Assembly (NCBI GenBank): GCA_022510815.1
Contig: JAFLST010000014.1
Location: 1 to 61,000, forward strand
Length of the DNA stretch: 61,000 nucleotides
Reading direction: 5' to 3'
Origin: Christensenellaceae bacterium
GTDB taxonomy: Bacteria > Bacillota > Clostridia > Christensenellales > Aristaeellaceae
The notes below the pieces were generated by a model. That model searched no databases, was not told the DNA's origin, and saw only the letters and a list, made by a program, of their open reading frames with translations. The position numbers and the translations under genes were made by a program. Shown piece after piece: positions 1-61,000 of this stretch (position 1 is its first letter; each line of letters begins with the position of its first letter).

Positions 1-55
1 GCTTGAGGGTGATCTTGTCGGCATCCTTGCCGTACCAGCGGAATGTCATTTTCAT
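1..55 (-). CDS. uxuA: Mannonate dehydratase, N-terminal fragment
   Basis: Only the first 18 codons are in the window; the gene runs off the left edge. Reading the minus strand from the ATG at 55-53 gives MKMTFRWYGKDADKITLK, which matches the characteristic opening of UxuA proteins (MKMTFRWYG). An AAGGAG ribosome site sits just upstream. UxuA dehydrates D-mannonate to 2-keto-3-deoxygluconate (KDG) in glucuronate catabolism, so it would feed the same KDG pool used by kdgK and eda at 21-23 kb. The identification rests on a short N-terminus but a distinctive one; the full gene lies outside the window. Confidence 0.8.
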   Translation of the reverse strand, partial: MKMTFRWYGKDADKITLK

Positions 56-109
56 GAACGCTGCCTCCTTGCTGTATGAATCATGGGATACGCCGTTATG
101 TGTATGTTT

Positions 110-138
110 ATTATCGCACAAAACGGCGCGGATTTCAA
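110..138 (-). promoter_or_regulatory. Promoter for uxuA
   Basis: On the minus strand, TTGAAA (138-133) and GATAAT (115-110) are separated by 17 bases, a good housekeeping-sigma promoter about 55 bases before the uxuA start. It lies back to back with the riboswitch promoter at 186-214. Confidence 0.55.
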
Positions 139-185
139 TTGATTCCTGCCAAAATGGAGGAAGGAAAAAGCGGCGGCGGCTTTTC

Positions 186-214
186 TTGACGGGCGGCGGC
201 CGATCCGCTATAAT
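186..214 (+). promoter_or_regulatory. Promoter for the cobalamin-riboswitch operon
   Basis: TTGACG (186-191) and a perfect TATAAT (209-214) are separated by 17 bases. Transcription would begin near 221, just before the P1 stem of the riboswitch. Confidence 0.8.
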
Positions 215-234
215 AGACGCGACAAATGAATAGC

Positions 235-420
235 CGGTGTATCTGCGCAGCGATGCGCGGCATGCTTTTTTTGGACGGGGCATGCCATGGGAACGCGGAT
301 GAGAGTTCCGGGCTATCCCAGTAACCGTGAAGCTGACGAGGGCGCGATGGAAGCCACTGCTGAAGAAGCGGGAAGGTGCGCCATGAGGATGAAGCCAAGC
401 CGGGAGACCTGTTTACACCG
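235..420 (+). promoter_or_regulatory. Cobalamin (adenosylcobalamin) riboswitch
   Basis: The hallmarks of the cobalamin aptamer appear in order: a GGGAA block with a complementary TTCC, CAGTAACCG, GAAGCCACTG, CGGGAAGG, and the B12 box GAAGCCAAGCCGGGAGACC at 391-409. The closing stem is visible as CGGTGTA (235-241) pairing with TACACCG (414-420). An intrinsic terminator follows at 492-519, so binding of the ligand most likely ends transcription before the ABC transporter genes. Class and ligand are inferred from the conserved boxes. Confidence 0.92.
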
Positions 421-491
421 TGAATCAATCATTCCCCTGGGGGTGGGATATGCTATGGAGGCCGAGAAGCGCGACGCTTGCGGTCTGTTTA

Positions 492-519
492 GTGTTCCTC
501 AGGGAGGGACGCTTTTTTT
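492..519 (+). terminator. Riboswitch-controlled intrinsic terminator
   Basis: GTGTTCCTC (492-500) pairs over nine positions (two G-U) with GAGGGACGC (504-512) around an AGG loop, followed by seven T residues. It lies between the aptamer and the first gene and is the probable expression platform. Confidence 0.85.
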
Positions 520-576
520 GTGAAGGCATCCCTCTCGCTGATTCATTTGATCTCAATCATCAGGAGGGAACCTAAC

Positions 577-1473
577 ATGTCCAAGAAACTCATTGCCCTG
601 CTTCTCGCGCTGGTGCTGGCCGTCTCGATGACCGCCGCGCTGGCCGAGGACGCGACCGTCACCGTCAGCGACATGTACGGCCGTGAAATCACCCTGACCG
701 AACCCGCGACCCGCATCGTGGCGCTGACCGCGTCCGACTGCGAGATCCTCTGCGCGCTGGGCTGCGAGGAGGCGCTGGTGGGCCGCGGCACCTACTGCGA
801 CTATCCGGCGAGCATTCTGGAGGTGCCCGTGGTGGAGTCCGGCGCGGAGACCAACGTCGAGCAGATCATCGCGCTGGCCCCGCAGGTGGTGCTCATGGCC
901 GACATGGCGCAGAACCCCGAGCAGGTCGAGGCGCTTGAGGCGGCGGGCATCCATGTGGCCGTCAGCAACGCGGCGGACATTGCCGGGACGTACACCGCCA
1001 TCCGCATGATCGGCCAGCTCATGGGCAAGGACGCTGAAGCGGAGACCATCGTTGCCGACATGCAGGCGGCCTTTGATGACATCGCCGCCAAGAGCGAAAA
1101 CAGCGGCAAGACCGTCTACTTCGAGGTGTCCCCGCTGGAGTGGGGCCTGTGGACGGCTGGCGCGAACACCTTCATGGACGAGCTGGCGACCATGTGCGGC
1201 CTGCAGAACGCCTTTGCCGATCTGGACGGCTGGGCGGCCATCTCCGAGGAGCAGGTGCTGGCGCGCGATCCGGACTACATCGTGACCATTGCCATGCACT
1301 ACGGCGAGGGCCCCACGCCTGTGGAGGAGATCAAGGGCCGCGCGGGCTGGGAGGGACTCAAGGCCATCGCGAACGACGCGCTCTACAATGCTGATTCCAA
1401 CGCCGTTTCCCGTCCCGGCCCGCGTCTGAAGGATGCCGCCATCGAGCTGTTCAGCTTCGTGTACGGCGAGTAA
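577..1473 (+). CDS. btuF: Periplasmic-binding-protein-like ABC transporter substrate-binding protein (BtuF/FecB type)
   Basis: A 298-residue extracytoplasmic binding protein of the metal-chelate/cobalamin type. It has an N-terminal signal sequence (MSKKLIALLLALVLAVS, predicted cut after ALA near residue 22) and then the family pattern YGREITLTEPATRIVAL, two lobes joined by a helix. The ATG at 577 has a GGAGGG ribosome site; a longer in-frame start at 520 lacks one and lies in the terminator. The riboswitch upstream and the btuC/btuD homologues downstream point to cobalamin or a related corrinoid as ligand. Oddly for this phylum there is no lipobox cysteine at the signal cleavage site, so retention at the membrane is unexplained. 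An iron-siderophore ligand is less likely given the riboswitch. Confidence 0.85.
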   Translation: MSKKLIALLLALVLAVSMTAALAEDATVTVSDMYGREITLTEPATRIVALTASDCEILCALGCEEALVGRGTYCDYPASILEVPVVESGAETNVEQIIALAPQVVLMADMAQNPEQVEALEAAGIHVAVSNAADIAGTYTAIRMIGQLMGKDAEAETIVADMQAAFDDIAAKSENSGKTVYFEVSPLEWGLWTAGANTFMDELATMCGLQNAFADLDGWAAISEEQVLARDPDYIVTIAMHYGEGPTPVEEIKGRAGWEGLKAIANDALYNADSNAVSRPGPRLKDAAIELFSFVYGE

Positions 1474-1478
1474 CGCCC

Positions 1479-1547
1479 TCAAAAGGATAAAACCCTTTTG
1501 ACGAAAGAAGCAGGCCTGACTGTCCGATTCCAGACAGTCAGGCCTGC
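1479..1547 (+). other. Two tandem stem-loops between btuF and btuC
   Basis: The first hairpin is TCAAAAGG (1479-1486) with CCTTTTGA (1494-1501). The second is a perfect 15-bp stem, GCAGGCCTGACTGTC (1510-1524) with its complement at 1533-1547 and an 8-base loop, followed by a T-containing stretch (GTTGTTTTC). They may end or process a share of the transcript, giving more binding protein than permease, as is common for ABC importers. Confidence 0.6.
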
Positions 1548-1647
1548 AAGGTTGTTTTCTCTGTGAATAACGCGAAAACCGCCGCACCTGTCGCCGGTTT
1601 TTGATGACAGTCGGAGGATGCGCCCTCCGAGAATGAAGAAGGAAACC

Positions 1648-2679
1648 ATGAAAAGAACCTCTGAACACTTCAGCCCGGCGGTGTATGGGCTGTTCCTGCT
1701 GGCGCTGGCGGCGGCGATGCTGCTGTGCATCTGCGCGGGGAGCGTGGCCATTCCGCTGGGCGATACGCTGACGGTTCTGTGGAACACGCTGCGGGGACAG
1801 CCGATGCCTGCGGGCGTTGCGTCGGCGATCATCCTGTCCGTGCGGCTGCCGCGGGTGCTGTGCGTGGCGCTGGTGGGGGCGTCGCTGTCCCTGTGCGGCG
1901 CGGCGATGCAGGGGCTTCTGCGCAATCCGCTGGCGGACGGCTCCACCCTCGGCGTGTCCTCCGGCGCGTCGCTGGGGGCGGTCGCGGCCATCGCGCTGGG
2001 CGTGACGGTGCCCGGGTGGCCCTATGGCGGCACCATGATCATGGCGATGATCTTCGCCTTCCTGTCGCTGGTTATGATCCTGTCGCTGGCCTATGTGCTG
2101 GACAGATCGCTGGCGACGAACAGCATCATCCTCATCGGCGTGATCTTCTCCATGTTTGTCTCGAGCCTCATCAGCCTCGTCATCGCCTTTGCCGGGGAAA
2201 AGGTCAAAACCATCACCTTCTGGACGATGGGCTCCCTCTCCGGCAGCAACTACATCTATGTCGGCCTGCTGGCGGCGGCGCTGTTGGTGTGCGGCGTGGT
2301 GATCCTGCTGCAGGCACGGGAGCTGAACGCCTTTGCCGTGGGCGAGGACAACGCGCGTCATGTGGGCGTGAACGTCAGGCGGGTTAAGCTGACGGTGCTG
2401 GCGGCGGTGTCGGCGCTGATCGGCGTGAGCGTGTCCGTCGGCGGCACCATCGGCTTTGTGGGACTGGTCGTTCCGCACATGGCGCGGATGGTCGCCGGGC
2501 CCAACCACAAGCGGCTGCTGCCCGCGTCGCTGTTCGCGGGGGCGATTTTCCTGCTGTTAGCGGATTTGGTCGGGCGCACGGTGATCAGCCCCATCGAGCT
2601 GCCCATCGGCGTGGTGACGTCGCTGGTGGGGTCGGTGATCTTCGTGGTGGTCTTCTACCGGACAAGAAAGGGCAGGTGA
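1648..2679 (+). CDS. btuC: FecCD-family ABC transporter permease (BtuC-like)
   Basis: Integral membrane subunit of the corrinoid/siderophore importer class, about 343 residues with roughly ten hydrophobic helices. Family motifs include LRLPRVLCVALVGASLSLCGAAMQ near the second helix and GFVGLVVPHMARM, the cytoplasmic coupling helix that contacts the ATPase. I chose the ATG at 1648 because it has AAGG at a suitable distance; in-frame ATGs at 1618 and 1633 are possible, but the first sits directly on the GGAGG. It lies between the binding protein and the ATPase gene in one operon under the cobalamin riboswitch. Confidence 0.88.
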   Translation: MKRTSEHFSPAVYGLFLLALAAAMLLCICAGSVAIPLGDTLTVLWNTLRGQPMPAGVASAIILSVRLPRVLCVALVGASLSLCGAAMQGLLRNPLADGSTLGVSSGASLGAVAAIALGVTVPGWPYGGTMIMAMIFAFLSLVMILSLAYVLDRSLATNSIILIGVIFSMFVSSLISLVIAFAGEKVKTITFWTMGSLSGSNYIYVGLLAAALLVCGVVILLQARELNAFAVGEDNARHVGVNVRRVKLTVLAAVSALIGVSVSVGGTIGFVGLVVPHMARMVAGPNHKRLLPASLFAGAIFLLLADLVGRTVISPIELPIGVVTSLVGSVIFVVVFYRTRKGR

Positions 2680-2683
2680 GCGC

Positions 2684-3433
2684 ATGCTGAACGCAGAGAA
2701 CGTTACGGTCCACTTCGGCGATTTCACCGCGGTGGACGGCCTTTCCTTCTCGCTGGAGGAAGGGCAGTGGCTGATGCTCGTCGGCCCCAACGGCGCGGGC
2801 AAAAGCACGCTGCTGAGCGCGGTTGCGCAGGGAACGCCCTACCGCGGGGACATCAGGCTGGACGGCAGGGATATCCGCGCCTACAAGCCCGCGCAGCTTG
2901 CCCGGCGGGTGGGCGTGCTGTCCCAGCATCACCATGTGGGCTATGCCTACACGGTGGAGGAGATCGTGAATTTAGGCCGGTATGCCCATCGGCGCGGCTT
3001 TCTCTCGGCCCGGGACGGCGGGGAGCAGGTCGAGGAGGCGCTCCGGCTGACCGGCATGGAGGGCCTGCGGCATGCCAGCGTGCTGACCCTCTCCGGCGGC
3101 GAGCTGCAGCGGGCCTTTCTGGCGCAGGTCTTTGCGCAGAACCCGCAGATACTGATGCTGGATGAGCCGGCGAACCACCTCGACCTTGTCTATCAGAAGC
3201 ACATCTTCTCCCTGATCGACGAGTGGCGCAGGCAGCCGGGGCGGGCGGTGATCTCGGTGGTTCACGACCTGAGCCTCGCGCGAAAATACGGCACCCACGC
3301 GCTGCTGATGCACCACGGACGGTGTGTGGCGCATGGGGAGATGGACGCCGTACTGACGGAAGAGCATCTGCGGGCCGTGTATGAGATGGACGTTCATGAG
3401 TGGATGCGCGACCTGCTGACCCAGTGGGCATAG
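2684..3433 (+). CDS. btuD: ABC transporter ATP-binding protein (BtuD/FecE-like)
   Basis: Cytoplasmic ATPase of 249 residues that powers the importer. Walker A is GPNGAGKST (about residues 34-42), the signature is LSGGELQRAFLAQ, Walker B is ILMLDEPANHLDL, and the switch histidine is in SVVHDLSLA. It starts four bases after the permease stop codon with GGCAGGTG as ribosome site, so the two are probably translationally coupled. Placement in the riboswitch operon supports corrinoid uptake. A strong terminator follows. Confidence 0.9.
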   Translation: MLNAENVTVHFGDFTAVDGLSFSLEEGQWLMLVGPNGAGKSTLLSAVAQGTPYRGDIRLDGRDIRAYKPAQLARRVGVLSQHHHVGYAYTVEEIVNLGRYAHRRGFLSARDGGEQVEEALRLTGMEGLRHASVLTLSGGELQRAFLAQVFAQNPQILMLDEPANHLDLVYQKHIFSLIDEWRRQPGRAVISVVHDLSLARKYGTHALLMHHGRCVAHGEMDAVLTEEHLRAVYEMDVHEWMRDLLTQWA

Positions 3434-3439
3434 AACGAA

Positions 3440-3480
3440 CAAGGCCCTGCTCGGATGAATGAGCAGGGCCTTGCTTTTTT
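3440..3480. terminator. Bidirectional intrinsic terminator between btuD and degV
   Basis: CAAGGCCCTGCTC (3440-3452) pairs perfectly with GAGCAGGGCCTTG (3461-3473) and is followed by six T. It separates convergent genes and could serve both. Confidence 0.85.
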
Positions 3481-3488
3481 GATGATGT

Positions 3489-4319
3489 TTATCCCTCGAA
3501 GCCGATCAGGAGGCCGGCTTCCTCCGCGTAATAGGCGCACAGGCCGCGGGCATGGTCGATCACCACGTCGGCGGAGGGCCACTGGGCAAGAATCTGATCG
3601 CGCAGGGCCTGAGCCGCGGGTTCATTGCTGCAGTGGTCGATGCGCACCTTGCCGCCGCTGTAGCCCCGGTCGCGCATGGCGTTCAGGTTGGCTTGCACGG
3701 CCTTTTTGTCGCCCCGGGCCTTGCCGACGATCTCGATGTCGCCCTTCTCGCTGGCGCAGCCGATGACCCGGATGCCCAGCAGGCCCACCAGCGCGCCGAT
3801 GGCGGGATTCGCGCGGCCGTTCACGACCAGATTGTGCAGCGAGCAGAGGCAGAAGAGCAGGTGCGTCTGACGGCTGTAGTCGTTCAGCGCGTCGACAATG
3901 TCGTCGAACTCCGTGCCCGCGAGGATCAGCTCCTCGGCCCGCTCGATCAGCAAGCGCATCTCCGGCCCGGTGGAGAGCGTGTCCATCACGAAGACGCGGC
4001 GCCCCGGGTGCTGCTCCTCGTATTCATGCGCGGCGAGTCTCGCGGCGTTGTAGGTGCCGGAGAGGCCGCTGGTGATGCAGAAGCAGAGGATGCTTTCCGC
4101 GTCGCCGAAGGCCGTCAGCCAGTCGTTCAGGCCAGGACAGGCCGTCGAGGACTTGCCCTTGTGCGTCTTCAAATCGGCAGCCATGCCAGCTACGTCCAGC
4201 TCCGGCGTGTCGACATAGGTGCGGTCGCCCGCGACAATGGTCAGCGGCGCGGAGGCAAAGGGAACCTGCGGCAGGCTCAGCACATCCGAGGAGGAATCGG
4301 CGACAATTTTGAAGTTCAT
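3489..4319 (-). CDS. DegV family protein
   Basis: A 276-residue cytoplasmic protein of the DegV family, whose members bind fatty acids and hand them to the fatty-acid kinase FakA. Family marks are the opening FKIVADSSSDV, and the central ITSGLSGTYNAARLAA block that forms the lipid-binding pocket, followed by the VMDTLSTG segment. Length is usual. The gene is single, read from its own promoter divergent to the DUF1836 gene. The particular lipid and partner cannot be told from sequence, and fakA is not in the window. Confidence 0.92.
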   Translation of the reverse strand: MNFKIVADSSSDVLSLPQVPFASAPLTIVAGDRTYVDTPELDVAGMAADLKTHKGKSSTACPGLNDWLTAFGDAESILCFCITSGLSGTYNAARLAAHEYEEQHPGRRVFVMDTLSTGPEMRLLIERAEELILAGTEFDDIVDALNDYSRQTHLLFCLCSLHNLVVNGRANPAIGALVGLLGIRVIGCASEKGDIEIVGKARGDKKAVQANLNAMRDRGYSGGKVRIDHCSNEPAAQALRDQILAQWPSADVVIDHARGLCAYYAEEAGLLIGFEG

Positions 4320-4383
4320 AAAATATCCTCGTCAAATTTTCTCAATCTCGATAAAGGTTTTTGAAAAACCGATCATCAATCCT

Positions 4384-4413
4384 ACTATAACAGCTTTTGC
4401 GAACCCTGTCAAG
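4384..4413 (-). promoter_or_regulatory. Promoter for degV
   Basis: Minus strand TTGACA (4413-4408), 18-base spacer, TATAGT (4389-4384). It lies back to back with the DUF1836 promoter. Confidence 0.7.
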
Positions 4414-4431
4414 GGTTAGGGAGAAGCTTAC

Positions 4432-4460
4432 TTGACGTTCCTGACATAAATCTGTATAAT
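4432..4460 (+). promoter_or_regulatory. Promoter for the DUF1836 gene
   Basis: TTGACG (4432-4437) and TATAAT (4455-4460) with a 17-base spacer, 23 bases before the start codon, so the leader is very short. Confidence 0.8.
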
Positions 4461-4483
4461 ACACTCGGAAAAGGGGTGAGTTC

Positions 4484-4999
4484 ATGGCCGCGTCCATCGA
4501 GGTTTTCAGGATGCCGAGGTACCGCGAGATTCCTGACGTGGGGCTGTATCTGGACCAGACGGTCAAGTACATCAACCGCTTTCTCACGCCGCTGGGCTGC
4601 GTGGAGATCACCTCGTCCATGGTCAGCAATTACGTCAAGAAGGGCTACATCCGCAGCCCGGAGCGCAAGCAGTATGACGCGGAGCAGATCGCGTACCTGT
4701 TTTTCATCGCCATTGCCAAGAGCGTGCTGACGATGGAGCACATCGCGCGGCTGTTCGAGATGCAGCGGTCGACCTACAGCGGCGAGGTCGCTTATAACTA
4801 TTTCTGCGACGAGCTGGAGAACATGCTGCACTTCATCTTCGGCCTGAAGGGCGACCTTGACCAGATCGGCTCGACCGACACCGAGGCCAAGACCATGCTG
4901 CGCTCGACGATCACGGCGGTGGCGCACATCATCTACCTGAACAGCCAGTTTGAGCTGCTGGACGCCGACCCGCCGGAGAACGAAGCGAAGAAGCGTTAA
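4484..4999 (+). CDS. DUF1836 domain-containing protein, MerR-like helix-turn-helix
   Basis: A 171-residue protein with the DUF1836 pattern: YLDQTVKYINRFL, then ITSSMVSNYVKKGYI, a helix-turn-helix resembling the MerR recognition helix, then a C-terminal helical part. The family is found mainly in Bacillota and is regarded as DNA-binding, with no defined targets. A GGGGTGAG ribosome site precedes the ATG. Its stop codon overlaps by four bases the stop codon of the convergent YitT-like gene. Target genes are unknown; auto-regulation or control of the divergent degV gene is possible but not shown. Confidence 0.85.
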   Translation: MAASIEVFRMPRYREIPDVGLYLDQTVKYINRFLTPLGCVEITSSMVSNYVKKGYIRSPERKQYDAEQIAYLFFIAIAKSVLTMEHIARLFEMQRSTYSGEVAYNYFCDELENMLHFIFGLKGDLDQIGSTDTEAKTMLRSTITAVAHIIYLNSQFELLDADPPENEAKKR

Positions 5000-5613
5000 C
5001 AGCCAATGCTCCGCCCGCGCGGGGGAAGGGGCAGCCGCTGCATCAGCCCGATGATCTGCCCGGAGAGAACCACCGTCAGCAGCGAGTAGAGCAGGCGAGC
5101 GAGGGGAATGTAGCTCAGGGACAGACCGAGAACCACCGCGTCGGTCAGCAGGTAAATCCACTGAATGGGCACGCGGGTGAGGTGAGAGAGCGCCATCGCG
5201 AGGGCGTCATCCCCGCCGGGCGCGCCGCCGACCCGCACGCACAGCCCCGCGCCCACGCCGACGAACACGGCCCCCGACAGCGCCGCGGCCAGAGGCGAGG
5301 CAATCAGCGCCGGAAACAGGGGCGCGAAGGGCTCGGCGATGGCATAGAACAGGCTGAAGCCCGCGCCGGAGATGATCGAATACAGCAGGAACTCCCGGCC
5401 CAGCGTCCGCCAGCCGAGCAGGTAGCACAGGGCGTTGAGCAGGAGGCTCGACGCCGCCGGGGTGATGGCCAGCCAGTGATGGAGCAGCAGCGTCATGCCC
5501 AGCACGCCGCCCTCGGTGACGGACGACCATGCGTGAACGCTGCTCACGCCCACCGCCTGAATCAGGCTGCCCAACAGCGCCAGCAGCACGCGGGAGAGGG
5601 TCGGACGCGGCAT
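4996..5613 (-). CDS. YitT-family integral membrane protein
   Basis: A 205-residue protein with about five hydrophobic helices. The GVLGMTLLLHHWLAI segment, the repeated helix-loop pattern, and the GGAPGGDDALAMALSHLTRVP loop agree with the YitT/YczE-like membrane family (DUF161), whose function is not established. I place the start at the ATG at 5613, behind AAAGGA and a good promoter; an upstream in-frame ATG at 5787 would add a hydrophilic stretch lying across the promoter and is unlikely. Family assignment is moderately sure. Confidence 0.75.
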   Translation of the reverse strand: MPRPTLSRVLLALLGSLIQAVGVSSVHAWSSVTEGGVLGMTLLLHHWLAITPAASSLLLNALCYLLGWRTLGREFLLYSIISGAGFSLFYAIAEPFAPLFPALIASPLAAALSGAVFVGVGAGLCVRVGGAPGGDDALAMALSHLTRVPIQWIYLLTDAVVLGLSLSYIPLARLLYSLLTVVLSGQIIGLMQRLPLPPRGRSIGC

Positions 5614-5646
5614 CGGATAACCAGTCCTTTCGCTTGGGATATCCCT

Positions 5647-5675
5647 ATGGTAGAGGATGGGCAGAGGCTTGTCAA
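5647..5675 (-). promoter_or_regulatory. Promoter for the YitT-like gene
   Basis: Minus strand TTGACA (5675-5670), 17-base spacer, TACCAT (5652-5647). Confidence 0.65.
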
Positions 5676-5780
5676 GGGAGGCCGGGCGGACGGAATCTCG
5701 CCGGCGATGCGGTATCTGGATAAATACAAACCATTTCAGCCGAGCCCTGTCGAAGAGCTTGTTTTTTTTGTAAAAATCTC

Positions 5781-5809
5781 TTTTCACAGGCTGAATTCTG
5801 TGGTATCAT
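5781..5809 (+). promoter_or_regulatory. Possible promoter for prs
   Basis: TTTTCA (5781-5786) and TATCAT (5804-5809) with a 17-base spacer; the -35 box is weak. The rest of 5614-5902 holds no gene that I can support. Confidence 0.35.
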
Positions 5810-5902
5810 GCAGGTGCAGGCGCGGTCTCCGCGGCTGTCTCGGTGCCTTCGTGTTTTCCTTTCTTCCATTACCCCTGATGACTGCGGAATGAGGTAGATG
5901 GC

Positions 5903-7123
5903 GTGACGGATTTTGTGAGCACTTGGAACGAGGAATCTTTTCTGACGACGCCTGTCGGGCCGCTGGGACTCATCTCCATGCGCGGCACGGAGGAGCTGGG
6001 CGGCAAGGTCAACCAGTGGCTGCTGCGCTGGCGGGAGCATACCGAAGAGACGTTTGCTGAGGACGACATGTCCACAACCCCCGGCCAGAAGCGCAAGGAC
6101 TTTCTGATCGAGACCACCTGCCCGCGCTTTGGCAACGGTGACGGCAAGGGACTCATCAAGGACAGCGTGCGCGGCCTCGACCTGTACATCCTCTGCGACG
6201 TCGGCGCGTACAACTGCACCTTCGACATGTACGGTCAGAAGGTTCCCATGAGCCCTGACGACCACTTCATGGACCTCAAGCGCACCATTGCCGCGGTGGG
6301 CGGCAAGGCCAAGCGCATCACGGTCATCATGCCGCTGCTCTACGGCGGACGGCAGCACCGCCGCGTGGCCCGCGAGAGCCTCGACTGCGCGATGGCCCTG
6401 CAGGAGCTGGAGCGCATGGGCGTGAGCAACATTATCACTTTCGACGCTCACGATCCCCGCGTGCAGAACGCCATCCCCGAGGGCGGCTTCGAGAGCGTGA
6501 TGCCCTCCTACCAGATCTTCAAGGCGCTGCTGGGCCGGGAAAAGAACCTCAGCGTGGACAAGGATCACATGATGATCGTGTCCCCCGACGAGGGCGCCAT
6601 CGACCGCAACATCTTCTATGCCTCCGTCCTCGGTCTGGACATGGGCATGTTCTATAAGCGCCGGGATTACACCCGCATCGTCAATGGGCGCAACCCCATC
6701 GTCGCGCATGAGTACATGGGCGATTCGATGGAGGGCAAGGACGTCTTCATCGCTGACGACATCCTCTCCTCCGGCGAGTCCATCATCGACGTGGCGCGGG
6801 AGCTCAAGAAGCGCAAGGCCAACCGCGTCTTTGCGGCGGCGACCTTCGCGCTGTTCACCGGCGGCATCGACCTGTACAACAAGGCCTACGAGGAAGGCGT
6901 CATTGACCGGGTGATCTCCACCAACCTCACCTACTGCACGCCTGAGCTCAAGGCCGCGCCGTGGTTCATTCAGGCGGACATGAGCAAGTTCATCTCCTAC
7001 ATCATCGCGACGCTCAACCATGACCGCTCGCTGTCCAAGCTGCTCAGCCCCTCCGATCGCATCCACAGCCTCATGAGCCGCTACAACCGCGAGCAGAGGG
7101 ATTCCGGAATCCGGCTGGTGTAA
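5903..7123 (+). CDS. prs: Ribose-phosphate pyrophosphokinase (long form)
   Basis: Makes phosphoribosyl pyrophosphate from ribose 5-phosphate and ATP, the entry to purine, pyrimidine, histidine and NAD synthesis. The 406 residues exceed the usual 310-320 because of an extended N-terminus. Recognisable blocks are the FDAHDPRVQNAIP region, the VSPDEGAIDR pyrophosphate-contact loop, and the PRPP-binding loop IADDILSSGESIID. The start is GTG at 5903 with GAGGT upstream. A GNAT gene follows three bases after the stop. Long PRPP synthetases of this kind are known in Clostridia; whether the extra N-terminal part changes regulation is not known. Confidence 0.88.
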   Translation: MTDFVSTWNEESFLTTPVGPLGLISMRGTEELGGKVNQWLLRWREHTEETFAEDDMSTTPGQKRKDFLIETTCPRFGNGDGKGLIKDSVRGLDLYILCDVGAYNCTFDMYGQKVPMSPDDHFMDLKRTIAAVGGKAKRITVIMPLLYGGRQHRRVARESLDCAMALQELERMGVSNIITFDAHDPRVQNAIPEGGFESVMPSYQIFKALLGREKNLSVDKDHMMIVSPDEGAIDRNIFYASVLGLDMGMFYKRRDYTRIVNGRNPIVAHEYMGDSMEGKDVFIADDILSSGESIIDVARELKKRKANRVFAAATFALFTGGIDLYNKAYEEGVIDRVISTNLTYCTPELKAAPWFIQADMSKFISYIIATLNHDRSLSKLLSPSDRIHSLMSRYNREQRDSGIRLV

Positions 7124-7126
7124 GGC

Positions 7127-7645
7127 ATGGCAGAGTATACGCTGCGTCCCGCAGACATCAGGGAAGCGGAACAGCTCGCGGGCATCAAGTCGAGCTATGT
7201 CCGCAGCCTGTACAGGGGATTTCTGTCGACCGACTATCTCAGAAAGGCCTCGCGGGAGTTCTATCTCCCCGAGATTATCGGGATGATGCGGGATGAAAGG
7301 CTTCGCGTGGACGTGCTGGAGTCGGACGGCGTGACGGTGGGCTTTGTCGCCTACGGCGCCGATTCAGGCAGTCCTGACTGCGGGCTGATCCGTGAGGAAG
7401 CGGTTGAGCCGCAGTACGGCCGTCGGGAGAAGGACGCCCTGGCTCAGCACGCCATCCGGCAGCTGACGGACATGGGCTTCCAGACCATCCATCTGTGGTT
7501 GCTGAAGGAGAACTTCCGGGCAAGGTTCCTGTTCGAGTCGATCGGCTTCCGCCATGACGGCATGGCCCGCTTCGAGCCCCGGGACGGCCAGCAGTTCAAT
7601 GTCACCCGGTACGCTTACCGCATACCTGACGCAAGCGACGCATGA
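7127..7645 (+). CDS. GNAT-family N-acetyltransferase
   Basis: A 172-residue protein with the acetyl-CoA-dependent acyltransferase fold: an N-terminal strand-helix (YTLRPADIREAEQLAGI), a central VGFVAYGA strand, an EPQYGRREKDALAQHAI helix in the place of the acetyl-CoA P-loop, and the C-terminal NFRARFLFESIGFRHDG motif typical of GNATs. The P-loop is less canonical than usual. It probably shares the prs transcript, being three bases downstream. Substrate unknown. Confidence 0.8.
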   Translation: MAEYTLRPADIREAEQLAGIKSSYVRSLYRGFLSTDYLRKASREFYLPEIIGMMRDERLRVDVLESDGVTVGFVAYGADSGSPDCGLIREEAVEPQYGRREKDALAQHAIRQLTDMGFQTIHLWLLKENFRARFLFESIGFRHDGMARFEPRDGQQFNVTRYAYRIPDASDA

Positions 7646-7652
7646 TTCAATG

Positions 7653-7691
7653 CCCCTCTCTGTCGGATGACGCCGATGGAGAGGGATTTTT
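7653..7691. terminator. Intrinsic terminator after prs-GNAT
   Basis: A 13-bp stem (7654-7666 with 7673-7685, two wobble pairs) with a six-base loop, followed by five T. It may also serve the small minus-strand ORF ending at 7695. Confidence 0.75.
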
Positions 7692-7694
7692 CGG

Positions 7695-7847
7695 TCATAC
7701 GGGACCGGCGGCCCATGAGCGGATGAGCGCTTCCTGCTCGCGGGTCAGGGTCATCCGCTGACCGTCGATCAGCACGACGACGCTGGCGGAGTGTTCCGGG
7801 CCCTTCTGGCTGGTCTCGGCTTGCCGTTTATCTGCTAAAGTCGTCAC
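7695..7847 (-). CDS. Small hypothetical protein (50 residues)
   Basis: Minus-strand reading frame with a GTG start at 7847 and a well-placed GGAGG seven bases upstream, ending next to the hairpin at 7653-7691. The product (beginning MTTLADKRQAETSQKG, with VVVLIDGQRMTLTREQEAL later) is hydrophilic, with a strand-turn-helix look and no signal or membrane segment. I recognise no family. It sits between the prs-GNAT unit and the promoter of the MurG-like gene. Support is the ribosome site, position and plausible composition; it could still be chance. Confidence 0.4.
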   Translation of the reverse strand: MTTLADKRQAETSQKGPEHSASVVVLIDGQRMTLTREQEALIRSWAAGPV

Positions 7848-7956
7848 ATACACGCCTCCGTTTCCGGAAAAAATCAATACGCGGGAGCAGCAGGGCCGAA
7901 GAAAGAAGTCAAATTGATCAGTGATCCTCGGGTGGGGCCAAGGGCAAAGCCCTTGG

Positions 7957-7985
7957 TTGACACATGGGAGAATCATGGGTATCAT
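7957..7985 (+). promoter_or_regulatory. Promoter for the MurG-like gene
   Basis: TTGACA (7957-7962), 17-base spacer, TATCAT (7980-7985). A perfect hairpin, CCAAGGGC (7938-7945) with GCCCTTGG (7949-7956), abuts the -35 box. Confidence 0.75.
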
Positions 7986-8015
7986 AGAATAGAGTATCCA
8001 AGATGAAGGGGAAGT

Positions 8016-9086
8016 ATGATGAGTAAGAAGATTGTGCTCACCGGCGGCGGCACGCTGGGGCATGTCACGCCGCATCTGGCGCTGATACCGCATTTGAAGG
8101 AAGCCGGGTACGAGATTCATTATATCGGCACCGAGAAGGGCATGGAAGCGCCGAAAATCCGCGCCGTTGAGGGCGTGACGTATCACGCGGTGCAGACGGG
8201 CAAGCTGCGGCGGTATTTCTCGTGGCAGAATTTCACCGATCCGTTCCGCGTCATCGTCGGGGCTGTGCAGTCCGCAAGGCTGATGGGAAAGATCAAGCCG
8301 GACGTGTGCTTCAGCAAGGGCGGATTTGTCGCGGTGCCCGTGGTGTTCGGCGCGTGGCTGCACCGCATCCCGGTGCTCTGCCATGAGAGCGATCTGACCC
8401 CCGGGCTGGCGAACAAGCTCTGCAAGCCCTTCGCCCGGAAGATCGCCACGACCTTCCCGGAATGCGCCGAGGCGCTGGGCCCCAAGGCCGAGATGACCGG
8501 CACGCCGCTGCGGCCGGAGCTGTTCCATGGCAGCCGGGCAAAGGGCTTGAGCATGCTGCGGTTTGACGGCGCGAAGCCGATCCTGCTGATGATGGGCGGC
8601 TCCTCCGGCGCGCAGGCGGTCAATAAGGCGCTGAGGGAAGCTTTGCCTGAGCTGCTGAAGAGCTTCGACGTGGCGCATATCTGCGGCAAGGGCAATCTGG
8701 ATGACGCGCTGGAGGGCACGCCGGGGTACGCGCAGATGGAGCTGCTGGACAAGGAGCTGCCGGACGTGCTGGCCTGCGCCGATCTGGTGCTGTCCCGCGC
8801 GGGCAGCAACGCGCTGATGGAGTTTCAGGCGTTGGGCAGGCCGATGCTGCTGGTGCCCTATCCGAAGGGTGCGAGCCGCGGCGACCAGATTCTGAATGCC
8901 CAGAGCCTTGAGAAGCGCGGACTGTGCCGGGTGCTGATGCAGGAGAACATGACCGCCGAAACGCTCGCCGAGGCGCTGAACCAGACGTGGCGCGACCGGG
9001 AGAAGCTGATGGAGGCCGTGAAAAACGCGCCCCCGGCGGACGGCACCATGCGGGTGCTGGAAATGATCGAAGAAGTGCAGAAATGA
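8016..9086 (+). CDS. murG: UDP-GlcNAc:undecaprenyl-pyrophosphoryl-MurNAc-pentapeptide GlcNAc transferase (MurG)
   Basis: Adds GlcNAc to lipid I to give lipid II at the inner face of the membrane. The 356-residue protein has the two-domain GT28 layout: N-terminal GGGTLGHVTPHLALIP glycine loop, SKGGFVAVPVV, and HESDLTPGLANKL in the acceptor half; LLMMGGSSGAQAVN, SRAGSNALMEFQALGRPMLLVP for the nucleotide-sugar site. ATG ATG starts the gene; either is possible. It stands alone, outside a division/cell-wall cluster, with its own promoter, so it may be a second copy. Sequence alone cannot show whether another murG exists in the genome. Confidence 0.88.
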   Translation: MMSKKIVLTGGGTLGHVTPHLALIPHLKEAGYEIHYIGTEKGMEAPKIRAVEGVTYHAVQTGKLRRYFSWQNFTDPFRVIVGAVQSARLMGKIKPDVCFSKGGFVAVPVVFGAWLHRIPVLCHESDLTPGLANKLCKPFARKIATTFPECAEALGPKAEMTGTPLRPELFHGSRAKGLSMLRFDGAKPILLMMGGSSGAQAVNKALREALPELLKSFDVAHICGKGNLDDALEGTPGYAQMELLDKELPDVLACADLVLSRAGSNALMEFQALGRPMLLVPYPKGASRGDQILNAQSLEKRGLCRVLMQENMTAETLAEALNQTWRDREKLMEAVKNAPPADGTMRVLEMIEEVQK

Positions 9087-9103
9087 CGCGCTTGCGCGCA
9101 GCA

Positions 9104-9135
9104 GGACGGCTCTCTTGCGGGGGAGCCGTTCTTTT
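9104..9135 (+). terminator. Intrinsic terminator after murG
   Basis: An 11-bp stem (9104-9114 with 9121-9131, two wobble pairs) followed by TTTTGTT. Confidence 0.65.
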
Positions 9136-9174
9136 GTTGGGCGAAATGGGCGCTGTCCGGACAGAATGAGGGGA

Positions 9175-9202
9175 TTGACAAGAAGCGGTAAAGCGGTATA
9201 AT
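9175..9202 (+). promoter_or_regulatory. Promoter for the Cys/His-rich secreted protein
   Basis: TTGACA (9175-9180), 16-base spacer, TATAAT (9197-9202), about 38 bases before the start codon. Confidence 0.8.
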
Positions 9203-9240
9203 AAATACTGGATTTTTAGTCTTTGGAAGGGTTGAGAGAG

Positions 9241-11298
9241 ATGAAGAAGTCGAGAATTCTCTGGACGCTCATCCTGATTGCGGCGATTGCCTTGACGGTC
9301 GCGGCTTTAGCAGAAGAAATGGGCATCATGCCGCTGGAAGTGGAGGAGCATGAGCACTTTGTTATGTGCTCCAGCGAAGACAAGACGGTCTGCTATCTGT
9401 GCGGAGAAGCCCATGAAAACATGCGGATTGAGCATGGCATCGTCAGCGACAAAGTTTATACCAACGGCAAGGATCACTGGTGGCAGTGCTCCTGTGGGGA
9501 CAGGGAATTTGACCGCACGGAGCACAGCCGGTACTGTGATGAAGACCGTTGCCTTGTTTGCAACGCGACGTATACGGGCGACAAAAAAGAGCACAGAAAC
9601 CTTGAGCTTGGGCATGACCAAAGCGGACACTGGTATCAGTGCGTGAATGCGGATTGCGGGGATATCGTCAAGCAGGAAGAGCATTCCCGTGACTGCGGAC
9701 AGTCGGTGTGCTCTTCGTGCCCTGAGTATTATGACGGCGACCGCAAGACGCATGCGCTCAGCAAGTATGGCTGGGATGAGAACGGGCACTGGCAGGAATG
9801 CTTCTGCGGTGAGGAGAAGGGTGAGCCGGTGGCGCATAGCGTGACATGCTTAGATCCTGATCACTGCAAGAGATGCGGCGCTGAGGTGTCCGGCATTGAG
9901 CCGACGCATTCGGGCAGCTCGAGCGGCGTTTATGAATCTGACAGCAGCAGCCACTGGCTGATTTGCGACGAATGCGGCAAACGGTACAACGAGGGCGCGC
10001 ACCGTACCAGCGATGGTGCGGAGGCAGGCGTGTGCGCTGTTTGTGATCGGGAGTTTGGTTCGGCGGACCCGTCGCCCTCTGTTGACCCCGAAGCGACGGA
10101 TGATCCCAACGCGACGACTGACCCTGAAGGCACGAAGGACCCCGAGGGCACGCCCGATCCCGAAGGCACGAAGGACCCCGAGAGTACGCCCGATCCCGAA
10201 GGCACGCAAGACCCCGAGGGCACAAAGGACCCCGAGGGCACGCCGGATGTTGAAGGCACGCCAGACCCTGAGGGCACAAAGGAACCCGAAGGTACGCATG
10301 ATCCTGAGGAAACACCGGAGCCTGCTGATACCCCTGAGCCTGAAATACCGGACACGCCTGAGGAGACAACGCCTCCCGAGGTGCAGCTGACGCCTGAAGT
10401 GACGATGACGCCCGAGGTAACGTCGACGCCCGAGATCACGCCGACGCCGGAAGTATCGCCTGTGCCGGAGGAATCATCCGTGCCGGAGGAGACGGCAACG
10501 CCCGAACCGACGGAAGCGCCTGAAGAAATGTCAACGCCTGACGTAACCGACACGCCCGAGCCGACGGAAGCCCCGGAGGCAACGGACGCGCCGCAGGAGA
10601 CGGAAGCTCCCGTGGCAACGGATGCGCCGCAGGAGACAGCGACCCCTGATGTGACGGACGCGCCGCAGGAGACGGCGACCCCTGAGGCGACCGCAACGCC
10701 CGCTCCGACGGCGACTCCCACGAGAAAGAAGAGCACCGTGGCCACAGCTGCGCCAGCGGAGGAGGGCTTCATCAGCCGCTTCCGGGGCAACAGCAGCACG
10801 GCGGCGGCTGGTGATCTGCTGTCCGGCGGGGTCGAGGAAACCGTCACGCTGACCATGGCGGCTGACGGCGAGGAGCCTGAATATGACGGCAGCGTGCTGA
10901 GCGTTTATCCGGCAGGCATGCGCGACGACAACGTGGCCATTTGCCTGAGCAGCAGGTATGAACCGGACGCGATGCTCGGCTTCACCGCATGGCAGGCGAG
11001 CGTCAATGAAGCGGCGGAGCTGCGCGGCACGGCGTCGTATCGCGACTTTGTCGGGCTGGCGCAGGCACTGGTGCAGAGTCTGCTGCCCGGGAAGACCGCG
11101 AACGAGGTCGACGCGATGATCGTGCGGCTGCTGCAGAGCGGATTTGACGGCACGCTGGAGACCAGCGGCGCCAAGGCGATCGACTTTGACGACGACGTCG
11201 AGGGCGAGGTTGTGGGCTATCTGACCGAGGCAGGCTATGAGTTCTTCATCGTCCTGCGGGACGGCGAGGTTGACCTGCTGGTTCGCGAAATGGCATAA
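9241..11298 (+). CDS. Secreted repeat protein with Cys/His units and a DPEGT linker
   Basis: A 685-residue exported protein, function unknown. Order: signal peptide (MKKSRILWTLILIAAIALTV, cut near ALA at 23-25); residues ~35-265, four or five Cys/His-rich units with the core HWxxC..CG followed by a histidine and a CxxC pair (DHWWQCSCG, GHWYQCVNADCG, GHWQECFCG, SHWLICDECG), plausibly metal-binding or disulfide-bonded; residues ~275-500, a Pro/Glu/Thr linker, first DPEGT hexads, then PEVT/PEAT; residues ~505-685, a compact acidic C-terminal domain I do not recognise. There is no LPXTG or C-terminal membrane anchor. Start chosen at the ATG with GGAAGG upstream; the TTG at 9223 is part of that site. 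Alone between promoter and terminator. Confidence 0.8.
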   Translation: MKKSRILWTLILIAAIALTVAALAEEMGIMPLEVEEHEHFVMCSSEDKTVCYLCGEAHENMRIEHGIVSDKVYTNGKDHWWQCSCGDREFDRTEHSRYCDEDRCLVCNATYTGDKKEHRNLELGHDQSGHWYQCVNADCGDIVKQEEHSRDCGQSVCSSCPEYYDGDRKTHALSKYGWDENGHWQECFCGEEKGEPVAHSVTCLDPDHCKRCGAEVSGIEPTHSGSSSGVYESDSSSHWLICDECGKRYNEGAHRTSDGAEAGVCAVCDREFGSADPSPSVDPEATDDPNATTDPEGTKDPEGTPDPEGTKDPESTPDPEGTQDPEGTKDPEGTPDVEGTPDPEGTKEPEGTHDPEETPEPADTPEPEIPDTPEETTPPEVQLTPEVTMTPEVTSTPEITPTPEVSPVPEESSVPEETATPEPTEAPEEMSTPDVTDTPEPTEAPEATDAPQETEAPVATDAPQETATPDVTDAPQETATPEATATPAPTATPTRKKSTVATAAPAEEGFISRFRGNSSTAAAGDLLSGGVEETVTLTMAADGEEPEYDGSVLSVYPAGMRDDNVAICLSSRYEPDAMLGFTAWQASVNEAAELRGTASYRDFVGLAQALVQSLLPGKTANEVDAMIVRLLQSGFDGTLETSGAKAIDFDDDVEGEVVGYLTEAGYEFFIVLRDGEVDLLVREMA
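10120..10320 (+). repeat. 18-bp tandem repeat coding DPEGT[KP]
   Basis: About ten imperfect 18-base units encode Asp-Pro-Glu-Gly-Thr plus one residue, varying by third-base changes and a few substitutions (DPEST, EPEGT, DVEGT). The array can gain or lose units by slippage while keeping frame. Confidence 0.85.
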
Positions 11299-11315
11299 TC
11301 AAGGCAAATGAAAAA

Positions 11316-11345
11316 CCGCCCGGCATTACGCCGGGCGGCTATTTT
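11316..11345. terminator. Bidirectional intrinsic terminator
   Basis: CCGCCCGGC (11316-11324) pairs perfectly with GCCGGGCGG (11330-11338), followed by CTATTTTG; A residues on the other side let it serve the convergent pectinesterase gene as well. Confidence 0.75.
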
Positions 11346-11350
11346 GTATG

Positions 11351-12781
11351 TCACAGCATGGAGAGGATGGTCTGCACTGTCTGAACGGCGCTGCCGGCCG
11401 GATGAAGACGCTCCAGATCAATCAGCTTCACGCCCCGGTATCCGGCGAGATCGCGCGTGGCCGCAGGATAAGCGCCGTCAGGACAGGCGGAGGTAAGCAG
11501 TACCGGTTCTGCACCCTGACGGCGAGCCGCGTCGATGAACATGCTCAGGTATTGCGGGAAGGTCACCCGCGCGACCGTACCCTTCACGGGGTCAGCGTCC
11601 GCGTCGTGCAGGCCGAACTGAATCAGCAGTCTGTCGCCGGGACGCAGGCACAGCTCGATCAGGCTCAGCCGCTTCTGCCCAATATAGTCCTTGCTGGAGC
11701 AGCCGGGTACGGCGCAGTCCTGCACGAACACGTCTCCTGCCAGCGCGCTCAGCGCTCTGCCATAATCAGCGGTCTCGTCGCCGCAGAGGAACCATGTGGA
11801 TACTCGCTGCTCGGGATGCCACTGGTCGGGGCCGGAGAGCACTTCGCCGATGGTGATCAGCGCGGCTTCATCCGCCGTCAGGCGCTTCTGCTTCGGGTGC
11901 CGGGCTGACTGATCTGCCCTTGCGCCGCGGGTGCCATATTCGCCGTACCGCTCCGTGACGACCCGGGTTTCGTCCCAGTCCTCAAAGCCCACGGCGTTGA
12001 CATGCTCGTCCATCTCGCAGTCGAGGAACACCGTTCGGGCATAGGCCCGCCATGGACGGCCCAGATACGCCATGCCTTCGCCGCACGCGCCCGTCAGGCG
12101 GCAGCGATGGAAGACGAAGCCGTGGGGCGACACCTCCGGCGTGTTGGCTGCGGTGTACCAGCCGCCGCGCTCGTTCATGAACAGCGTGCAGCGCTCGAAC
12201 CAGCAGCGGTAGGAGCCGAAGATGAAGTCCACATCGCCCTGAATGAAGCAGTCTTCAAAGTACTGCCGGCCTGTGACCGGGGGACAGTCGTTCACCACGG
12301 GCTTGCCGTCGGGTACCCTGTGGGGCAGCGCGTCCTGCTGCACGGAGGGCATGGTCGGGCCGCAGAACAGCGTGTCCTGATGCGCGATCATCCGGCAGTT
12401 GTGCCATACGCCCCGGTCGCCCGCCGCATAGACAGCCACCGCCTGTCCGACCTCACGGCCGTCGCCCGCGTCGTTGCGAATGGTCAGGTTCTCGACCTCC
12501 ACATGGTTTCCTGTCACCAGCATGGTGTAAGAGAGGAAGGTGCCCTTCTCCTGCCCGTTTTCGTCGAGGTCCTTGGCGCAGCGGCTGGTCGTGATGACCG
12601 TGCGGTCCCGCGCCTCGCCGATGATGCGGATGTTGTCCTTGTTGACGATAACCCGCTCATGGTATTCGTCCATGCGCAGCAGCAGAATCACCGGCGCCCG
12701 GTATCCGTCGGGTACCGCGTCGATGGCCTCCTGAATCGAGGTGAAGTCCCCCGAGCCGTCTCTGGCAACGATGTAAAGCAT
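11351..12781 (-). CDS. Pectin methylesterase (CE8) fused to a degenerate SGNH/CE12 domain
   Basis: Residues ~1-300 form a CE8 pectinesterase with its catalytic set intact: Q113, HQD (Q135, D136), VDFIFG (D185) and GRPW (R242, W244). It would remove methyl esters from homogalacturonan oligomers. Residues ~328-476 align by eye with the neighbouring CE12 protein (PGCSSKDYIGQKRL against PGRSTKSFLSEGRL; LIQFGLHD against LIQFGHND), but the nucleophile block reads GDET instead of GDST (E336), FGHND has become FGLHD, and the C-terminal DxxH is missing. The second domain should therefore be inactive as an esterase. There is no signal peptide, so the enzyme is cytosolic. Its ATG follows directly on the stop codon of the CE12 gene. 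Confidence 0.9.
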   Translation of the reverse strand: MLYIVARDGSGDFTSIQEAIDAVPDGYRAPVILLLRMDEYHERVIVNKDNIRIIGEARDRTVITTSRCAKDLDENGQEKGTFLSYTMLVTGNHVEVENLTIRNDAGDGREVGQAVAVYAAGDRGVWHNCRMIAHQDTLFCGPTMPSVQQDALPHRVPDGKPVVNDCPPVTGRQYFEDCFIQGDVDFIFGSYRCWFERCTLFMNERGGWYTAANTPEVSPHGFVFHRCRLTGACGEGMAYLGRPWRAYARTVFLDCEMDEHVNAVGFEDWDETRVVTERYGEYGTRGARADQSARHPKQKRLTADEAALITIGEVLSGPDQWHPEQRVSTWFLCGDETADYGRALSALAGDVFVQDCAVPGCSSKDYIGQKRLSLIELCLRPGDRLLIQFGLHDADADPVKGTVARVTFPQYLSMFIDAARRQGAEPVLLTSACPDGAYPAATRDLAGYRGVKLIDLERLHPAGSAVQTVQTILSML

Positions 12782-13444
12782 TCAGTTCACCTCCGGCGCG
12801 GCAATCAGCCCCAGCCGCCGCAGCTCCGCGGCAACCATGCGGGCCCATGCTTCCGCGCCTGCCCGCCGGGTGTGCGTGTTGTCGGTGCAGCCGTCAGGAT
12901 AGTCCGGGTAGACGCCCGGCTCCACATGCATGAACAGCGCCCGGCTGGCCTCCTCGCCCAAGCTGCTCACATGGGCATGGCTCAGGGCGCACATGTCGAT
13001 CAGGGGAACGCTGCGCTGGGCCGCCAGCAGACGGACGGCGTCGGGATAGTCGCCGTGGGTGGGCGTCAGCCTGCCATCCACGAAGTTCCGGCGGCAGATG
13101 GGCGTAAGCAACACAAGCACAGCGCCGCAAAGCCGCGCTGTGTCCACAAAGATGCTCAGATTGTTGAAATAGGATGTATAGGGGTCGGTATGCCGCCAGA
13201 CGAGGTCGCTGCCGTCGTTGTGGCCAAACTGGATCAGCATCAGGTCGCCCGGCCGGATTTCCCGTTCAATGGCCTTAAGCCTTCCCTCGGACAGGAAGGA
13301 CTTGGTGCTGCGCCCGGGCATCGCCGCGTTGACCACCGTTACGCCGGGGATCAGTTCTCCCAGCACCTGACCCCAGCCGCAGATGGGCGCGCGCTCCGGG
13401 GCATAGGCCGCGGCGGTGGAATCGCCGCAGAGGTAGAGGGTCAT
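12782..13444 (-). CDS. SGNH hydrolase, rhamnogalacturonan acetylesterase-like (CE12)
   Basis: A 220-residue esterase that should remove O-acetyl groups from pectin-derived oligosaccharides. All SGNH blocks are present: GDST with nucleophile S9, the glycine of PGRST (44-47), FGHND with N76, and DNTH giving D188 and H191. There is no signal peptide. It lies between the GH28 gene (10 bases upstream) and the CE8 fusion gene (no gap), in a three-gene minus-strand operon. Related to YesT/RhgT of Bacillus subtilis; acetyl-homogalacturonan rather than rhamnogalacturonan as substrate is equally possible. Confidence 0.9.
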   Translation of the reverse strand: MTLYLCGDSTAAAYAPERAPICGWGQVLGELIPGVTVVNAAMPGRSTKSFLSEGRLKAIEREIRPGDLMLIQFGHNDGSDLVWRHTDPYTSYFNNLSIFVDTARLCGAVLVLLTPICRRNFVDGRLTPTHGDYPDAVRLLAAQRSVPLIDMCALSHAHVSSLGEEASRALFMHVEPGVYPDYPDGCTDNTHTRRAGAEAWARMVAAELRRLGLIAAPEVN

Positions 13445-13454
13445 GCGGGCCTCC

Positions 13455-14714
13455 TCACGAGATCAGCGTGACACTCTCGTCCACGTCCAGCTCCTCGCCG
13501 CGGACATGGACAACCTTCACGCCGCGCAGGTCCACATCCCGGGCATTGCGCAGGAACAGGCCCGCGCCCTGCATCTTGGGGCAGCCATCCATCATGGCGG
13601 GGCAGTCGGCCTTGCCGTCCTTCTCCATCTCCACCAGCACATCGCGCATGATGACCCTTTCGACGGGCATCTCGCTCAGACCGTAGAAGAAGCCCGCGCA
13701 GGCCGTGCAGCCCCGGGCCAGCACGCCGGTGATGGATACGTCGCGCAGGGCGGGCGTGCTCTCGTCCACCGGGTAAGGAGCCTTGTCCCAGACGCGCTTT
13801 TCATTGCCGCGCTCGCCGCAGAAATAGTACATGTTGAACACGAAGGGGCACATCACCCGCTCCATGATCAGGTTGGTCAGGCGCAGCCCTTCCACCACGC
13901 CGCCGCGGCCCCGGCGCGTCTTGAGCCGCACGCCCCGGTCGGTCTCGTAGAAGATGCAGTTGCTGACCAACACGTTCCGGATGCCGCCGCTCATCTCGCT
14001 GCCCAGCACCACGCCGCCGTGGCCGTGCAGGAGGTGGCAGTTGCTGATGATGATCCGCTCGCAGGGCTGACGGTCCGGCGTGTCCTCAGTGCCGGACTTG
14101 ATGGCGATGCAGTCGTCGCCCACGTCGATGGTGCAGTCATGGATGCGCACGTCCTGACAGGCGTTGGGGTCGATGCCGTCGGTGTTGGGCGAGTCGGCCG
14201 GGTTATTGATGCGCAGGCCCCGGATGACCACGTCCTGGCAGCGCAGGGGATGCACCGTCCAGCAGGGGGAATTGGTCAGCGTCACATTCTCAAGGGTGAT
14301 GTGGCGGCAGCGGTTGAAGCACACCAGATAGGGCCGGATATGCTTCGCGTCGCCTTTGCGGATGAAGCGCCACCAATAGCCGCCCTGACCGTCGATGGTG
14401 CCGCCGCCGGTGATGACGATCTCTTCCTCGTCCTCAGCATAAATGCAGGGCTGAGGCAGGATTTTCGGGATGCCCTCAAACTCCAGCGGAATCTTCGGGA
14501 AAGCCGCCTCGTCCCGCAGGAAGCGGATCGTCGCGCCGGACTGTATGTCAAAGGTCATGTGCCCGCAGAGCTGGATCGGCGCTGTCAGATAATCGCCCGG
14601 GGGCACCGTCAGAACGCCGCCGCCCTGACGCCGAAGATCGGATATTGCCGCGGAAAAGGCTTCCGTCCAGTCGGCGCGGTTGTGGGACAGGGCCGCATAG
14701 TCCCGGATATTCAT
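13455..14714 (-). CDS. Polygalacturonase, glycoside hydrolase family 28
   Basis: A 419-residue right-handed beta-helix hydrolase that cleaves alpha-1,4 bonds between galacturonates by inversion. The GH28 signature is complete: SPNTDGID (D179), VGDDCIAIKSG (D200, D201), GHGGVVLGSE (H232) and RLKT (R263, K265). No signal peptide is present, which fits an exo-acting enzyme used on imported oligogalacturonides. The ATG follows GGGAGGA. First gene of the operon GH28-CE12-CE8, read from a promoter facing away from uxaBA. Exo or endo action cannot be settled by reading alone. Confidence 0.92.
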   Translation of the reverse strand: MNIRDYAALSHNRADWTEAFSAAISDLRRQGGGVLTVPPGDYLTAPIQLCGHMTFDIQSGATIRFLRDEAAFPKIPLEFEGIPKILPQPCIYAEDEEEIVITGGGTIDGQGGYWWRFIRKGDAKHIRPYLVCFNRCRHITLENVTLTNSPCWTVHPLRCQDVVIRGLRINNPADSPNTDGIDPNACQDVRIHDCTIDVGDDCIAIKSGTEDTPDRQPCERIIISNCHLLHGHGGVVLGSEMSGGIRNVLVSNCIFYETDRGVRLKTRRGRGGVVEGLRLTNLIMERVMCPFVFNMYYFCGERGNEKRVWDKAPYPVDESTPALRDVSITGVLARGCTACAGFFYGLSEMPVERVIMRDVLVEMEKDGKADCPAMMDGCPKMQGAGLFLRNARDVDLRGVKVVHVRGEELDVDESVTLIS

Positions 14715-14768
14715 GAGTGGTATCCTCCCATCTTGCTTTGGTGGGGTTGTATTCTCATAGCCGCGCCC

Positions 14769-14797
14769 ATTATACCACGAATATCATTTGAAGTAAA
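14769..14797 (-). promoter_or_regulatory. Promoter for the GH28-CE12-CE8 operon
   Basis: Minus strand TTTACT (14797-14792), 17-base spacer, TATAAT (14774-14769). The -35 box is weak, so an activator may be needed. Confidence 0.6.
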
Positions 14798-14820
14798 CAT
14801 CTGACAGCGAAGGAAATGGA

Positions 14821-14849
14821 TTGACGAAACAGGAAAAGTGCGGTAAAGT
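14821..14849 (+). promoter_or_regulatory. Promoter for uxaB-uxaA
   Basis: TTGACG (14821-14826), 17-base spacer, TAAAGT (14844-14849). The two divergent pectin promoters are only about 25 bases apart, so one regulator bound between them could control both arms. Confidence 0.6.
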
Positions 14850-14906
14850 ATAAGCAGCGTATATTCTGTAACCCATACCGCGACGATCATCATGGAGGGA
14901 TATGTA

Positions 14907-16376
14907 ATGGATCGACTGAACGCCTCGATGGCGGCGGCTCCTGCCCGTCCCGTTCGCGTGCTGCAGTACGGCGAGGGCAATTTCCTGCGGGCTTTTGTGG
15001 ACTATATGATCGACATCGCCAACGAAAAGGCGGACTTCAACGGCTCCGTCGCGCTGGTCAAGCCGATCTCCATCGGCACGCTGTTCCCGGCCTTCAAGGA
15101 GCAGGATTACCGCTACACGGTGATGCTGCGCGGTCTGGTGGACGGCGAGCCTGTGGAACAGACCCGCGTGGTGACCTCCGTGTCCGACGCGGTGGACTGC
15201 TACGGCGACTATGAGAAGTATGCCGCCTATGCCAAGCTGGATACGCTGCGCTTTATCGTCTCCAACACCACCGAGGCCGGCATCGTGCTCAAGGAGGACG
15301 ACGACTTCAGCGCCTGCCCGCCGGCCTCCTATCCCGGCAAGCTGTGCAAGCTGCTCTATGAGCGGGCCGAGCACTTCGGCTACGCGGAGGACAAGGGCCT
15401 CATCATCCTGCCTGTGGAGCTGATCGACGACAACGGCATCGAGCTGAAGAAGTGCGTCAAAGCGCTGGCGAAGATCTGGAACCTCGGCGAGAAGTTCGAG
15501 AGCTGGCTGGACAGCGCCTGTGTGTTCACCTCCACGCTGGTGGACCGCATCGTCACCGGCTATCCCCGGGGCGAGGACAAGGCCATCTGGGAGAAGCTGG
15601 GCTATGAGGACAACATTCTCGTCACCGCCGAGCCCTTTGGCCTGTGGGTCATCGAGTCCGACAGGGATATCTCGAAGGAGCTGCCCCTGCCCGAGTGCGG
15701 CCTGCCGGTGATCTACACCGACAATCAGAAGCCCTACAAGCAGCGCAAGGTGCGCATCCTCAACGGCGCGCACACCTCCTTCGTGCCCGCGGCCTTCCAG
15801 TGCGGCTACGACTATGTGCTCGACGCCATGAACGACCCGATGATCGCGTCCTTCATGCAGCACACCCTCTACGACGAGGTGATTCCGACCCTGTCCCTGC
15901 CGAAGGACGACCTGATGTCCTTTGCCGAGGCGGTGACCGGACGCTTCCGCAATCCCTTCATCAAGCACGCGCTGCTGTCCATCTGCCTGAACAGCGTCAG
16001 CAAGTGGCGCGCCCGCTGCATGCCCTCGCTGCTGGGCTACGTCGAGAAGACCGGCGAGCTGCCCGCGCGGCTGACCTTCTCCCTCGCCAGCCTCATGAGC
16101 CTCTATCGCGGCGGCAGGCTGGAGGGCGGCAAGCTGATCTGCGACCGTAACGGTCAGCCCTATGAGCTGCAGGACGACGCGGCGGTGCTGGAATTCTTTG
16201 CGGCCACCTCCGGGCAGACGCCTGCCGAGCAGGTCAGGGCCTTCGTCTCCAACGAGGCGTTCTTCGGCCCCGATCTGTGCAGGGTGCCCGGGCTGATCGA
16301 GTCCGTCACCGCTTCCCTGACCGATATCCTCGATCGCGGCATGAAGGCCGTGATGACCGAGAAGTTCGGAGGCTGA
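14907..16376 (+). CDS. uxaB: Tagaturonate reductase (altronate oxidoreductase)
   Basis: Reduces D-tagaturonate to D-altronate with NADH, the second step of galacturonate breakdown after uronate isomerase. The 489-residue protein has the mannitol-dehydrogenase-family layout: N-terminal Rossmann part (VRVLQYGEGNFLRAFVDYMI), central VSNTTEAGI and LPVELIDDNG, and the C-terminal catalytic part with KVRILNGAHTSFVP. I chose the ATG at 14907, seven bases after GGAGGG; the ATG at 14892 overlaps that ribosome site. First gene of an operon with uxaA, one base apart. Fructuronate reductase (UxuB) is the close alternative; the uxaA partner and LQYGEGNFLRAF opening favour UxaB. Confidence 0.92.
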   Translation: MDRLNASMAAAPARPVRVLQYGEGNFLRAFVDYMIDIANEKADFNGSVALVKPISIGTLFPAFKEQDYRYTVMLRGLVDGEPVEQTRVVTSVSDAVDCYGDYEKYAAYAKLDTLRFIVSNTTEAGIVLKEDDDFSACPPASYPGKLCKLLYERAEHFGYAEDKGLIILPVELIDDNGIELKKCVKALAKIWNLGEKFESWLDSACVFTSTLVDRIVTGYPRGEDKAIWEKLGYEDNILVTAEPFGLWVIESDRDISKELPLPECGLPVIYTDNQKPYKQRKVRILNGAHTSFVPAAFQCGYDYVLDAMNDPMIASFMQHTLYDEVIPTLSLPKDDLMSFAEAVTGRFRNPFIKHALLSICLNSVSKWRARCMPSLLGYVEKTGELPARLTFSLASLMSLYRGGRLEGGKLICDRNGQPYELQDDAAVLEFFAATSGQTPAEQVRAFVSNEAFFGPDLCRVPGLIESVTASLTDILDRGMKAVMTEKFGG

Positions 16377-16377
16377 C

Positions 16378-17862
16378 ATGGCTGAGCTGCTTCGCATCAC
16401 CCCCCGCGACAATGTAGCCGTGGCGCTGCAGGCCATCGAGCAGGGAACAGCCCTGACCGTCGACGGCGTGACCGTCACCGCGGCGGAGGCCATCCCTGCC
16501 GGACACAAGATCGCCCTCGAGGATATCCCGGCGGACGGCAAGGTTGTCAAGTACGGCTTCCCCATCGGCTGCGCGAAGACCGCCATCGCCAAGGGCGGCC
16601 ATGTGCATGTGCAGAACCTGCGCACCCTGCTCTCCGGCGAGCTGGAATATGAATATCACCCCACCTTCCCGAAGGTCGAGACGAAGGAGCCCGCCACCTT
16701 CATGGGCTATCCCCGCAGGGACGGGCGAGTCGGCGTGCGCAACGAGCTGTGGATTTTGCCCACGGTTGGCTGCGTCAACGACATTGCCAAGGCGCTCGAG
16801 AAGGAGGCGCAGTCGCTGGTTGGCGGCGGCGTGGAGCATGTCTATGCCTTCCCGCACCCCTACGGCTGCTCCCAGATGGGCGACGATCAGGAGAACACCC
16901 GCACCGTGCTGGCGAACCTTGCCACGCACCCCAATGTGGGCGGCGTGCTGGTGCTGGGTCTCGGCTGCGAGAACAGCAGCGCGGCGATCATCGAGGAGCA
17001 CATGGGCGACTACGACAAGTCCCGGGTGCGCTTCCTGATCTGCCAGAATGTGGAGGACGAGTTCGAGGAGGCCATGAAGCTGCTTCATGAGCTGGCGGAC
17101 AACATGCGCGATGAAAAGCGCGTGCCCTGCCCCGCGTCCAAGCTGGTCATCGGCCTCAAGTGCGGCGGCTCCGACGGCTTCAGCGGCATCACGGCGAACC
17201 CCGTCATTGGCGGCTTCTCCGATCTGCTGGTCGCGCAGGGCGGCACCACCATCCTCACCGAGGTGCCTGAGATGTTCGGCGCGGAGACCATCCTGATGGA
17301 CCGCTGCGAGACCGAGGAGATGTTCCAGAAGACCGTGGCGCTCATCAACAACTTCAAGCGCTACTTCGAGGAGCATCACCAGACCATCTACGAGAATCCT
17401 TCCCCCGGCAACAAGGCGGGCGGCATCTCAACCCTCGAGGACAAGGCCCTCGGCTGCACCCAGAAGAGCGGCTTTGCCCCGGTCAAGGACGTGCTCAGCT
17501 ACGGCGAGAAGGTCAAAACTCCCGGCCTGAACCTGCTCTCCGCCCCCGGCAATGACCTTGTGGCCGCGACGGCGCTGGCTTCCTCCGGCGCGCAGATCGT
17601 GCTGTTCTCCACGGGCCGCGGCACGCCCTTCGCCTGCCCGGTGCCCACGGTCAAGATCGCGTCCAACACGCCTCTGGCGACGAAGAAGTCCGGCTGGATC
17701 GACTTCAACGCGGGTCAGCTCCTCACTGACGGCAAGACCCTGCCGGAGCTGAGCCAGATGCTCATGGACTTCGTGCTTGAAGCCGCCAGCGGCAAGCCCG
17801 TGTGCTCTGAGGCCCGCGGCTTCCATGATCTGGCGATCTTCAAGACCGGCGTGACGCTGTAA
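16378..17862 (+). CDS. uxaA: Altronate dehydratase
   Basis: Dehydrates D-altronate to KDG, third step of galacturonate catabolism; a metal-dependent cytoplasmic enzyme. The 494 residues contain the N-terminal SAF domain (about 1-90, IPAGHKIALEDIPADG, then YGFPIG) and the large D-galactarate/altronate dehydratase domain from GYPRRDGRVGVRNELWILPTVGC onward, with HPYGCSQ, LGLGCENSS, GLKCGGSDGFSGITANPV and LGCTQKSG, cysteine- and histidine-bearing motifs of the family. Full length. It follows uxaB by one base and shares its promoter. Confidence 0.95.
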   Translation: MAELLRITPRDNVAVALQAIEQGTALTVDGVTVTAAEAIPAGHKIALEDIPADGKVVKYGFPIGCAKTAIAKGGHVHVQNLRTLLSGELEYEYHPTFPKVETKEPATFMGYPRRDGRVGVRNELWILPTVGCVNDIAKALEKEAQSLVGGGVEHVYAFPHPYGCSQMGDDQENTRTVLANLATHPNVGGVLVLGLGCENSSAAIIEEHMGDYDKSRVRFLICQNVEDEFEEAMKLLHELADNMRDEKRVPCPASKLVIGLKCGGSDGFSGITANPVIGGFSDLLVAQGGTTILTEVPEMFGAETILMDRCETEEMFQKTVALINNFKRYFEEHHQTIYENPSPGNKAGGISTLEDKALGCTQKSGFAPVKDVLSYGEKVKTPGLNLLSAPGNDLVAATALASSGAQIVLFSTGRGTPFACPVPTVKIASNTPLATKKSGWIDFNAGQLLTDGKTLPELSQMLMDFVLEAASGKPVCSEARGFHDLAIFKTGVTL

Positions 17863-17940
17863 GGCCAACAAAAAGCCGCCATTCCTGTCGGCGGCGTGCC
17901 ACGGCGGGAGCCGATGAACGCTGTTATCAGAATACAGAGA

Positions 17941-17980
17941 AACGCCCGAAAGGCCTTGCTGCTGATCGGGCGTTTCTTTA
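17941..17980 (+). terminator. Intrinsic terminator after uxaBA
   Basis: AACGCCCGA (17941-17949) pairs with TCGGGCGTT (17966-17974), followed by TCTTTAT. A further GC-rich hairpin without T tract lies at about 17874-17896. Confidence 0.65.
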
Positions 17981-18066
17981 TGGCGGACGGTAGCTTTTTT
18001 CAGATTTGTCTGATATAATTAACTTTACGCGGAGCGAGACGACAATCGAGATGGAAAGGGCCTTGT

Positions 18067-18591
18067 ATGGAAATTGTAGAGATTACTCAGCATAATCTTG
18101 CGGACTTAAACAAAGCCAATCAGCCGTTTGAGATGATAGGAAGAATAAAGCCAGCATTTGCTGACGGGGTTTGGACGTATACAGAGGAATTATACGAACA
18201 GACCCGCGCGAAAGCATATCCGAATGATCCCCTTGACTATGCGGCATATCTGAAGGATAGCGATAAAACCATTTTCCTGGCGTATTCTGGCGCAGAGTGT
18301 ATCGGACAGATAGTTTTGAAAAGAGATTGGAATCAATATGCCTTTATTGAGGATATATGCGTTGCGCAATCCGCAAGAGGGCAAGGGGTTGGCACTGGCT
18401 TGATCAAAAAGGCGATTGAATGGGCTAAAAATGCCAATCTGATTGGTTTGGCATTAGAAACACAGGACAATAATCTGTTGGCGTGCCGGTTTTACGCGAA
18501 ATGCGGTTTTGTCATCGGCGCGGTGAATACGATGCTGTACAGGCATTTAGATCACGAAGAATACGCGGTTTTTTGGTATTTGCTGTTCTGA
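18067..18591 (+). CDS. GNAT acetyltransferase resembling streptothricin acetyltransferase (SatA/Sat4)
   Basis: A 174-residue acetyltransferase. Several blocks resemble Sat4/SatA, which acetylates streptothricin: NQPFEMIGRIKP, WNQYAFIEDICV, ARGQGVGTGLI (acetyl-CoA P-loop), IEWAKNANLIGLALETQDNN, ACRFYAKCGF, NTMLYRH and the AVFWYLLF end. Base composition is clearly lower in GC than the neighbouring genes, with A/T-ending codons, which suggests recent acquisition. A TATAAT at 18014-18019 and GGAAAGGG upstream of the ATG support expression. It lies alone between uxaA and the MATE gene. Resistance is inferred from family likeness only; other GNAT substrates remain possible. Confidence 0.8.
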   Translation: MEIVEITQHNLADLNKANQPFEMIGRIKPAFADGVWTYTEELYEQTRAKAYPNDPLDYAAYLKDSDKTIFLAYSGAECIGQIVLKRDWNQYAFIEDICVAQSARGQGVGTGLIKKAIEWAKNANLIGLALETQDNNLLACRFYAKCGFVIGAVNTMLYRHLDHEEYAVFWYLLF

Positions 18592-18900
18592 AAAGAGCGT
18601 TGCAGATTCCTTTTTGAGTCATTGCAAACCGTTCAGGAACGGCGCACGCCGATGCGCCCATAGTCAGCCAAAGAGAACTGCATGACCGAGCATGATTGCG
18701 CCATCTCGTTCCGTCAAGGCGGATGCACTCCCATGTGGATTTGCCGCCAGCAAGCCAGAAAAAACTGAATGCCGAAAACTGTCCGTTGAGTGGAGGGCTT
18801 CGGTAATGGCCGATATACGCAAACAGGAGCGGCGCAGAATTCGATCTGCGCCGCTCTCAGGCTTTCTCATGAACATCCGCCGAAACGGCGGCTTTTATAT
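18592..18900. other. Gap with one perfect hairpin, no gene recognised
   Basis: This 309-base stretch has no supportable gene. It contains a perfect 12-bp hairpin, GAGCGGCGCAGA (18827-18838) with its complement (18845-18856) around ATTCGA, which may end the minus-strand MATE transcript although no clear T run follows. Confidence 0.5.
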
Positions 18901-20334
18901 TCAGCAGGTTTGCCTTCCGGCGCTTCTGCCATGCCTCTCCCGGAAGGCAGGGAGTGCGGTCATGCCCTGCTCGGTGACCGGCTTGACCCACCGGCCCGAA
19001 TAGAAGTGCCGCTGCATCAGCACATAGCGGATGGGCTCGTCGATATAGCAGCAGAGGAAGATGGCCCAGTAGGGGAGGTGCAGCCTGAAGCCCGACACCA
19101 GCACGCAGGGCAGCACCAGCAGGTACATGAAGATGATCTCCAGCACCGTGCCTGTGACCGCGTCGCCCGAGGCGCGGTAGGTGTCGTTCTGAATCCAGTT
19201 GCCCATGCGGATGACGGCGACGATCACATAGATCACCAGCAGCCGCAGGCCTGCGTCGTAGGAATCCCCGGAGAGGCTCATGCGGGTGAGAATCGGGTAG
19301 TTCATCGCGATCAGGAGCAGTCCTGTCAGGCCGATGATGCCGCTGCACAGGTAGATCAGCCGCCGCGCCCGCTCATAGGCCGTGTCCAGCTTGCCCGCGC
19401 CCACACAGGCGCCCACCAGAATCGACGCGGCATTGGAGAAGCCCGCGAAGAAGCCGATAATCAGCCCTTCCAGCGTCCGGAACACCGCCAGCGCCGCGAT
19501 GACATGCTCCGGCTGACGGCCCAGCGTGATGTTGATCACCATGTTGCCCACGCCGATCAGCACCTCATTGACGATGATCGGGAAGCACTTGGTGAAGTAG
19601 TTCCGCAGGTGCTCGCGGTTCCAGCGGAAGTGCCCCCGCACCCGGAACAGGTAGGGGTAGCCTGTCAGCTGGGCCAGCAGATAGATGACCGCCACGTTGA
19701 CCGCCGCCGCGCAGGTCGTCGCCAGCGCCGCGCCCCGGATGCCCAGCGCCGGAAGGCCGAGATGACCGTAGATCAGCACCCAGTTCAGAAACAGGTTGGT
19801 CGCCACGGAGGCCATCGACGCGATCATCGGAATCCGCACGCGCTCGGTGGCCCGCAGCAGGCTGCTCATCGCCATGGAGAAGACCTGCATCAGATACGCA
19901 AAGCCGACGATGCGCAGGTATTCAACGCCGATTGCCTGAATGACGGGCTTGTCCGTGTAGACCCGCATGACCAGCCCCGGCGCGAAGATCGCCAGACTGC
20001 CGAAGATGACCGCCACGGTCATCATGCACAGCCATGTCAGGCCGTAGGAGCGCTCGATGCCCCCGTCATCCTTCGCGCCCCAGTACTGCGCGAAAAACAG
20101 CATGCCGCCGCCCACAAAGCCCCAATAGCCGGAGAACATCAGCGACGAGAACTGCGCGCACAGCCCCAGCGCGCCCACCGACGTCTCGCCCAGCGGCGCG
20201 ATCATCATGGTGTCGATCATGCTGGCCGTGGTGGTCAGCAGGTTCTGCAGCGCCACCGGGATGGCGATTGCCGCCAGATTCTTCAGGAAGGTTCGCCAAG
20301 GAAAGGGGGCTCCCGCCTGCAATGTGTCCGACAT
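18901..20334 (-). CDS. MATE-family efflux transporter
   Basis: A 477-residue integral membrane protein with about twelve helices in two similar halves, the MATE/MOP fold. Helpful marks are AIPVALQNLLTTTASMIDTMM in helix 1, GLCAQFSSLMFSGYWGF, LGLPALGIRGAALAT, and PIIVNEVLIGVGNMV opening the second half. I place the start at the ATG at 20334 (MSDTLQAG); an ATG at 20361 is less likely. It lies 87 bases behind the CE12 gene on the same strand and inside the pectin island, so co-expression with it is likely. Exported substrate unknown; MATE pumps normally export cations or drugs by Na+ or H+ exchange. Confidence 0.9.
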   Translation of the reverse strand: MSDTLQAGAPFPWRTFLKNLAAIAIPVALQNLLTTTASMIDTMMIAPLGETSVGALGLCAQFSSLMFSGYWGFVGGGMLFFAQYWGAKDDGGIERSYGLTWLCMMTVAVIFGSLAIFAPGLVMRVYTDKPVIQAIGVEYLRIVGFAYLMQVFSMAMSSLLRATERVRIPMIASMASVATNLFLNWVLIYGHLGLPALGIRGAALATTCAAAVNVAVIYLLAQLTGYPYLFRVRGHFRWNREHLRNYFTKCFPIIVNEVLIGVGNMVINITLGRQPEHVIAALAVFRTLEGLIIGFFAGFSNAASILVGACVGAGKLDTAYERARRLIYLCSGIIGLTGLLLIAMNYPILTRMSLSGDSYDAGLRLLVIYVIVAVIRMGNWIQNDTYRASGDAVTGTVLEIIFMYLLVLPCVLVSGFRLHLPYWAIFLCCYIDEPIRYVLMQRHFYSGRWVKPVTEQGMTALPAFRERHGRSAGRQTC

Positions 20335-20420
20335 GAAAACATCCACTCTCTCTGGGATCATGCGCTTCCCGGGGAAGCCACGCCAGCATAGCATATCCCC
20401 TGCGCGTTGTCAATGCGGCG

Positions 20421-21173
20421 TTATGCCCGCTCGTCCGCTCCCTGCGCCCGCAGAGCCGCCATGGCCGCGTCGTTCTGTGCCAGCCAGTCCAGACACTCCT
20501 CGGACAGCAGCGCCGCGTATGCGCCGCCCAGCTCGCAGAGCCCCCGGGCAATCAGCCCCGCAAAGGCCACCGCCCCGGCAGGCTGGAGATGCGTGTTGTC
20601 CGACTGGCCGTCCGGGAAAGCGGGATAAGCTCCGGCGGGCAGGTTCATGTAATACCTGACGCGGGCCTCCTCGCCCAACTCATCCACCAGCCGCTCCGAC
20701 ATGGCGGTCAGGTCGATCAGCGCGACACCCAGCCGCTTGGCGGTCCTCCGGGCAGATGCGGCCCACAGGTCATGCCGGTACTTCGCGCCGGGAGCGTTCC
20801 GATGATATCGGGTCACCGGCGTGATGATGACAGGATGCGCGCCCTTGCTCCGCGCCACGCTGACAAACCGCTCCAGATTCTCCGGAAAGGCCGTCTCCGG
20901 GTCGGCGTAGCGCGCGGGGTCCTCGGGCTTTTCATCGTTGTGCCCGAACTGGATGAACAGGAAATCCCCCGCCGTGATGGCGCTGTCAATCGCCGCCAGC
21001 CGTCCCTCGTCGATGAAGGACCTGGTGCTGCGGCCGTTCTCCGCGTGGTTTTGAATCACCACATCCGGGCGGCGGACATAGCGGTCAAGCTCCTGCCCGA
21101 TGCCTGTCTGGGGATACGTCGCGATGCTGTTCTGCCTGACGGTCGAGTCGCCTGCCCAGAAGATGGTCGTCAT
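20421..21173 (-). CDS. SGNH hydrolase, rhamnogalacturonan acetylesterase-like (CE12), second copy
   Basis: A 250-residue esterase with all catalytic blocks: GDST (S10), NGRST, FGHND (N79) and DNTH (D192, H195). It is longer than the first copy (220 residues) by a C-terminal helical tail and an insertion around residues 80-135 (including ITPVTRYHRNAPGAKY). No signal peptide. Start at the ATG at 21173 with AAAGGAG upstream; nine extra in-frame codons before it carry no ribosome site. Read from its own promoter, divergent from eda, and followed by the MATE gene. Likely deacetylates a different pectic oligosaccharide from the first copy. Confidence 0.9.
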   Translation of the reverse strand: MTTIFWAGDSTVRQNSIATYPQTGIGQELDRYVRRPDVVIQNHAENGRSTRSFIDEGRLAAIDSAITAGDFLFIQFGHNDEKPEDPARYADPETAFPENLERFVSVARSKGAHPVIITPVTRYHRNAPGAKYRHDLWAASARRTAKRLGVALIDLTAMSERLVDELGEEARVRYYMNLPAGAYPAFPDGQSDNTHLQPAGAVAFAGLIARGLCELGGAYAALLSEECLDWLAQNDAAMAALRAQGADERA

Positions 21174-21217
21174 AAGCGTCTCCTTTGCATTGCTGCGCAT
21201 GGACTGTGTGCAGGATG

Positions 21218-21246
21218 ATTATGGCATGCTCATCGGTGACTGTCAA
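21218..21246 (-). promoter_or_regulatory. Promoter for CE12-MATE
   Basis: Minus strand TTGACA (21246-21241), 17-base spacer, CATAAT (21223-21218). Confidence 0.7.
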
Positions 21247-21279
21247 GAGAAAGCGGGCCTGTTCCGGCGGCATTTCCGC

Positions 21280-21308
21280 TTGACGAAGCGGCTTTGTCGT
21301 GATACCAT
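21280..21308 (+). promoter_or_regulatory. Promoter for eda-kdgK
   Basis: TTGACG (21280-21285), 17-base spacer, TACCAT (21303-21308). As at 14.8 kb, two divergent sugar-acid promoters face away from each other, here about 35 bases apart. Confidence 0.65.
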
Positions 21309-21376
21309 AAAACCAGCAGATTCTTCCTGCGGCGGAGCTTCCGCCGACGACATGATCGAAAGAGAGGACGATATTC

Positions 21377-22333
21377 ATGGAATTCCTTGAGAAATTGTCC
21401 CTTGCGGGCCTCGTGCCCGTCATCGCCATCAACGACGCTGAGGACGCTGTTCCGCTGTGCAAGGCGCTGGCTGAGGGCGGCCTGCCCGTGGCGGAGATCA
21501 CCTTCCGTACCGCCGCTGCCGAGGAGTCCATCCGCCGCGTGCATGAGGCGCTGCCGGACGTGCTGCTCTGCGCCGGCACCGTGCTGACCACCGATCAGGT
21601 CGACCGCGCCGTGAAGGCGGGCGCCGCGGCCATCGTATCCCCCGGCCTGAATCCCGAGGTCGTCAAGTATTGCATCGAGAAGAATATCCCCGTGTGCCCC
21701 GGCACCAGCAATCCCTCGGACATCGAGGTCGCTCTTTCGATGGGCCTCAAGGCCGTGAAGGTGTTCCCGGCGGAGGCCATCGGCGGCCTGAAGCTCATCA
21801 AGTCCATGGCCGCGCCCTATGTGGACATGAAGTTCATGCCCACCGGCGGCATCAACGAGAACAACATGCTGGACTATCTGGCCTTTGACAAGATTCTCTG
21901 CTGCGGCGGCTCCTGGATGGTGCCCGGCGACGCGGTGGCCGCCAAGGACTGGGGCCGCATCACCGCCCTGACCCGCTCCGCCGTGGACAAGATGCTGGGC
22001 TTCGAGGTGCGCCACATCGGCATCAACTGCGAGGATGCGGAGGCTTCCCTCGAGACCGCGAAGAAGATCGCCGCGCTCATGGGCTGGCCCGTCAAGGAGG
22101 GCAACTCCTCCAACTTCGTGGGCACCGGCTACGAGCTGATGAAGAAGGTCGGCCGCGGCGCTCACGGCCACATCGCCATCGGCACCAACAGCGTTGCCCG
22201 TGCCAAGTGGCATCTGGAACAGCGCGGCTTCAAGTTCATTGAGGACTCCGCTGTCGTCAAGAACGGCAAGCTGACCGCCATCTATGTCGAGGGTGAAATC
22301 GGCGGCTTTGCGTTCCATCTCGTGCAGAAATAA
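21377..22333 (+). CDS. eda: KDPG aldolase with a C-terminal VOC-like domain
   Basis: Splits 2-keto-3-deoxy-6-phosphogluconate into pyruvate and glyceraldehyde 3-phosphate, last step of the hexuronate route. Residues 1-~205 form the class I aldolase barrel, with AEITFRT carrying the general-acid/base glutamate (E40), PGTSNPSD, and the Schiff-base lysine in VKVFPAEA (K128). Residues ~208-318 form an extra domain beginning GFEVRHIGINCED, which looks like a vicinal-oxygen-chelate/glyoxalase fold (AHGHIAIGTNSVARAKWHLEQ). Classical Eda is about 210 residues, so this is a fusion; the role of the added domain is unknown. Followed by kdgK. Confidence 0.92.
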   Translation: MEFLEKLSLAGLVPVIAINDAEDAVPLCKALAEGGLPVAEITFRTAAAEESIRRVHEALPDVLLCAGTVLTTDQVDRAVKAGAAAIVSPGLNPEVVKYCIEKNIPVCPGTSNPSDIEVALSMGLKAVKVFPAEAIGGLKLIKSMAAPYVDMKFMPTGGINENNMLDYLAFDKILCCGGSWMVPGDAVAAKDWGRITALTRSAVDKMLGFEVRHIGINCEDAEASLETAKKIAALMGWPVKEGNSSNFVGTGYELMKKVGRGAHGHIAIGTNSVARAKWHLEQRGFKFIEDSAVVKNGKLTAIYVEGEIGGFAFHLVQK

Positions 22334-22355
22334 GGGGGCATCGCCCCCCCTTTTC
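22334..22355 (+). terminator. Hairpin between eda and kdgK
   Basis: GGGGGC, loop ATC, GCCCCC (22334-22348), then TTTTC after two more C. It is short and likely leaky; no convincing separate promoter was found for kdgK. Confidence 0.5.
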
Positions 22356-22443
22356 TCCGCCCATCTCAGTTGACGTTTAGGCTGACTGCCGCGACTGCAG
22401 CTGGGCTGACGCTATACCAACATTCAAACAGGAGGAAGTACCT

Positions 22444-23478
22444 ATGGGCAAGATTGTTACTTTCGGCGAGATCATGCTGCGCCTCAAGTCCCCGGGCTAT
22501 GAGCGCTTCTTCCAGAGCCCCGCGCTGGAGGCCACCTTCGGCGGCGGCGAGGCGAACGTCTCCGTCTCTCTGGCGAACTACGGTCTGGACACGGCCTTCG
22601 TGACCGTGCTGCCGGACAACGATATCGGCACCGCCTGCATCCGCGAGCTGCGGGGCTTCGGCGTGGACACCACGAAGATCGTCCGCGCGCCCGGCCGTAT
22701 GGGCATCTACTATCTGGAGACCGGCTCCGTGCAGCGCCCCTCCAAGGTCATCTATGACCGCGCGGGCTCGACCATTGCTGAAGCCGGCCCCGACGCCATC
22801 GACTGGGACAAGGCCTTCGAGGGCGCGACGTGGTTCCACCTGACCGGCATCACCCCGGCCATCTCCGCCGCGGCTGCCGAGCTGTCCCTCAAGGCGGTGA
22901 AGGTTGCCCAGCAGAAGGGCATCCACGTCTCCTGCGACCTCAACTACCGCAAGAACCTGTGGAAGTACGGCAAGCGCGCCGATGAGGTCATGACCGAGCT
23001 GGTCAAGTATGTCGACACCGTCATCGCCAACGAGGAGGACTTCCAGAAGGCGCTGTGCCTGTCCGTTGAGTCCTCCGGCGCGGTGGAAGCGGGCGAGATC
23101 GACGTGGAGAACTACAAGAAGATTGCCGCGCTGGCTATGGAGACCTATCCCAACATCAAGCGCGTGGCCATCACTCTGCGCGAGAGCAAGTCCGCCAATC
23201 ACAACGACTGGTCGGCCTGCCTGTACAACGGCAAGGACTTCTTCCTCTCCCGCAAGTATGCCATCACGGATATCGTTGACCGCGTGGGCGGCGGCGACTC
23301 CTTCGGCGGCGGCCTGATCTACGGCCTGAACACCTATCCCGACGAGAAGACGGCCCTTGAGTTCGCTGTGGCGGCTTCCTGCCTGAAGCACACCATCCCC
23401 GGCGACTACAACCGCGTCTCCGCCGCGGAGGTCGAGAGCCTGATGAAGGGCTCCGGCACCGGACGGGTGCAGCGCTGA
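22444..23478 (+). CDS. kdgK: 2-keto-3-deoxygluconate kinase (PfkB family)
   Basis: Phosphorylates KDG to KDPG with ATP, joining the galacturonate and glucuronate branches before eda. The 344-residue PfkB-type sugar kinase has the N-terminal FGEIMLRL, the substrate-side [22 protein letters not shown], and the ATP-side catalytic motif [12 protein letters not shown] with the catalytic aspartate in [11 protein letters not shown] precedes the ATG. Order eda-kdgK and the nearby uxa genes fit the role. Some family members are 5-keto-gluconate or fructo-kinases, but context makes KDG much the best guess. Confidence 0.93.
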
Positions 23479-23483
23479 CACAT

Positions 23484-23518
23484 TCGCTCAAGCGGCTGAG
23501 CCGCTTGAGCGATTTTTT
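23484..23518 (+). terminator. Strong intrinsic terminator after kdgK
   Basis: A perfect 13-bp stem, TCGCTCAAGCGGC with GCCGCTTGAGCGA, three-base loop TGA, then six T. Marks the right end of the pectin/hexuronate island. Confidence 0.9.
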
Positions 23519-23553
23519 CTCTGGCGAAAATCAAAAGTGGCAGAGGAGCAGGT

Positions 23554-24069
23554 ATGATCAAGAGCCGCAGACTCAGCATGGCGCCGTTTGAAATGAAGCA
23601 TGTGAATCAGTATTTCATCGGCTTTAATGCGGAAATAACAAAGTATCAGTGGCCGGATCCTTTTGAAAGCATGGATGACGCAAGGTCTGTCCTGCAGGGG
23701 TTCCTGAATGAAATGGACAGGGAAGAGACGCTGATCTACTCCATCCTGTCAAAGGATGACGCGTTCCTTGGGAGCGTTGAGGTACACGGCCTGACCGGCG
23801 AGTGTCCGGAATTGGGCGTGTGGATCACAGCGCCGGAGCAGAAAAAAGGCTATGCTTATGAAGCGCTGAGCGCCGTCCTTGAGCATGTGCGCTCAAGCTA
23901 TGGCAAGACCGCCTTCTATTACGAAGCGGATATCCGCAACGCTGGAAGCATGAAGCTGCTGCGCAAGTTCAGCGATGAATATGAGATTATCGAGCAGGGG
24001 TTTGAGAGGCTCACGACGGATTCTGGGAAGGACTTGGAGCTGCAGGGGTATATTCTAAAGGCAAAGTGA
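23554..24069 (+). CDS. GNAT-family N-acetyltransferase (RimJ/RimL-like)
   Basis: A 171-residue protein starting IKSRRLSMAPFEMKHV, the opening usual in RimJ/RimL-type acetyltransferases. It has a GSVEVHGL strand, ELGVWITAPEQKKGYAYEAL carrying a QKKGYA version of the acetyl-CoA loop, and a DIRNAGSMKLLRKF helix near the C-terminus. GC content is somewhat lower than in neighbouring genes. GGCAGAGGAG precedes the ATG. Single gene between two terminators. Substrate unknown. Confidence 0.85.
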   Translation: MIKSRRLSMAPFEMKHVNQYFIGFNAEITKYQWPDPFESMDDARSVLQGFLNEMDREETLIYSILSKDDAFLGSVEVHGLTGECPELGVWITAPEQKKGYAYEALSAVLEHVRSSYGKTAFYYEADIRNAGSMKLLRKFSDEYEIIEQGFERLTTDSGKDLELQGYILKAK

Positions 24070-24111
24070 AACGGCGCTCATATCGCCAGCATTGATACGG
24101 CGGTTTCCAAA

Positions 24112-24145
24112 GAAAAGGGCCCTGCCTGACAGCAGGGCTCTTTTC
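24112..24145. terminator. Bidirectional intrinsic terminator
   Basis: GAAAAGGGCCCTGC (24112-24125) and GCAGGGCTCTTTTC (24132-24145) form a stem with T on one side and A on the other, between convergent genes. Confidence 0.75.
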
Positions 24146-24536
24146 ACGTCATTTCCCTCATGCGCGGGTCATCCTCGAGAAAGAACCGCCTTGCGGACAT
24201 TGCCAGCACCCGGACGCGCAGGTGCATCAGCTCTCCGGGAATATAGAGCCCCACCGTGGCCCGGCCCGTGACGATCAGCACGTCCAGCCATGCGCAGCCG
24301 GGCAGCTCGAACTCCAGACAGACCCGGTCGTTCGTGGTCAGGGCTTCCAGCTTGCGGCCGTGGTCGGGCATGGTCAGGTGAATGAAGGTCGCGCCGCCCG
24401 CAATCTCAAACTGAAAGTGCATCGGCACGCACCATGGTTGCCCGTCCTCTTCGACCGCCAGACGGCACCTGTCCGTCCCGCGGAGGATATCGTACATCTG
24501 CAGGAGGTTCAGCTCCTGCCAGTGCCGCTTCGGCAT
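24144..24536 (-). CDS. Pyridoxamine 5'-phosphate oxidase-like (FMN-binding split barrel) protein
   Basis: A 130-residue protein of the flavin split-barrel fold. The pattern YDILRGTDRCRLAVEEDGQPWCVPMHF, then TFIHLTMPDHGRKLEAL and DRVCLEFEL, is that of the small NimA-like/PNPOx-related proteins that bind FMN or a similar cofactor. The usual HSA-type motif of Nim proteins reads HLTMPDHG here. Possible roles include nitro-reduction, but function is not determined. It is followed upstream by the exported-protein gene on the same strand (51 bases between). Confidence 0.8.
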   Translation of the reverse strand: MPKRHWQELNLLQMYDILRGTDRCRLAVEEDGQPWCVPMHFQFEIAGGATFIHLTMPDHGRKLEALTTNDRVCLEFELPGCAWLDVLIVTGRATVGLYIPGELMHLRVRVLAMSARRFFLEDDPRMREMT

Positions 24537-24587
24537 GCTCCCACCTCCTACGCACAGCTTATGCGCGGGAGGGAAAGCGGGAACCGG

Positions 24588-25247
24588 TCAGGGCAGCAGT
24601 CCGTCCCAGATGAACTCGTCCATGGCCTGCGTCGCGGCATGGAGGGTGTCTTCGTCGCTGAAGTCGATGGTCATGTCCATGAGCAGCGCCGGGCCGATCA
24701 CGCCGTTGGCCTCCATAGAGGTCAGGTTGTCCCATACGCGCAGGCGCACAAGGCTCCTGTCGGTGGCGGTGGTCACGATGTCGCCCTCAACGGTCATCTC
24801 GGTGACCTCGCTGCCGGACGCGGTTCGCATAAGCTCCAGTTCCGTGCCCTTCCAGCGCCAGATTTTCCGCGTGCTCATCACGCCTCCGGGCCCTTCGCTG
24901 ACAAGGGTCTCCACAAGGCCAAGCTGGGGGTGCAGGGTGTAGTTCATCAGCACATCTTCGCCCGGCAGCGTGACCGGCACATACGCCTCGCCGTCCCACA
25001 CGAAGAATACCGCGCCGAAGTTCCTCGCGCCGAGCAGCGTCGTCGCGACCACATCCTCCACGCCGTCAAAATTCACGTCCTCCATGCGGACATAGGGATC
25101 CTGCTCCGCGGACACGAAGTACAGCGGCTGGCCGCTCGGCGCGGTCCACTGATGGATATAGTCGTTCCCGGCTCGGCCCACGATCTCCGCGCGGGCGGCA
25201 GGGCAGAGCAGCAAAAGGGCCGTCAGCAGCGGCAGCAAGCGTTTCAT
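24588..25247 (-). CDS. Exported protein with a DxNxDGxxD loop, function unknown
   Basis: A 219-residue protein with a clear signal peptide (MKRLLPLLTALLLLCPAARA, cut near residue 20). The mature part is rich in beta strands and has one DVNFDGVEDVV loop, matching the calcium-loop consensus of FG-GAP/dockerin/EF-hand-like repeats, and an FFVWDGEAYVPV strand as in FG-GAP-type secreted proteins. No lipobox. Start at 25247 with AGGATGG upstream; a further nine codons are open but lack a ribosome site. I recognise no specific family. It may share a transcript with the split-barrel gene. Confidence 0.75.
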   Translation of the reverse strand: MKRLLPLLTALLLLCPAARAEIVGRAGNDYIHQWTAPSGQPLYFVSAEQDPYVRMEDVNFDGVEDVVATTLLGARNFGAVFFVWDGEAYVPVTLPGEDVLMNYTLHPQLGLVETLVSEGPGGVMSTRKIWRWKGTELELMRTASGSEVTEMTVEGDIVTTATDRSLVRLRVWDNLTSMEANGVIGPALLMDMTIDFSDEDTLHAATQAMDEFIWDGLLP

Positions 25248-25323
25248 GAAGCACCATCCTTTCTGCTCATTCAACGGCTATCGTGCCGTATTTCTTCCCT
25301 GTGCAACATTTTTCCGATCTTCT

Positions 25324-25352
25324 TTGACAAGCATGGAGAAAGCCGTTATAAT
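25324..25352 (+). promoter_or_regulatory. Promoter for the exported peptide-lgt unit
   Basis: TTGACA (25324-25329), 17-base spacer, TATAAT (25347-25352); a consensus promoter. Confidence 0.88.
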
Positions 25353-25400
25353 ATGATGGGATCATTCCCTGATTTGTACTCAGAAGGAGGTTTGCTCGCC

Positions 25401-25529
25401 ATGAGCAAAACCGTGATTCGCATTGTCGCGCTGCTGGTCATGCTGGCGCTGCTGGCCGTGATGGCCCCCGCGTCCACCCCGATGGCCATCGCGGAGGAAT
25501 CCAGCGCCTGCGCTGTGTGGGAGGGCTGA
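25401..25529 (+). CDS. Exported micropeptide (42 residues)
   Basis: A 42-residue reading frame starting with ATG at 25401, preceded by AAGGAGG (spacing about 11) and a consensus promoter. Residues 1-~31 are a textbook signal peptide (MSKTVIRIVALLVMLALLAV, then a cut site in PMAIA), leaving a mature tail of about 11 residues, EESSACAVWEG, with one cysteine. It stops two bases before the ATG of the Lgt homologue. It is either a small secreted peptide or the leftover N-terminus of a lost secreted protein. No family recognised. Confidence 0.6.
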   Translation: MSKTVIRIVALLVMLALLAVMAPASTPMAIAEESSACAVWEG

Positions 25530-25531
25530 CG

Positions 25532-26485
25532 ATGAACGAGCTGATCGTATCGTTTCACATCGGTTCCCTGCCCGTGACGGCCTATGCGCTGTGCCTGACC
25601 CTCGGGGCGCTGCTGGGCGTGCTGGTGACTGTGGCGCTGGGCCGCCGCCGGATTGGCACGGATGCCAGCCTGTCGCTGTGCCTGACGGTGCTGCCCTGCG
25701 CGCTGCTGGGCGCGAGGGTGATCTATTGCCTGACCAACATTCAGTATATTCAGATTGACCTTGACTACAGCTTCCTCGGCTTCCTGCTGCGGCCGTGGGA
25801 GGGCGGCTTTACGCTCTACGGCGCGATTCTCGGCGGCATGGCGGGCGTGTGGGCCTATGCCCGGGCGACGAAGCGGCAGGCGGCGGAGCTGCTTAACCTT
25901 GCGGCCCCCGGCGCGGCTGCGGCGCTGGCACTGGCGCGGCTCGGCGAGTATTTTACCGGGCAGGGTCTGGGCAAGTTAGTGGATGCGGAGGCGCTGCACT
26001 TTTTCCCGCTGACCGTGCAGGACATGTGGGGGGACTGGTGCATGCCCGTCTTCTTCTATGAAGCGCTGGCCGCGGCGGTGATCGCCGTGATCGCGTGGCG
26101 GCTGCTGGAAGGGCAAAGGCCCGCTGCCGAGGTGTTCATCGTCCTCTTGGGGCTGACGCAGGTGCTGTTTGAGTCCTGGCGCATGGACGAGTTCATCCGC
26201 TTCGGCTTCGTGCGGTTCAATCAGATCGTCAGCGCCGTGCTGATGGCTGCGGTGCTGGGCCTGCGCATCTGCCGGGAAGTGAAGGAGCGCGGCTGGTTCG
26301 CGTGGCAGACCGCGCGCATCGCGCTGTTCGTCGTGGGCATCGGCGTCATCATCGCCATCGAGTTCGGGCTGGACAAGTCGACCATTGACAACCGCCTGCT
26401 CTACGTCGTGATGGCGGCAACGCTGGCGGCCATGGGCGTTTCCCTGCTGGCGGAGAATCCCGGCCTGAAACGCGTGAAAGGATGA
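25532..26485 (+). CDS. lgt: Prolipoprotein diacylglyceryl transferase homologue (divergent)
   Basis: A 317-residue polytopic membrane protein with the Lgt layout of seven or more helices. Lgt moves diacylglycerol from phosphatidylglycerol to the lipobox cysteine of prolipoproteins. Recognised are the opening (IVSFHIGSLPVTAYALCLTLG), RPWEGGFTLYGAILGG and ARLGEYFTGQGLG. Two family residues are changed: the histidine usual in GG[LM]xxHGG is Tyr96, and GR[IL]GNF reads ARLGEYF (N to E139); R136 is kept. A C-terminal extension adds about three more helices. Start at the ATG at 25532 behind GGAGGG. It could be a working but divergent Lgt, or a paralogue with another role. Confidence 0.75.
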   Translation: MNELIVSFHIGSLPVTAYALCLTLGALLGVLVTVALGRRRIGTDASLSLCLTVLPCALLGARVIYCLTNIQYIQIDLDYSFLGFLLRPWEGGFTLYGAILGGMAGVWAYARATKRQAAELLNLAAPGAAAALALARLGEYFTGQGLGKLVDAEALHFFPLTVQDMWGDWCMPVFFYEALAAAVIAVIAWRLLEGQRPAAEVFIVLLGLTQVLFESWRMDEFIRFGFVRFNQIVSAVLMAAVLGLRICREVKERGWFAWQTARIALFVVGIGVIIAIEFGLDKSTIDNRLLYVVMAATLAAMGVSLLAENPGLKRVKG

Positions 26486-26490
26486 ACGTT

Positions 26491-27312
26491 ATGAGGGTTA
26501 TCCATCCCCAAGGCATCTACAACGGCAACGCGCCGGAGAACGTGTTCATCGCCGTGGACGATATGGGCACCCAGTACGGCGTGGCGACCATCGTCTATCA
26601 GCGCCAGCAGGACATGTTCCCCGACAGGCCGCACAATATGTTTATCACGCTGGACAGCCAGCCCGCGGCGCAGTATCTGCTCTTCGGCGCGCTGATGGGC
26701 CGCGCCCAGCAGCTCTGGCATGAGAACGGGGCTGATCAGCGGGCCCGGGTCTATACCTCCGTGCAGCCCTCCGATGAGGGACGGCTGGCCTTCTATGAGC
26801 GCAACGGCTTCGACATCAGCGTGTCGGAAAACGCCGTGCGGCTGGAGATTCCCGAGGGCTATGGCCGCGAGCCCATGGGCTGCTCGACCAATCAGCTTCC
26901 GCTGAACACCCTGCAGGATCAGATGGACTTCATCTGCCGCCTGCAGCAAAACGGCGTCAACTATATCGACCAGCCCCTCCTCCAGCAGATGCAGATTCAG
27001 CCGCACTTCCTCGGCCTCGGCATGATCTACAACACGCAGGAGGGCCCCCGGCTGATCGGCGAGATCATCCTCGCGGGACAGGGCAGCAGCTGCGAGGTGC
27101 TGGCGATGTACATCATCCCCGAGTACCGGCGGCAGGGACTGGGCCGCGTGCTGCTCCACCGGGCCATGGCCATCGTCGCGGCGGAGGGCGTGAACCTCAT
27201 CGTGGGCCGCATCCTCAGCAACAGCCTGCCCCAGTGCCGCCTCGCCGCCAATTTCCGCAGCACCATCACTCGGCAGGAGACGCTGTTTCCGAGCTTATAT
27301 CTCAATCCCTGA
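26491..27312 (+). CDS. GNAT-fold acetyltransferase-like protein, probable tandem domains
   Basis: A 273-residue protein whose C-terminal half has a good acetyl-CoA-binding motif, VLAMYIIPEYRRQGLGRVLLHRAM, and whose N-terminal half has YERNGFDISVSENAVRLEIPEG, the end of a second GNAT-like domain. Two-domain GNATs of this size are common in Clostridia, with unknown substrates. The lgt stop codon overlaps an upstream in-frame ATG at 26482, but that one has no spaced ribosome site, so I prefer the ATG at 26491 behind AAAGGA. Probably co-transcribed with lgt. Confidence 0.75.
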   Translation: MRVIHPQGIYNGNAPENVFIAVDDMGTQYGVATIVYQRQQDMFPDRPHNMFITLDSQPAAQYLLFGALMGRAQQLWHENGADQRARVYTSVQPSDEGRLAFYERNGFDISVSENAVRLEIPEGYGREPMGCSTNQLPLNTLQDQMDFICRLQQNGVNYIDQPLLQQMQIQPHFLGLGMIYNTQEGPRLIGEIILAGQGSSCEVLAMYIIPEYRRQGLGRVLLHRAMAIVAAEGVNLIVGRILSNSLPQCRLAANFRSTITRQETLFPSLYLNP

Positions 27313-27581
27313 TCAAACAACAAGCAATACCCCGGGAGATGTCGGAGGGACTGTACCCTGCCGCCGCCAGTGGCGGAAGCAGGCAGGAGGAGGGCCAATG
27401 AGGCACTCGTGCGGAGAGCAGATGCTTGCCGCGCGGCGATGCCGAATGGTGATCCCGCAGGCCTTCCGACTTTCCGTCGACAATCGGCGACGTGTGCGGC
27501 GATTGTCGTTGCTTTCCGGCGGAAAGCCGCACATCTGCAAAAAGCCGCTATGCCGACACGCTGTGAAAGGAGGATGCGTCC
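27313..27581. other. Gap upstream of polC with several small hairpins
   Basis: No supportable gene. It contains CCGCC-AGT-GGCGG, a 9-bp inverted repeat CGACAATCG...CGATTGTCG and GCTTTCC-GGC-GGAAAGC. None is followed by a T run; they may belong to the polC leader. Confidence 0.4.
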
Positions 27582-30500
27582 ATGAGCTACGAGGATTTGC
27601 TGGGTCAGATCTACGCGGAGCTGCCGCACCTGCGGGGTCAGCTTACCTCGCCGCAGGTGGTGTATGTGCGCGCGCAGGGCAAGGTGTACGTCACCTTCGA
27701 GTCGCAGGTGCTGGTGGAAGAAGCGTCCTTCCTGAAGCTGGAGAGCATCCTGCGGCGCATCTTTCCCCAGAAGCCGCTGGCCCTTCGCGTGGTCTCGCCG
27801 GGGCTGCGGCAGGACTTCCTCGACAACATTCAGGCCTACAAGCCCGTGCTGACGGACTTCCTCAAGCGCAACTATCCCGCCTCGGTGAGCTGGATGGATC
27901 AGATCGACTGGAACTGTCAGGGCGACCGGGTCACGCTGACCTTCCCGGACCCCTTCTCACTGGAATACATGGGCCGGCAGAACGTCTCCGCGCGGCTGGC
28001 GCAGGCCGTGAAGGACATCTTCTCCGCCGAGGTGAAGGTGGAGCTGACCGTCGCGGGCGATCAGGAGAAGCGCCTTGCCGAGATGCGCGAGGAGCGTGCC
28101 CGGGAGCGCGCCGTGGCCTACTCCATGGCTGACCTCCATGCCCGCTACGGCGAGCCCGCGCAGTCTGCGGAGCCTGCCGAAAAGAAGGAGCGCAAGCCCT
28201 CTCAGCCCCGGGAGCGCAAGCCGAAGGAGCCGGAGAAGAAGCAGAACGACAGCGTCTTCCCGCAGATGACGGATCACGCCCTCGGCAAGCCGATCTTTGG
28301 CCGGGGCGTCGCGGACAGGCCTGTTGAGATGAAGGAGCTGACCAGCGACTCGGGTCTCGTGGTGGTGCAGGGCGACATCTTCAAGCTGGAGACCAAGGAA
28401 TTAAAGGGCGGCGAGATGCTGCTGGTGTCCTTCGCGGTCACGGACTACACCTCGTCCATCCTCTGCAAGACCTTCCTGCGCTTCCGCAAAGGGTCTTCCT
28501 TCCGCCGCAATGACGACGCGCCTCCCGCGCCCATCACCGACGAGGAGCGCAAGGCCGTGATGGACAAGGTGGCGCAGATCAAGGTCGGCATGAACGTCAA
28601 GCTGCGCGGCGAGTGCATGTATGACAATTTCGCCCGGGAGCTGTCCATCTCCGTGCGGGACATGGTGCCCATGGAGCGCATCGAGCGGCAGGACACCGCC
28701 GAGGAAAAGCGCATTGAGCTGCACATGCACACCAACATGTCCAACATGGACGCGCTGACCCCGGCGGGCGACCTCATCAAGCGGGCCATCGAGTGGGGAC
28801 ACCCGGCGGTGGCTGTCACGGATCACGGCGTGGTGCAGGCCTTCCCGGCGGCCTTCAACGCGGCGAGAAAGCAGCCCATCAAGCTGATCCCCGGCTGCGA
28901 GGGCTACATGATCGACGAGACCGCCGTGGTGGCGAATCCCGACGACCGCCCGCTGGAAGCGCCCATCGTGGTGCTGGACTTTGAGTCGACGGGGCTGAAC
29001 ACCGCCGTTGATCGGGTGATCGAGATCGGCGCGGTGAAGCTGGTCGGCGGCACGGTGGCGGACAGCCTGTCCATTCTCGTGAATCCCAAGGTGCCGCTCA
29101 AGCCCAAGATCGTCGAGCTGACGGGCATCACGGACATGATGCTTGCCGACAAGGAGACCGCCGACACGGCGATCCCCAAGCTGATGGATTTCATCGGCGA
29201 CGCGCCCATCGCGGCGCACAACTCCGCCTTTGACGCGGCCCTGCTCAAGGCCGAGCTGCAGCGGCTGGGCCGAATCTTTGACGCGCCGGTGCTGGACACC
29301 CTGACCCTCGCCCGCAAGCTGTACCCGGAGCTCAAGTCCTTCCGGCTGGGAAGCGTGTGCCGCCATCTGGGCGTGTCCCTCAAGAATGCCCACCGCGCCG
29401 TGCACGACGCCACCGCCACCGCCCTGTGCCTTGCCCGGATGCAGCGGGAGGCCGCTGAGGAGCATGGCTTCACCAAGCTCAGCGACTTCAACCTGCTCAA
29501 GGGCGGCGCCATCGGCGAGAGCTATCACGTCATCCTGCTGGTCAAGAGTCAGGAGGGCCTTGTCAATCTGAACCGGCTGGTGTCCATCGGGCACCTCGAC
29601 TACTTCCGCCGCCGTCCGCACATGCCCAAGCGGCTGATTCAGCAGTACCGGGAAGGGCTCATCATCGGCAGCGCCTGCGAGGCGGGCGAGCTGTTCCGCG
29701 CGGTGCTGGCCAATGAGCCGTGGGAAAAGCTCAAGGAGATCGCCTCGTGGTACGACTACCTCGAGATTCAGCCCATCGGCAACAATGCCTTCCTTGTCCG
29801 CGAGGGCCGCGTGCCTGACGAGGAGGGCCTGCGGGAGCTGAACCGCGTTATCGTGCGGCTGGGAGAGGAGCTGGGCAAGCCGGTGGTGGCCACGGGCGAC
29901 GTGCACTTCCTCGACCCGCACCACGCCGTCAACCGCGCGATCATTCAGGCGGGCATGGGCTTTGAGGACTGCGATCAGCAGGCGCCCCTCTACTTCAAGA
30001 CCACCGACGAGATGCTGGAGGAGTTCGCTTACCTCGGCCCGGAAAAGTGCCATGAGGTGGTCATCGGCAACCCGCGCAAGATTGCCGATCAGGTCGATCA
30101 GCTTCAGCTTTTCCCCAAGCATCCCAAGGGGGAGGACACCTTCCAGCCCTTCTGGGAGGACGCGGCTCACGACATTGAGAGCATGGCGTGGGGCACGGCC
30201 CGGGAGTGGTATGGCGACGAGCTGCCGGAGCTGATCCAGAAGCGCCTCGAGAAGGAGCTGGGCTCCATCATCGGCTATGGCTTCGCGACGCTGTACTCCA
30301 TCGCTCAGAAGCTGGTCAGCAAGTCCCTCTCCGACGGCTATCTGGTCGGCAGCCGCGGCTCCGTCGGCTCCAGCTTCGTGGCCTGCATGTGCGGCATCAC
30401 CGAGGTGAACGCCCTGCCGCCCCATTACCGCTGCCCTGCCTGCCGCAAGGGCTTCTTCGACGTGGACAGGAGCAAATACAAGGTCGGCGTCGATCTGCCG

Positions 30501-32015
30501 GACAAGGACTGTCCCATCTGCGGCAAGAAGCTCGTCAAGGACGGCTTTGATATTCCCTTCGAGGTCTTCCTCGGCTTCGAGGGCGACAAGGTGCCCGATA
30601 TCGACCTGAACTTTTCCGGCGAATATCAGAACCGGGCTCACCACTATGTCGAGGAGCTGTTCGGCCGCGATCACGTTTTCCGGGCGGGCACCATCTCGGG
30701 CCTCGCGGACAAGACGGCCTACGGCTATGTCAGCAAATACCTCGAAGAGCGCAACATTCAGGCGGGCAACACCGAGAAGGAGCGTCTCGCCGCGGGATGC
30801 GTGGGCGTGAAGAAGACCACCGGCCAGCATCCCGGCGGCATGGTCGTCGTGCCCAAAGAGTATGAGATCTATCAGTTCACCGCGGTGCAGCATCCCGCCG
30901 ACGACATGGAGAGCGACTTTACCACCACACACTTTGACTTCAACTCCATGCACGACATTCTCGTCAAGCTGGACTGCCTCGGCCACGACGATCCGACCAT
31001 GATGCATGAGCTGGAGCTGCTCACGGGCATCAACTACAAGCAGGTGCCCCTCGACGACCCGGCGGTGCGCAGCCTGTTCTCCTCGCCGGAGGCCCTTGGC
31101 GTGACCAAGGAGCAGATCGACTGCACCACGGGCACCTTCGGCGTGCCGGAGTTTGGCACGGGCTTTGTGCGCGGCATGCTCGACGACACCAAGCCCACCA
31201 CCATGGAGGAGCTTTTGCGCATTTCGGGCCTGTCCCACGGCACCGACGTGTGGCTGGGCAACGCGCAGGACATTATCGTCTCGGGCACCGCAAAGCTCTC
31301 CGAGTGCGTCTGCTGCCGTGACGACATCATGAACTACCTCATCGAAATGGGCGTGCAGCCCAAGCTGGCCTTCACGACCATGGAGTCCGTCCGCAAGGGC
31401 AAGGGTCTCAAGCCGGAGATGGAGGACGCCATGCACGAGCACAATGTGCCCGAGTGGTTCATCGACTCCTGCAAGAAGATCAAATACCTCTTCCCCAAGG
31501 GCCACGCGGTGGCCTACGTCACCATGGCGCTGCGCGTGGCGTGGTACAAGGTGCACGAGCCGCTGGCCTATTACGCGGCCTACTTCACCGTGCGCGGCGA
31601 CGGCTTTGACGCGGCGACGATGCTGATCGACCCGGAGACCATCCGGCAAAAGATCCGCGAGGTCAAGGAGGCCGACACCAAGGCCAGCGCCCGCGAGCAG
31701 CAGCAGGTGACGGCCCTTGAGCTGGTTCTCGAGATGAACATGCGCGGCTTCAAGTTCCTGCCCTGCGACCTCTACAAGAGCGACGTGCGGCGCTTCCTGA
31801 TCGAGGATGGCGGCCTGCGGTGCCCCTTCATCAGCTTGGGCGGTCTGGGTCTTGCGGCGGCGGAAGCCATCGTCCGGGAGCGCGACAAGGCGCCGTTCCT
31901 CTCCGTTGAGGACATGAAGGAGCGGGCGAAGGTCTCCTCGGCGGTGGTGGAGCTGCTGCGGAGCCACGGCACGCTGGAAAACCTGAGCGAGACGAGTCAG
32001 GTCAGCATGTTCTAA
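27582..32015 (+). CDS. polC: DNA polymerase III alpha subunit, PolC type
   Basis: Main replicative polymerase of low-GC-type Gram-positives; 1,477 residues, near the usual 1,430-1,460. Domains in order: N-terminal domains (1-~230) with a charged PSQPRERKPKEPEKK linker; OB fold (~250-370); PHP domain with IELHMHTNMSNMD at ~377 and VAVTDHGV; proofreading 3'-5' exonuclease inserted in the PHP, with VVLDFESTGLN (~463) and AAHNSAFD; Zn module CPACRKGFFDVDRSKYK...CPICGKK (~950-985); palm motif PDIDLNFSGEYQ (~1004); KKTTGQHPGGMVVVP; C-terminal duplex-binding and helix-hairpin-helix part ending SQVSMF, which includes a beta-clamp-binding-like QVSMF. The ATG at 27582 follows GGAGGAT. Confidence 0.97.
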   Translation: MSYEDLLGQIYAELPHLRGQLTSPQVVYVRAQGKVYVTFESQVLVEEASFLKLESILRRIFPQKPLALRVVSPGLRQDFLDNIQAYKPVLTDFLKRNYPASVSWMDQIDWNCQGDRVTLTFPDPFSLEYMGRQNVSARLAQAVKDIFSAEVKVELTVAGDQEKRLAEMREERARERAVAYSMADLHARYGEPAQSAEPAEKKERKPSQPRERKPKEPEKKQNDSVFPQMTDHALGKPIFGRGVADRPVEMKELTSDSGLVVVQGDIFKLETKELKGGEMLLVSFAVTDYTSSILCKTFLRFRKGSSFRRNDDAPPAPITDEERKAVMDKVAQIKVGMNVKLRGECMYDNFARELSISVRDMVPMERIERQDTAEEKRIELHMHTNMSNMDALTPAGDLIKRAIEWGHPAVAVTDHGVVQAFPAAFNAARKQPIKLIPGCEGYMIDETAVVANPDDRPLEAPIVVLDFESTGLNTAVDRVIEIGAVKLVGGTVADSLSILVNPKVPLKPKIVELTGITDMMLADKETADTAIPKLMDFIGDAPIAAHNSAFDAALLKAELQRLGRIFDAPVLDTLTLARKLYPELKSFRLGSVCRHLGVSLKNAHRAVHDATATALCLARMQREAAEEHGFTKLSDFNLLKGGAIGESYHVILLVKSQEGLVNLNRLVSIGHLDYFRRRPHMPKRLIQQYREGLIIGSACEAGELFRAVLANEPWEKLKEIASWYDYLEIQPIGNNAFLVREGRVPDEEGLRELNRVIVRLGEELGKPVVATGDVHFLDPHHAVNRAIIQAGMGFEDCDQQAPLYFKTTDEMLEEFAYLGPEKCHEVVIGNPRKIADQVDQLQLFPKHPKGEDTFQPFWEDAAHDIESMAWGTAREWYGDELPELIQKRLEKELGSIIGYGFATLYSIAQKLVSKSLSDGYLVGSRGSVGSSFVACMCGITEVNALPPHYRCPACRKGFFDVDRSKYKVGVDLPDKDCPICGKKLVKDGFDIPFEVFLGFEGDKVPDIDLNFSGEYQNRAHHYVEELFGRDHVFRAGTISGLADKTAYGYVSKYLEERNIQAGNTEKERLAAGCVGVKKTTGQHPGGMVVVPKEYEIYQFTAVQHPADDMESDFTTTHFDFNSMHDILVKLDCLGHDDPTMMHELELLTGINYKQVPLDDPAVRSLFSSPEALGVTKEQIDCTTGTFGVPEFGTGFVRGMLDDTKPTTMEELLRISGLSHGTDVWLGNAQDIIVSGTAKLSECVCCRDDIMNYLIEMGVQPKLAFTTMESVRKGKGLKPEMEDAMHEHNVPEWFIDSCKKIKYLFPKGHAVAYVTMALRVAWYKVHEPLAYYAAYFTVRGDGFDAATMLIDPETIRQKIREVKEADTKASAREQQQVTALELVLEMNMRGFKFLPCDLYKSDVRRFLIEDGGLRCPFISLGGLGLAAAEAIVRERDKAPFLSVEDMKERAKVSSAVVELLRSHGTLENLSETSQVSMF

Positions 32016-32283
32016 GGGCCGCGGGGAACGGTGGGAGGCAGCCTTTCTGGGAAAAGCCGCTCCCACACCCTCCCGAAAAGCGGCGACGCTCATGTTTCGG
32101 GCAGGATGCCATTGACTTATTCGGATGCGCAGAGGAGTGAATCAGCGGTGCTGAGGGTTCTCTGCGTGGCTCGGCAATTCCGCAGGCTGGGCCTTTGCGC
32201 GCAAAAGTCCCTTCCCGAAACCCTCCTGAAAAGTTTCTGGCAGGCCCGGGGCCTGCGTGCGACACGCGGAAAGAGGTGTTCAC
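32016..32283. repeat. Non-coding spacer with remnants of an intergenic repeat
   Basis: This 268-base stretch between polC and the next gene shows no gene. It contains the 14-mer GCCGCTCCCACACC (32056-32069), which recurs in another intergenic gap at 48514-48527, and two related segments with AAAAG...CCCTCC...GAAAAG character near 32050-32082 and 32204-32240, consistent with a decayed dispersed repeat. Confidence 0.4.
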
Positions 32284-33072
32284 ATGGGCGTCGTGTATTA
32301 CGCGCGGATTGCGGCGGTGGGCAGCGAAGGCGATATGCGGCAGCTGTGTCAGGCCATGCTGCGCAATGCTGGCTGGGATGAAGAGATGCCTGCCGGCCTG
32401 GAAGCGCTGACGGAGACGGTCAGCCGGTTTGCCGCGGAGGAGGGCGGCCCGAAGTGCGGCTTCCTCTACGAGATGGTGACCCGGCGGGCTTACGGCGACG
32501 CGGAGGAGGACACCTGCCGGTTTACGGTGCGGCGGGAGGACTGCGGCCTGTGGTCGGCGCTGTTTGCCTTTGAGAGCGGCACGCCCTTTCAGCCGGAGGA
32601 CTGGCTGCGGCTGCATGTTCAGAGCGGCAAGGTGCCGATGCTGGCGCTGCGGGCCTGCGACGATTTCGACAGGGACAAGGGGCTGCTGGCGTTCTCCGGC
32701 GGATATCTTCAGGAGGACTGGAGCCGCATGGAGGAGTGCTGGCTCTGGCTGGTCACGCGCTACGGCGAGCAGGAGCCTGATGAGGCGATCCGGCGGCTGA
32801 ACCGACTGGCCCGGCTGCTGGCGGACGAGGAGGAAGACCTGACCGTGGGCGGGCTATTGCGGCGCTGCGGCGAGATGCTGCAAAGGCTGCATGACCGCGC
32901 TGCCGACGCGGAGGGACTGCGGGGCGCGCTGGAGACGGCGCTTCAGAACCGCGACTACCAGACGCTGTTCGCCCTGCAATGCGCGGTGGCCCAGTCCGCT
33001 TTGTGGGAGGCTGACCGCGCGGAATACTGGCGGCAGTGCCTCGGCAGGCTGGCGGAGGTCTTTCCGGCCTGA
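32284..33072 (+). CDS. Hypothetical protein between polC and yabP
   Basis: A 262-residue, helix-rich, acidic cytoplasmic protein with no signal peptide or membrane helix. The N-terminus MGVVYYARIAAVGSEGDMRQL is predicted strand-helix; the C-terminal third (LNRLARLLADEEEDLTVGGLLRRCGEMLQ) is all helical. Tryptophan is frequent (about ten). I recognise no family. Start at 32284 with AAAGAGGTG upstream; nine further in-frame codons back to 32257 have none. Position 52 bases before yabP on the same strand suggests possible co-expression with the sporulation/division genes, but that is only context. Confidence 0.7.
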   Translation: MGVVYYARIAAVGSEGDMRQLCQAMLRNAGWDEEMPAGLEALTETVSRFAAEEGGPKCGFLYEMVTRRAYGDAEEDTCRFTVRREDCGLWSALFAFESGTPFQPEDWLRLHVQSGKVPMLALRACDDFDRDKGLLAFSGGYLQEDWSRMEECWLWLVTRYGEQEPDEAIRRLNRLARLLADEEEDLTVGGLLRRCGEMLQRLHDRAADAEGLRGALETALQNRDYQTLFALQCAVAQSALWEADRAEYWRQCLGRLAEVFPA

Positions 33073-33124
33073 CGGGCGTTCTTTTTCCCGGAGCAGCCGC
33101 ATATCCTCCCGCGAGGTGAAAGCG

Positions 33125-33406
33125 ATGAACCGGGGAAGCGATATGGTGGAAAAGAGCTACGGACTGACGCTCGACAGGCGGCAGAAGGCTGTGCTGACCG
33201 GCGTAACCGACGTGGAGAGCTTCGATGAGGGCGCGGTCGTGCTGCACACCCACGGCGGGCGGCTCATCCTCACGGGTAGCGGCCTGCACGTCTCCAGCCT
33301 GCAGCTGGAGGAGGGGAAGCTGACGCTGGACGGCACCATCGACAGCGCGGCCTACGACGGTCAGCCCGGGAAGAAGCGCGGCTTCCTCCGCAAGGCGCTG
33401 GGATGA
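33125..33406 (+). CDS. yabP: Sporulation protein YabP
   Basis: A 93-residue protein of the YabP family: YGLTLDRRQKAVLTGVTDVESFDEGAVVL, then LHVSSLQLEEGKLTLDGTIDSAAYD and the basic tail KKRGFLRKALG, matching the family's LTGV..V.SFD and G.I.SL.Y pattern. In Bacillus yabP is expressed in the mother cell under SigE and needed for cortex/coat formation with YabQ. GAGGTG is seven bases before the ATG at 33125. Its stop overlaps the yabQ start (ATGA). Presence suggests a spore-forming lineage. Confidence 0.85.
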   Translation: MNRGSDMVEKSYGLTLDRRQKAVLTGVTDVESFDEGAVVLHTHGGRLILTGSGLHVSSLQLEEGKLTLDGTIDSAAYDGQPGKKRGFLRKALG

Positions 33407-33810
33407 TCCTCGAGAATCTGTTCGCTCAGGCGGCTCAGGGGCGAACGTTCCTGATGATGTGCGTGTGCGGATTGCTGCTGGGCGCGATGCTGCACCTGTC
33501 CCGGACTCTGCGGCAGTGGAAGCCGTGGCTGGGCAACGCGGCCGACGTGCTGGCGGCGCTGGCGCTGGGCGGCATGGCGCTGGGGGTGCTTTTGCTCAGC
33601 GGCGGCGGGCTGCGCGGGTATGCGCTGCTGGGCCTGCTGCTGGGCGCGGCGCTGTATCAGGCGGGGCTGAGCCGTCCCGTGGGCGCGCTGGGTCGGCTGC
33701 TCATGCGGCTATTGCAATTTCTTGCGCAAAAAGTCCCGGGAAAAGCAGGAAATGCTCCTTCCGCCGATGAATCTGTTATATCATCAAACGGCGGGAGGCA
33801 TACGGCATGA
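33403..33810 (+). CDS. yabQ: Sporulation membrane protein YabQ
   Basis: A 135-residue membrane protein with about three or four hydrophobic helices (FLMMCVCGLLLGAMLHLSRTL, VLAALALGGMALGVLLLSGG, YALLGLLLGAALYQ) and a basic C-terminus. Size, helix pattern and position directly after yabP and before divIC match YabQ, needed for spore cortex formation in Bacillus. The start overlaps the yabP stop by four bases and its stop overlaps the divIC start by four bases, so all three are translationally coupled. Sequence conservation of YabQ is low; context carries much of the call. Confidence 0.8.
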   Translation: MILENLFAQAAQGRTFLMMCVCGLLLGAMLHLSRTLRQWKPWLGNAADVLAALALGGMALGVLLLSGGGLRGYALLGLLLGAALYQAGLSRPVGALGRLLMRLLQFLAQKVPGKAGNAPSADESVISSNGGRHTA

Positions 33811-34172
33811 ACGGGCACAGCAGCGCGTGGCAGCGCGGCATTCTTCGTTGGCGCTATCTTGTCGTCATGCTGCTGCTGCTTTTTCTGGCGTTCTTTCTTG
33901 TCATGCGCGGCGTGAACAGCGACAAGGCCGATGTGGAAGCGGCTTATGCGCAGAGTTACCGTGAGCTGCTCCTGACGCAGGAGGCGTACAATGCCCTGAG
34001 CGCCGAGCTGGATCAGGTCGGCTCCAGCAGCTACATCGAGAACGTCGCCCGTCAGAATTTCTCCTTTCTGTGGGAGGGAGAGCTGCGGTTTGAGATCACC
34101 AATCCGGAGAATCTGAACGGCTACACCTATGAAGAGATGCAGATTCTGCAGGAGGAGCGCAAGCTGAAATAG
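33807..34172 (+). CDS. divIC: Septum formation initiator family protein (DivIC/FtsL-like)
   Basis: A 121-residue bitopic division protein: short cytoplasmic N-terminus, one membrane helix (YLVVMLLLLFLAFFLVM, residues ~17-33), an extracytoplasmic coiled coil (SYRELLLTQEAYNALSAELDQV) and the family end YIENVARQNFSFLWEGELRFEI. DivIC pairs with FtsL and joins FtsB/Q-type partners at the septum. The yabP-yabQ-divIC order is that of Bacillus and Clostridia. A terminator follows. Confidence 0.9.
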   Translation: MNGHSSAWQRGILRWRYLVVMLLLLFLAFFLVMRGVNSDKADVEAAYAQSYRELLLTQEAYNALSAELDQVGSSSYIENVARQNFSFLWEGELRFEITNPENLNGYTYEEMQILQEERKLK

Positions 34173-34182
34173 GTGTGTTTGA

Positions 34183-34208
34183 GGAGCCTTCCGACGAAGG
34201 CTCCTTTT
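34183..34208 (+). terminator. Intrinsic terminator after divIC
   Basis: GGAGCCTTC (34183-34191), loop CGAC, GAAGGCTCC (34196-34204), then TTTT. Confidence 0.8.
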
Positions 34209-34250
34209 CGTATAGCGCAGACCAATACGGAAGAAACTGGAGGGTACGCT

Positions 34251-35153
34251 ATGAAGATCGCCGCGATCGGCATCGGTTCCAACTCCGTCAGAATGCTCGT
34301 GGCCCTCGTGGAGGACGGCAGGGCGATCCGGGTTCGCCGCGACAGGGCCGGAACCCGCCTCTTTGCCGGGCTGGACGAGAACCGCAACCTCTCCCAGCAG
34401 GCCATGGACGCCACCATCGCCGTGGTGCGGGACATGGCGGTCTCCGCCCGGGAGGAGGGCGCGCAGGAGGTTCGCCTGTTCGCCACCAGCGCCACCCGCG
34501 ACGCCGCCAACAGGGCCGAGTTCGCCCGGCTGCTGCAGGAGCGGGCAGGGCTTGAGCTGGAGATATGCTCCGGCAAGGAGGAGGCGACGCTGTCCTTCCT
34601 CGGCGCGACCGGCGGGGGCTTCTGCGGCGTGGTGGATATCGGCGGCGGGTCGACGGAGATCGTCGTGGGCGAGGAGCATAGCATCCGATGCGCTTTCTCC
34701 TGCCAGATGGGCGCCGTGCGGCTGGCCTCGCGCCTGCCGATCAACTCCCACAGCGACCTGCAGGCAGTGATTGATCTGGCGGACAGCATCCTTGAGCACA
34801 AGCTGCACGAGCATCCGACCCTGACGCTGCCGGAGCGCTGGACGGGCACGGGCGGCACCTTCACCACGCTGGGCGCGATGCTGCTGGGCGTCCACTGGAC
34901 CGACCGCACCTACATGCACGGCACCGTGTTGCCCCTTGAGGAGATCGAGCGCCGGGCATGGCAGCTGGCGGACATGTCCCTCGAGGAGCGCAGGCAGATT
35001 CCCGGCCTGCAGCCCAACCGCGTGGATATCATCGTCCACGGCATCTGCATCCTGCTGGCGGTCATGCGGCGGCTGAACATCCGGGAGATCACCGTCAGCG
35101 AGATGGGCAATCTGGACGGCTATATCCGCGACCGCTATCATGCGCGATGGTAA
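34251..35153 (+). CDS. Ppx/GppA-family phosphatase
   Basis: A 300-residue protein of the ASKHA fold, covering the two N-terminal domains only, as in short Ppx/GppA proteins. Phosphate-binding loops are visible as AIGIGSNSVRML (residues 4-15), ATSATRDA and the VVDIGGGSTEIVVGE loop. Members split exopolyphosphate or pppGpp; short forms such as this lack the HD domain of longer enzymes. It starts at 34251 with GGAGGG upstream. A VTC polyphosphate polymerase-domain gene is in the same window at 47 kb, but in a different operon. Which substrate it uses cannot be told. Confidence 0.88.
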   Translation: MKIAAIGIGSNSVRMLVALVEDGRAIRVRRDRAGTRLFAGLDENRNLSQQAMDATIAVVRDMAVSAREEGAQEVRLFATSATRDAANRAEFARLLQERAGLELEICSGKEEATLSFLGATGGGFCGVVDIGGGSTEIVVGEEHSIRCAFSCQMGAVRLASRLPINSHSDLQAVIDLADSILEHKLHEHPTLTLPERWTGTGGTFTTLGAMLLGVHWTDRTYMHGTVLPLEEIERRAWQLADMSLEERRQIPGLQPNRVDIIVHGICILLAVMRRLNIREITVSEMGNLDGYIRDRYHARW

Positions 35154-35190
35154 ATTCAAGGAAACTTCACAAGAAAAAAAGGGTTTGGGG

Positions 35191-35219
35191 TTGCTTCAAA
35201 GCGGCGATTGCGGTATAAT
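35191..35219 (+). promoter_or_regulatory. Promoter for prsA
   Basis: TTGCTT (35191-35196), 17-base spacer, TATAAT (35214-35219), about 45 bases before the start codon. Confidence 0.7.
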
Positions 35220-35264
35220 GGCTTGAGTGCCTCTATATGATCACAGAACGGGAGAGAGTTTCCT

Positions 35265-36698
35265 ATGCAGAAAAAAGCACTGCTGGCGCTGCTGCTGGCC
35301 CTGATGATGACGCTGTCCGGCTGCGCGCTGATCCAGAAGGACCTTGAAGTGGACCGCGCGACGGAGATCGTCCGCGTGGGCGACACCGTCTTCACCAAGG
35401 GCGAGATTCAGGACGAAGTGGACTATCAGCTCGCCTACATGTCCTACTACTATTCCCTGTTCGGCCTGAGCTTTGACCCGACCAGCGCTCAGAACATCGC
35501 CGACATGCAGGACGACGTTATCGACATGCTCGTCGAGAACGCCGTGCTCAACGCCAAGGCTAAGGAGCTGGGCTTCGACCAGCTGACCGAAGAGGAGCAG
35601 GCTGAGGTGGCTGCCAGCGCCGACGCGACCTGGGAGACCAACCGTCAGAGCGTTCAGACCAACTACTTTGCCGACACCGAGCTGGAGGGCGACGAGCTGA
35701 CTGCCGCTCTCGACGCGAAGATCGAGGAGCTGGGCGTGACCTACGAGGACGTCCTCGAGAGCGAGACCAACGCTTACGCGCTGCAGAAGCTGAAGGCCTC
35801 CGTCACCGACCCGGTGACCGTGACCGACGAGGAGCTGCAGGAGCATCTGGAGGAGCATGTCGCCAGCGCCCAGACCAGCTATGAGTCCAACCTGAGCAGC
35901 TACGGCATCTCCGTCAACAATGGCTCCACCGTGTACTATCGTCCGGCGGGCTACCGCATGGTCAAGCAGATTCTGATCAAGTTCAACGAGGAAGACAGCG
36001 ACGCCATCGCTTCGTATCAGTCCAGCCTGTCCGCGGCGGGCACAACGGCGACCGCCCAGCAGAACCTGCTGTTCAGCCTCGAGGTGGAGGACATTGACGC
36101 GCTGGTCGCTCAGGTCGGCCTCGAGATCAATCCCGAAACGGGCGATATCACCGACATGACCGCCTCCTTCGCCGAGGATGTGGATGAGGACGTCGCCGCT
36201 GCCGTGCAGGAGCTGGCCAAGGCTCAGGCGCAGCAGGAGTTCTTCACCAACAAGATTGAGGAAGCCACCCGCGCGGCCTTCGCCAACATCGCCGAGGAAG
36301 CCGATGAGGTTCTCGCGCAGCTCGCGGAGGGCGCTGACTGGGACGAGCTGGCCGCTGAGCACAACGATGACCCCGGCATGCAGGCGGGCGCTGCCACCGC
36401 CGAGACCGGTTATGCGGTCTGCGAGGGCTTCACCAGCTTTGACTCCGCCTTCACCGAGGCTGCCATGGCCATCCCTGAGGTGGGTCAGTGGTCTGACAAG
36501 ACCGAGGGCGCTTACGGCTACTACATCATTCAGTACACCTCCGACGTGGAGGAGGGCCCCGTGTCGCTGGACGAGGTTCGCGACACGCTCACCAATGAGG
36601 TGCTGACCGAAAAGCAGAACGAAGCCTACACCGCTCAGGTTGCCGCTTGGGTGGAAGAGGCCGATGTGGAGATCAACAAGAAGCCGCTGAACGACTAA
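35265..36698 (+). CDS. prsA: PrsA/SurA-type lipoprotein foldase (parvulin peptidyl-prolyl isomerase)
   Basis: A 477-residue lipoprotein that folds exported proteins at the membrane-wall interface. The lipobox LSGC places the lipid on C20. Next come a SurA_N-like helical chaperone part (VGDTVFTKGEIQDEVDYQLA to ~200) and a parvulin-type isomerase domain (~330-445) with EVLAQLAEGADWDELAAEHN, ETGYAVCEGFTSFDSAFTEA and YGYYIIQYTSDVEEGP. It is longer than Bacillus PrsA (about 290), with an added acidic helical middle; the whole protein is very acidic. GGGAGAG precedes the ATG. Single gene with its own promoter and terminator. Confidence 0.88.
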   Translation: MQKKALLALLLALMMTLSGCALIQKDLEVDRATEIVRVGDTVFTKGEIQDEVDYQLAYMSYYYSLFGLSFDPTSAQNIADMQDDVIDMLVENAVLNAKAKELGFDQLTEEEQAEVAASADATWETNRQSVQTNYFADTELEGDELTAALDAKIEELGVTYEDVLESETNAYALQKLKASVTDPVTVTDEELQEHLEEHVASAQTSYESNLSSYGISVNNGSTVYYRPAGYRMVKQILIKFNEEDSDAIASYQSSLSAAGTTATAQQNLLFSLEVEDIDALVAQVGLEINPETGDITDMTASFAEDVDEDVAAAVQELAKAQAQQEFFTNKIEEATRAAFANIAEEADEVLAQLAEGADWDELAAEHNDDPGMQAGAATAETGYAVCEGFTSFDSAFTEAAMAIPEVGQWSDKTEGAYGYYIIQYTSDVEEGPVSLDEVRDTLTNEVLTEKQNEAYTAQVAAWVEEADVEINKKPLND

Positions 36699-36722
36699 GC
36701 GTCAGCCAAACCGTATCCATTC

Positions 36723-36752
36723 ATGCGCGTGCCGCTGGGCACGCGCATTTTT
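36723..36752 (+). terminator. Intrinsic terminator after prsA
   Basis: A perfect 11-bp stem ATGCGCGTGCC/GGCACGCGCAT with four-base loop and five T. Confidence 0.85.
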
Positions 36753-36768
36753 CAGAGGATGATGACGA

Positions 36769-37689
36769 ATGAGAACCGTGACGCCTGACTGCTGTGCAGG
36801 CTTCTCCTGCATTGCCGGAGCCTGCCGGCATAGCTGCTGTGTGGGCTGGGAGATCGACATTGACGACGGGGCGCTGCGCCGCTATCGGGCGGTGCCGGGA
36901 GAACTGGGGGAGCGGCTTCGGGAGGCCATCGGGCAGGCGGACGGCGCGGCGCATTTCCGGCTGACGCCCGAGGAGCGCTGTCCCTTTCTGAACAGGGACA
37001 ACCTCTGCGACCTCATCATTGCGATGGGGGAGGACAGCCTGTGCCAGATCTGCGCCGATCATCCGCGGTTCAGGAACGAGTGGTTGGACAGGACGGAGAT
37101 TGGCCTCGGCCTGTGCTGTGAGGCGGCGGGACGGCTGATCCTCGGCTGGGAGGAGCCTGCGCGGCTCGTTACGGCGGACGATGACGGCGCGGAGGAGACC
37201 CTCGATGATGAGGAAGCCGCGTTGCTGGCGCTTCGGGATGGGCTGATCGCCCGGATGCAGGCGCGTTCCGTATCCTTTGCCAAGCGGCTGGAAGCGCTGT
37301 CGGAGCGCTGCGGGTATCCCGAGCGGCCTTGGCATGAATGGCGGGACTTCCTGCTGACCCTCGAGCGCCTTGATGACGCGTGGGCAACGGCGCTGAATGC
37401 GCTGCCGGACGATCCGCCGCTGCTGGGCCCCGACTGGGACGCGCCCTGTGAGCAGCTTGCGGTTTATCTGCTGTTCCGCCATCTGCCCGGCGCGCTGGAG
37501 GACGGCGACATTCAGGGCCGGGTGCGCTTCTGCGTGCTCATCACGCGGCTGCTGCGGACGCTGCTGGCGGTTCAGACCAAGCCGTCCATGGAGGACTTTG
37601 TTGAACTGGCGCGGCTGTATTCCTCGGAGATCGAGTATTCCGACGAGAATGTCGGCGCGATTCTCGACGAGCTGGCCTGCCTCGGCTGA
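36769..37689 (+). CDS. FliB-like lysine N-methylase family protein
   Basis: A 306-residue protein with the cysteine pattern of the flagellin lysine-N-methylase family: CCAGFSCIAGACRHSCCVGW (residues ~8-27), then CPFLNRDNLCDL, CQICADHPRF and CCEAAGRLIL. This CxxxxCxxxC...C...C set is thought to hold an iron-sulfur cluster, and FliB of Salmonella methylates flagellin lysines. Homologues are common in non-motile Clostridia, where the target is unknown. No flagellar gene is in this window. The start 17 bases after the prsA terminator lacks a strong ribosome site (GAGGATG). Confidence 0.85.
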   Translation: MRTVTPDCCAGFSCIAGACRHSCCVGWEIDIDDGALRRYRAVPGELGERLREAIGQADGAAHFRLTPEERCPFLNRDNLCDLIIAMGEDSLCQICADHPRFRNEWLDRTEIGLGLCCEAAGRLILGWEEPARLVTADDDGAEETLDDEEAALLALRDGLIARMQARSVSFAKRLEALSERCGYPERPWHEWRDFLLTLERLDDAWATALNALPDDPPLLGPDWDAPCEQLAVYLLFRHLPGALEDGDIQGRVRFCVLITRLLRTLLAVQTKPSMEDFVELARLYSSEIEYSDENVGAILDELACLG

Positions 37690-37774
37690 CGGCTGCGCTT
37701 TTGCTGTTCTTTCCGTTCCCATCGGGCGCGGAATGTGCTACAATACGCTTATCAACACAGGGGAGGAAACCGCC

Positions 37775-39148
37775 ATGACCCATGATTTCATCGACGCGCT
37801 GTCTATGCCGCTGCCGGAGGATATTCTCAAGCGCAAGTGGGCGGGCGATCTGGAGGACGCGGTGAAGGCCATCGACCTGCGCCTGGAGAGCGAGCTGCCG
37901 GGGATGCTGCGCCGGCGGCTCATCACCGAGAAGGAGCGCATCCGCCGTCTGCCGACCCAGTATCCGTGGAACCGGGCGCAGGCCATGGCGCAATTGCGCG
38001 CGCTCGTGCCGGACGTGACGGAGGAGGAATTCGACGCGCTGGAGCTGGCGGGCCGCATCGACTTCATCTATCTTGGCGGCGAGAAGCGGTATTTCGTGCG
38101 CTTTCATAAGACGCTGGTGAAGTTCCCGGACATGATGCGCCGCATGGGCAAGGTTGTCGACGGCAAATCCCCGTGGCTCGACCCGATGATCGCGGCGATC
38201 CGGGAGAAGGGCTGCCTGCGCCGCCGCATCACGCTGGAAACCAGCGTCTATGTGGATGAGGACGCGTTCGTCCCCGGCGACTATCGGGCGTGGCTGCCTA
38301 TCCCGGCCCGGAGCGCGCAGCAGAGCGACATCCGGCTGCTCTCCGGCGACCCTGACGAGATCGCGCCCGAGGACGCGGAGGCCCGCACGGCCTACTGGCG
38401 CAGGACGCTCACGGCATGGGACAAGTTCCGCCTGACGTACAGCTATGTGACCTGCATCCGCTATGCCGATCCGCTGCATGCCCCTGCGCCCGACGCGCCG
38501 CTTTACCCCGACGCGCCTCCGCCCACCGGGGCCGACCTGCAGGAGGAAGGCGCGTACATCCACTTCACGCCCTATCTGCGCGCGCTGGAAAAGGAGCTTG
38601 CTCAGGGGACGGAAGATCCGGCGGAAAAGGCGTGGCGCTATTATGAGTTCGTTACCACGAAGGTCAAGTATTCCTTCATGCGGGACTACTTCCAGATCGA
38701 CCATCACGGCGAATACTGCGCGGTGAACCTCAAGGGCGACTGCGGCCTGCAGGCGCTGCTGTTCATCAGCCTGTGCCGGATTGGCGGCATTCCCGCCCGC
38801 TGGCAGAGCGGCCTGTCCATCGACGATGGCTATGTGGGCAGTCACGACTGGGCGCAGTTCTACCTGCCCGGCTGGGGCTGGCTGTTCGCGGATCCGTCCT
38901 TCGGCGGCGGCGCTTACCGCAACGGCAGCGCGTCCCGGCATGCCTTCTACTTTGGCAATATCGACCCCATGCGCATGGCTGCCAACCGCCGCTATCAGGC
39001 GGAGATCACGCCCCCGATGGAGCACTTCCGGATTGATCCCTTCGATAACCAGTCCGGCGAGATTGAGCGCGTCGGGGCCGAGGAGGGCTTCACGGGCCGT
39101 CAGGTGGACGGCGACGCGGTGCTGCTCTCCGTGGAAGACCTGCCCTGA
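37775..39148 (+). CDS. Transglutaminase-like domain protein
   Basis: A 457-residue cytoplasmic protein with a papain-like transglutaminase core in its C-terminal half. The likely triad is C323 (GDCGLQALLF), H357 (GSHDWAQFYLP) and the aspartate in FADPSFG (~D372). The N-terminal 240 residues are helical then mixed strand (ITLETSVYVDEDAFVPGDYRAWLPIP), the cap domain found ahead of many bacterial transglutaminase-like proteins. No signal peptide. GGGGAGG precedes the ATG; the open frame extends further upstream into the FliB-like gene but without a start signal. These proteins usually act as proteases or peptide-modifying enzymes; substrate unknown. Confidence 0.85.
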   Translation: MTHDFIDALSMPLPEDILKRKWAGDLEDAVKAIDLRLESELPGMLRRRLITEKERIRRLPTQYPWNRAQAMAQLRALVPDVTEEEFDALELAGRIDFIYLGGEKRYFVRFHKTLVKFPDMMRRMGKVVDGKSPWLDPMIAAIREKGCLRRRITLETSVYVDEDAFVPGDYRAWLPIPARSAQQSDIRLLSGDPDEIAPEDAEARTAYWRRTLTAWDKFRLTYSYVTCIRYADPLHAPAPDAPLYPDAPPPTGADLQEEGAYIHFTPYLRALEKELAQGTEDPAEKAWRYYEFVTTKVKYSFMRDYFQIDHHGEYCAVNLKGDCGLQALLFISLCRIGGIPARWQSGLSIDDGYVGSHDWAQFYLPGWGWLFADPSFGGGAYRNGSASRHAFYFGNIDPMRMAANRRYQAEITPPMEHFRIDPFDNQSGEIERVGAEEGFTGRQVDGDAVLLSVEDLP

Positions 39149-39164
39149 CCGATGGAGGAACCGT

Positions 39165-40499
39165 ATGCGGCACGACCTGACCCGGGGCAGCGTCCTCAAG
39201 ACGATGCTGCTGTTTTCCCTGCCTTATCTGCTCTCCACCTTTCTGCAGACCCTGTATGGGCTGGCTGATCTGTTCATCGCCGGACAGTTCAACGGCGCGG
39301 ATGTGATCTCCGCGGTGTCCATCGGCAGTCAGGTGATGCACTTTGTGACCGTGGTAATCGTCGGTCTGGCGATGGGCTCGACGGTGCTGATCAGCCGCAG
39401 CGTCGGCGCCAAGGACGCCCGGCAGACGGGCAGAGCCATCGGCAGCACGGTGATCGTGTTCATGGCGGTGGCGGTCATCGCGACCGTGGCGCTCCTGCTG
39501 CTGACCGGGCGTATCGTCAGCGTCATGTCCACGCCGCCGGAGGCCGTCTCCCAGACCCGGCTGTACCTGATGATCTGCTTCGCGGGCATCCCGGCCATCA
39601 CGGCGTATAACATCATCAGCGCCGTGTTCCGGGGCCTGGGCGATACCAAGAGCCCGATGATCTTCGTGGCGGTGGCCTGCGTCATCAACATCCTGCTGGA
39701 CGTGCTGTTCATCGGCACGTTCGGGATGCGAGCCGTCGGCGCGGCGCTGGGCACGGTGCTCTCGCAGGGCTGCAGCGTCGTCTTTGCCCTGCTGGCGATC
39801 CGCCGGCGAAAGGCCGACTTCCCCCTGACCCGGCGGGATTTCATTCCCAGCCGCGCCGTCACCGGGCAGATGCTGCGCATCGGCGTGCCTGTGGCCTGTC
39901 AGGACGCGTTCATTCAGGTGTCCTTTCTGCTCATCACCATCATCGCCAACCAGCGCGGTGTGAACGTGGCGGCGGCTGTCGGCGTGGTGGAGAAGATCAT
40001 CGGCATCATGTTCCTCGTTCCCTCCGCGATGCTCTCCACCGTCTCCGCCCTCGCCGCTCAGAACATGGGCGCGAACCGCCACGACCGGGCAAGGCAGGTG
40101 CTGTTCATCGGCATCGGCATCACCGCGCTGGTGGGCACGGTCTTCTCGGTGTGGGCGCAGTTTGACGCGGAATGGCTGGTCGGCCTGTTCTCCGGCGGGG
40201 AGGCGGAGGTCACCGTCCTCGGCGGGCAGTACCTGAGCGCTTATGTCTTCGACTGCATCGCCGCGGGCGCGCACTTCTGCTTCAGCGGCTACTTCTGCGC
40301 TTACGGCAAGAGCTGGGTGTCCTTCGCGCATAACGTGGCGTCGATCGTGCTGTGCCGCATCCCTGTCGCTTATTTCGCCGCGCAGCACTGGCCCCAGACC
40401 CTCTACCCCATGGGCTGGGCCGCGCCGCTGGGTTCGCTGCTCTCCGCCGCCATCTGCGCCTGCGTCTACCTCTGGATGCGAAAAAAGAAAAAGGTATGA
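39165..40499 (+). CDS. MATE-family efflux transporter
   Basis: A 444-residue integral membrane protein with twelve predicted helices, MATE fold. Marks: SLPYLLSTFLQTLYGLADLF in helix 1, GLAMGSTVLISRSVGAKD, ISAVFRGLGDTKSPM, and GMRAVGAALGTVLSQ; the second half begins LRIGVPVACQDAFIQVSF. It belongs to the NorM/DinF-like group. ATG at 39165 with GGAGGA, 16 bases after the transglutaminase gene, so co-transcription is likely. Substrate unknown. The adjacent two-component system is on the opposite strand, convergent. Confidence 0.92.
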   Translation: MRHDLTRGSVLKTMLLFSLPYLLSTFLQTLYGLADLFIAGQFNGADVISAVSIGSQVMHFVTVVIVGLAMGSTVLISRSVGAKDARQTGRAIGSTVIVFMAVAVIATVALLLLTGRIVSVMSTPPEAVSQTRLYLMICFAGIPAITAYNIISAVFRGLGDTKSPMIFVAVACVINILLDVLFIGTFGMRAVGAALGTVLSQGCSVVFALLAIRRRKADFPLTRRDFIPSRAVTGQMLRIGVPVACQDAFIQVSFLLITIIANQRGVNVAAAVGVVEKIIGIMFLVPSAMLSTVSALAAQNMGANRHDRARQVLFIGIGITALVGTVFSVWAQFDAEWLVGLFSGGEAEVTVLGGQYLSAYVFDCIAAGAHFCFSGYFCAYGKSWVSFAHNVASIVLCRIPVAYFAAQHWPQTLYPMGWAAPLGSLLSAAICACVYLWMRKKKKV

Positions 40500-40500
40500 A

Positions 40501-40541
40501 GAAGCACCCTGCCCCAGACCGTTGGGACAGGGTGCTTATTA
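40501..40541 (+). terminator. Intrinsic terminator after the MATE gene
   Basis: GAAGCACCCTGCCCCA pairs with TGGGACAGGGTGCTT (one bulge), followed by ATT. Six bases after the stop. Confidence 0.65.
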
Positions 40542-40579
40542 AACACGCGGATATAGCGCGGCCGAAGGCATGAACCCTT

Positions 40580-40683
40580 ATCGCGAGAAGGGAGTCCAGA
40601 GGGCCAATGGCCCTTTGGCAGGGGTGTCGGGGACAGCGTCCCTGACCGCGGTGCAGGGGCAGCGCCCCTGCTCAGCGCCCTGC
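40580..40683. repeat. Run of three GC-rich palindromes
   Basis: Three inverted repeats follow each other: AGGGCCAATGGCCCT, GGGAC-AGC-GTCCC and GCAGGGGC (40653-40660) with GCCCCTGC (40664-40671). They lie in the gap between the MATE gene and the 3' end of the histidine kinase gene and look like a dispersed intergenic element. Confidence 0.45.
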
Positions 40684-41559
40684 CTAAGCGTGCTCGGAAA
40701 GACGCATGCGGGGCATGGAGATGCGCATGCGCAGGCCGCTGCCCGTGTTCTCGGCCCGGATGTCTCCATGGTGGCGTCGGATGACCTCGCGGACAATCGC
40801 CAGCCCGATGCCGGTGCCCTCCTGCGACGCGCCCTCCGCACGATAGAAGCGCTCGAACAGATGTCGCAGATCCTTGTCCGGGACGCCGCCGCCGTTGTCC
40901 TCGACGGTGCAGTGGAAGGTCGTGTCCGTCTGCTCCAGCGTGACCGTGATGCGGCTGTCCGGGGGCGTGTGCTCGCAGGCGTTTTTGAGCAGGTTGAGGA
41001 AGGCCTCGCCCAGCCACTTCTCATCACAGCGGACGACGACGCTGCCTGTGATGGTCATCTCTCTGCCCGGATAGAGGCCGCTAAGGCTCGACCACGCCTG
41101 CTTGATGATATCCGCCGCGTCATGCTCCGCGAAGGTGAAGGAATAGCCGTCCGCGCAGAGGCGCTCAAGGCGCAGCAGCGAGTAGATCAGCTTCTCCATG
41201 CGTTCGATCTGGGAGAGCTGCCCGGTCAGGTGCGGGCCATCGTCGAGCTCGCAGAAGAGCCGGAGGGAGCTGAGCGGCGTCTTGAGCTGATGGGAGATAT
41301 CCGTGGTCATGGCGCTGACCCGCTGGCTCTCCTCGGCAAGCTGTTCCCGGGTCAGCAGCAGCTTGGTCTCCAGCTCGGAAACGGCGTTGTGCAGCGGGGC
41401 GAAAATATCCTCCCGGATGGAGTAGGACAGGGGCCGCGCGCCCTTGGAGAGGAATTCCTCGATCTGCGCAGTCATGCGCTTCACGCGGCGGCGCCACACG
41501 AGCAGCAGCACCGCCAAGCCCGCGGCCACGACAGCCAGCGCGATGGTCAGTCCTCCCAT
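40684..41559 (-). CDS. Sensor histidine kinase
   Basis: A 291-residue membrane kinase. One N-terminal helix (residues ~4-21) is followed directly by a linker, the dimerisation/phosphoacceptor box TDISHQLKTPLSSL (H90), and the ATPase domain with NLLKNACEHT (N box), VEDNGGGVP (G1), LFERFYRAEG (F box) and GTGIGLAIV (G2). There is no extracellular domain, so the signal is sensed in the membrane or through a partner, as in intramembrane-sensing kinases. Its start overlaps the end of the response-regulator gene by 13 bases. Confidence 0.92.
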   Translation of the reverse strand: MGGLTIALAVVAAGLAVLLLVWRRRVKRMTAQIEEFLSKGARPLSYSIREDIFAPLHNAVSELETKLLLTREQLAEESQRVSAMTTDISHQLKTPLSSLRLFCELDDGPHLTGQLSQIERMEKLIYSLLRLERLCADGYSFTFAEHDAADIIKQAWSSLSGLYPGREMTITGSVVVRCDEKWLGEAFLNLLKNACEHTPPDSRITVTLEQTDTTFHCTVEDNGGGVPDKDLRHLFERFYRAEGASQEGTGIGLAIVREVIRRHHGDIRAENTGSGLRMRISMPRMRLSEHA

Positions 41560-42194
41560 TGGTAGCCCACTCCCCGAATTGTCCTGATGTGCTCCGCGCC
41601 GATCTTCTCCCGCAGGCGGCTGATGTGCACGGAGAGCGTGTTGTCGTCAATGAACTTCGCGCCGTCGTCCCAGAGCGTTTCCAGCAGCCGCTCGCGAGGC
41701 ACTACGCCGGGGCGCTCCATCAGCTTGAGCAGGACGCGGTATTCCGTCAGCGTCAGGGGCAGCGCCTCGCCGTCCCTGCGCACCTGCATGTTCGCTTGGT
41801 CGATCTCTAGCACGCCCCGGCTGATCCGGGCAGGGGCCGTCCGCAGCAGCGCCCGGAGGCGGGAGAGCAGCTCCTGCATGCGGAAGGGCTTGGTCACATA
41901 GTCGTTCGCTCCGGCGTCCAGACCGCGTACCACGTCGAACTCCTCATCCTTGGCGGTGAGGAACAGGATCGGCTGCGGAACGCCTTGCGCGCGCCATTCC
42001 CGGCAGAGGGACACGCCATCGCCGTCCGGCAGGGTCACGTCCAGCACGATCAGGTCGATCTGGCCGCTCAGCCGGGCCTTGGCTTCCCGGACGTTGGCCG
42101 CTTCCGCAACGGCATAGCCCTCCCGCGTGAACAGCTCCTTCAGCCCCGCGCGAAGGACGGCGTCGTCCTCCGTCAGCAGAATCGTCGCGCTCAT
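41547..42194 (-). CDS. OmpR/PhoB-family response regulator
   Basis: A 215-residue regulator: receiver domain 1-~115 with acidic pocket (TEDD, 9-11) and phosphoacceptor D52 in LIVLDVTLPDGDG, T80-type switch in FLTAKDEE and K in YVTKPF; winged-helix DNA-binding domain from ~130 with LTLTEYRVLLKLM, DDNTLSVHISRLREKIG and IRTIRGVGYQWE. Promoter upstream at 42243-42271 and AGGAAGG before the ATG. Co-transcribed with the overlapping kinase gene. Target genes are not evident; no BceAB-type transporter is adjacent. Confidence 0.94.
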   Translation of the reverse strand: MSATILLTEDDAVLRAGLKELFTREGYAVAEAANVREAKARLSGQIDLIVLDVTLPDGDGVSLCREWRAQGVPQPILFLTAKDEEFDVVRGLDAGANDYVTKPFRMQELLSRLRALLRTAPARISRGVLEIDQANMQVRRDGEALPLTLTEYRVLLKLMERPGVVPRERLLETLWDDGAKFIDDNTLSVHISRLREKIGAEHIRTIRGVGYQWED

Positions 42195-42242
42195 GGCGTT
42201 CCTTCCTTTCGATGCGCCCGGTCATCATGATAAGTTTTCCTG

Positions 42243-42271
42243 ATTATAGCATACGCCCCGGGGCTTTTCAA
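42243..42271 (-). promoter_or_regulatory. Promoter for the two-component operon
   Basis: Minus strand TTGAAA (42271-42266), 17-base spacer, TATAAT (42248-42243). Confidence 0.75.
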
Positions 42272-42322
42272 CCCGCGCGTGGCGGGCGAAAAAACCGTGC
42301 AAAGAAAATTTGCGGAAAACGC

Positions 42323-42351
42323 TTGCCAAACTTGTCCTCGTCTGGTATAAT
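42323..42351 (+). promoter_or_regulatory. Promoter for rpsF-ssb-rpsR
   Basis: TTGCCA (42323-42328), 17-base spacer, TATAAT (42346-42351). Confidence 0.8.
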
Positions 42352-42419
42352 CTCAAATTGGCACATCCTTGCGCTGCGCAAGAAGCGCACCGCCAAAAGT
42401 CCAAGAGGAGGTGAAAGAG

Positions 42420-42872
42420 ATGAATAGGTATGAACTGACCTACATCATCGATACTGCACTGGAGGAGACCGCTCGTAAGGAACTGATCGAGAAGGTGTCC
42501 GGCCTGATTGCTGCTAACGGTGGTGAGGTGGAGAAGGTTGATGAGACCTGGGGCAAGCGTCGTCTGGCCTACGCCATCAACTACAAGACCGAGGGCTGGT
42601 ACGTGCTGGTGACCTTCAAGGCCCCTGCCGAGCTGCCCCGCGAGCTTGAGCGTAACCTCGAGATCTATGACAGCGTCCTGCGCTATCTGGTCGTGAAGCT
42701 GGTCGAGAAGAAGTCCAGCGTGAAGCCCCGTCCGGCTCGTCCGGTCGCGCCCGTGGCTGCCCCCGTTGAGGAGGCTGCTCCCGCCGCTGAGGAGGCTCCC
42801 GCTGTGGAAGAAGCGCCCGCTGCCGAGGCTGCTCCCGTTGTGGAGGAAGCTCCCGCCGCTGACGCCGAGTGA
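42420..42872 (+). CDS. rpsF: 30S ribosomal protein S6 with an acidic Ala/Pro/Glu tail
   Basis: S6 of the small-subunit platform, where it pairs with S18. Residues 1-~95 are the S6 fold (YELTYIIDTALEETARKELI, ETWGKRRLAYAINYKTEGWYVLV, SVLRYLVVK). Residues ~100-150 add a tail: a basic KPRPARPV stretch, then repeated VEEAPAA-type units. Typical S6 is 95-100 residues, so the tail is unusual though similar tails occur in other bacteria. The ATG at 42420 follows GAGGAGGTG. First gene of the classic rpsF-ssb-rpsR operon. Confidence 0.95.
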   Translation: MNRYELTYIIDTALEETARKELIEKVSGLIAANGGEVEKVDETWGKRRLAYAINYKTEGWYVLVTFKAPAELPRELERNLEIYDSVLRYLVVKLVEKKSSVKPRPARPVAPVAAPVEEAAPAAEEAPAVEEAPAAEAAPVVEEAPAADAE

Positions 42873-42893
42873 TCGACAACCTGAGGAAAGCAC

Positions 42894-43340
42894 ATGAACA
42901 AGATCATTCTGATCGGCAATCTCACCCGCGACCCTGAGCTGCGCACCACGCCCAACGGCTACACCGTCTGCGATTTCACCATCGCGGTGAATGACCGGCG
43001 CGGCCGCAACCAGCAGAATGCCGGCGGCCAGCAGCAGGATACCGCCCAGTTCTTCCGCATCAGCGTATGGCGGCAGCTTGGCGAAACCTGCGCGAAGTAT
43101 CTGGCCAAGGGCCGCAAGGTCTATGTGTCGGGCCCGCTGACGGCCAGAACCTATCAGGCGAACGACGGTACGACCCGCGTTTCGCTGGAGGTCACTGCCG
43201 ATGAGGTGGAGTTCCTGACCAGCCGCGCTGAATCCGAGGCGATGGGCGGCGGTTATGACGCGCCTGCCGCGTCCGCACCCAGCCCGATGGCCCAGAACAG
43301 CGGCTTCACGGCCGTGGAGACCGACGAACTGCCGTTCTAA
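42894..43340 (+). CDS. ssb: Single-stranded DNA-binding protein
   Basis: A 148-residue SSB. The OB fold occupies residues 1-~108 ([59 protein letters not shown]), followed by a flexible Gly/Pro/Ala linker and the conserved acidic C-terminal tip TDELPF, which recruits replication and repair partners. It lies between rpsF and rpsR, the standard arrangement. The ribosome site CTGAGGAAAG precedes the ATG. Confidence 0.97.
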
Positions 43341-43372
43341 CTTACGCTTTAAGCCGAAAGGAGGCTCATCCC

Positions 43373-43630
43373 ATGTCTGAGGAACGTACCGAGAGGAGGC
43401 CCCGTCCGCGTGGAGGCCGTCGCCCCCGCCGCAAGGTCTGCTCCTTCTGCGTCGATAAGATCGAGTACATCGACTACAAGGACATCAACCGTCTGCGCCG
43501 CTACACCAACGAGCGTGGCAAGATCCTGCCCCGCCGCATGAGCGGTAACTGCGCTAAGCATCAGCGTCAGTTGAGTGAAGCCATCAAGCGCGCCCGTGCC
43601 ATCGCGCTGCTGCCCTTCACGGTCGACTGA
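43373..43630 (+). CDS. rpsR: 30S ribosomal protein S18
   Basis: An 85-residue S18, third gene of the rpsF operon. The N-terminus is basic ([20 protein letters not shown]), then [27 protein letters not shown] and [21 protein letters not shown], the S18 signature and C-terminal helix. It keeps a CxxC pair at residues ~22-25 of the kind that marks zinc-type paralogues of ribosomal proteins. AAAGGAGG is well placed. Ends in a strong terminator. Confidence 0.96.
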
Positions 43631-43650
43631 TTCAGGTCAAAATGTTCGAG

Positions 43651-43678
43651 CCCCGGATGCGCTGTCATCCGGGGTTTT
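43651..43678 (+). terminator. Intrinsic terminator after rpsR
   Basis: CCCCGGATG (43651-43659) with CATCCGGGG (43666-43674), then TTTT. Confidence 0.85.
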
Positions 43679-43756
43679 GCGTTGCAAATTTGATGAATAA
43701 CGCCTCCTTCATCGGCATATACTTGCGATATCACCGAATAAAAGGAGGATTTTCCG

Positions 43757-43951
43757 ATGCTTGATACCATTTCCCTGCTTCTGGTCATTATCGGCGCGAT
43801 CAACTGGCTGCTGGTCGGCGTGTTCCAGTTCGACCTTGTGGCGTGGATCTTCGGCGGTCAGGGCGCGATCATCAGCCGAATCATCTATACCCTCGTCGGC
43901 GCGGCGGGCCTGTGGTGCATCTCCCTGCTGTTCAAGAGGAACAATCACTAA
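43757..43951 (+). CDS. DUF378 small membrane protein
   Basis: A 64-residue protein with two hydrophobic helices and the DUF378 pattern: ISLLLVIIGAINWLLVGVFQFDLVAWIFG, then SRIIYTLVGAAGLWCI and a short basic tail. Family function is unknown; the INW/GLVG-type motif and size match well. AAAGGAGG precedes the ATG. A single-gene unit between two terminators. Confidence 0.92.
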   Translation: MLDTISLLLVIIGAINWLLVGVFQFDLVAWIFGGQGAIISRIIYTLVGAAGLWCISLLFKRNNH

Positions 43952-43964
43952 GCGCGGCCCACGC

Positions 43965-43994
43965 GAAAAGACAGCCTCTAACAGGCTGTCTTTT
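43965..43994. terminator. Bidirectional intrinsic terminator
   Basis: AAAAGACAGCCT (43965-43976) with AGGCTGTCTTTT (43982-43993), flanked by T on one side and A on the other; between convergent genes. Confidence 0.85.
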
Positions 43995-44698
43995 TACATG
44001 GAGACATCTTCGCTCCGATAGTGATTCATGTCGGTGAAGGTTGCATAGCGGGGCATTGACAGGCGCACTGTTCGGCGCTGTGCTTTCCGGTTGACGGCCT
44101 CGAGAGCGGCCCGCAGTTGGCGCAGCGTGTCTTCGCCTGCCGAGAGAGGACGATAATAGGCGAGCGTAACATGGGGTGTGAGCGGATAGCTCAGCGGCAT
44201 AACCTGCTGGAACAGGTCGTAGAGCGCCGTCAGCGCCGTGCAGTTTTCTTCGTCAACGGGCTCAAAGCCCATTACGACGCTGGTATGAACCATGCTGAAC
44301 ACAGCCGTGGATTTCACAAGGATCGCTTGATCCTTGGGCAGTGCCGCCAGCAGCGACTTGCAGGCCGCGCTTGCCCGCGTCATCGCAGGGGCGATGGCCT
44401 CAGGATTTACCGCACTGTTCAGATCATGCAGGGTGATGTGGAAGCTCGCCGGATTGAGAGCGTCGGCCAGCAGACCGCCGCAGGTCTCATAGAGCATGCG
44501 CTGGATGCCGCCCAGCCAGACCTTGTCGTCCTCCGGCAGGTCAAAAATCACCGTGTCTCCGAAAAAGGGGCGAAAGGAGCCGGCTTCGTCAACCTTCTCC
44601 GTCAGCCGGGGATTTGTGGCAAAGTCGCCCTCCTTGGGCAAACTGTCCCAGACAAAAGCCGTCCGCTGGCGGAAGTCCCGCAGGCTTTCCGCCATCAT
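43994..44698 (-). CDS. 2H phosphoesterase (2'-5' RNA ligase/LigT-like) family protein
   Basis: A 234-residue protein with the two HxT motifs of the 2H superfamily: FHITLHDL (H87, T89) and PHVTLAYYRP (H176, T178), about 89 residues apart, with the expected pseudo-symmetric halves. Members hydrolyse 2',5' or cyclic phosphodiesters of nucleotides or RNA. It is the last gene of the minus-strand operon GT2-ThrE-ThrE-2H; its ATG overlaps the stop of the preceding gene by four bases. Natural substrate unknown. Confidence 0.85.
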   Translation of the reverse strand: MMAESLRDFRQRTAFVWDSLPKEGDFATNPRLTEKVDEAGSFRPFFGDTVIFDLPEDDKVWLGGIQRMLYETCGGLLADALNPASFHITLHDLNSAVNPEAIAPAMTRASAACKSLLAALPKDQAILVKSTAVFSMVHTSVVMGFEPVDEENCTALTALYDLFQQVMPLSYPLTPHVTLAYYRPLSAGEDTLRQLRAALEAVNRKAQRRTVRLSMPRYATFTDMNHYRSEDVSM

Positions 44699-45177
44699 CG
44701 TCCCTCCTGATCGGCGGGGCGCCGCACCGAATGCCGCATGCCCATCACCGCCCGGAACAGGAAGCTCCCCACGCCCAGGCCCAGCGCGATCATCACGATG
44801 GTCGTCATGGCCTGCACGCCCGTGCGCACACCGGCGGCGTTCTCACCCTGTGCCAGCAGCGCAATGCAGCGGTACAGCCCCAGACCCGGCACCATCGCCA
44901 CGATGGACAGGGTAATGAATATCGTCGCGATCATACGCATCTTTCTCGCGCAGCCCTGCGCCAGCATCGACCCAGCCAGCGCGCCGATGAAAATGCTCGC
45001 GGGCATGCCAAGGCCCGCCTGCTCGAGCACCCAATAGAGCGCATAGGCCATTGCTCCGATGACGCTGGCCGGGAGCCATGCCCGCCGGGGCGCGTGGAGC
45101 AGCAGCGCGAAGCCCAGCGTTCCGAGGAACGCCGAGATGAACATCCGGGCCGTGCCCAGCAGCATCGTGGTCATCAT
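44695..45177 (-). CDS. Threonine/serine exporter, ThrE C-terminal-domain subunit
   Basis: A 160-residue membrane protein with about five helices (MFISAFLGTLGFALLLHAP, SVIGAMAYALYWVLEQ, ASIFIGALAGSMLAQ, ITLSIVAMVPGLGLYRC), matching the second half of ThrE (ThrE_2/DUF3815). In Corynebacterium ThrE is one protein exporting threonine and serine; many Bacillota split it into two adjacent genes as here. It overlaps both neighbours by four bases, so the operon is tightly coupled. Confidence 0.88.
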   Translation of the reverse strand: MMTTMLLGTARMFISAFLGTLGFALLLHAPRRAWLPASVIGAMAYALYWVLEQAGLGMPASIFIGALAGSMLAQGCARKMRMIATIFITLSIVAMVPGLGLYRCIALLAQGENAAGVRTGVQAMTTIVMIALGLGVGSFLFRAVMGMRHSVRRPADQEGR

Positions 45178-45953
45178 AGCGCGGCACCCCCTGTCAGCAG
45201 CGAAAACAGGCTGGCCGCCATCAGCGCGCCGCCCGCCACCAGCACCGCCGTGAGCACCGCGCTCACCCCGTGGGACAGGCCTGAGACCATATCCCCGCGC
45301 ATGGTGTCCTGCACGGCGTTGGTCATGGCCAGACCCGGCAGCATGGGCATCAGCGTACCGGCGACGATCACGTCCACCGTGCCCAGTCCCGTCAGATGGT
45401 GAAAGGCCATGGGCAGCAGCGCCGCGACGAAGCTCCCCAGCAGCGTCGAGACCAGCGCCTGCATGTGGAACCGGCTCAGAAGCTGCGGCAGGAGCTGCAC
45501 CAGCGCGCCTACGGCTACGCCGCAGGCAAAGTCCCAGCCCTGACCGCCGAACAGCATCGCCCAGCCGCCCGAGGACACCGCTGCCGCCACAACCAGCATC
45601 CGCTGGCTGATCAGGGGCTTTCGCCGGGCGATCTCCTCCAGACGCGCCATCGCGTCCTCGCAGGACAGGCCCTCCGCCTCCACCTGCCGGGAAACCGCGT
45701 TGACCTCGTCCACCCGGGTCAGGTCCGTTCCGCTCCGGCGCACGCGCTTCACCGCCGTTTGGAGATCCCCGTCCTGTCCGCGGTAGCTGATGAAAATCCC
45801 GCTGGGCACCGCGAAGCTCTCCACGTCCTTCAGCCCGAAGGCGCGGCCCATGCGGGTGATGGTCTCCTCAACGCGGTAGGTCTCGCCGCCGCATTCCATG
45901 ATGAGCCGCCCCGCAAGCTGCAGCGGAGCCATGTAGCGGCTGTCATCCTTCAT
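45174..45953 (-). CDS. Threonine/serine exporter, ThrE N-terminal-domain subunit
   Basis: A 259-residue protein: residues 1-~115 soluble (LAGRLIMECGGETYRVEETITRM, VESFAVPSGIFISY), then about five helices (MLVVAAAVSSGGWAMLFGG, GVAVGALVQLLPQLL, TLMPMLPGLAMTNAVQDTM). This is the ThrE N-terminal (DUF1212) half. The ATG at 45953 follows AGAGAGGG; the longer open frame upstream runs across the glycosyltransferase gene and is a shadow. Together with the downstream half it would make one exporter. Confidence 0.88.
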   Translation of the reverse strand: MKDDSRYMAPLQLAGRLIMECGGETYRVEETITRMGRAFGLKDVESFAVPSGIFISYRGQDGDLQTAVKRVRRSGTDLTRVDEVNAVSRQVEAEGLSCEDAMARLEEIARRKPLISQRMLVVAAAVSSGGWAMLFGGQGWDFACGVAVGALVQLLPQLLSRFHMQALVSTLLGSFVAALLPMAFHHLTGLGTVDVIVAGTLMPMLPGLAMTNAVQDTMRGDMVSGLSHGVSAVLTAVLVAGGALMAASLFSLLTGGAAL

Positions 45954-45970
45954 TGTTCGTGCCCTCTCTG

Positions 45971-46792
45971 TCAATTTCTGATGGTAAAGCGGAACAGGTA
46001 CAGCCACAGCACCTTGCGGTACTTCTCGTATTGGCCCCGGGCCTTGTAAAGCTCGCGGTAGCAGTCGTAGATCAGCCAGCGGTCTTTGATGCCGGCGATG
46101 GGGTGCAGGATGGTGTGGAAGAACTGCCGCACCACCGCGCCTTTGGGGTTGCGGCGGTAATCGTAGACGGAGTCGGTGATATAGCCGATCCGCTCGGCAT
46201 GGGCCAGATAGCGCATCACGAAAGCGAAATCCTCGCCCCAGTGGAGCCCCGAGACGAACCGCACCTGATGCTCCCGGATGAGATCGCCCCGGAACAGCTT
46301 GTTCCACAGGACGCCATAATAGAAGCTGTTGGACAGCCGCTCCAGCCGGCGGAGAAATTCGTCGTTGTCCACCACGTCCTCGCACCTGCCCAGATCACGG
46401 TAATACCGCCTGCGTCCCAGCACCTCGGTGTAGGCCGCCAGCACCAGATCGCAGCGTTCCTCCTGCGCTTTCTCCACGAGCTGCCGCATGGAGTCGGGCG
46501 GCAGGCAGTCGTCCGCGTCCACGAAGCGGATGTAGCAGCCACGGCTCATACGGATGCCCGCGTTGCGCGCCTCGGACACACCGCCGTTTTCCTGATGCAG
46601 GATGCGGATGCGCTCGTCCTCTCCGGCGAGGCGCTTCATCAGCGGCCAAGTGCCGTCGGTGCTGCCATCGTCGATCAGAATGATTTCCATGTCCTGAAGG
46701 CTTTGATGGATGACGCTCGCCACGCACTCCGCCAGATACTTCTCGCCGTTCCAGACGGGCACGATCACGCTTATCAACGGCTGCCGCTCCAC
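45971..46792 (-). CDS. Glycosyltransferase family 2
   Basis: A 273-residue cytoplasmic inverting glycosyltransferase of the GT-A fold: ISVIVPVWNGEKYLAECVAS at the N-terminus, IILIDDGSTDGTW, SEARNAGI and FVDADDCLPPDS (metal-binding DxD-like ADD), with a C-terminal basic helix region. The acceptor and sugar cannot be told; relatives build cell-wall or capsule glycans. First gene of the operon, with promoter at 46831-46859. Confidence 0.92.
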   Translation of the reverse strand: MERQPLISVIVPVWNGEKYLAECVASVIHQSLQDMEIILIDDGSTDGTWPLMKRLAGEDERIRILHQENGGVSEARNAGIRMSRGCYIRFVDADDCLPPDSMRQLVEKAQEERCDLVLAAYTEVLGRRRYYRDLGRCEDVVDNDEFLRRLERLSNSFYYGVLWNKLFRGDLIREHQVRFVSGLHWGEDFAFVMRYLAHAERIGYITDSVYDYRRNPKGAVVRQFFHTILHPIAGIKDRWLIYDCYRELYKARGQYEKYRKVLWLYLFRFTIRN

Positions 46793-46830
46793 GGGTCTCC
46801 TCCTCGCCTGTACAGTGTCTTCTGGATAGC

Positions 46831-46859
46831 ATTGTAGCCGTTTGCCGCGGCGTTGTCAA
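46831..46859 (-). promoter_or_regulatory. Promoter for the GT2-ThrE-2H operon
   Basis: Minus strand TTGACA (46859-46854), 17-base spacer, TACAAT (46836-46831). The remaining stretch up to 47051 has no gene; a TATCAT at 47031-47036 may be a -10 box for the VTC gene. Confidence 0.75.
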
Positions 46860-47051
46860 GGAGAAGGAGAGGCGGAGAGAAGCAGGGCTTTTTTTCTTTC
46901 CTGCAACTTTTTCGGCAGAATAAGAAGGTTTTTCGTCTGCGTGTCGAATCCTTTCCGGGTGCCTTTTCGCAGATCCGCCCTGTTCACCTGTTTTTCATGC
47001 AGTGTCCCGCTTCGGCTCACAGGCAGGGTATATCATCAGAGAGGACACGCT

Positions 47052-47798
47052 ATGATTCATGGGAGGATCGGCTTGGAACAGATTCAGCATACCTTTGAGC
47101 GGATCGAGAAGAAATACGTCCTGACGGAGGCGTCCGCCGCGCGGGTCATCGACCGGCTCCTGCCCTACATGGAGGAAGACCGCTACGGGCGGCATACCAT
47201 CCGCAACGTCTACTACGACACGCCGGACTACGCGCTCATCCGCCATTCCGTGCAGAAGCCCGTCTATAAGGAGAAATTCCGGCTCCGGGGCTACAGCAGC
47301 GCCGGGGACGCGCAGGTCACCTTTGCCGAGCTCAAGAAGAAGTACAAGGGCGTCGTTTACAAGCGGCGCGTGGCGGGCAGCGCGGAGGAGATCGACCTCC
47401 TGCTGCGGGGCGGCTGGCTCGAGGGCGAAGACGCGCAGACCCAGCGGGAAATCCACTGGTTCCTGAATAGCTACCGGCCCATGCCGAGGGTCTTCATCGG
47501 CTATGAGCGGGACGCCTTCTTTGGCCGGGAGGATCCGCTGCTGCGGGTGACCTTCGACCGGCACATCCGCTGGCGAGAGGATCGGCTGACCCTCGCCGAG
47601 GGCGATGACGGAACCCTCGTGCTGCCCGATGACCCTATCGTGATGGAGGTCAAGATCGCCGCGGCCGCGCCGCTGTGGATGGCCCGGATGTTCAGCGAGC
47701 TGGGCGTCTATCCGACGAACTTCTCCAAATATGGCGTCTGCTATCTGCGGCATATCGCGCCATTTTTCCTGACGAAAGAGAGGACCCTGACATGCTGA
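47052..47798 (+). CDS. Polyphosphate polymerase (VTC) domain protein
   Basis: A 248-residue protein with the VTC/triphosphate-tunnel fold. Tunnel residues are seen in FERIEKKYVL, NVYYDTPDYAL, YKEKFRLRGY, FAELKKKYKGVVYKRR and IVMEVKIAAAAPLW; in yeast Vtc4 the equivalent basic tunnel makes polyphosphate from ATP. The usual ExExK is ERIEKKY here. The ATG at 47052 opens a six-gene cluster; its stop codon overlaps the DUF4956 start (shared bases 47792-47798). In Bacillota this domain commonly travels with DUF4956 and CotH genes. Whether it polymerises phosphate in bacteria like this is inference. Confidence 0.88.
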   Translation: MIHGRIGLEQIQHTFERIEKKYVLTEASAARVIDRLLPYMEEDRYGRHTIRNVYYDTPDYALIRHSVQKPVYKEKFRLRGYSSAGDAQVTFAELKKKYKGVVYKRRVAGSAEEIDLLLRGGWLEGEDAQTQREIHWFLNSYRPMPRVFIGYERDAFFGREDPLLRVTFDRHIRWREDRLTLAEGDDGTLVLPDDPIVMEVKIAAAAPLWMARMFSELGVYPTNFSKYGVCYLRHIAPFFLTKERTLTC

Positions 47799-48454
47799 CG
47801 AGCGTTATCGACACGCCCTTGACCCTTCCCACGCTGCTGCTTCTGCTGCTCACCGCTGTGGTGCTGGGGCTGCTCACGGCGCTGGTGTTTACCTTCCGCT
47901 GCCGGCACACCGCCAGCTTTGCCCTGACCCTGACGCTGCTGCCCATGGCGGTATCGGTCATCATCCTGCTGGTCAACGGCAACATCGGCACGGGCGTGGC
48001 AGTGGCGGGAGCCTTCGCGCTGGTACGCTTCCGCAGCGTGCCGGGAACGGCCCGGGAGATCGCGGCGATCTTCATCGAGATGGCGCTGGGCCTGTGCCTC
48101 GGTCTGGGCTATATCGGCCTTGCGGTGATTTTCTTCGCGCTGACGGCTATCATCACCCTGCTGCTGACGGCGATGCGCTTCGGCGCGCCCTCGGCCACGG
48201 TCAAGCAGATGAAGATCACCTTGCCCGAAAATGTCGATTATGAGACCCTCTTTGACGACGTCTTCGAGCAGTATCATGTCCGCGCTGACCTGCAGCGCAT
48301 CCGCACCACCAACATGGGCACGCTCTTTGAGCTCACCTACCTCCTCACGTTCCCCACGCCGCAGGTGCCCAAGGCCTTCATGGACGAGCTGCGCATCCGC
48401 AACGCCAACCTGAACATCGTCATCGGGGCCGTGACGGAGCACGAGGCGCTGTGA
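47792..48454 (+). CDS. DUF4956 membrane protein
   Basis: A 220-residue protein: four hydrophobic helices in the first 120 residues (LPTLLLLLLTAVVLGLLTALV, FALTLTLLPMAVSVIILLV, GVAVAGAFALVRFRS, LGLCLGLGYIGLAVIFFAL), with the family motif AGAFALVRFRSVPGTAREI, and a cytoplasmic alpha/beta tail (~140-220). DUF4956 proteins are regularly next to VTC-domain genes, which suggests a membrane partner or channel. It overlaps the VTC gene by seven bases in another frame. Confidence 0.88.
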   Translation: MLTSVIDTPLTLPTLLLLLLTAVVLGLLTALVFTFRCRHTASFALTLTLLPMAVSVIILLVNGNIGTGVAVAGAFALVRFRSVPGTAREIAAIFIEMALGLCLGLGYIGLAVIFFALTAIITLLLTAMRFGAPSATVKQMKITLPENVDYETLFDDVFEQYHVRADLQRIRTTNMGTLFELTYLLTFPTPQVPKAFMDELRIRNANLNIVIGAVTEHEAL

Positions 48455-48567
48455 CGGGGAGAAACGGCGGAGGAAGACGGCGGGAGGAATGCTTTGGAGC
48501 CCCCAGCGCCCCTGCCGCTCCCACACCGTGACATGGCTTAACTTTCAAGGATTGTGGAGAACAGATC

Positions 48568-50364
48568 ATGAAGAGAATCCTGACAATTGCCTTTTGTCTG
48601 GCTATCGCCCTGCTTTGCTCGGCCTGCGCGCTGGCGGAGGATGAGACCGTTCAGATTGTGCTCAGCTCAAGCGGCATCACGGCTGGGGATGCGAAGGGCG
48701 TGAGCGTCGACGGCAGCACGGTGACGATTCGCAACAAGGGGACTTATGTGCTCTCCGGCGAGCTGGCGGGCGGGCAGATCATCGTTGACGCGGGCGGCAA
48801 GGACAAAGTGACGCTGATCCTGAACGGTGTGAGCGTCGTCAATGCGTCCGCTCCGGCGCTGATGGTCGAGAACGCCAAGCTGACCGTGCTGCGGCTTGCG
48901 GCGGGCACGGAGAACAAGCTCGTCAGCGGCGAGCCGGTGGACGTGAAGACCTCCTCGGCGGACGAGGCTGCGGAGGGCGGAGCGATCCATGCCCGGGACA
49001 GCCTGCGCATCGAGGGCGACGGCGCGCTGACGGTCGGCGGCTACCTGAACAACGGCATCCACACCTCCAACCATCTGACCATTCTCGGGGGCCTCATCAC
49101 CGTTGAGGCGGTGAACCATGGCATCAAGGGCAAGGACTCCGTGCTGATCGAGGAGGGCGTGATCACCGTGACCTCCGGCAAGGACGGCGTGATCTCCAAC
49201 GACGCCTCGGGCGAAGGCTATGGCGTGGTGACCATCCGCGGCGGCACGCTGACCATCGACGCGGCAGGCGACGGCATTCAGGCGGAAACCCTGCTGGATA
49301 TCTCCGGCGGTACGCTGAACATCGTTTCCGGCGGCGGCAGCGCGGACGTCGAATATGACGAGCCTGACGACTGGGGCGGCTGGCGCGGCGGACGGGGAGC
49401 GGACTTCGGCTGGATGCCCGACGGCGGCCGCGGGATGGACTTCGGCTGGGGGCCGGGGACCGACTTTGGCGAGGATGTGGATGATTCCCTCAGCACCAAG
49501 GGTCTCAAGAGCGGCACGGCCCTGACGATTTCCGGCGGCGTGATCACCGTGGACGCGAGGGACGACGCGGTGCATTCCAATGGCGGCATTACCATCTCCG
49601 GCGGCGAGCTGACCCTCTCCTCCGGCGATGACGGCATCCATGCGGACGCCTCGCTGACGGTCGAGGACGGCCTGATCAACATCCTTGCGTCCTATGAGGG
49701 CATGGAGGCGAACCAGCTGCTGATCGCCGGCGGCGAGATGGACATCGTCTCCGCGGACGACGGCCTGAACGCCTACGGGGGCGAGGAGATGTTTGGCTTT
49801 GGCGGCCGGGGCGGCTTTGGAGGACGCGGCGGCCGGGGCATGAATGGCTGGGGAGAGCCCCAGAGCAGCGGCGCGGCGGAAGACCTGCCGCTCCTGCGCA
49901 TTACCGGCGGCGTGGTGCACCTGAACGCCGAGGGCGATGGTCTGGACTCCAACGGCAGCATCATCGTCGAGGGCGGTGAGGTGATCGTCGACGGCCCCTT
50001 CCGCAGCATGAACGGCGCGATCGACGTTGGCACCGAGAGCGGCGGCGTCTGCGAGGTACACGGCGGCAACGTGCTGGCCGTCGGCGCGGCGGGCATGGCG
50101 GACTCCTTCGGCAGCTCGTCCACCCAGTGCGCCTTCCAAGTCACCATGCAGGGCATCTCCGCGGGCGACGATATCGTCGTCACGGACAGCGAGGGCAGGG
50201 AGCTTGTGCGCCACACCGCGCTCAAGGGCTGCGCCTCCATCGTGTTCACCAGCCCCGATCTGATTCTCGGTGAAACCTACACGGTCACCGCGGGCGGGCA
50301 GAGCACGACGATTACGCTGGACAGCGTCTCGACTGGCGGGCAGTCCATGAGGTGGGGTTGGTAA
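48568..50364 (+). CDS. Secreted carbohydrate-binding domain protein (DUF4353/CBM-like)
   Basis: A 598-residue exported protein. The signal sequence is MKRILTIAFCLAIALLCSAC with possible cut after ALA at ~24; a lipid-type cut at C17 or C20 is conceivable. The rest is a repetitive beta-strand domain with GGxITV/GGxLTI units (GGLITVEAVNHGIKGKDSVL, GGVITVDARDDAVHSNGGI, GGELTLSSGDDGIHADAS), resembling a right-handed helix. Two Gly/Arg-rich inserts interrupt it at ~268-305 and ~406-432. Proteins of this kind occur next to CotH and VTC genes. Ligand unknown. Confidence 0.82.
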   Translation: MKRILTIAFCLAIALLCSACALAEDETVQIVLSSSGITAGDAKGVSVDGSTVTIRNKGTYVLSGELAGGQIIVDAGGKDKVTLILNGVSVVNASAPALMVENAKLTVLRLAAGTENKLVSGEPVDVKTSSADEAAEGGAIHARDSLRIEGDGALTVGGYLNNGIHTSNHLTILGGLITVEAVNHGIKGKDSVLIEEGVITVTSGKDGVISNDASGEGYGVVTIRGGTLTIDAAGDGIQAETLLDISGGTLNIVSGGGSADVEYDEPDDWGGWRGGRGADFGWMPDGGRGMDFGWGPGTDFGEDVDDSLSTKGLKSGTALTISGGVITVDARDDAVHSNGGITISGGELTLSSGDDGIHADASLTVEDGLINILASYEGMEANQLLIAGGEMDIVSADDGLNAYGGEEMFGFGGRGGFGGRGGRGMNGWGEPQSSGAAEDLPLLRITGGVVHLNAEGDGLDSNGSIIVEGGEVIVDGPFRSMNGAIDVGTESGGVCEVHGGNVLAVGAAGMADSFGSSSTQCAFQVTMQGISAGDDIVVTDSEGRELVRHTALKGCASIVFTSPDLILGETYTVTAGGQSTTITLDSVSTGGQSMRWGW

Positions 50365-50365
50365 G

Positions 50366-51247
50366 ATGAAAGCCCGTCGAGCTGCTTTGCTGTGGTATAT
50401 CTGTTTCGCCTGCCTGCTGGTGGGCTTTACGCTCTATGTGCTGCTGGACGCGTTCGTCATCGAGCGGCGGTATCGGGCCGTCCTGCCTCAGAAGACTGTT
50501 CCGCCATCCCGCGAGGCCGTCCTGACCGATACCTCTTATCAGGACGAATCGCTGACCATCACCCTGAGCGAGCACCGATATCTGGACTCCACCGTCCATC
50601 TGGCGGAGATCGTCCTGACTGAGCCGACCCGTCTGCAGACGGCCCTTGCCCGGGACACCTTTGGCCGCAACATCACCGAGCGCGTCGCTGACACGGCCCT
50701 GCGGCACGGCGCGATCCTCGCCGTCAACGGCGATTATTACGGCTCCCAGCAGACGGGCTATGTGCTGCGCAACGGCGTGATCTACCGCGACACCGTTCGC
50801 TCGGAGGATCAGGAGGATCTGGTCTGCTGGCAGGATGGCTCCATGTCGGTGGTCCGGGAGGGCGAGGTCAGCGCGCAGTCGCTGCTGGACGCGGGAGCAT
50901 GGCAGGTCTTTTCCTTCGGGCCGGCGCTGGTCAGGGATGGCGAGGTCGCCGTCGGCAGGCATGCGGAGGTCGGCAATGCCATGGCCAGCAATCCGCGAAC
51001 CGCCATCGGGATGATCGGGCCGTCCCACTATCTGGTCGCGGTGGCGGACGGGCGCACCGAGGAGAGCGCTGGGCTGTCCCTCTATGAGCTGGCGTCGTTC
51101 CTCAGGGAGCAGGGGGCGCAGCTTGCCTACAATCTGGACGGCGGCGGCTCCTCAACCATGATCTTCGACAGCCGGGTCGTCAACTTCCCCACTACGCGGG
51201 GATGGTACAATGAACGGGCGGTGAGCGATATTGTCTATTTCCGGTGA
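50366..51247 (+). CDS. Phosphodiester glycosidase family protein (NAGPA domain)
   Basis: A 293-residue protein with an N-terminal membrane anchor (LLWYICFACLLVGFTLYVLL, residues ~8-27) and an external NAGPA domain: LHRAILAVNGDYYG-type block (HGAILAVNGDYYGSQ), FSFGPALVRDG, NPRTAIGM and YNLDGGGSSTMIFDSRVVN. The mammalian relative removes GlcNAc from phosphodiester-linked mannose; bacterial members are thought to act on wall or teichoic-type glycophosphates. It starts one base after the preceding stop codon and ends overlapping the next gene. Confidence 0.9.
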   Translation: MKARRAALLWYICFACLLVGFTLYVLLDAFVIERRYRAVLPQKTVPPSREAVLTDTSYQDESLTITLSEHRYLDSTVHLAEIVLTEPTRLQTALARDTFGRNITERVADTALRHGAILAVNGDYYGSQQTGYVLRNGVIYRDTVRSEDQEDLVCWQDGSMSVVREGEVSAQSLLDAGAWQVFSFGPALVRDGEVAVGRHAEVGNAMASNPRTAIGMIGPSHYLVAVADGRTEESAGLSLYELASFLREQGAQLAYNLDGGGSSTMIFDSRVVNFPTTRGWYNERAVSDIVYFR

Positions 51248-51617
51248 GCGGCGCACGGCCCTGCGTTATCTGCTGGTCAGCGCCCTCTGCGCGGTGTTCG
51301 CGCTGGTCTATGAGCTGTTCAGCCATGGCGTGCTCTCGTGGTACATGGCGCTTCTGCCGCTGTGGCCGCTGCTGGGCGGTGCGCTGCCCTTCGGGGTGAT
51401 GGCGCGGCTTCATGTGCGTCCGGCGCAGCTCACGAGATGCCTCTGGCATGCCGGGCTGGCTGCGCTGACCATGGGCAGCCTGATGACCGGCGTCTTTGAA
51501 ATCTACGGCAGCATGTCCTCCCTCGTGCGGGTCTACTGGACGGCGGGAGCATGCCTGATGGCGGCGGGATTGGCGGACTTTGTCTGGTGCCGATTCCGCG
51601 GGAGGAATACCAAATGA
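51231..51617 (+). CDS. Unknown four-helix membrane protein
   Basis: A 128-residue protein with four hydrophobic helices (LLVSALCAVFALVYELF, WYMALLPLWPLLGGALPFGVM, LWHAGLAALTMGSLMTGVFEI, YWTAGACLMAAGLADFVWC) and a basic C-terminus. The start is a TTG at 51231 with GGTGAG five bases away, overlapping the end of the phosphodiester glycosidase gene by 17 bases; its stop overlaps the CotH start by four bases. I recognise no family. Tight overlap at both ends supports a real gene serving the surface cluster. Confidence 0.65.
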   Translation: MSISGERRTALRYLLVSALCAVFALVYELFSHGVLSWYMALLPLWPLLGGALPFGVMARLHVRPAQLTRCLWHAGLAALTMGSLMTGVFEIYGSMSSLVRVYWTAGACLMAAGLADFVWCRFRGRNTK

Positions 51618-53299
51618 GAAGGGTACTTTTGATCCTGTTGCCAGTGCTGATGTGTCCCCTCTTTGCGCTGGCGGAGGATTTTTACGTCATGCCCGCGGAG
51701 GAGCCGGGGCCGCTCATCGCTACGGGACAGCCTATCGGCGCGGTGTCGGTGTGGCATAACAGGAGCGAGGGCTATCTGTTTCTTCCGGCGGGCTTTGACG
51801 CGGATCATCTCCGCGTGTCCATGCCGGAGGATACGACCGTTGAGATCGACGGGACGGCGCTGCGGGACGGCGATGTGACCGCGCTGTTTCAGCCCGGGCA
51901 GACGGTGACGGTGACGGCTCCGGCGGGGAGCTACCCGCTGACCGTCCTCCAGAGCGAGAATATCCCCGCGCTGTTTCTGGCGACGGCCTCCGGCAAGAGC
52001 GACTACATCCATGACAGCAAGGCCAATCGGGAGCCCGGCGCGCTGCTGATGGTCGCGGCGGACGGTCAGGCGGTATACAGCGGCGGGCTGGAGCAGCTCC
52101 GCATCCGCGGCAACACCACGGCCCATTACGAAAAAAAGCCCTATCAGTTCAAGCTGGAGAACAAGACGGCTCTCGTGGGCCATGACAAGGCCCGGAGTTG
52201 GGCGCTGCTGGCAAACTACATCGACCACTCCCTGCTGCGCAACTCGCTGGCCCTGAACCTGTCGGAGGCGGCGGGGCTGCCGTCGGTGCCTGAGTGCGCC
52301 TCGGCGGACGTGTATCTGAACAACGTCTACATGGGCAGCTACCTGCTCTGCGAGACGGTCTCCGTGGGCAAGGGTCGGGTGGACATCGCCGATCTGGAGG
52401 AAGCCACCGAAGACGTCAACGATCTCTCGCTGAAGAATTTCCCGATCGTTTCCGGCGCGGACTGGCGCATGATCGTCCGCATGTGGTTCTCCGCGGGCCG
52501 CTGGTCGCCTGCCGCGGGCTACTGGCAGGGGGTGAAAATCCCCAATGACCCGGAGGATATCACCGGCGGCTATCTGTTAGAGATCGGCATCGAGCGGGAC
52601 TGGGACGAGAAGGTCAGCCGCTTTGTGACGGATTCCGGCTGGCCGCTGGTCATCCGGGAGCCTGAATATGCCAGCGTGGCGCAGATGAATTACATTCGCG
52701 GCGTGTTCCAGCGGCTGGACAACGCGATCGGCGATCCGGAGCATGGTTGGGAAGCGCTGCAGGAGATCGTTGACGTGGATTCCTTCGTGCGCAAGTATGT
52801 GCTGGAGGAGCTGCTCATGAATTACGACGGCGGCACCGGAAGCCAGTATTTCTACAAGGACGCGGACAGCCGCGACCCGCTGATCTACTGCGGCCCGCCG
52901 TGGGATTATGACAACACCCTCGGCATCAACGTGACCGTCAGCGATCCCGAACGCTTCTATGTGCAGGTTCGGGAGACCGCTCCTTCCGCGATCTTCCCGC
53001 GGCTGTGGGCCATCCCGGAGTTCCGCGAGGCCGCCATGGCCGTTTACCGCGAGGACTTCCGGCCCCTGATGAACGAGCTGCTGGGAGGCGCGCAGCCCAA
53101 GAGCCTGACGTCCATCGCGGAGAGCGCCAGCGTGATCAGTGCCTCCGCCGCGATGAACTTCATCCGCTGGCCCATCGACTACAGCTTCCATCCCCGGGTT
53201 CGCGATACCGGCGGCACATGGGAGAAGAACGTCGACGACCTGATCAGCTTTCTGGAGCAGCGGGTCATGTTTCTGGACGAGGCGTGGCAGGAGCAGTAA
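51614..53299 (+). CDS. CotH kinase family protein
   Basis: A 561-residue exported protein: signal peptide (MRRVLLILLPVLMCPLFALA, cut near residue 20), a short beta domain, then a CotH-type kinase domain from ~160: LRIRGNTTAHYEKKPYQFKL, SWALLANYIDHSLLRNSLAL, ADVYLNNVYMGSYLLCETV, MNYDGGTGSQYFYKD and the metal-binding PPWDYDNTLG (~427). CotH of Bacillus is an atypical Fam20C-like kinase phosphorylating spore-coat proteins; secreted homologues occur in many Clostridia. Last gene of the cluster; starts within the stop of the preceding gene (ATGA). Substrate unknown; the neighbouring secreted proteins are candidates. Confidence 0.9.
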   Translation: MRRVLLILLPVLMCPLFALAEDFYVMPAEEPGPLIATGQPIGAVSVWHNRSEGYLFLPAGFDADHLRVSMPEDTTVEIDGTALRDGDVTALFQPGQTVTVTAPAGSYPLTVLQSENIPALFLATASGKSDYIHDSKANREPGALLMVAADGQAVYSGGLEQLRIRGNTTAHYEKKPYQFKLENKTALVGHDKARSWALLANYIDHSLLRNSLALNLSEAAGLPSVPECASADVYLNNVYMGSYLLCETVSVGKGRVDIADLEEATEDVNDLSLKNFPIVSGADWRMIVRMWFSAGRWSPAAGYWQGVKIPNDPEDITGGYLLEIGIERDWDEKVSRFVTDSGWPLVIREPEYASVAQMNYIRGVFQRLDNAIGDPEHGWEALQEIVDVDSFVRKYVLEELLMNYDGGTGSQYFYKDADSRDPLIYCGPPWDYDNTLGINVTVSDPERFYVQVRETAPSAIFPRLWAIPEFREAAMAVYREDFRPLMNELLGGAQPKSLTSIAESASVISASAAMNFIRWPIDYSFHPRVRDTGGTWEKNVDDLISFLEQRVMFLDEAWQEQ

Positions 53300-53319
53300 G
53301 CTGCCATGCGCAGGATATG

Positions 53320-53352
53320 AAAAAGGCGTCTGTCCATGACAGGCGCCTTTTT
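53320..53352. terminator. Intrinsic terminator after the CotH cluster
   Basis: AAAAAGGCGTCTGTC (53320-53334) and GACAGGCGCCTTTTT (53338-53352), one wobble pair, loop CAT; works in both directions. Confidence 0.85.
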
Positions 53353-53358
53353 CTGATG

Positions 53359-54111
53359 TCAGGCCTTCGCGGCCTCGTTCACGCAGCGCAGGGCGTTGAG
53401 CGAGCGGGGATAGCCAATGTAGGGAAGGCACTGGGAAACCACCTTGATGAGGAACGCCTTGTCGTTGCCAAGGCGCATGTTGGCCGCAGCGTGGGAGGTG
53501 AGCTGCGGCTCGCATCCGCCCTGCGCCGAGAGGAAGCAGAAGGTGATCATTTCCCGCTGCCGGTAATCCAGCCCTCCGCGGGTGTAGTAGTCGCCGAAGC
53601 AGTTGCCCGCCAGCCAGCGGTTGATGTGCCGGGTCTCCTCGGGGCCGGACTGGGCAAAGCCGCGCATACCCTCGCCGAAGATGGCCACCTGCGCCTCCTC
53701 GCCGCCCTGCAGCCGGGTATCTGCGGTGGTCGTGGCCTGTCCCTCCAGCGGAAGACTGACCCCGAGATCGGTCAGCGCCTCGTTGACTGCCCGGAGGAAC
53801 GGGAACACCCGGCCGATGCCCAGATAGGCCGTCGCCTGATAAACGATCTCCTTAGCCTCGCTGGGGGTCACGCCGAGGTTCAGCGCGGCGGGCAGCATGG
53901 CCCGGTACGCGTCGACGCCCTGACAGCCGATGAGCGTCGCGAGGATTGCCATCATCCGGGTGCGGTCGTCGAGATCATCCTGATTCACCACCTCGTCAAA
54001 GGCGAAATGGCTGAACAGCTCGGTAAACTCCGGGTCCGTATCCTGAAACGCCGGCTGACAGCCCGGGAACATCCGCTCAAAACTGGCTCGGGAAAACTCG
54101 CTGATGGCCAT
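53359..54111 (-). CDS. Carboxymuconolactone decarboxylase family protein
   Basis: A 250-residue protein made of two CMD/AhpD-like helical domains in tandem. The first has DLDDRTRMMAILATLIGCQG, the second GGLDYRQREMITFCFLSAQGGCEPQLTSHAAANM, both showing the R/L-rich helix followed by a cysteine-bearing segment. The usual CxxxC redox pair is not complete (single Cys in GC...), so AhpD-like peroxidase support is doubtful. Own promoter at 54146-54174; AAAGGAGG before the ATG. Function unknown. Confidence 0.88.
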   Translation of the reverse strand: MAISEFSRASFERMFPGCQPAFQDTDPEFTELFSHFAFDEVVNQDDLDDRTRMMAILATLIGCQGVDAYRAMLPAALNLGVTPSEAKEIVYQATAYLGIGRVFPFLRAVNEALTDLGVSLPLEGQATTTADTRLQGGEEAQVAIFGEGMRGFAQSGPEETRHINRWLAGNCFGDYYTRGGLDYRQREMITFCFLSAQGGCEPQLTSHAAANMRLGNDKAFLIKVVSQCLPYIGYPRSLNALRCVNEAAKA

Positions 54112-54145
54112 GGAAGTACCTCCTTTGATTCACGGTTCCGGCTCT

Positions 54146-54174
54146 ATTGTACCATCTGGAGGGCCGTCAGGCAA
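54146..54174 (-). promoter_or_regulatory. Promoter for the CMD gene
   Basis: Minus strand TTGCCT (54174-54169), 17-base spacer, TACAAT (54151-54146). Confidence 0.65.
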
Positions 54175-54214
54175 CCACGGCTGTCAATTTAGCGGCGCTT
54201 GCGGCGATAAGCGG

Positions 54215-54243
54215 TTGACATCGCCTGCGCCAAAAGCTATAAT
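54215..54243 (+). promoter_or_regulatory. Promoter for the nitroreductase gene
   Basis: TTGACA (54215-54220), 17-base spacer, TATAAT (54238-54243); consensus boxes. Confidence 0.88.
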
Positions 54244-54279
54244 GCCATTATCAAGAATCTGGAAATGGAGGCGGACACC

Positions 54280-54807
54280 ATGGGCGACATTCTGCAGGCT
54301 ATGAAGGAGCGCTTTTCCACCCGCGGTTATACGGACGAAAAGCTGACCGACGAGGAGCTGAACACCCTGATTCACGCCGGGCTGCAGGCCCCCACCGCGA
54401 CGAACAGGCAGGAGATCCATATCACGGTGGTGAAGGGCGACAACCCGATCCTCAAGGAAATTGAGGAGGAGATGCTCAAGGGCACGGGCCGGACGCTCCC
54501 GCAGAGCTTTTATTATGGCGCGCCGGTGCTGATGCTCCTGAGCGGCGAAAAGGCCTTCGGCTGGAGCGCTGTGGACGCGGGCATCGCGGTGGAAAACATC
54601 GCGCTGGCGGCGGAGGCCCTCGGGCTGGGCAACCTGATTATCGGCTGCATCAAGAAGGCCATGAACGGCGAGCGGCAGGCTGAGTTCGCGTCCAGGCTGG
54701 GCATCCCGGAGGGCTATCAATTCGAGATCGCCATCGCTGTGGGCCACAAGGCGACCAGCAAGGTGCCCCATGAGTACAGCATCGAGAAGAATGTCAACTT
54801 TATCTGA
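54280..54807 (+). CDS. Nitroreductase family protein
   Basis: A 175-residue FMN-dependent oxidoreductase of the nitroreductase fold. Marks are KERFSTRGYTDEKLTDEEL (FMN phosphate contact RxSxR-like), AGLQAPTATNRQEIHITVV, and DAGIAVENIALAAEALGLGNLIIGCIKKA with the family's AxxNxxLAAxxLGLG. FMN and an NAD(P)H-type donor are expected; the physiological substrate is unknown. The start is the ATG at 54280, eight bases after GGAGG; the ATG at 54265 lies on that site. Divergent from the CMD gene. Confidence 0.92.
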   Translation: MGDILQAMKERFSTRGYTDEKLTDEELNTLIHAGLQAPTATNRQEIHITVVKGDNPILKEIEEEMLKGTGRTLPQSFYYGAPVLMLLSGEKAFGWSAVDAGIAVENIALAAEALGLGNLIIGCIKKAMNGERQAEFASRLGIPEGYQFEIAIAVGHKATSKVPHEYSIEKNVNFI

Positions 54808-54827
54808 CGCGCGTCAGGTCGGCGATG

Positions 54828-54864
54828 CCCCGGGTCAGGCGGACAGCCCGTCCCGGGGATTTTT
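54828..54864 (+). terminator. Intrinsic terminator after the nitroreductase gene
   Basis: CCCCGGG (54828-54834) with CCCGGGG (54852-54858), inner small stem, then ATTTTT. Confidence 0.75.
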
Positions 54865-54931
54865 GCGGGGTTGCGCCATCCGGCCAGACGTGATATGCTA
54901 AGGACGCAAGGATTCTTCACAGGAGCAGCGC

Positions 54932-56053
54932 ATGATTTATCTTGACTATTCGGCCAATACGCCCGTTGACCCGGCGGTGCTGGAGTCTTTCTGCCGGGCG
55001 GAGCGGGATTATCCCGGCAACCCCAACGCCGCCCATGCCGCGGGAAGGGCTGCCCGGGCCGAGCTGGAGCGCGCCACAGCCTCCATCGCGGCGCTGATGG
55101 GAGCTCTGCCGGAGGAGGTCATCCTGACCTCGGGCGCCAGCGAAGCCAACAATCTGGCAATCAAGGGGCTGGCGCGGGCCTCGCGGCACAAGGGGCGGCA
55201 CATCATCTCCACAGCGCTGGAACACCCCTCGGTCAGCGGCTGCCTGACGGCGCTTCAGGAGCAGGGCTGGGAGATCGACCTCGTGGATATCCGGCGGGAC
55301 GGCACGCTCGACCTTGAGCAGCTTCGCGGCCTGCTGCGCCGGGACACGACCCTCGTCGCCATGAGCTGGGTGGACAGCGAGCTGGGCACGGTGCAGCCGG
55401 TGGAGGCTGTGGCGGCGCTGCTGCGGGACTATCCGAATTGCCGCCTGCATGTGGACGCGACGCAGGCTGTGGGCAAAACACCCGTCTCTCTTGAGGGTGT
55501 GGACACCATGACCTTCGCCCCGCACAAGTTCGGCGGGCTGAACGGCAGCGGCGTGCTCATCAAGCGCCGGGGCGTGGTGCTGGAGCCGCTCATTCATGGC
55601 GGGACAGGGGCGAGCCTCTATCGCAGCGGTACGCCCGCGCTGGCCCACGCGGTGGCGGCGGAATCGGCCCTGAAGCTGGCCCTTGACCATCAGGAGAAGC
55701 GCTGCGAGGCGGTGCGGGCGCTGAATATCCGGCTGCGGGAGGCGCTGTCGGCCCATCCGGCGGTGCGCGTCAACAGCCCCGCGGAAGCCATTCCGCACAT
55801 CCTGAACCTCAGCGTGGCGGGCGTGAAGGGCACGGCCTTCCAGCAGGCGCTGAGCGAGCGGGGCGTGTGCGTATCCGTCAAGTCCGCCTGCTCGGCGGAG
55901 GGCACGCCGTCCAAGGCGGTCTATGCCGTTACCCGCGACAAAAAAAGCGCCATGCAGTCATGGCGCGTCAGCCTCAGCCACCTCACCACCATGGAGGAGA
56001 TCGAGGCCTTCCTTTTCATTTTTAACGAATGCTGCAAGGAGCTTGTCCCATGA
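54932..56053 (+). CDS. Cysteine desulfurase (NifS/IscS class)
   Basis: A 373-residue PLP enzyme that takes sulfur from cysteine as a persulfide. Seen are MIYLDYSANTPVDP, TSGASEANNLAIKG, ALEHPS (H98), HVDATQAVG (D175), the PLP lysine K199 in FAPHKFGGLNGSG, and the mobile active cysteine C320 in VKSACSAEGTPSKAV. The loop reads SVKSAC rather than the usual SSGSAC. It overlaps the TtcA-like gene by four bases, so its sulfur probably goes to tRNA thiolation. No iscU or regulator is adjacent. Confidence 0.92.
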   Translation: MIYLDYSANTPVDPAVLESFCRAERDYPGNPNAAHAAGRAARAELERATASIAALMGALPEEVILTSGASEANNLAIKGLARASRHKGRHIISTALEHPSVSGCLTALQEQGWEIDLVDIRRDGTLDLEQLRGLLRRDTTLVAMSWVDSELGTVQPVEAVAALLRDYPNCRLHVDATQAVGKTPVSLEGVDTMTFAPHKFGGLNGSGVLIKRRGVVLEPLIHGGTGASLYRSGTPALAHAVAAESALKLALDHQEKRCEAVRALNIRLREALSAHPAVRVNSPAEAIPHILNLSVAGVKGTAFQQALSERGVCVSVKSACSAEGTPSKAVYAVTRDKKSAMQSWRVSLSHLTTMEEIEAFLFIFNECCKELVP

Positions 56054-56892
56054 GTCGCACACTGGAAACCTGTCAGCTGATCGAGCGGAGCATCATCCGC
56101 AAGTACCGCAAGGAACTCTGGAATCCCTTCGTCGCCGCGGTGAAGCGCTACGAGCTGATCCGGCCCGGGGACAGGATCGCCGTGTGCATCTCCGGCGGCA
56201 AGGACTCCATGCTCATGGCCAAGCTCATGCAGGAGCTGCACCGCCATTCCGAGGTGCCCTTTGAGCTGGTGTTTCTGGTCATGGACCCCGGCTACAACGA
56301 GCTGAACCGGCTCAAGATCGAGCAGAACGCCGCGCTCCTCCAGATTCCCATCACGGTGTTCGAGACGGACGTCTTCGAGGTCGCTAACAGCAGCGAAAAG
56401 AACCCCTGCTACCTCTGCGCCCGGATGCGCCGGGGCTATCTGTACAGTCAGGCCAAGCAGCTTGGCTGCAACAAGATCGCCCTCGGGCACCACTTCAACG
56501 ACGTGATTGAGACCACCGTCATGGCGATGTTCTACGGCTCCCAGCTTCAGGCCATGCCGCCCAAGCTGCACAGCGCGAACTTCGAGGGCATGGAGCTGAT
56601 CCGCCCGCTCTACTGCGTCCACGAGGAGGATATCCTCGCGTGGAAGCGCTACAACGACCTCGAGTTCATCCAGTGCGCCTGCCGGTTCACCGAGAACTGC
56701 GCCGTGTGCGACAACGGCGGCGGAGGCTCCAAGCGGCAGGAGATCAAGACGCTGCTGCGGCGGCTCAAGCGGGACAACCCTGATATCGAGAAGAGCATCT
56801 TCAACAGCATCCACTCCGTCTGCCTCGACACCATGGTCGGCTACAAGACGAAGGGGCAGCTCCATTCCTTCCTCGATCATTACGACGAGTGA
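56050..56892 (+). CDS. TtcA-family tRNA sulfurtransferase (ATP PP-loop)
   Basis: A 280-residue protein of the TtcA group, which makes 2-thiocytidine at tRNA position 32 using an iron-sulfur cluster. The PP-loop is AVCISGGKDSMLMAKL (SGGKDS, 48-53). The cluster/catalytic cysteines are C120 and C123 in NPCYLCARMRRGYLY, with GHHFNDVIETT after them. A further group, C209, C211, C217 and C220 (QCACRFTENCAVC), is richer than in E. coli TtcA. Starts within the cysteine desulfurase stop. It ends only two bases from the convergent cyclophilin gene. The exact tRNA target is inferred from family. Confidence 0.87.
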   Translation: MSRTLETCQLIERSIIRKYRKELWNPFVAAVKRYELIRPGDRIAVCISGGKDSMLMAKLMQELHRHSEVPFELVFLVMDPGYNELNRLKIEQNAALLQIPITVFETDVFEVANSSEKNPCYLCARMRRGYLYSQAKQLGCNKIALGHHFNDVIETTVMAMFYGSQLQAMPPKLHSANFEGMELIRPLYCVHEEDILAWKRYNDLEFIQCACRFTENCAVCDNGGGGSKRQEIKTLLRRLKRDNPDIEKSIFNSIHSVCLDTMVGYKTKGQLHSFLDHYDE

Positions 56893-56894
56893 GG

Positions 56895-57518
56895 TCAGTC
56901 CGCCGGCTTGTCAATCCTCGCGATGCGCTCGATGATCGGCTGATCCGCCGCCAGCACGGTGCCGTTGCTGTCCTGCACCGGGGTCGCCTCGCAGATCGCG
57001 TCCACCACCTCGATGCCGCTAATCACCCGGCCAAAGGCGGCGTACTGCCCGTCCAGATGCGGCGCGGCGGCGTGCATGATGAAGAACTGGGAGCTGGCGC
57101 TGTCCTTCGCCGAGGAGCGGGCCATGGACAGCACGCCACGCTCATGGGCGATGTTGTTCTCCACGCCGTTGGATGAGAATTCGCCCTTGATCGTCTGGGA
57201 CGAGCCGCCGGTGCCGTTGCCGTTGGGGTCGCCGCCCTGAATCATGAAGCCGGAGATGATCCGGTGGAAGGTCAGGCCGTCATAGAAACCTTCGTCCGCC
57301 AGCTTGAGGAAGTTGGCGACCGTGATGGGCGCGGCATGACCGTACAGCTCCGCCGTGATCGTGCCGTAGCCCTGCACCACGATCTCCACATAGTCCGTCG
57401 CCTCGGACGCATCCGCGGGCTCATTGCCGCCTCTGGTCAGCAGGAACGCCGTCACCGCCGCGCACACCACGATCACCGCCACCAGGGCGATCAGCCAAAG
57501 CCTTTTCTTACCGTTCAT
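56895..57518 (-). CDS. Membrane-anchored cyclophilin-type peptidyl-prolyl isomerase
   Basis: A 207-residue isomerase with an N-terminal membrane helix (LWLIALVAVIVVCAAVTAFLL, residues ~7-27), a short acidic linker, and a cyclophilin domain: GTITAELYGHAAPITVANFL, DGLTFHRIISGFMIQGGDP, ERGVLSMARSSAKDSASSQF and FGRVISGIEVVDAI. The active-site arginine and phenylalanine (FHR, FMIQGGD) are present. It acts outside the membrane on exported proteins, as PrsA would. The ATG at 57518 follows GGAAGTG; the longer open frame upstream is not supported. No gene between it and the next promoter. Confidence 0.93.
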   Translation of the reverse strand: MNGKKRLWLIALVAVIVVCAAVTAFLLTRGGNEPADASEATDYVEIVVQGYGTITAELYGHAAPITVANFLKLADEGFYDGLTFHRIISGFMIQGGDPNGNGTGGSSQTIKGEFSSNGVENNIAHERGVLSMARSSAKDSASSQFFIMHAAAPHLDGQYAAFGRVISGIEVVDAICEATPVQDSNGTVLAADQPIIERIARIDKPAD

Positions 57519-57625
57519 GTGTTTCACTTCCGTTTCTAACAGTGTCCCTACGATGATACACCATTTTGCCCGCTGATGGGTGAACAATTTGTGAACTTTT
57601 TCGGCCGGAGGGAAATCCGCCGCGC

Positions 57626-57655
57626 TTGACGAATGCCCCCCGGCTGTGCTATGAT
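57626..57655 (+). promoter_or_regulatory. Promoter for the ABC-F operon
   Basis: TTGACG (57626-57631), 18-base spacer, TATGAT (57650-57655). Transcription would start near 57662, giving a leader of about 195 bases. Confidence 0.75.
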
Positions 57656-57673
57656 ACAGGCGAAGCAAGATTG

Positions 57674-57848
57674 AAGGAGCTGATCCGCATATGCGCAAAT
57701 AATTCCGTCCACTTTTTCCCCTGACAGGGAGACAGAGCGGTCGTGCCGTGTGGCATGGCAGGCTTTGCCGTGGCGGAAAAGCGCATCAGTCGGTGAGACG
57801 GCTCCTTTTTGTGCGCGAAAAAACGCCTCCCTTTGACCCGCATGGAGG
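57674..57848 (+). promoter_or_regulatory. Leader with upstream ORFs and candidate attenuator
   Basis: The leader holds a three-codon ORF, ATG CGC AAA TAA (57691-57702, Met-Arg-Lys), behind AAGGAG at 57674-57679. A second ORF of 13 codons, MAGFAVAEKRISR (57755-57796), has no clear ribosome site and ends inside a weak hairpin AGTCG-GTGAGA-CGGCT (57788-57803) followed by CCTTTTT. Further on, GCCTCC (57825-57830) can pair with GGAGGT (57844-57849), the ribosome site of the ABC-F gene. This resembles ribosome-sensing attenuation leaders of antibiotic-resistance ABC-F genes; the mechanism here is inferred. Confidence 0.55.
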
Positions 57849-57858
57849 TACATGACCC

Positions 57859-59355
57859 TTGCAGTTTCAAATTCGAGATCTCTCTTTCACCTATGACGGC
57901 AGCTACACGCCCGTCTTTGAACACCTGAATGTGACCGCGGATACGTCGTGGCGGCTGGGGCTGATCGCCCGCAACGGCCGGGGCAAGACGACCCTGCTGC
58001 GGCTGATGCGCGGCCTGCACGCCTATCGGGGCAAGATCGACCTGCCCCTGACCCCGGCGTATTTCCCCTTCGACGTGCCCGACCCGACCCAATTGACCCT
58101 CTTCGTGATGCAGGAAGCCGCGCCAGATGTGCCCGAGTGGAAGCTGCGGCGGGAGCTGAACCTGCTCAAGGTGGACGAGGACACGCTGTGGCGGCCCTTC
58201 GACACCCTCAGTCAGGGTGAGCAGACGAAGGCGCTGCTGGCGGCGCTGTTCAGCCGGGAGGACGCGTACCCGATGATCGACGAGCCGACCAACCACCTCG
58301 ACCTGCATGGCCGGGAGCTGGTGGCGGATTACCTGCGCCGCAAGGAGGGCTTCCTGCTGGTGAGCCACGACCGGGCGTTCCTGAACCGCTGCGTGGATCA
58401 CATCGTGTCGCTGAACAAGGCGGACGTATGGGTCATGCAGGGCAACTACGACACATGGGACGCCCGCTACAACCGGCAGACCGAGACCGAGCAGGCCCGA
58501 AACGAGGTGCTCCGCAAGGATATCCGCCGTCTGGAGGACTCCGCCCGCCGGGCCGCCGAGTGGGCCGCCGCGTCGGAGAAGGACAAGTTCCATATGCCCG
58601 AGAGCGTCTCCGCCGTGACCGACCGGGGCTTTATTGGCGCGAAGGCCGCCGCCATGATGAAGCGATCCCAGAACACCCTGCGCCGCCGGGAGAAGGCCAT
58701 CGAGGAAAAGCAGACCCTGCTGCGCAATGTCGAGAAGGTCGGCGAGCTGAAGCTGACGGTTCTGACGCACCCCAAGGACGTGCTGGTCACCGTGAGGGAG
58801 GGCGAAGTCCGCTATGGGGAGCGCACCGTCTGCGACGGCATTTCCTTTCAGGTGCGGCAGGGGGAGCGCATCGCGCTGACGGGCCCCAACGGCTGCGGCA
58901 AGTCGAGCGTCCTGAAGGCGCTGATTGGCGAGGGAGACGCGCTCTCCGGCGAGATCCGGCTGGCCAGCGGGCTCATCGTCTCCTATGTGCCCCAGCGCAC
59001 CGACAATCTGCGCGGCGCCATGGCGGATTTCATCAGATGCAGCGGCGTGGATGAGACGCTGTTCAAAGCCATCCTGCGCAACATGGACTTCACCCGCGAC
59101 CTGTTCGACAGGCCCCTCGAGCAGATGAGTCAGGGCCAGAAGAAGAAGCTGCTCCTCGCCCGGAGCCTGTGCACCCCGGCGCATCTCTACGTCTGGGACG
59201 AGCCGCTGAACTACATCGACGTGTTCAGCCGGGTGCAGGCGGAAAAGCTGCTCCTCGAGTACGCGCCGACGATGCTGCTGGTGGAGCACGACGCGGTCTT
59301 CATCGACCATGTCTGTACGGGCAGCGTGGCGCTGGGCACGCAAAGGAGGGAATGA
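57859..59355 (+). CDS. ABC-F ribosome-protection protein, Lsa-like
   Basis: A 498-residue ABC-F protein: two ATPase domains, no membrane helix. First domain: ARNGRGKTT, LSQGEQTKALL, MIDEPTNHLD and SHDRAF; linker ~190-300 (helical, RLEDSARRAAEWAAASEKD); second domain: GPNGCGKSS, MSQGQKKKLLLARSL, VWDEPLNYID and VEHDAVF. The opening IRDLSFTYDGSYTPVFEHLN and IARNGRGKT resemble Lsa/Vga-type proteins that remove lincosamides, pleuromutilins or streptogramin A from the ribosome. The start is TTG at 57859 behind GGAGG (spacing ten); no in-frame ATG is near. Drug range is not inferable. Followed by a glycosidase gene with a four-base overlap. Confidence 0.88.
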   Translation: MQFQIRDLSFTYDGSYTPVFEHLNVTADTSWRLGLIARNGRGKTTLLRLMRGLHAYRGKIDLPLTPAYFPFDVPDPTQLTLFVMQEAAPDVPEWKLRRELNLLKVDEDTLWRPFDTLSQGEQTKALLAALFSREDAYPMIDEPTNHLDLHGRELVADYLRRKEGFLLVSHDRAFLNRCVDHIVSLNKADVWVMQGNYDTWDARYNRQTETEQARNEVLRKDIRRLEDSARRAAEWAAASEKDKFHMPESVSAVTDRGFIGAKAAAMMKRSQNTLRRREKAIEEKQTLLRNVEKVGELKLTVLTHPKDVLVTVREGEVRYGERTVCDGISFQVRQGERIALTGPNGCGKSSVLKALIGEGDALSGEIRLASGLIVSYVPQRTDNLRGAMADFIRCSGVDETLFKAILRNMDFTRDLFDRPLEQMSQGQKKKLLLARSLCTPAHLYVWDEPLNYIDVFSRVQAEKLLLEYAPTMLLVEHDAVFIDHVCTGSVALGTQRRE

Positions 59356-60773
59356 CCTTGATCTGCTTTTCCTGCGCTGACGGCGCCCTGCAGCGGCTCT
59401 ACGACGAGGCTGTTGCCAAGTGCGAGCGCAACCTCCGGTGCTTCGGCAGCGATCTGGTGCTGGTGGAGGGCGGCGGCTATGAGAAGCTGTGGCTGGAGAC
59501 CCAGCCCATGGGCGGCGAGATGTACGCGGGATACAGCCCCGAGGCGGCGATGAACAACACGCTGCTGTTCATGCGGCATCAGCGGGCCGACGGGCGGCTT
59601 CCCGGCTCCATTCAGCTGGTCGACGGTCATGCCGAGCCGCAGTTCAACAAGCTGCAGGGCTTCTGCTTTCCCTATCCCGCGCTGAATCTCTACTATCTGG
59701 CGGGAAAACCCGACGGCTGGCTGCCCATGCTGGCCCAGTGTCTGGAGCGCTTCGACGCGTGGCTGTGGCGCACCCGGGACAGCGATCAGGACGGCTGTCT
59801 GGAGTCCTACTGCGTCTACGACACCGGCGAGGACAACGCGGTTCGCTACGGTGACGCGCCCCGCTGGTGGGAGAGCGATGAGCCGCCCGCAAACAGCCGC
59901 GTGGTGCCCATGGCCTCCATGGATGTGATGAGCTACTCCTACGCCTGCCGGGACACGCTGCGCCAGATCAGCCGCCTGACCCGCGACGGAAGGGAAGCCC
60001 ACTGGGCCCGGCAGGCGCAGCATGTGGCGGACCGGCTGCGGGCACGGCTGTGGGATGAGGAGAAGGGCGCGTGCTTTGACCGGGACAAGGCCGGACAGAC
60101 CATCCCCGTGCTGACCCACAACAATCTCCGCTGTATGTACTGGGGCAGCTTCTCGCAGGATATGGCCGACCGGTTCGTCAAGGAGCACCTGCTCAACCCC
60201 CGGGAGTTCTGGACGGCTCTGCCGCTGCCTTCTGTGTCCGTCAGCGCCCCTGCCTTCCGCAACATTCCGGAGAACAACTGGAGCGGTCAGTGCGAGGGCC
60301 TGACTTATCAGAGGGCCATCCGGGCGCTGGAGAACTACGGCTATTTCCCGCTGGTCACCCGGCTGGGGAAAAAGCTCTTTGAGGCGGTGACCGGCGGCGG
60401 CTATGTCTTCACGCAGCAGTTCGATCCCTTCACGGGCGCGCCGTCGGTTGTCGAGGAGGATACCGTTCGCGAGCGGCCCGACGGCAGCAGCAGGATACAG
60501 GACGCCTACGGCCCCACGCTGCTGGCTGTGCTGGCGTATATCGCGCATATCTGGGGCGTGCACATCCAGCTCGGAGAGGTGTGGTTCTCGCTGGGCAGCG
60601 GCTTGTCCTATGAATATCAGCGGGAGTGGCAGGGCCATCGCTATCGCATCGGAAGCGACGGCAGCGAAGCCAGCATATGGATCGACGACCGCCCGGCGCT
60701 GCGGTATCCCTGCGGGCGGCGGGTTGTGACGGACGAGCAGGGGAACCTGCTCCGAACGGAAATCATCGAATAG
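59352..60773 (+). CDS. Glycosidase-like protein, (alpha/alpha)6-barrel GH63/MGH1-like
   Basis: A 473-residue cytoplasmic protein with helical-barrel repeats typical of glucosidase/mannosylglycerate-hydrolase-like families: YAGYSPEAAMNNTLLFMRHQ, DSDQDGCLESYCVYDTGEDN (acidic, catalytic-looking), RLWDEEKGACFDRD, ENNWSGQCEGLTYQRAI with NWSGQCEG, and a closing beta domain. Family placement is tentative. The ATG at 59352 overlaps the ABC-F stop; TTG at 59358 behind GGAGGG is the alternative. No signal peptide. The sugar substrate, and why it is paired with an ABC-F gene, are unknown. Confidence 0.72.
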   Translation: MTLICFSCADGALQRLYDEAVAKCERNLRCFGSDLVLVEGGGYEKLWLETQPMGGEMYAGYSPEAAMNNTLLFMRHQRADGRLPGSIQLVDGHAEPQFNKLQGFCFPYPALNLYYLAGKPDGWLPMLAQCLERFDAWLWRTRDSDQDGCLESYCVYDTGEDNAVRYGDAPRWWESDEPPANSRVVPMASMDVMSYSYACRDTLRQISRLTRDGREAHWARQAQHVADRLRARLWDEEKGACFDRDKAGQTIPVLTHNNLRCMYWGSFSQDMADRFVKEHLLNPREFWTALPLPSVSVSAPAFRNIPENNWSGQCEGLTYQRAIRALENYGYFPLVTRLGKKLFEAVTGGGYVFTQQFDPFTGAPSVVEEDTVRERPDGSSRIQDAYGPTLLAVLAYIAHIWGVHIQLGEVWFSLGSGLSYEYQREWQGHRYRIGSDGSEASIWIDDRPALRYPCGRRVVTDEQGNLLRTEIIE

Positions 60774-60945
60774 AAAAAGCGCCTCCCTTTCAGGAAGCGC
60801 ACGGACAATTCACTTACCCCGGATGACGTCGGAGGGCTCGCAAGCCCTTCGACTTTTATCACGAACTGACGACATGCGCGTCAGTTTGTGTGCTTTTCAG
60901 AAAGAAAAGCTGCTGTCCTCGACTAAGGCGTGCCTTTGTCGATAG
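60774..60945. other. Gap with two hairpins, no gene
   Basis: AACTGACG (60864-60871) pairs with CGTCAGTT (60879-60886), and GCTTTTC (60892-60898) with GAAAAGC (60904-60910). They probably terminate the convergent glycosidase and phoU transcripts. Confidence 0.45.
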
Positions 60946-61000
60946 TTACTGCTTGGCCTTGCTGGCCGACTTGGCGATATTCTCGGCATGGTCGCCGATA
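60946..61000 (-). CDS. phoU: Phosphate-transport regulator PhoU, C-terminal end
   Basis: Only the last 17 codons and the stop (TAA at 60948-60946) are inside the window. The minus strand reads IGDHAENIAKSASKAKQ, whose IGDHAENIA matches the conserved end of PhoU proteins (RIGDHA.NIAE). PhoU links the Pst phosphate importer to the PhoR kinase. The rest of the gene lies beyond the right edge. The match is short but distinctive. Confidence 0.75.
   Translation of the reverse strand, partial: IGDHAENIAKSASKAKQ

Follow-up and report, generated by a model that had tools for sequence, protein, structure and literature searches.

Why would an enzyme domain that has lost its catalytic residues stay attached to a partner that has kept its own? 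The question is raised by a gene in a 61,000-nucleotide stretch of DNA (hereafter the window; positions 1 to 61,000 of contig JAFLST010000014.1, assembly GCA_022510815.1) from a Christensenellaceae bacterium placed by GTDB in the Aristaeellaceae. The gene encodes a CE8-type pectin methylesterase domain followed by a CE12-type esterase domain of the SGNH class. It descends from a CE8-CE12 fusion, has intact CE8 residues and has lost the catalytic residues of its CE12 half. Our preferred reading, to which we give a probability of roughly 0.6, is that this pseudo-CE12 half is specific to the lineage and has persisted, folded but without catalytic activity, as a partner of the only CE8 domain detected in the genome.

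The pairing of CE8 and CE12 is itself already in print, since a two-domain CE12-CE8 esterase of Bacteroides xylanisolvens PUL49 is mentioned in the available excerpt of PMC4769552. That enzyme, like the window protein, unites the two families in one polypeptide, but it is named in the reverse order and, in the same excerpt, comes with no mention of a dead domain (PMC4769552). No description of a CE8-pseudo-CE12 protein was found among the papers listed from the open-licence PMC literature. For the CE12 motifs, background was taken from the available part of PMC9487903.

Table 1. Positions of the features discussed, in the window and in loci of related genomes (L numbers); lengths of CE8-dead proteins are from stop to stop.
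Feature	Location	Coordinates	Strand	Remarks
Convergent ORF	window	9223-11298	+	691 aa
Terminator-like G+C hairpin, then T run	window	11311..11340	-	just past fusion stop; read by eye
CE8-pseudo-CE12 fusion ORF	window	11351-12781	-	476 aa
Pseudo-CE12 (SGNH) half	window	11354..11818	-	residues 322-476; E336, GLHD, no DxxH, five internal whole-codon gaps relative to L148
Predicted CE8 pectin methylesterase half	window	11846..12781	-	residues 1-312; catalytic Q113, Q135, D136, D185, R242 intact
Standalone CE12	window	12782..13444	-	intact (GDST, GHND, DNTH); immediately upstream of fusion
GH28 polygalacturonase	window	13455..14714	-	PF00295, 4e-44; first gene of apparent three-gene operon
Second standalone CE12	window	20421..21200	-	GDST, GHND, DNTH; from ORF list, Pfam and NCBIfam
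CE8-dead protein	L149			359 aa
CE8-dead protein	L150			359 aa
CE8-dead protein	L155			326 aa
CE8-dead protein	L179			396 aa
CE8-dead protein	L180	2396-4048	-	551 aa; full-length CE8, QQDDR replaced by QETQE; CE12 set intact
CE8-dead protein	L181			261 aa; scarcely any CE8 remaining
CE8-dead protein	L182			484 aa
CE8-dead protein	L183			581 aa
CE8 stub with intact CE12	L033	5446-6522	-	stub cut in frame to ~130 codons, lacking the catalytic residues, omega 0.095; one of two sister species
CE8 stub with intact CE12	L034	1459-2535	+	as L033; the other sister species
CE8 module with GAF domain	L219	1066-2502	-
CE8 module with GAF domain	L220	1029-2468	+
CE8 module with GH88-type domain	L013	1465-3585	+

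The gene and its surroundings

By its Pfam match (PF01095 Pectinesterase, E 2.8e-51, 174.5 bits against a cut-off of 27) and its catalytic residues, the N-terminal half is identified as a pectin methylesterase, and the closest solved chains in a structure-sequence comparison were pectinesterases. The five residues that the initial annotation had listed as intact were all found; they are the catalytic Gln, Gln, Asp, Asp and Arg, a set present in 65 of 68 aligned fused proteins, the window's included. Conservation extends to 120 of the 122 near-invariant CE8 columns. A double frameshift at an odd stretch (residues 140-170) is excluded, since full-length homologues have the same stretch. The gene is the only PF01095 match in its genome.

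In the apparent operon (Table 1), the stop codon of the upstream CE12 gene abuts the start of the fusion (TGAATG), and the CE12 protein matches the NCBIfam PaeY model at 9.9e-22, under that model's cut-off. Besides the fusion, the genome has two CE12-type genes. By inspection, the N termini of the fusion, CE12 and GH28 proteins have no signal-like hydrophobic stretch, so that the set is taken as cytoplasmic, and the window enzyme would probably work there. Nearby uronate ORFs are ones that we take to be UxaB-, UxaA- and KDPG aldolase-like. The protein encoded by the ORF convergent with the fusion begins with a signal-like stretch, contains Cys/His motifs that recur and has a long linker made of DPEGT-type repeats; it has no Pfam match above cut-off.

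Loss of the catalytic residues in the CE12 half

The C-terminal half matches Lipase_GDSL_2 over residues 333-458 with 19.2 bits, under the Pfam cut-off of 32.9, unlike an intact relative, which clears it at 40.9 bits. Its resemblance to the adjacent CE12 protein, initially seen by eye, was borne out by a 44% identity over residues 328-460 (E 1.6e-15), and its identity to intact fused CE12 domains is 54-60%. A profile built from six fused domains (the window's and five intact ones) matches the CE12 rhamnogalacturonan acetylesterase of Aspergillus aculeatus (1deo, 3c1u) and YxiM (2o14), with E values of 6e-11 to 7e-16, and the CE12 homology of the half is not due to chance because 72 other fused-type proteins could be aligned. 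These homologues of known structure are SGNH enzymes with a triad, whereas the window domain has lost the nucleophile, the oxyanion Asn and the DxxH motif.

The three departures read there by eye (GDET with E336, FGLHD and the missing DxxH) were all confirmed by alignment. At the nucleophile position, 66 of 68 aligned fused proteins have Ser and one has Phe, Glu being confined to the window protein, which excludes GDET as a family feature; the initial annotation had proposed looking for this motif in many homologues as support for a selected function, a check that came out negative, the window protein standing alone in this respect. The oxyanion Asn is found in 67 of the 68, GLHD replacing GHND in the window, and DxxH in 64, the three absences other than the window's (L080, L097, L106) being in proteins that run into the end of their locus. 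With its nucleophile, oxyanion Asn and DxxH loop lost, the SGNH half of the window protein is, judging from its sequence, catalytically dead.

Loss is not confined to these motifs. Among 66 near-invariant SGNH columns, 37 are kept in the window, 12 are deleted and 17 are substituted, against at most six substitutions in any other member. The substituted positions include S336E, R361C, S365D, F366Y, H391L, N392H, E394A, K395D, T434P and H435D, and most of them adjoin the SGNH blocks; the motif roles given to them here are those that we take SGNH residues to have. A hidden frameshift or lost tail is excluded, as roughly 50 bp lie between the fusion stop and the point where the convergent ORF ends.

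Could all this be an assembly or sequencing artefact? The feature comes from a single genome, a draft of 77 contigs, but an error process would not preserve the frame or the residue repertoire of the family (see below), nor would it be expected to leave 17 near-invariant substitutions and five whole-codon gaps beside a normal CE8 half. An artefact is thus scarcely credible, and an error at the GDE codon, which had been named as a possible refutation, cannot alone explain these substitutions and internal gaps.

CE8-CE12 fusions in the Aristaeellaceae

Among the matches listed from 308 genomes of the family, 73 distinct fused-type proteins (deduplicated by SGNH segment) were distinguished, 62 of which carry both catalytic sets intact, while the eleventh of the non-intact ones (L178) is a contig-end fragment. 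The CE8-CE12 fusion is therefore common in the family, contrary to the rarity of the domain pair that was initially implied. The eroded CE12 half is specific to the window lineage: it was found in the window protein only, and the same listed matches include no other lineage with the loss. To be included, a protein had to reach 190 bits in comparison with an intact SGNH half, a cut-off that is biased against eroded halves, and the window protein, which scored 160, was added by hand. A total of 54 proteins were excluded in this way. Apart from the window protein itself, the members of this group that exceed 330 aa are L213-L215 (fusions cut by the locus end) and L047, L139 and L183 (CE12 in long frames), so that no second eroded fusion is hidden among the 54.

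Intact fusions (e.g. L148 and L167) have the same domain order and linker as the window protein and are 55-72% identical to it (full-length matches listed, both sets intact), but their own CE12 half has the GDS, HND and DxxH that the window lacks. Their frames measure 540-661 aa from stop to stop, against 476 in the window. Across 18 draft genomes of the same genus, a full-length fusion occurs in eight (the window's included), a fusion with a hollowed CE8 in three and neither in seven. A contig scan with two peptide patterns, both within CE8 and hence blind to CE8-dead proteins, found 317 relatives, 80 of which were kept; 63 of these (L046-L108) extend beyond residue 400. Many record titles of the scanned loci refer to rumen or gut samples, a few to Christensenellaceae. 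The one Phe nucleophile mentioned above belongs to L138 (G221), which is identical to L067; its remaining motifs are intact and its two nearest relatives carry Ser.

Selection on the inactivated half

In a joint codon fit of 13 sequences with shared branch lengths, omega on the window branch was 0.075 in the CE8 half (background 0.073) and 0.205 in the SGNH half (background 0.081), and for the latter both equality with the background (2dlnL 12.5) and omega = 1 (2dlnL 42) were rejected. When the halves were fitted separately, omega of the SGNH half was 0.096, indistinct from background (2dlnL 0.1) with a dS of 2.34 that is near saturation, and omega = 1 was rejected as well (2dlnL 31). Because of this lower value, the relaxed omega depends on the sharing of branch lengths. 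Relaxation on the window branch is thus a matter of which fit is used, while an omega below 1 across the whole branch is firm. The amino-acid branch ratio of SGNH to CE8 is 2.46 in the window against a median of 0.87, the third highest of 61 sequences, in a first tree that omitted seven of the 68, namely three proteins with a hollowed CE8 and four truncated at the end of their locus.

These values bear on a rival explanation, recent neutral decay, according to which the fused CE12, redundant with two standalone CE12s, would be a pseudogene-like tail that has yet to acquire a stop. In keeping with it, the joint-fit omega exceeds the background and 29 of the 66 near-invariant SGNH positions are substituted or deleted. 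In addition, on what is one branch only, a constrained period up to the loss followed by neutral evolution could yield 0.205 as an average: by arithmetic from the joint fit, neutrality over ~13% of the branch would suffice, and after such a short neutral time the absence of stops would be unremarkable (P ~0.18).

What speaks against neutral decay is the nature of the changes. Of 145 variable SGNH columns, the window has a residue seen in relatives at 90 and an unseen one at four, 51 being deleted. Four unseen residues at the 94 remaining columns compare with a leave-one-out mean of 4.1 (maximum 19) for the relatives, whose counts span all variable columns and not just the window's 94; the reference comprised 71 sequences, L138 and the window being excluded. 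In neutral simulations, which begin from the codons of three living relatives and not from a reconstructed ancestor, at least 17 invariant losses together with at most four unseen residues were obtained in at most two of 1000 runs per setting at five distances (joint P <=0.002). At a distance of 0.05, at most four unseen residues are common taken alone (P 0.28 to 0.34) and invariant losses average 5.5 to 8.3; at the 0.15 to 0.2 needed for 17 such losses, neutrality predicts ~15 to 20 unseen residues against the four observed. That all five internal gaps relative to L148 are whole codons also counts against neutral decay, which we regard as unlikely but still a serious contender.

The erosion of the CE12 half does not look random, and the half has been under constraint averaged over the branch. 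This average takes in the time before as well as after the loss, and among the matches listed no other lineage has the same loss. The view of this half as a retained but dead SGNH domain, put forward in the initial annotation, thus holds in that the domain is dead and, by omega, repertoire and gaps, has not been drifting freely over the branch; the accompanying idea of an unusual domain pair does not.

CE8 proteins with another partner or none

The existence of CE8-only relatives favours neutral decay and counts against a retained partner, because it means that CE8 can do without the CE12 half. A CE8 tree contained 20 further CE8 entries: 17 unfused, two of 700 aa with another domain and one fusion missed by the filter (L094). 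The unfused proteins interleave with the fusions, in a tree that has no outgroup and is of low resolution. No CE12 relics downstream of CE8-only genes were found by tblastn with eight SGNH halves (E 1e-3) at 61 loci; these comprise 40 loci plus L013-L016 and L109-L125, with some genes present twice, several having <400 bases past the stop and L230 cut inside CE8. CE8 proteins can manage after a clean loss of CE12, or if they never carried it, a condition that is not seen in the window lineage. A Niallia taxi plasmid match that seemingly covered both domains turned out to be an ORF of 307 aa with no second domain.

Other C-terminal domains were also encountered behind the same CE8 module and linker: L219 has a GAF domain instead of CE12, as does L220, which by eye is almost the same protein, and L013 has a GH88-type domain. 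C-terminal partners seem to be exchanged at the end of the linker.

Shape of the erosion and predicted fold

The five internal gaps relative to L148 measure 1, 10, 12, 26 and 10 codons, and the tail is shorter by 6. On the predicted fold, they fall after strands 1, 4 and 5, and in SGNH enzymes the side with these strand ends bears the active site. The helix-to-strand turns of the model (secondary structure as read) have no gap in the comparison with L148. Against L167, the same alignment gives an extra one-codon gap after residue 349, which would sit in such a turn; this gap is missing in a second alignment and in a third is shared by all relatives except L046. Strands 329-334, 352-355, 384-388, 425-429 and 452-454 remain in the predicted model (pLDDT 74-96 by block, mean 78.8). 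Since nine intact homologues were included in its input alignment, the fold is partly borrowed and the model is no proof that the window sequence folds. It nonetheless shows the five-strand alpha/beta core, and the pseudo-CE12 domain may well fold.

A possible role for the retained half

The ancestor of the gene was a bifunctional CE8-CE12 esterase, probably active on imported pectin oligosaccharides. CE12 catalysis was lost in a lineage where two standalone CE12 genes remain, and deacetylation would fall to their products. If the dead half is indeed kept as a folded partner, the alpha/beta core would have been retained as a non-catalytic partner of the CE8 half, under a pressure to keep the chain folded beside the only detected CE8, possibly amounting to no more than the avoidance of a misfolded tail. 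The pseudo-CE12 half may thereby act as a structural or interface module, contributing to stability, solubility or oligomer contact.

It is also conceivable that the domain has taken up a specific new function such as oligogalacturonide binding or docking of the adjacent CE12, the initial annotation having suggested binding of acetylated pectin or such docking. The signs of a kept fold (predicted model and residue repertoire) would agree with this, as would the location directly behind an intact CE12 gene, and there is a precedent in the GH28 pseudoenzymes of pectin-feeding beetles, which according to the available part of PMC6549527 have a physiological effect. Like the window domain, these are dead pectin-active enzymes kept in a pectin pathway; however, they are whole gene copies in insects and belong to another enzyme family, whereas the window has half of a fusion (PMC6549527, same part). 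Binding in the old pocket is disfavoured because near-invariant residues beside the SGNH motifs (R361C, K395D, T434P, H435D) have been lost. Moreover, no relatives with the same change exist among the matches listed, so that there is no conserved new surface to point to, and a CE12 gene lies directly upstream in 13 of the 15 intact-fusion loci displayed, an arrangement that is therefore not peculiar to the dead domain. Recruitment is in our opinion improbable.

The reverse case: fusions with a dead CE8 half

Loss in the opposite half, with the CE12 set kept and CE8 residues lost, is seen in eight of the 73 fused-type proteins among the matches listed (Table 1). In a tree of the CE12 half these are scattered; by our count CE8 residues were lost on some five to seven occasions, certain nodes of the tree being weakly supported (38 and 25). 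In two sister species (L149 and L150) every CE8 deletion is common to both, and the CE8 loss therefore predates their split. Over the 132 codons of their CE8 stub, gapless between the pair, omega is 0.095 (2dlnL 48.4 against omega = 1). This is direct evidence that a dead half can be maintained by selection in the CE8-CE12 family.

A more general proposition, to which we give about even odds, is that in-frame deletions or point changes can hollow out either half, while purifying selection maintains what remains as a structural partner of the live one. If this is true, the window protein is the CE12-dead mirror of these CE8-dead events. Most work on pseudoenzymes concerns whole gene duplicates; in this family a live and a dead half share one chain, and intact relatives together with losses in both directions would constitute natural variants on which the remaining use of a dead catalytic domain could be tested. 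Counting CAZymes by domain matches can also overstate activity, 10 of the 73 fused-type proteins (matches listed) having catalytic residues missing from one half.

The idea that redundancy alone decides which half dies is only partly borne out: another pectinesterase match exists in six of the eight CE8-dead genomes, G280 and G182 have a CE8-dead copy and no pectinesterase match elsewhere in the genome, and intact fusions are found both with and without a second CE8. The L180 protein is a second fusion copy within one genome, with four of its five CE8 catalytic residues replaced. The synonymous divergence between L149 and L150 amounts to 0.66 over the CE8 stub against 0.15 over the CE12 half, a contrast that may be due to recombination or gene conversion in the latter.
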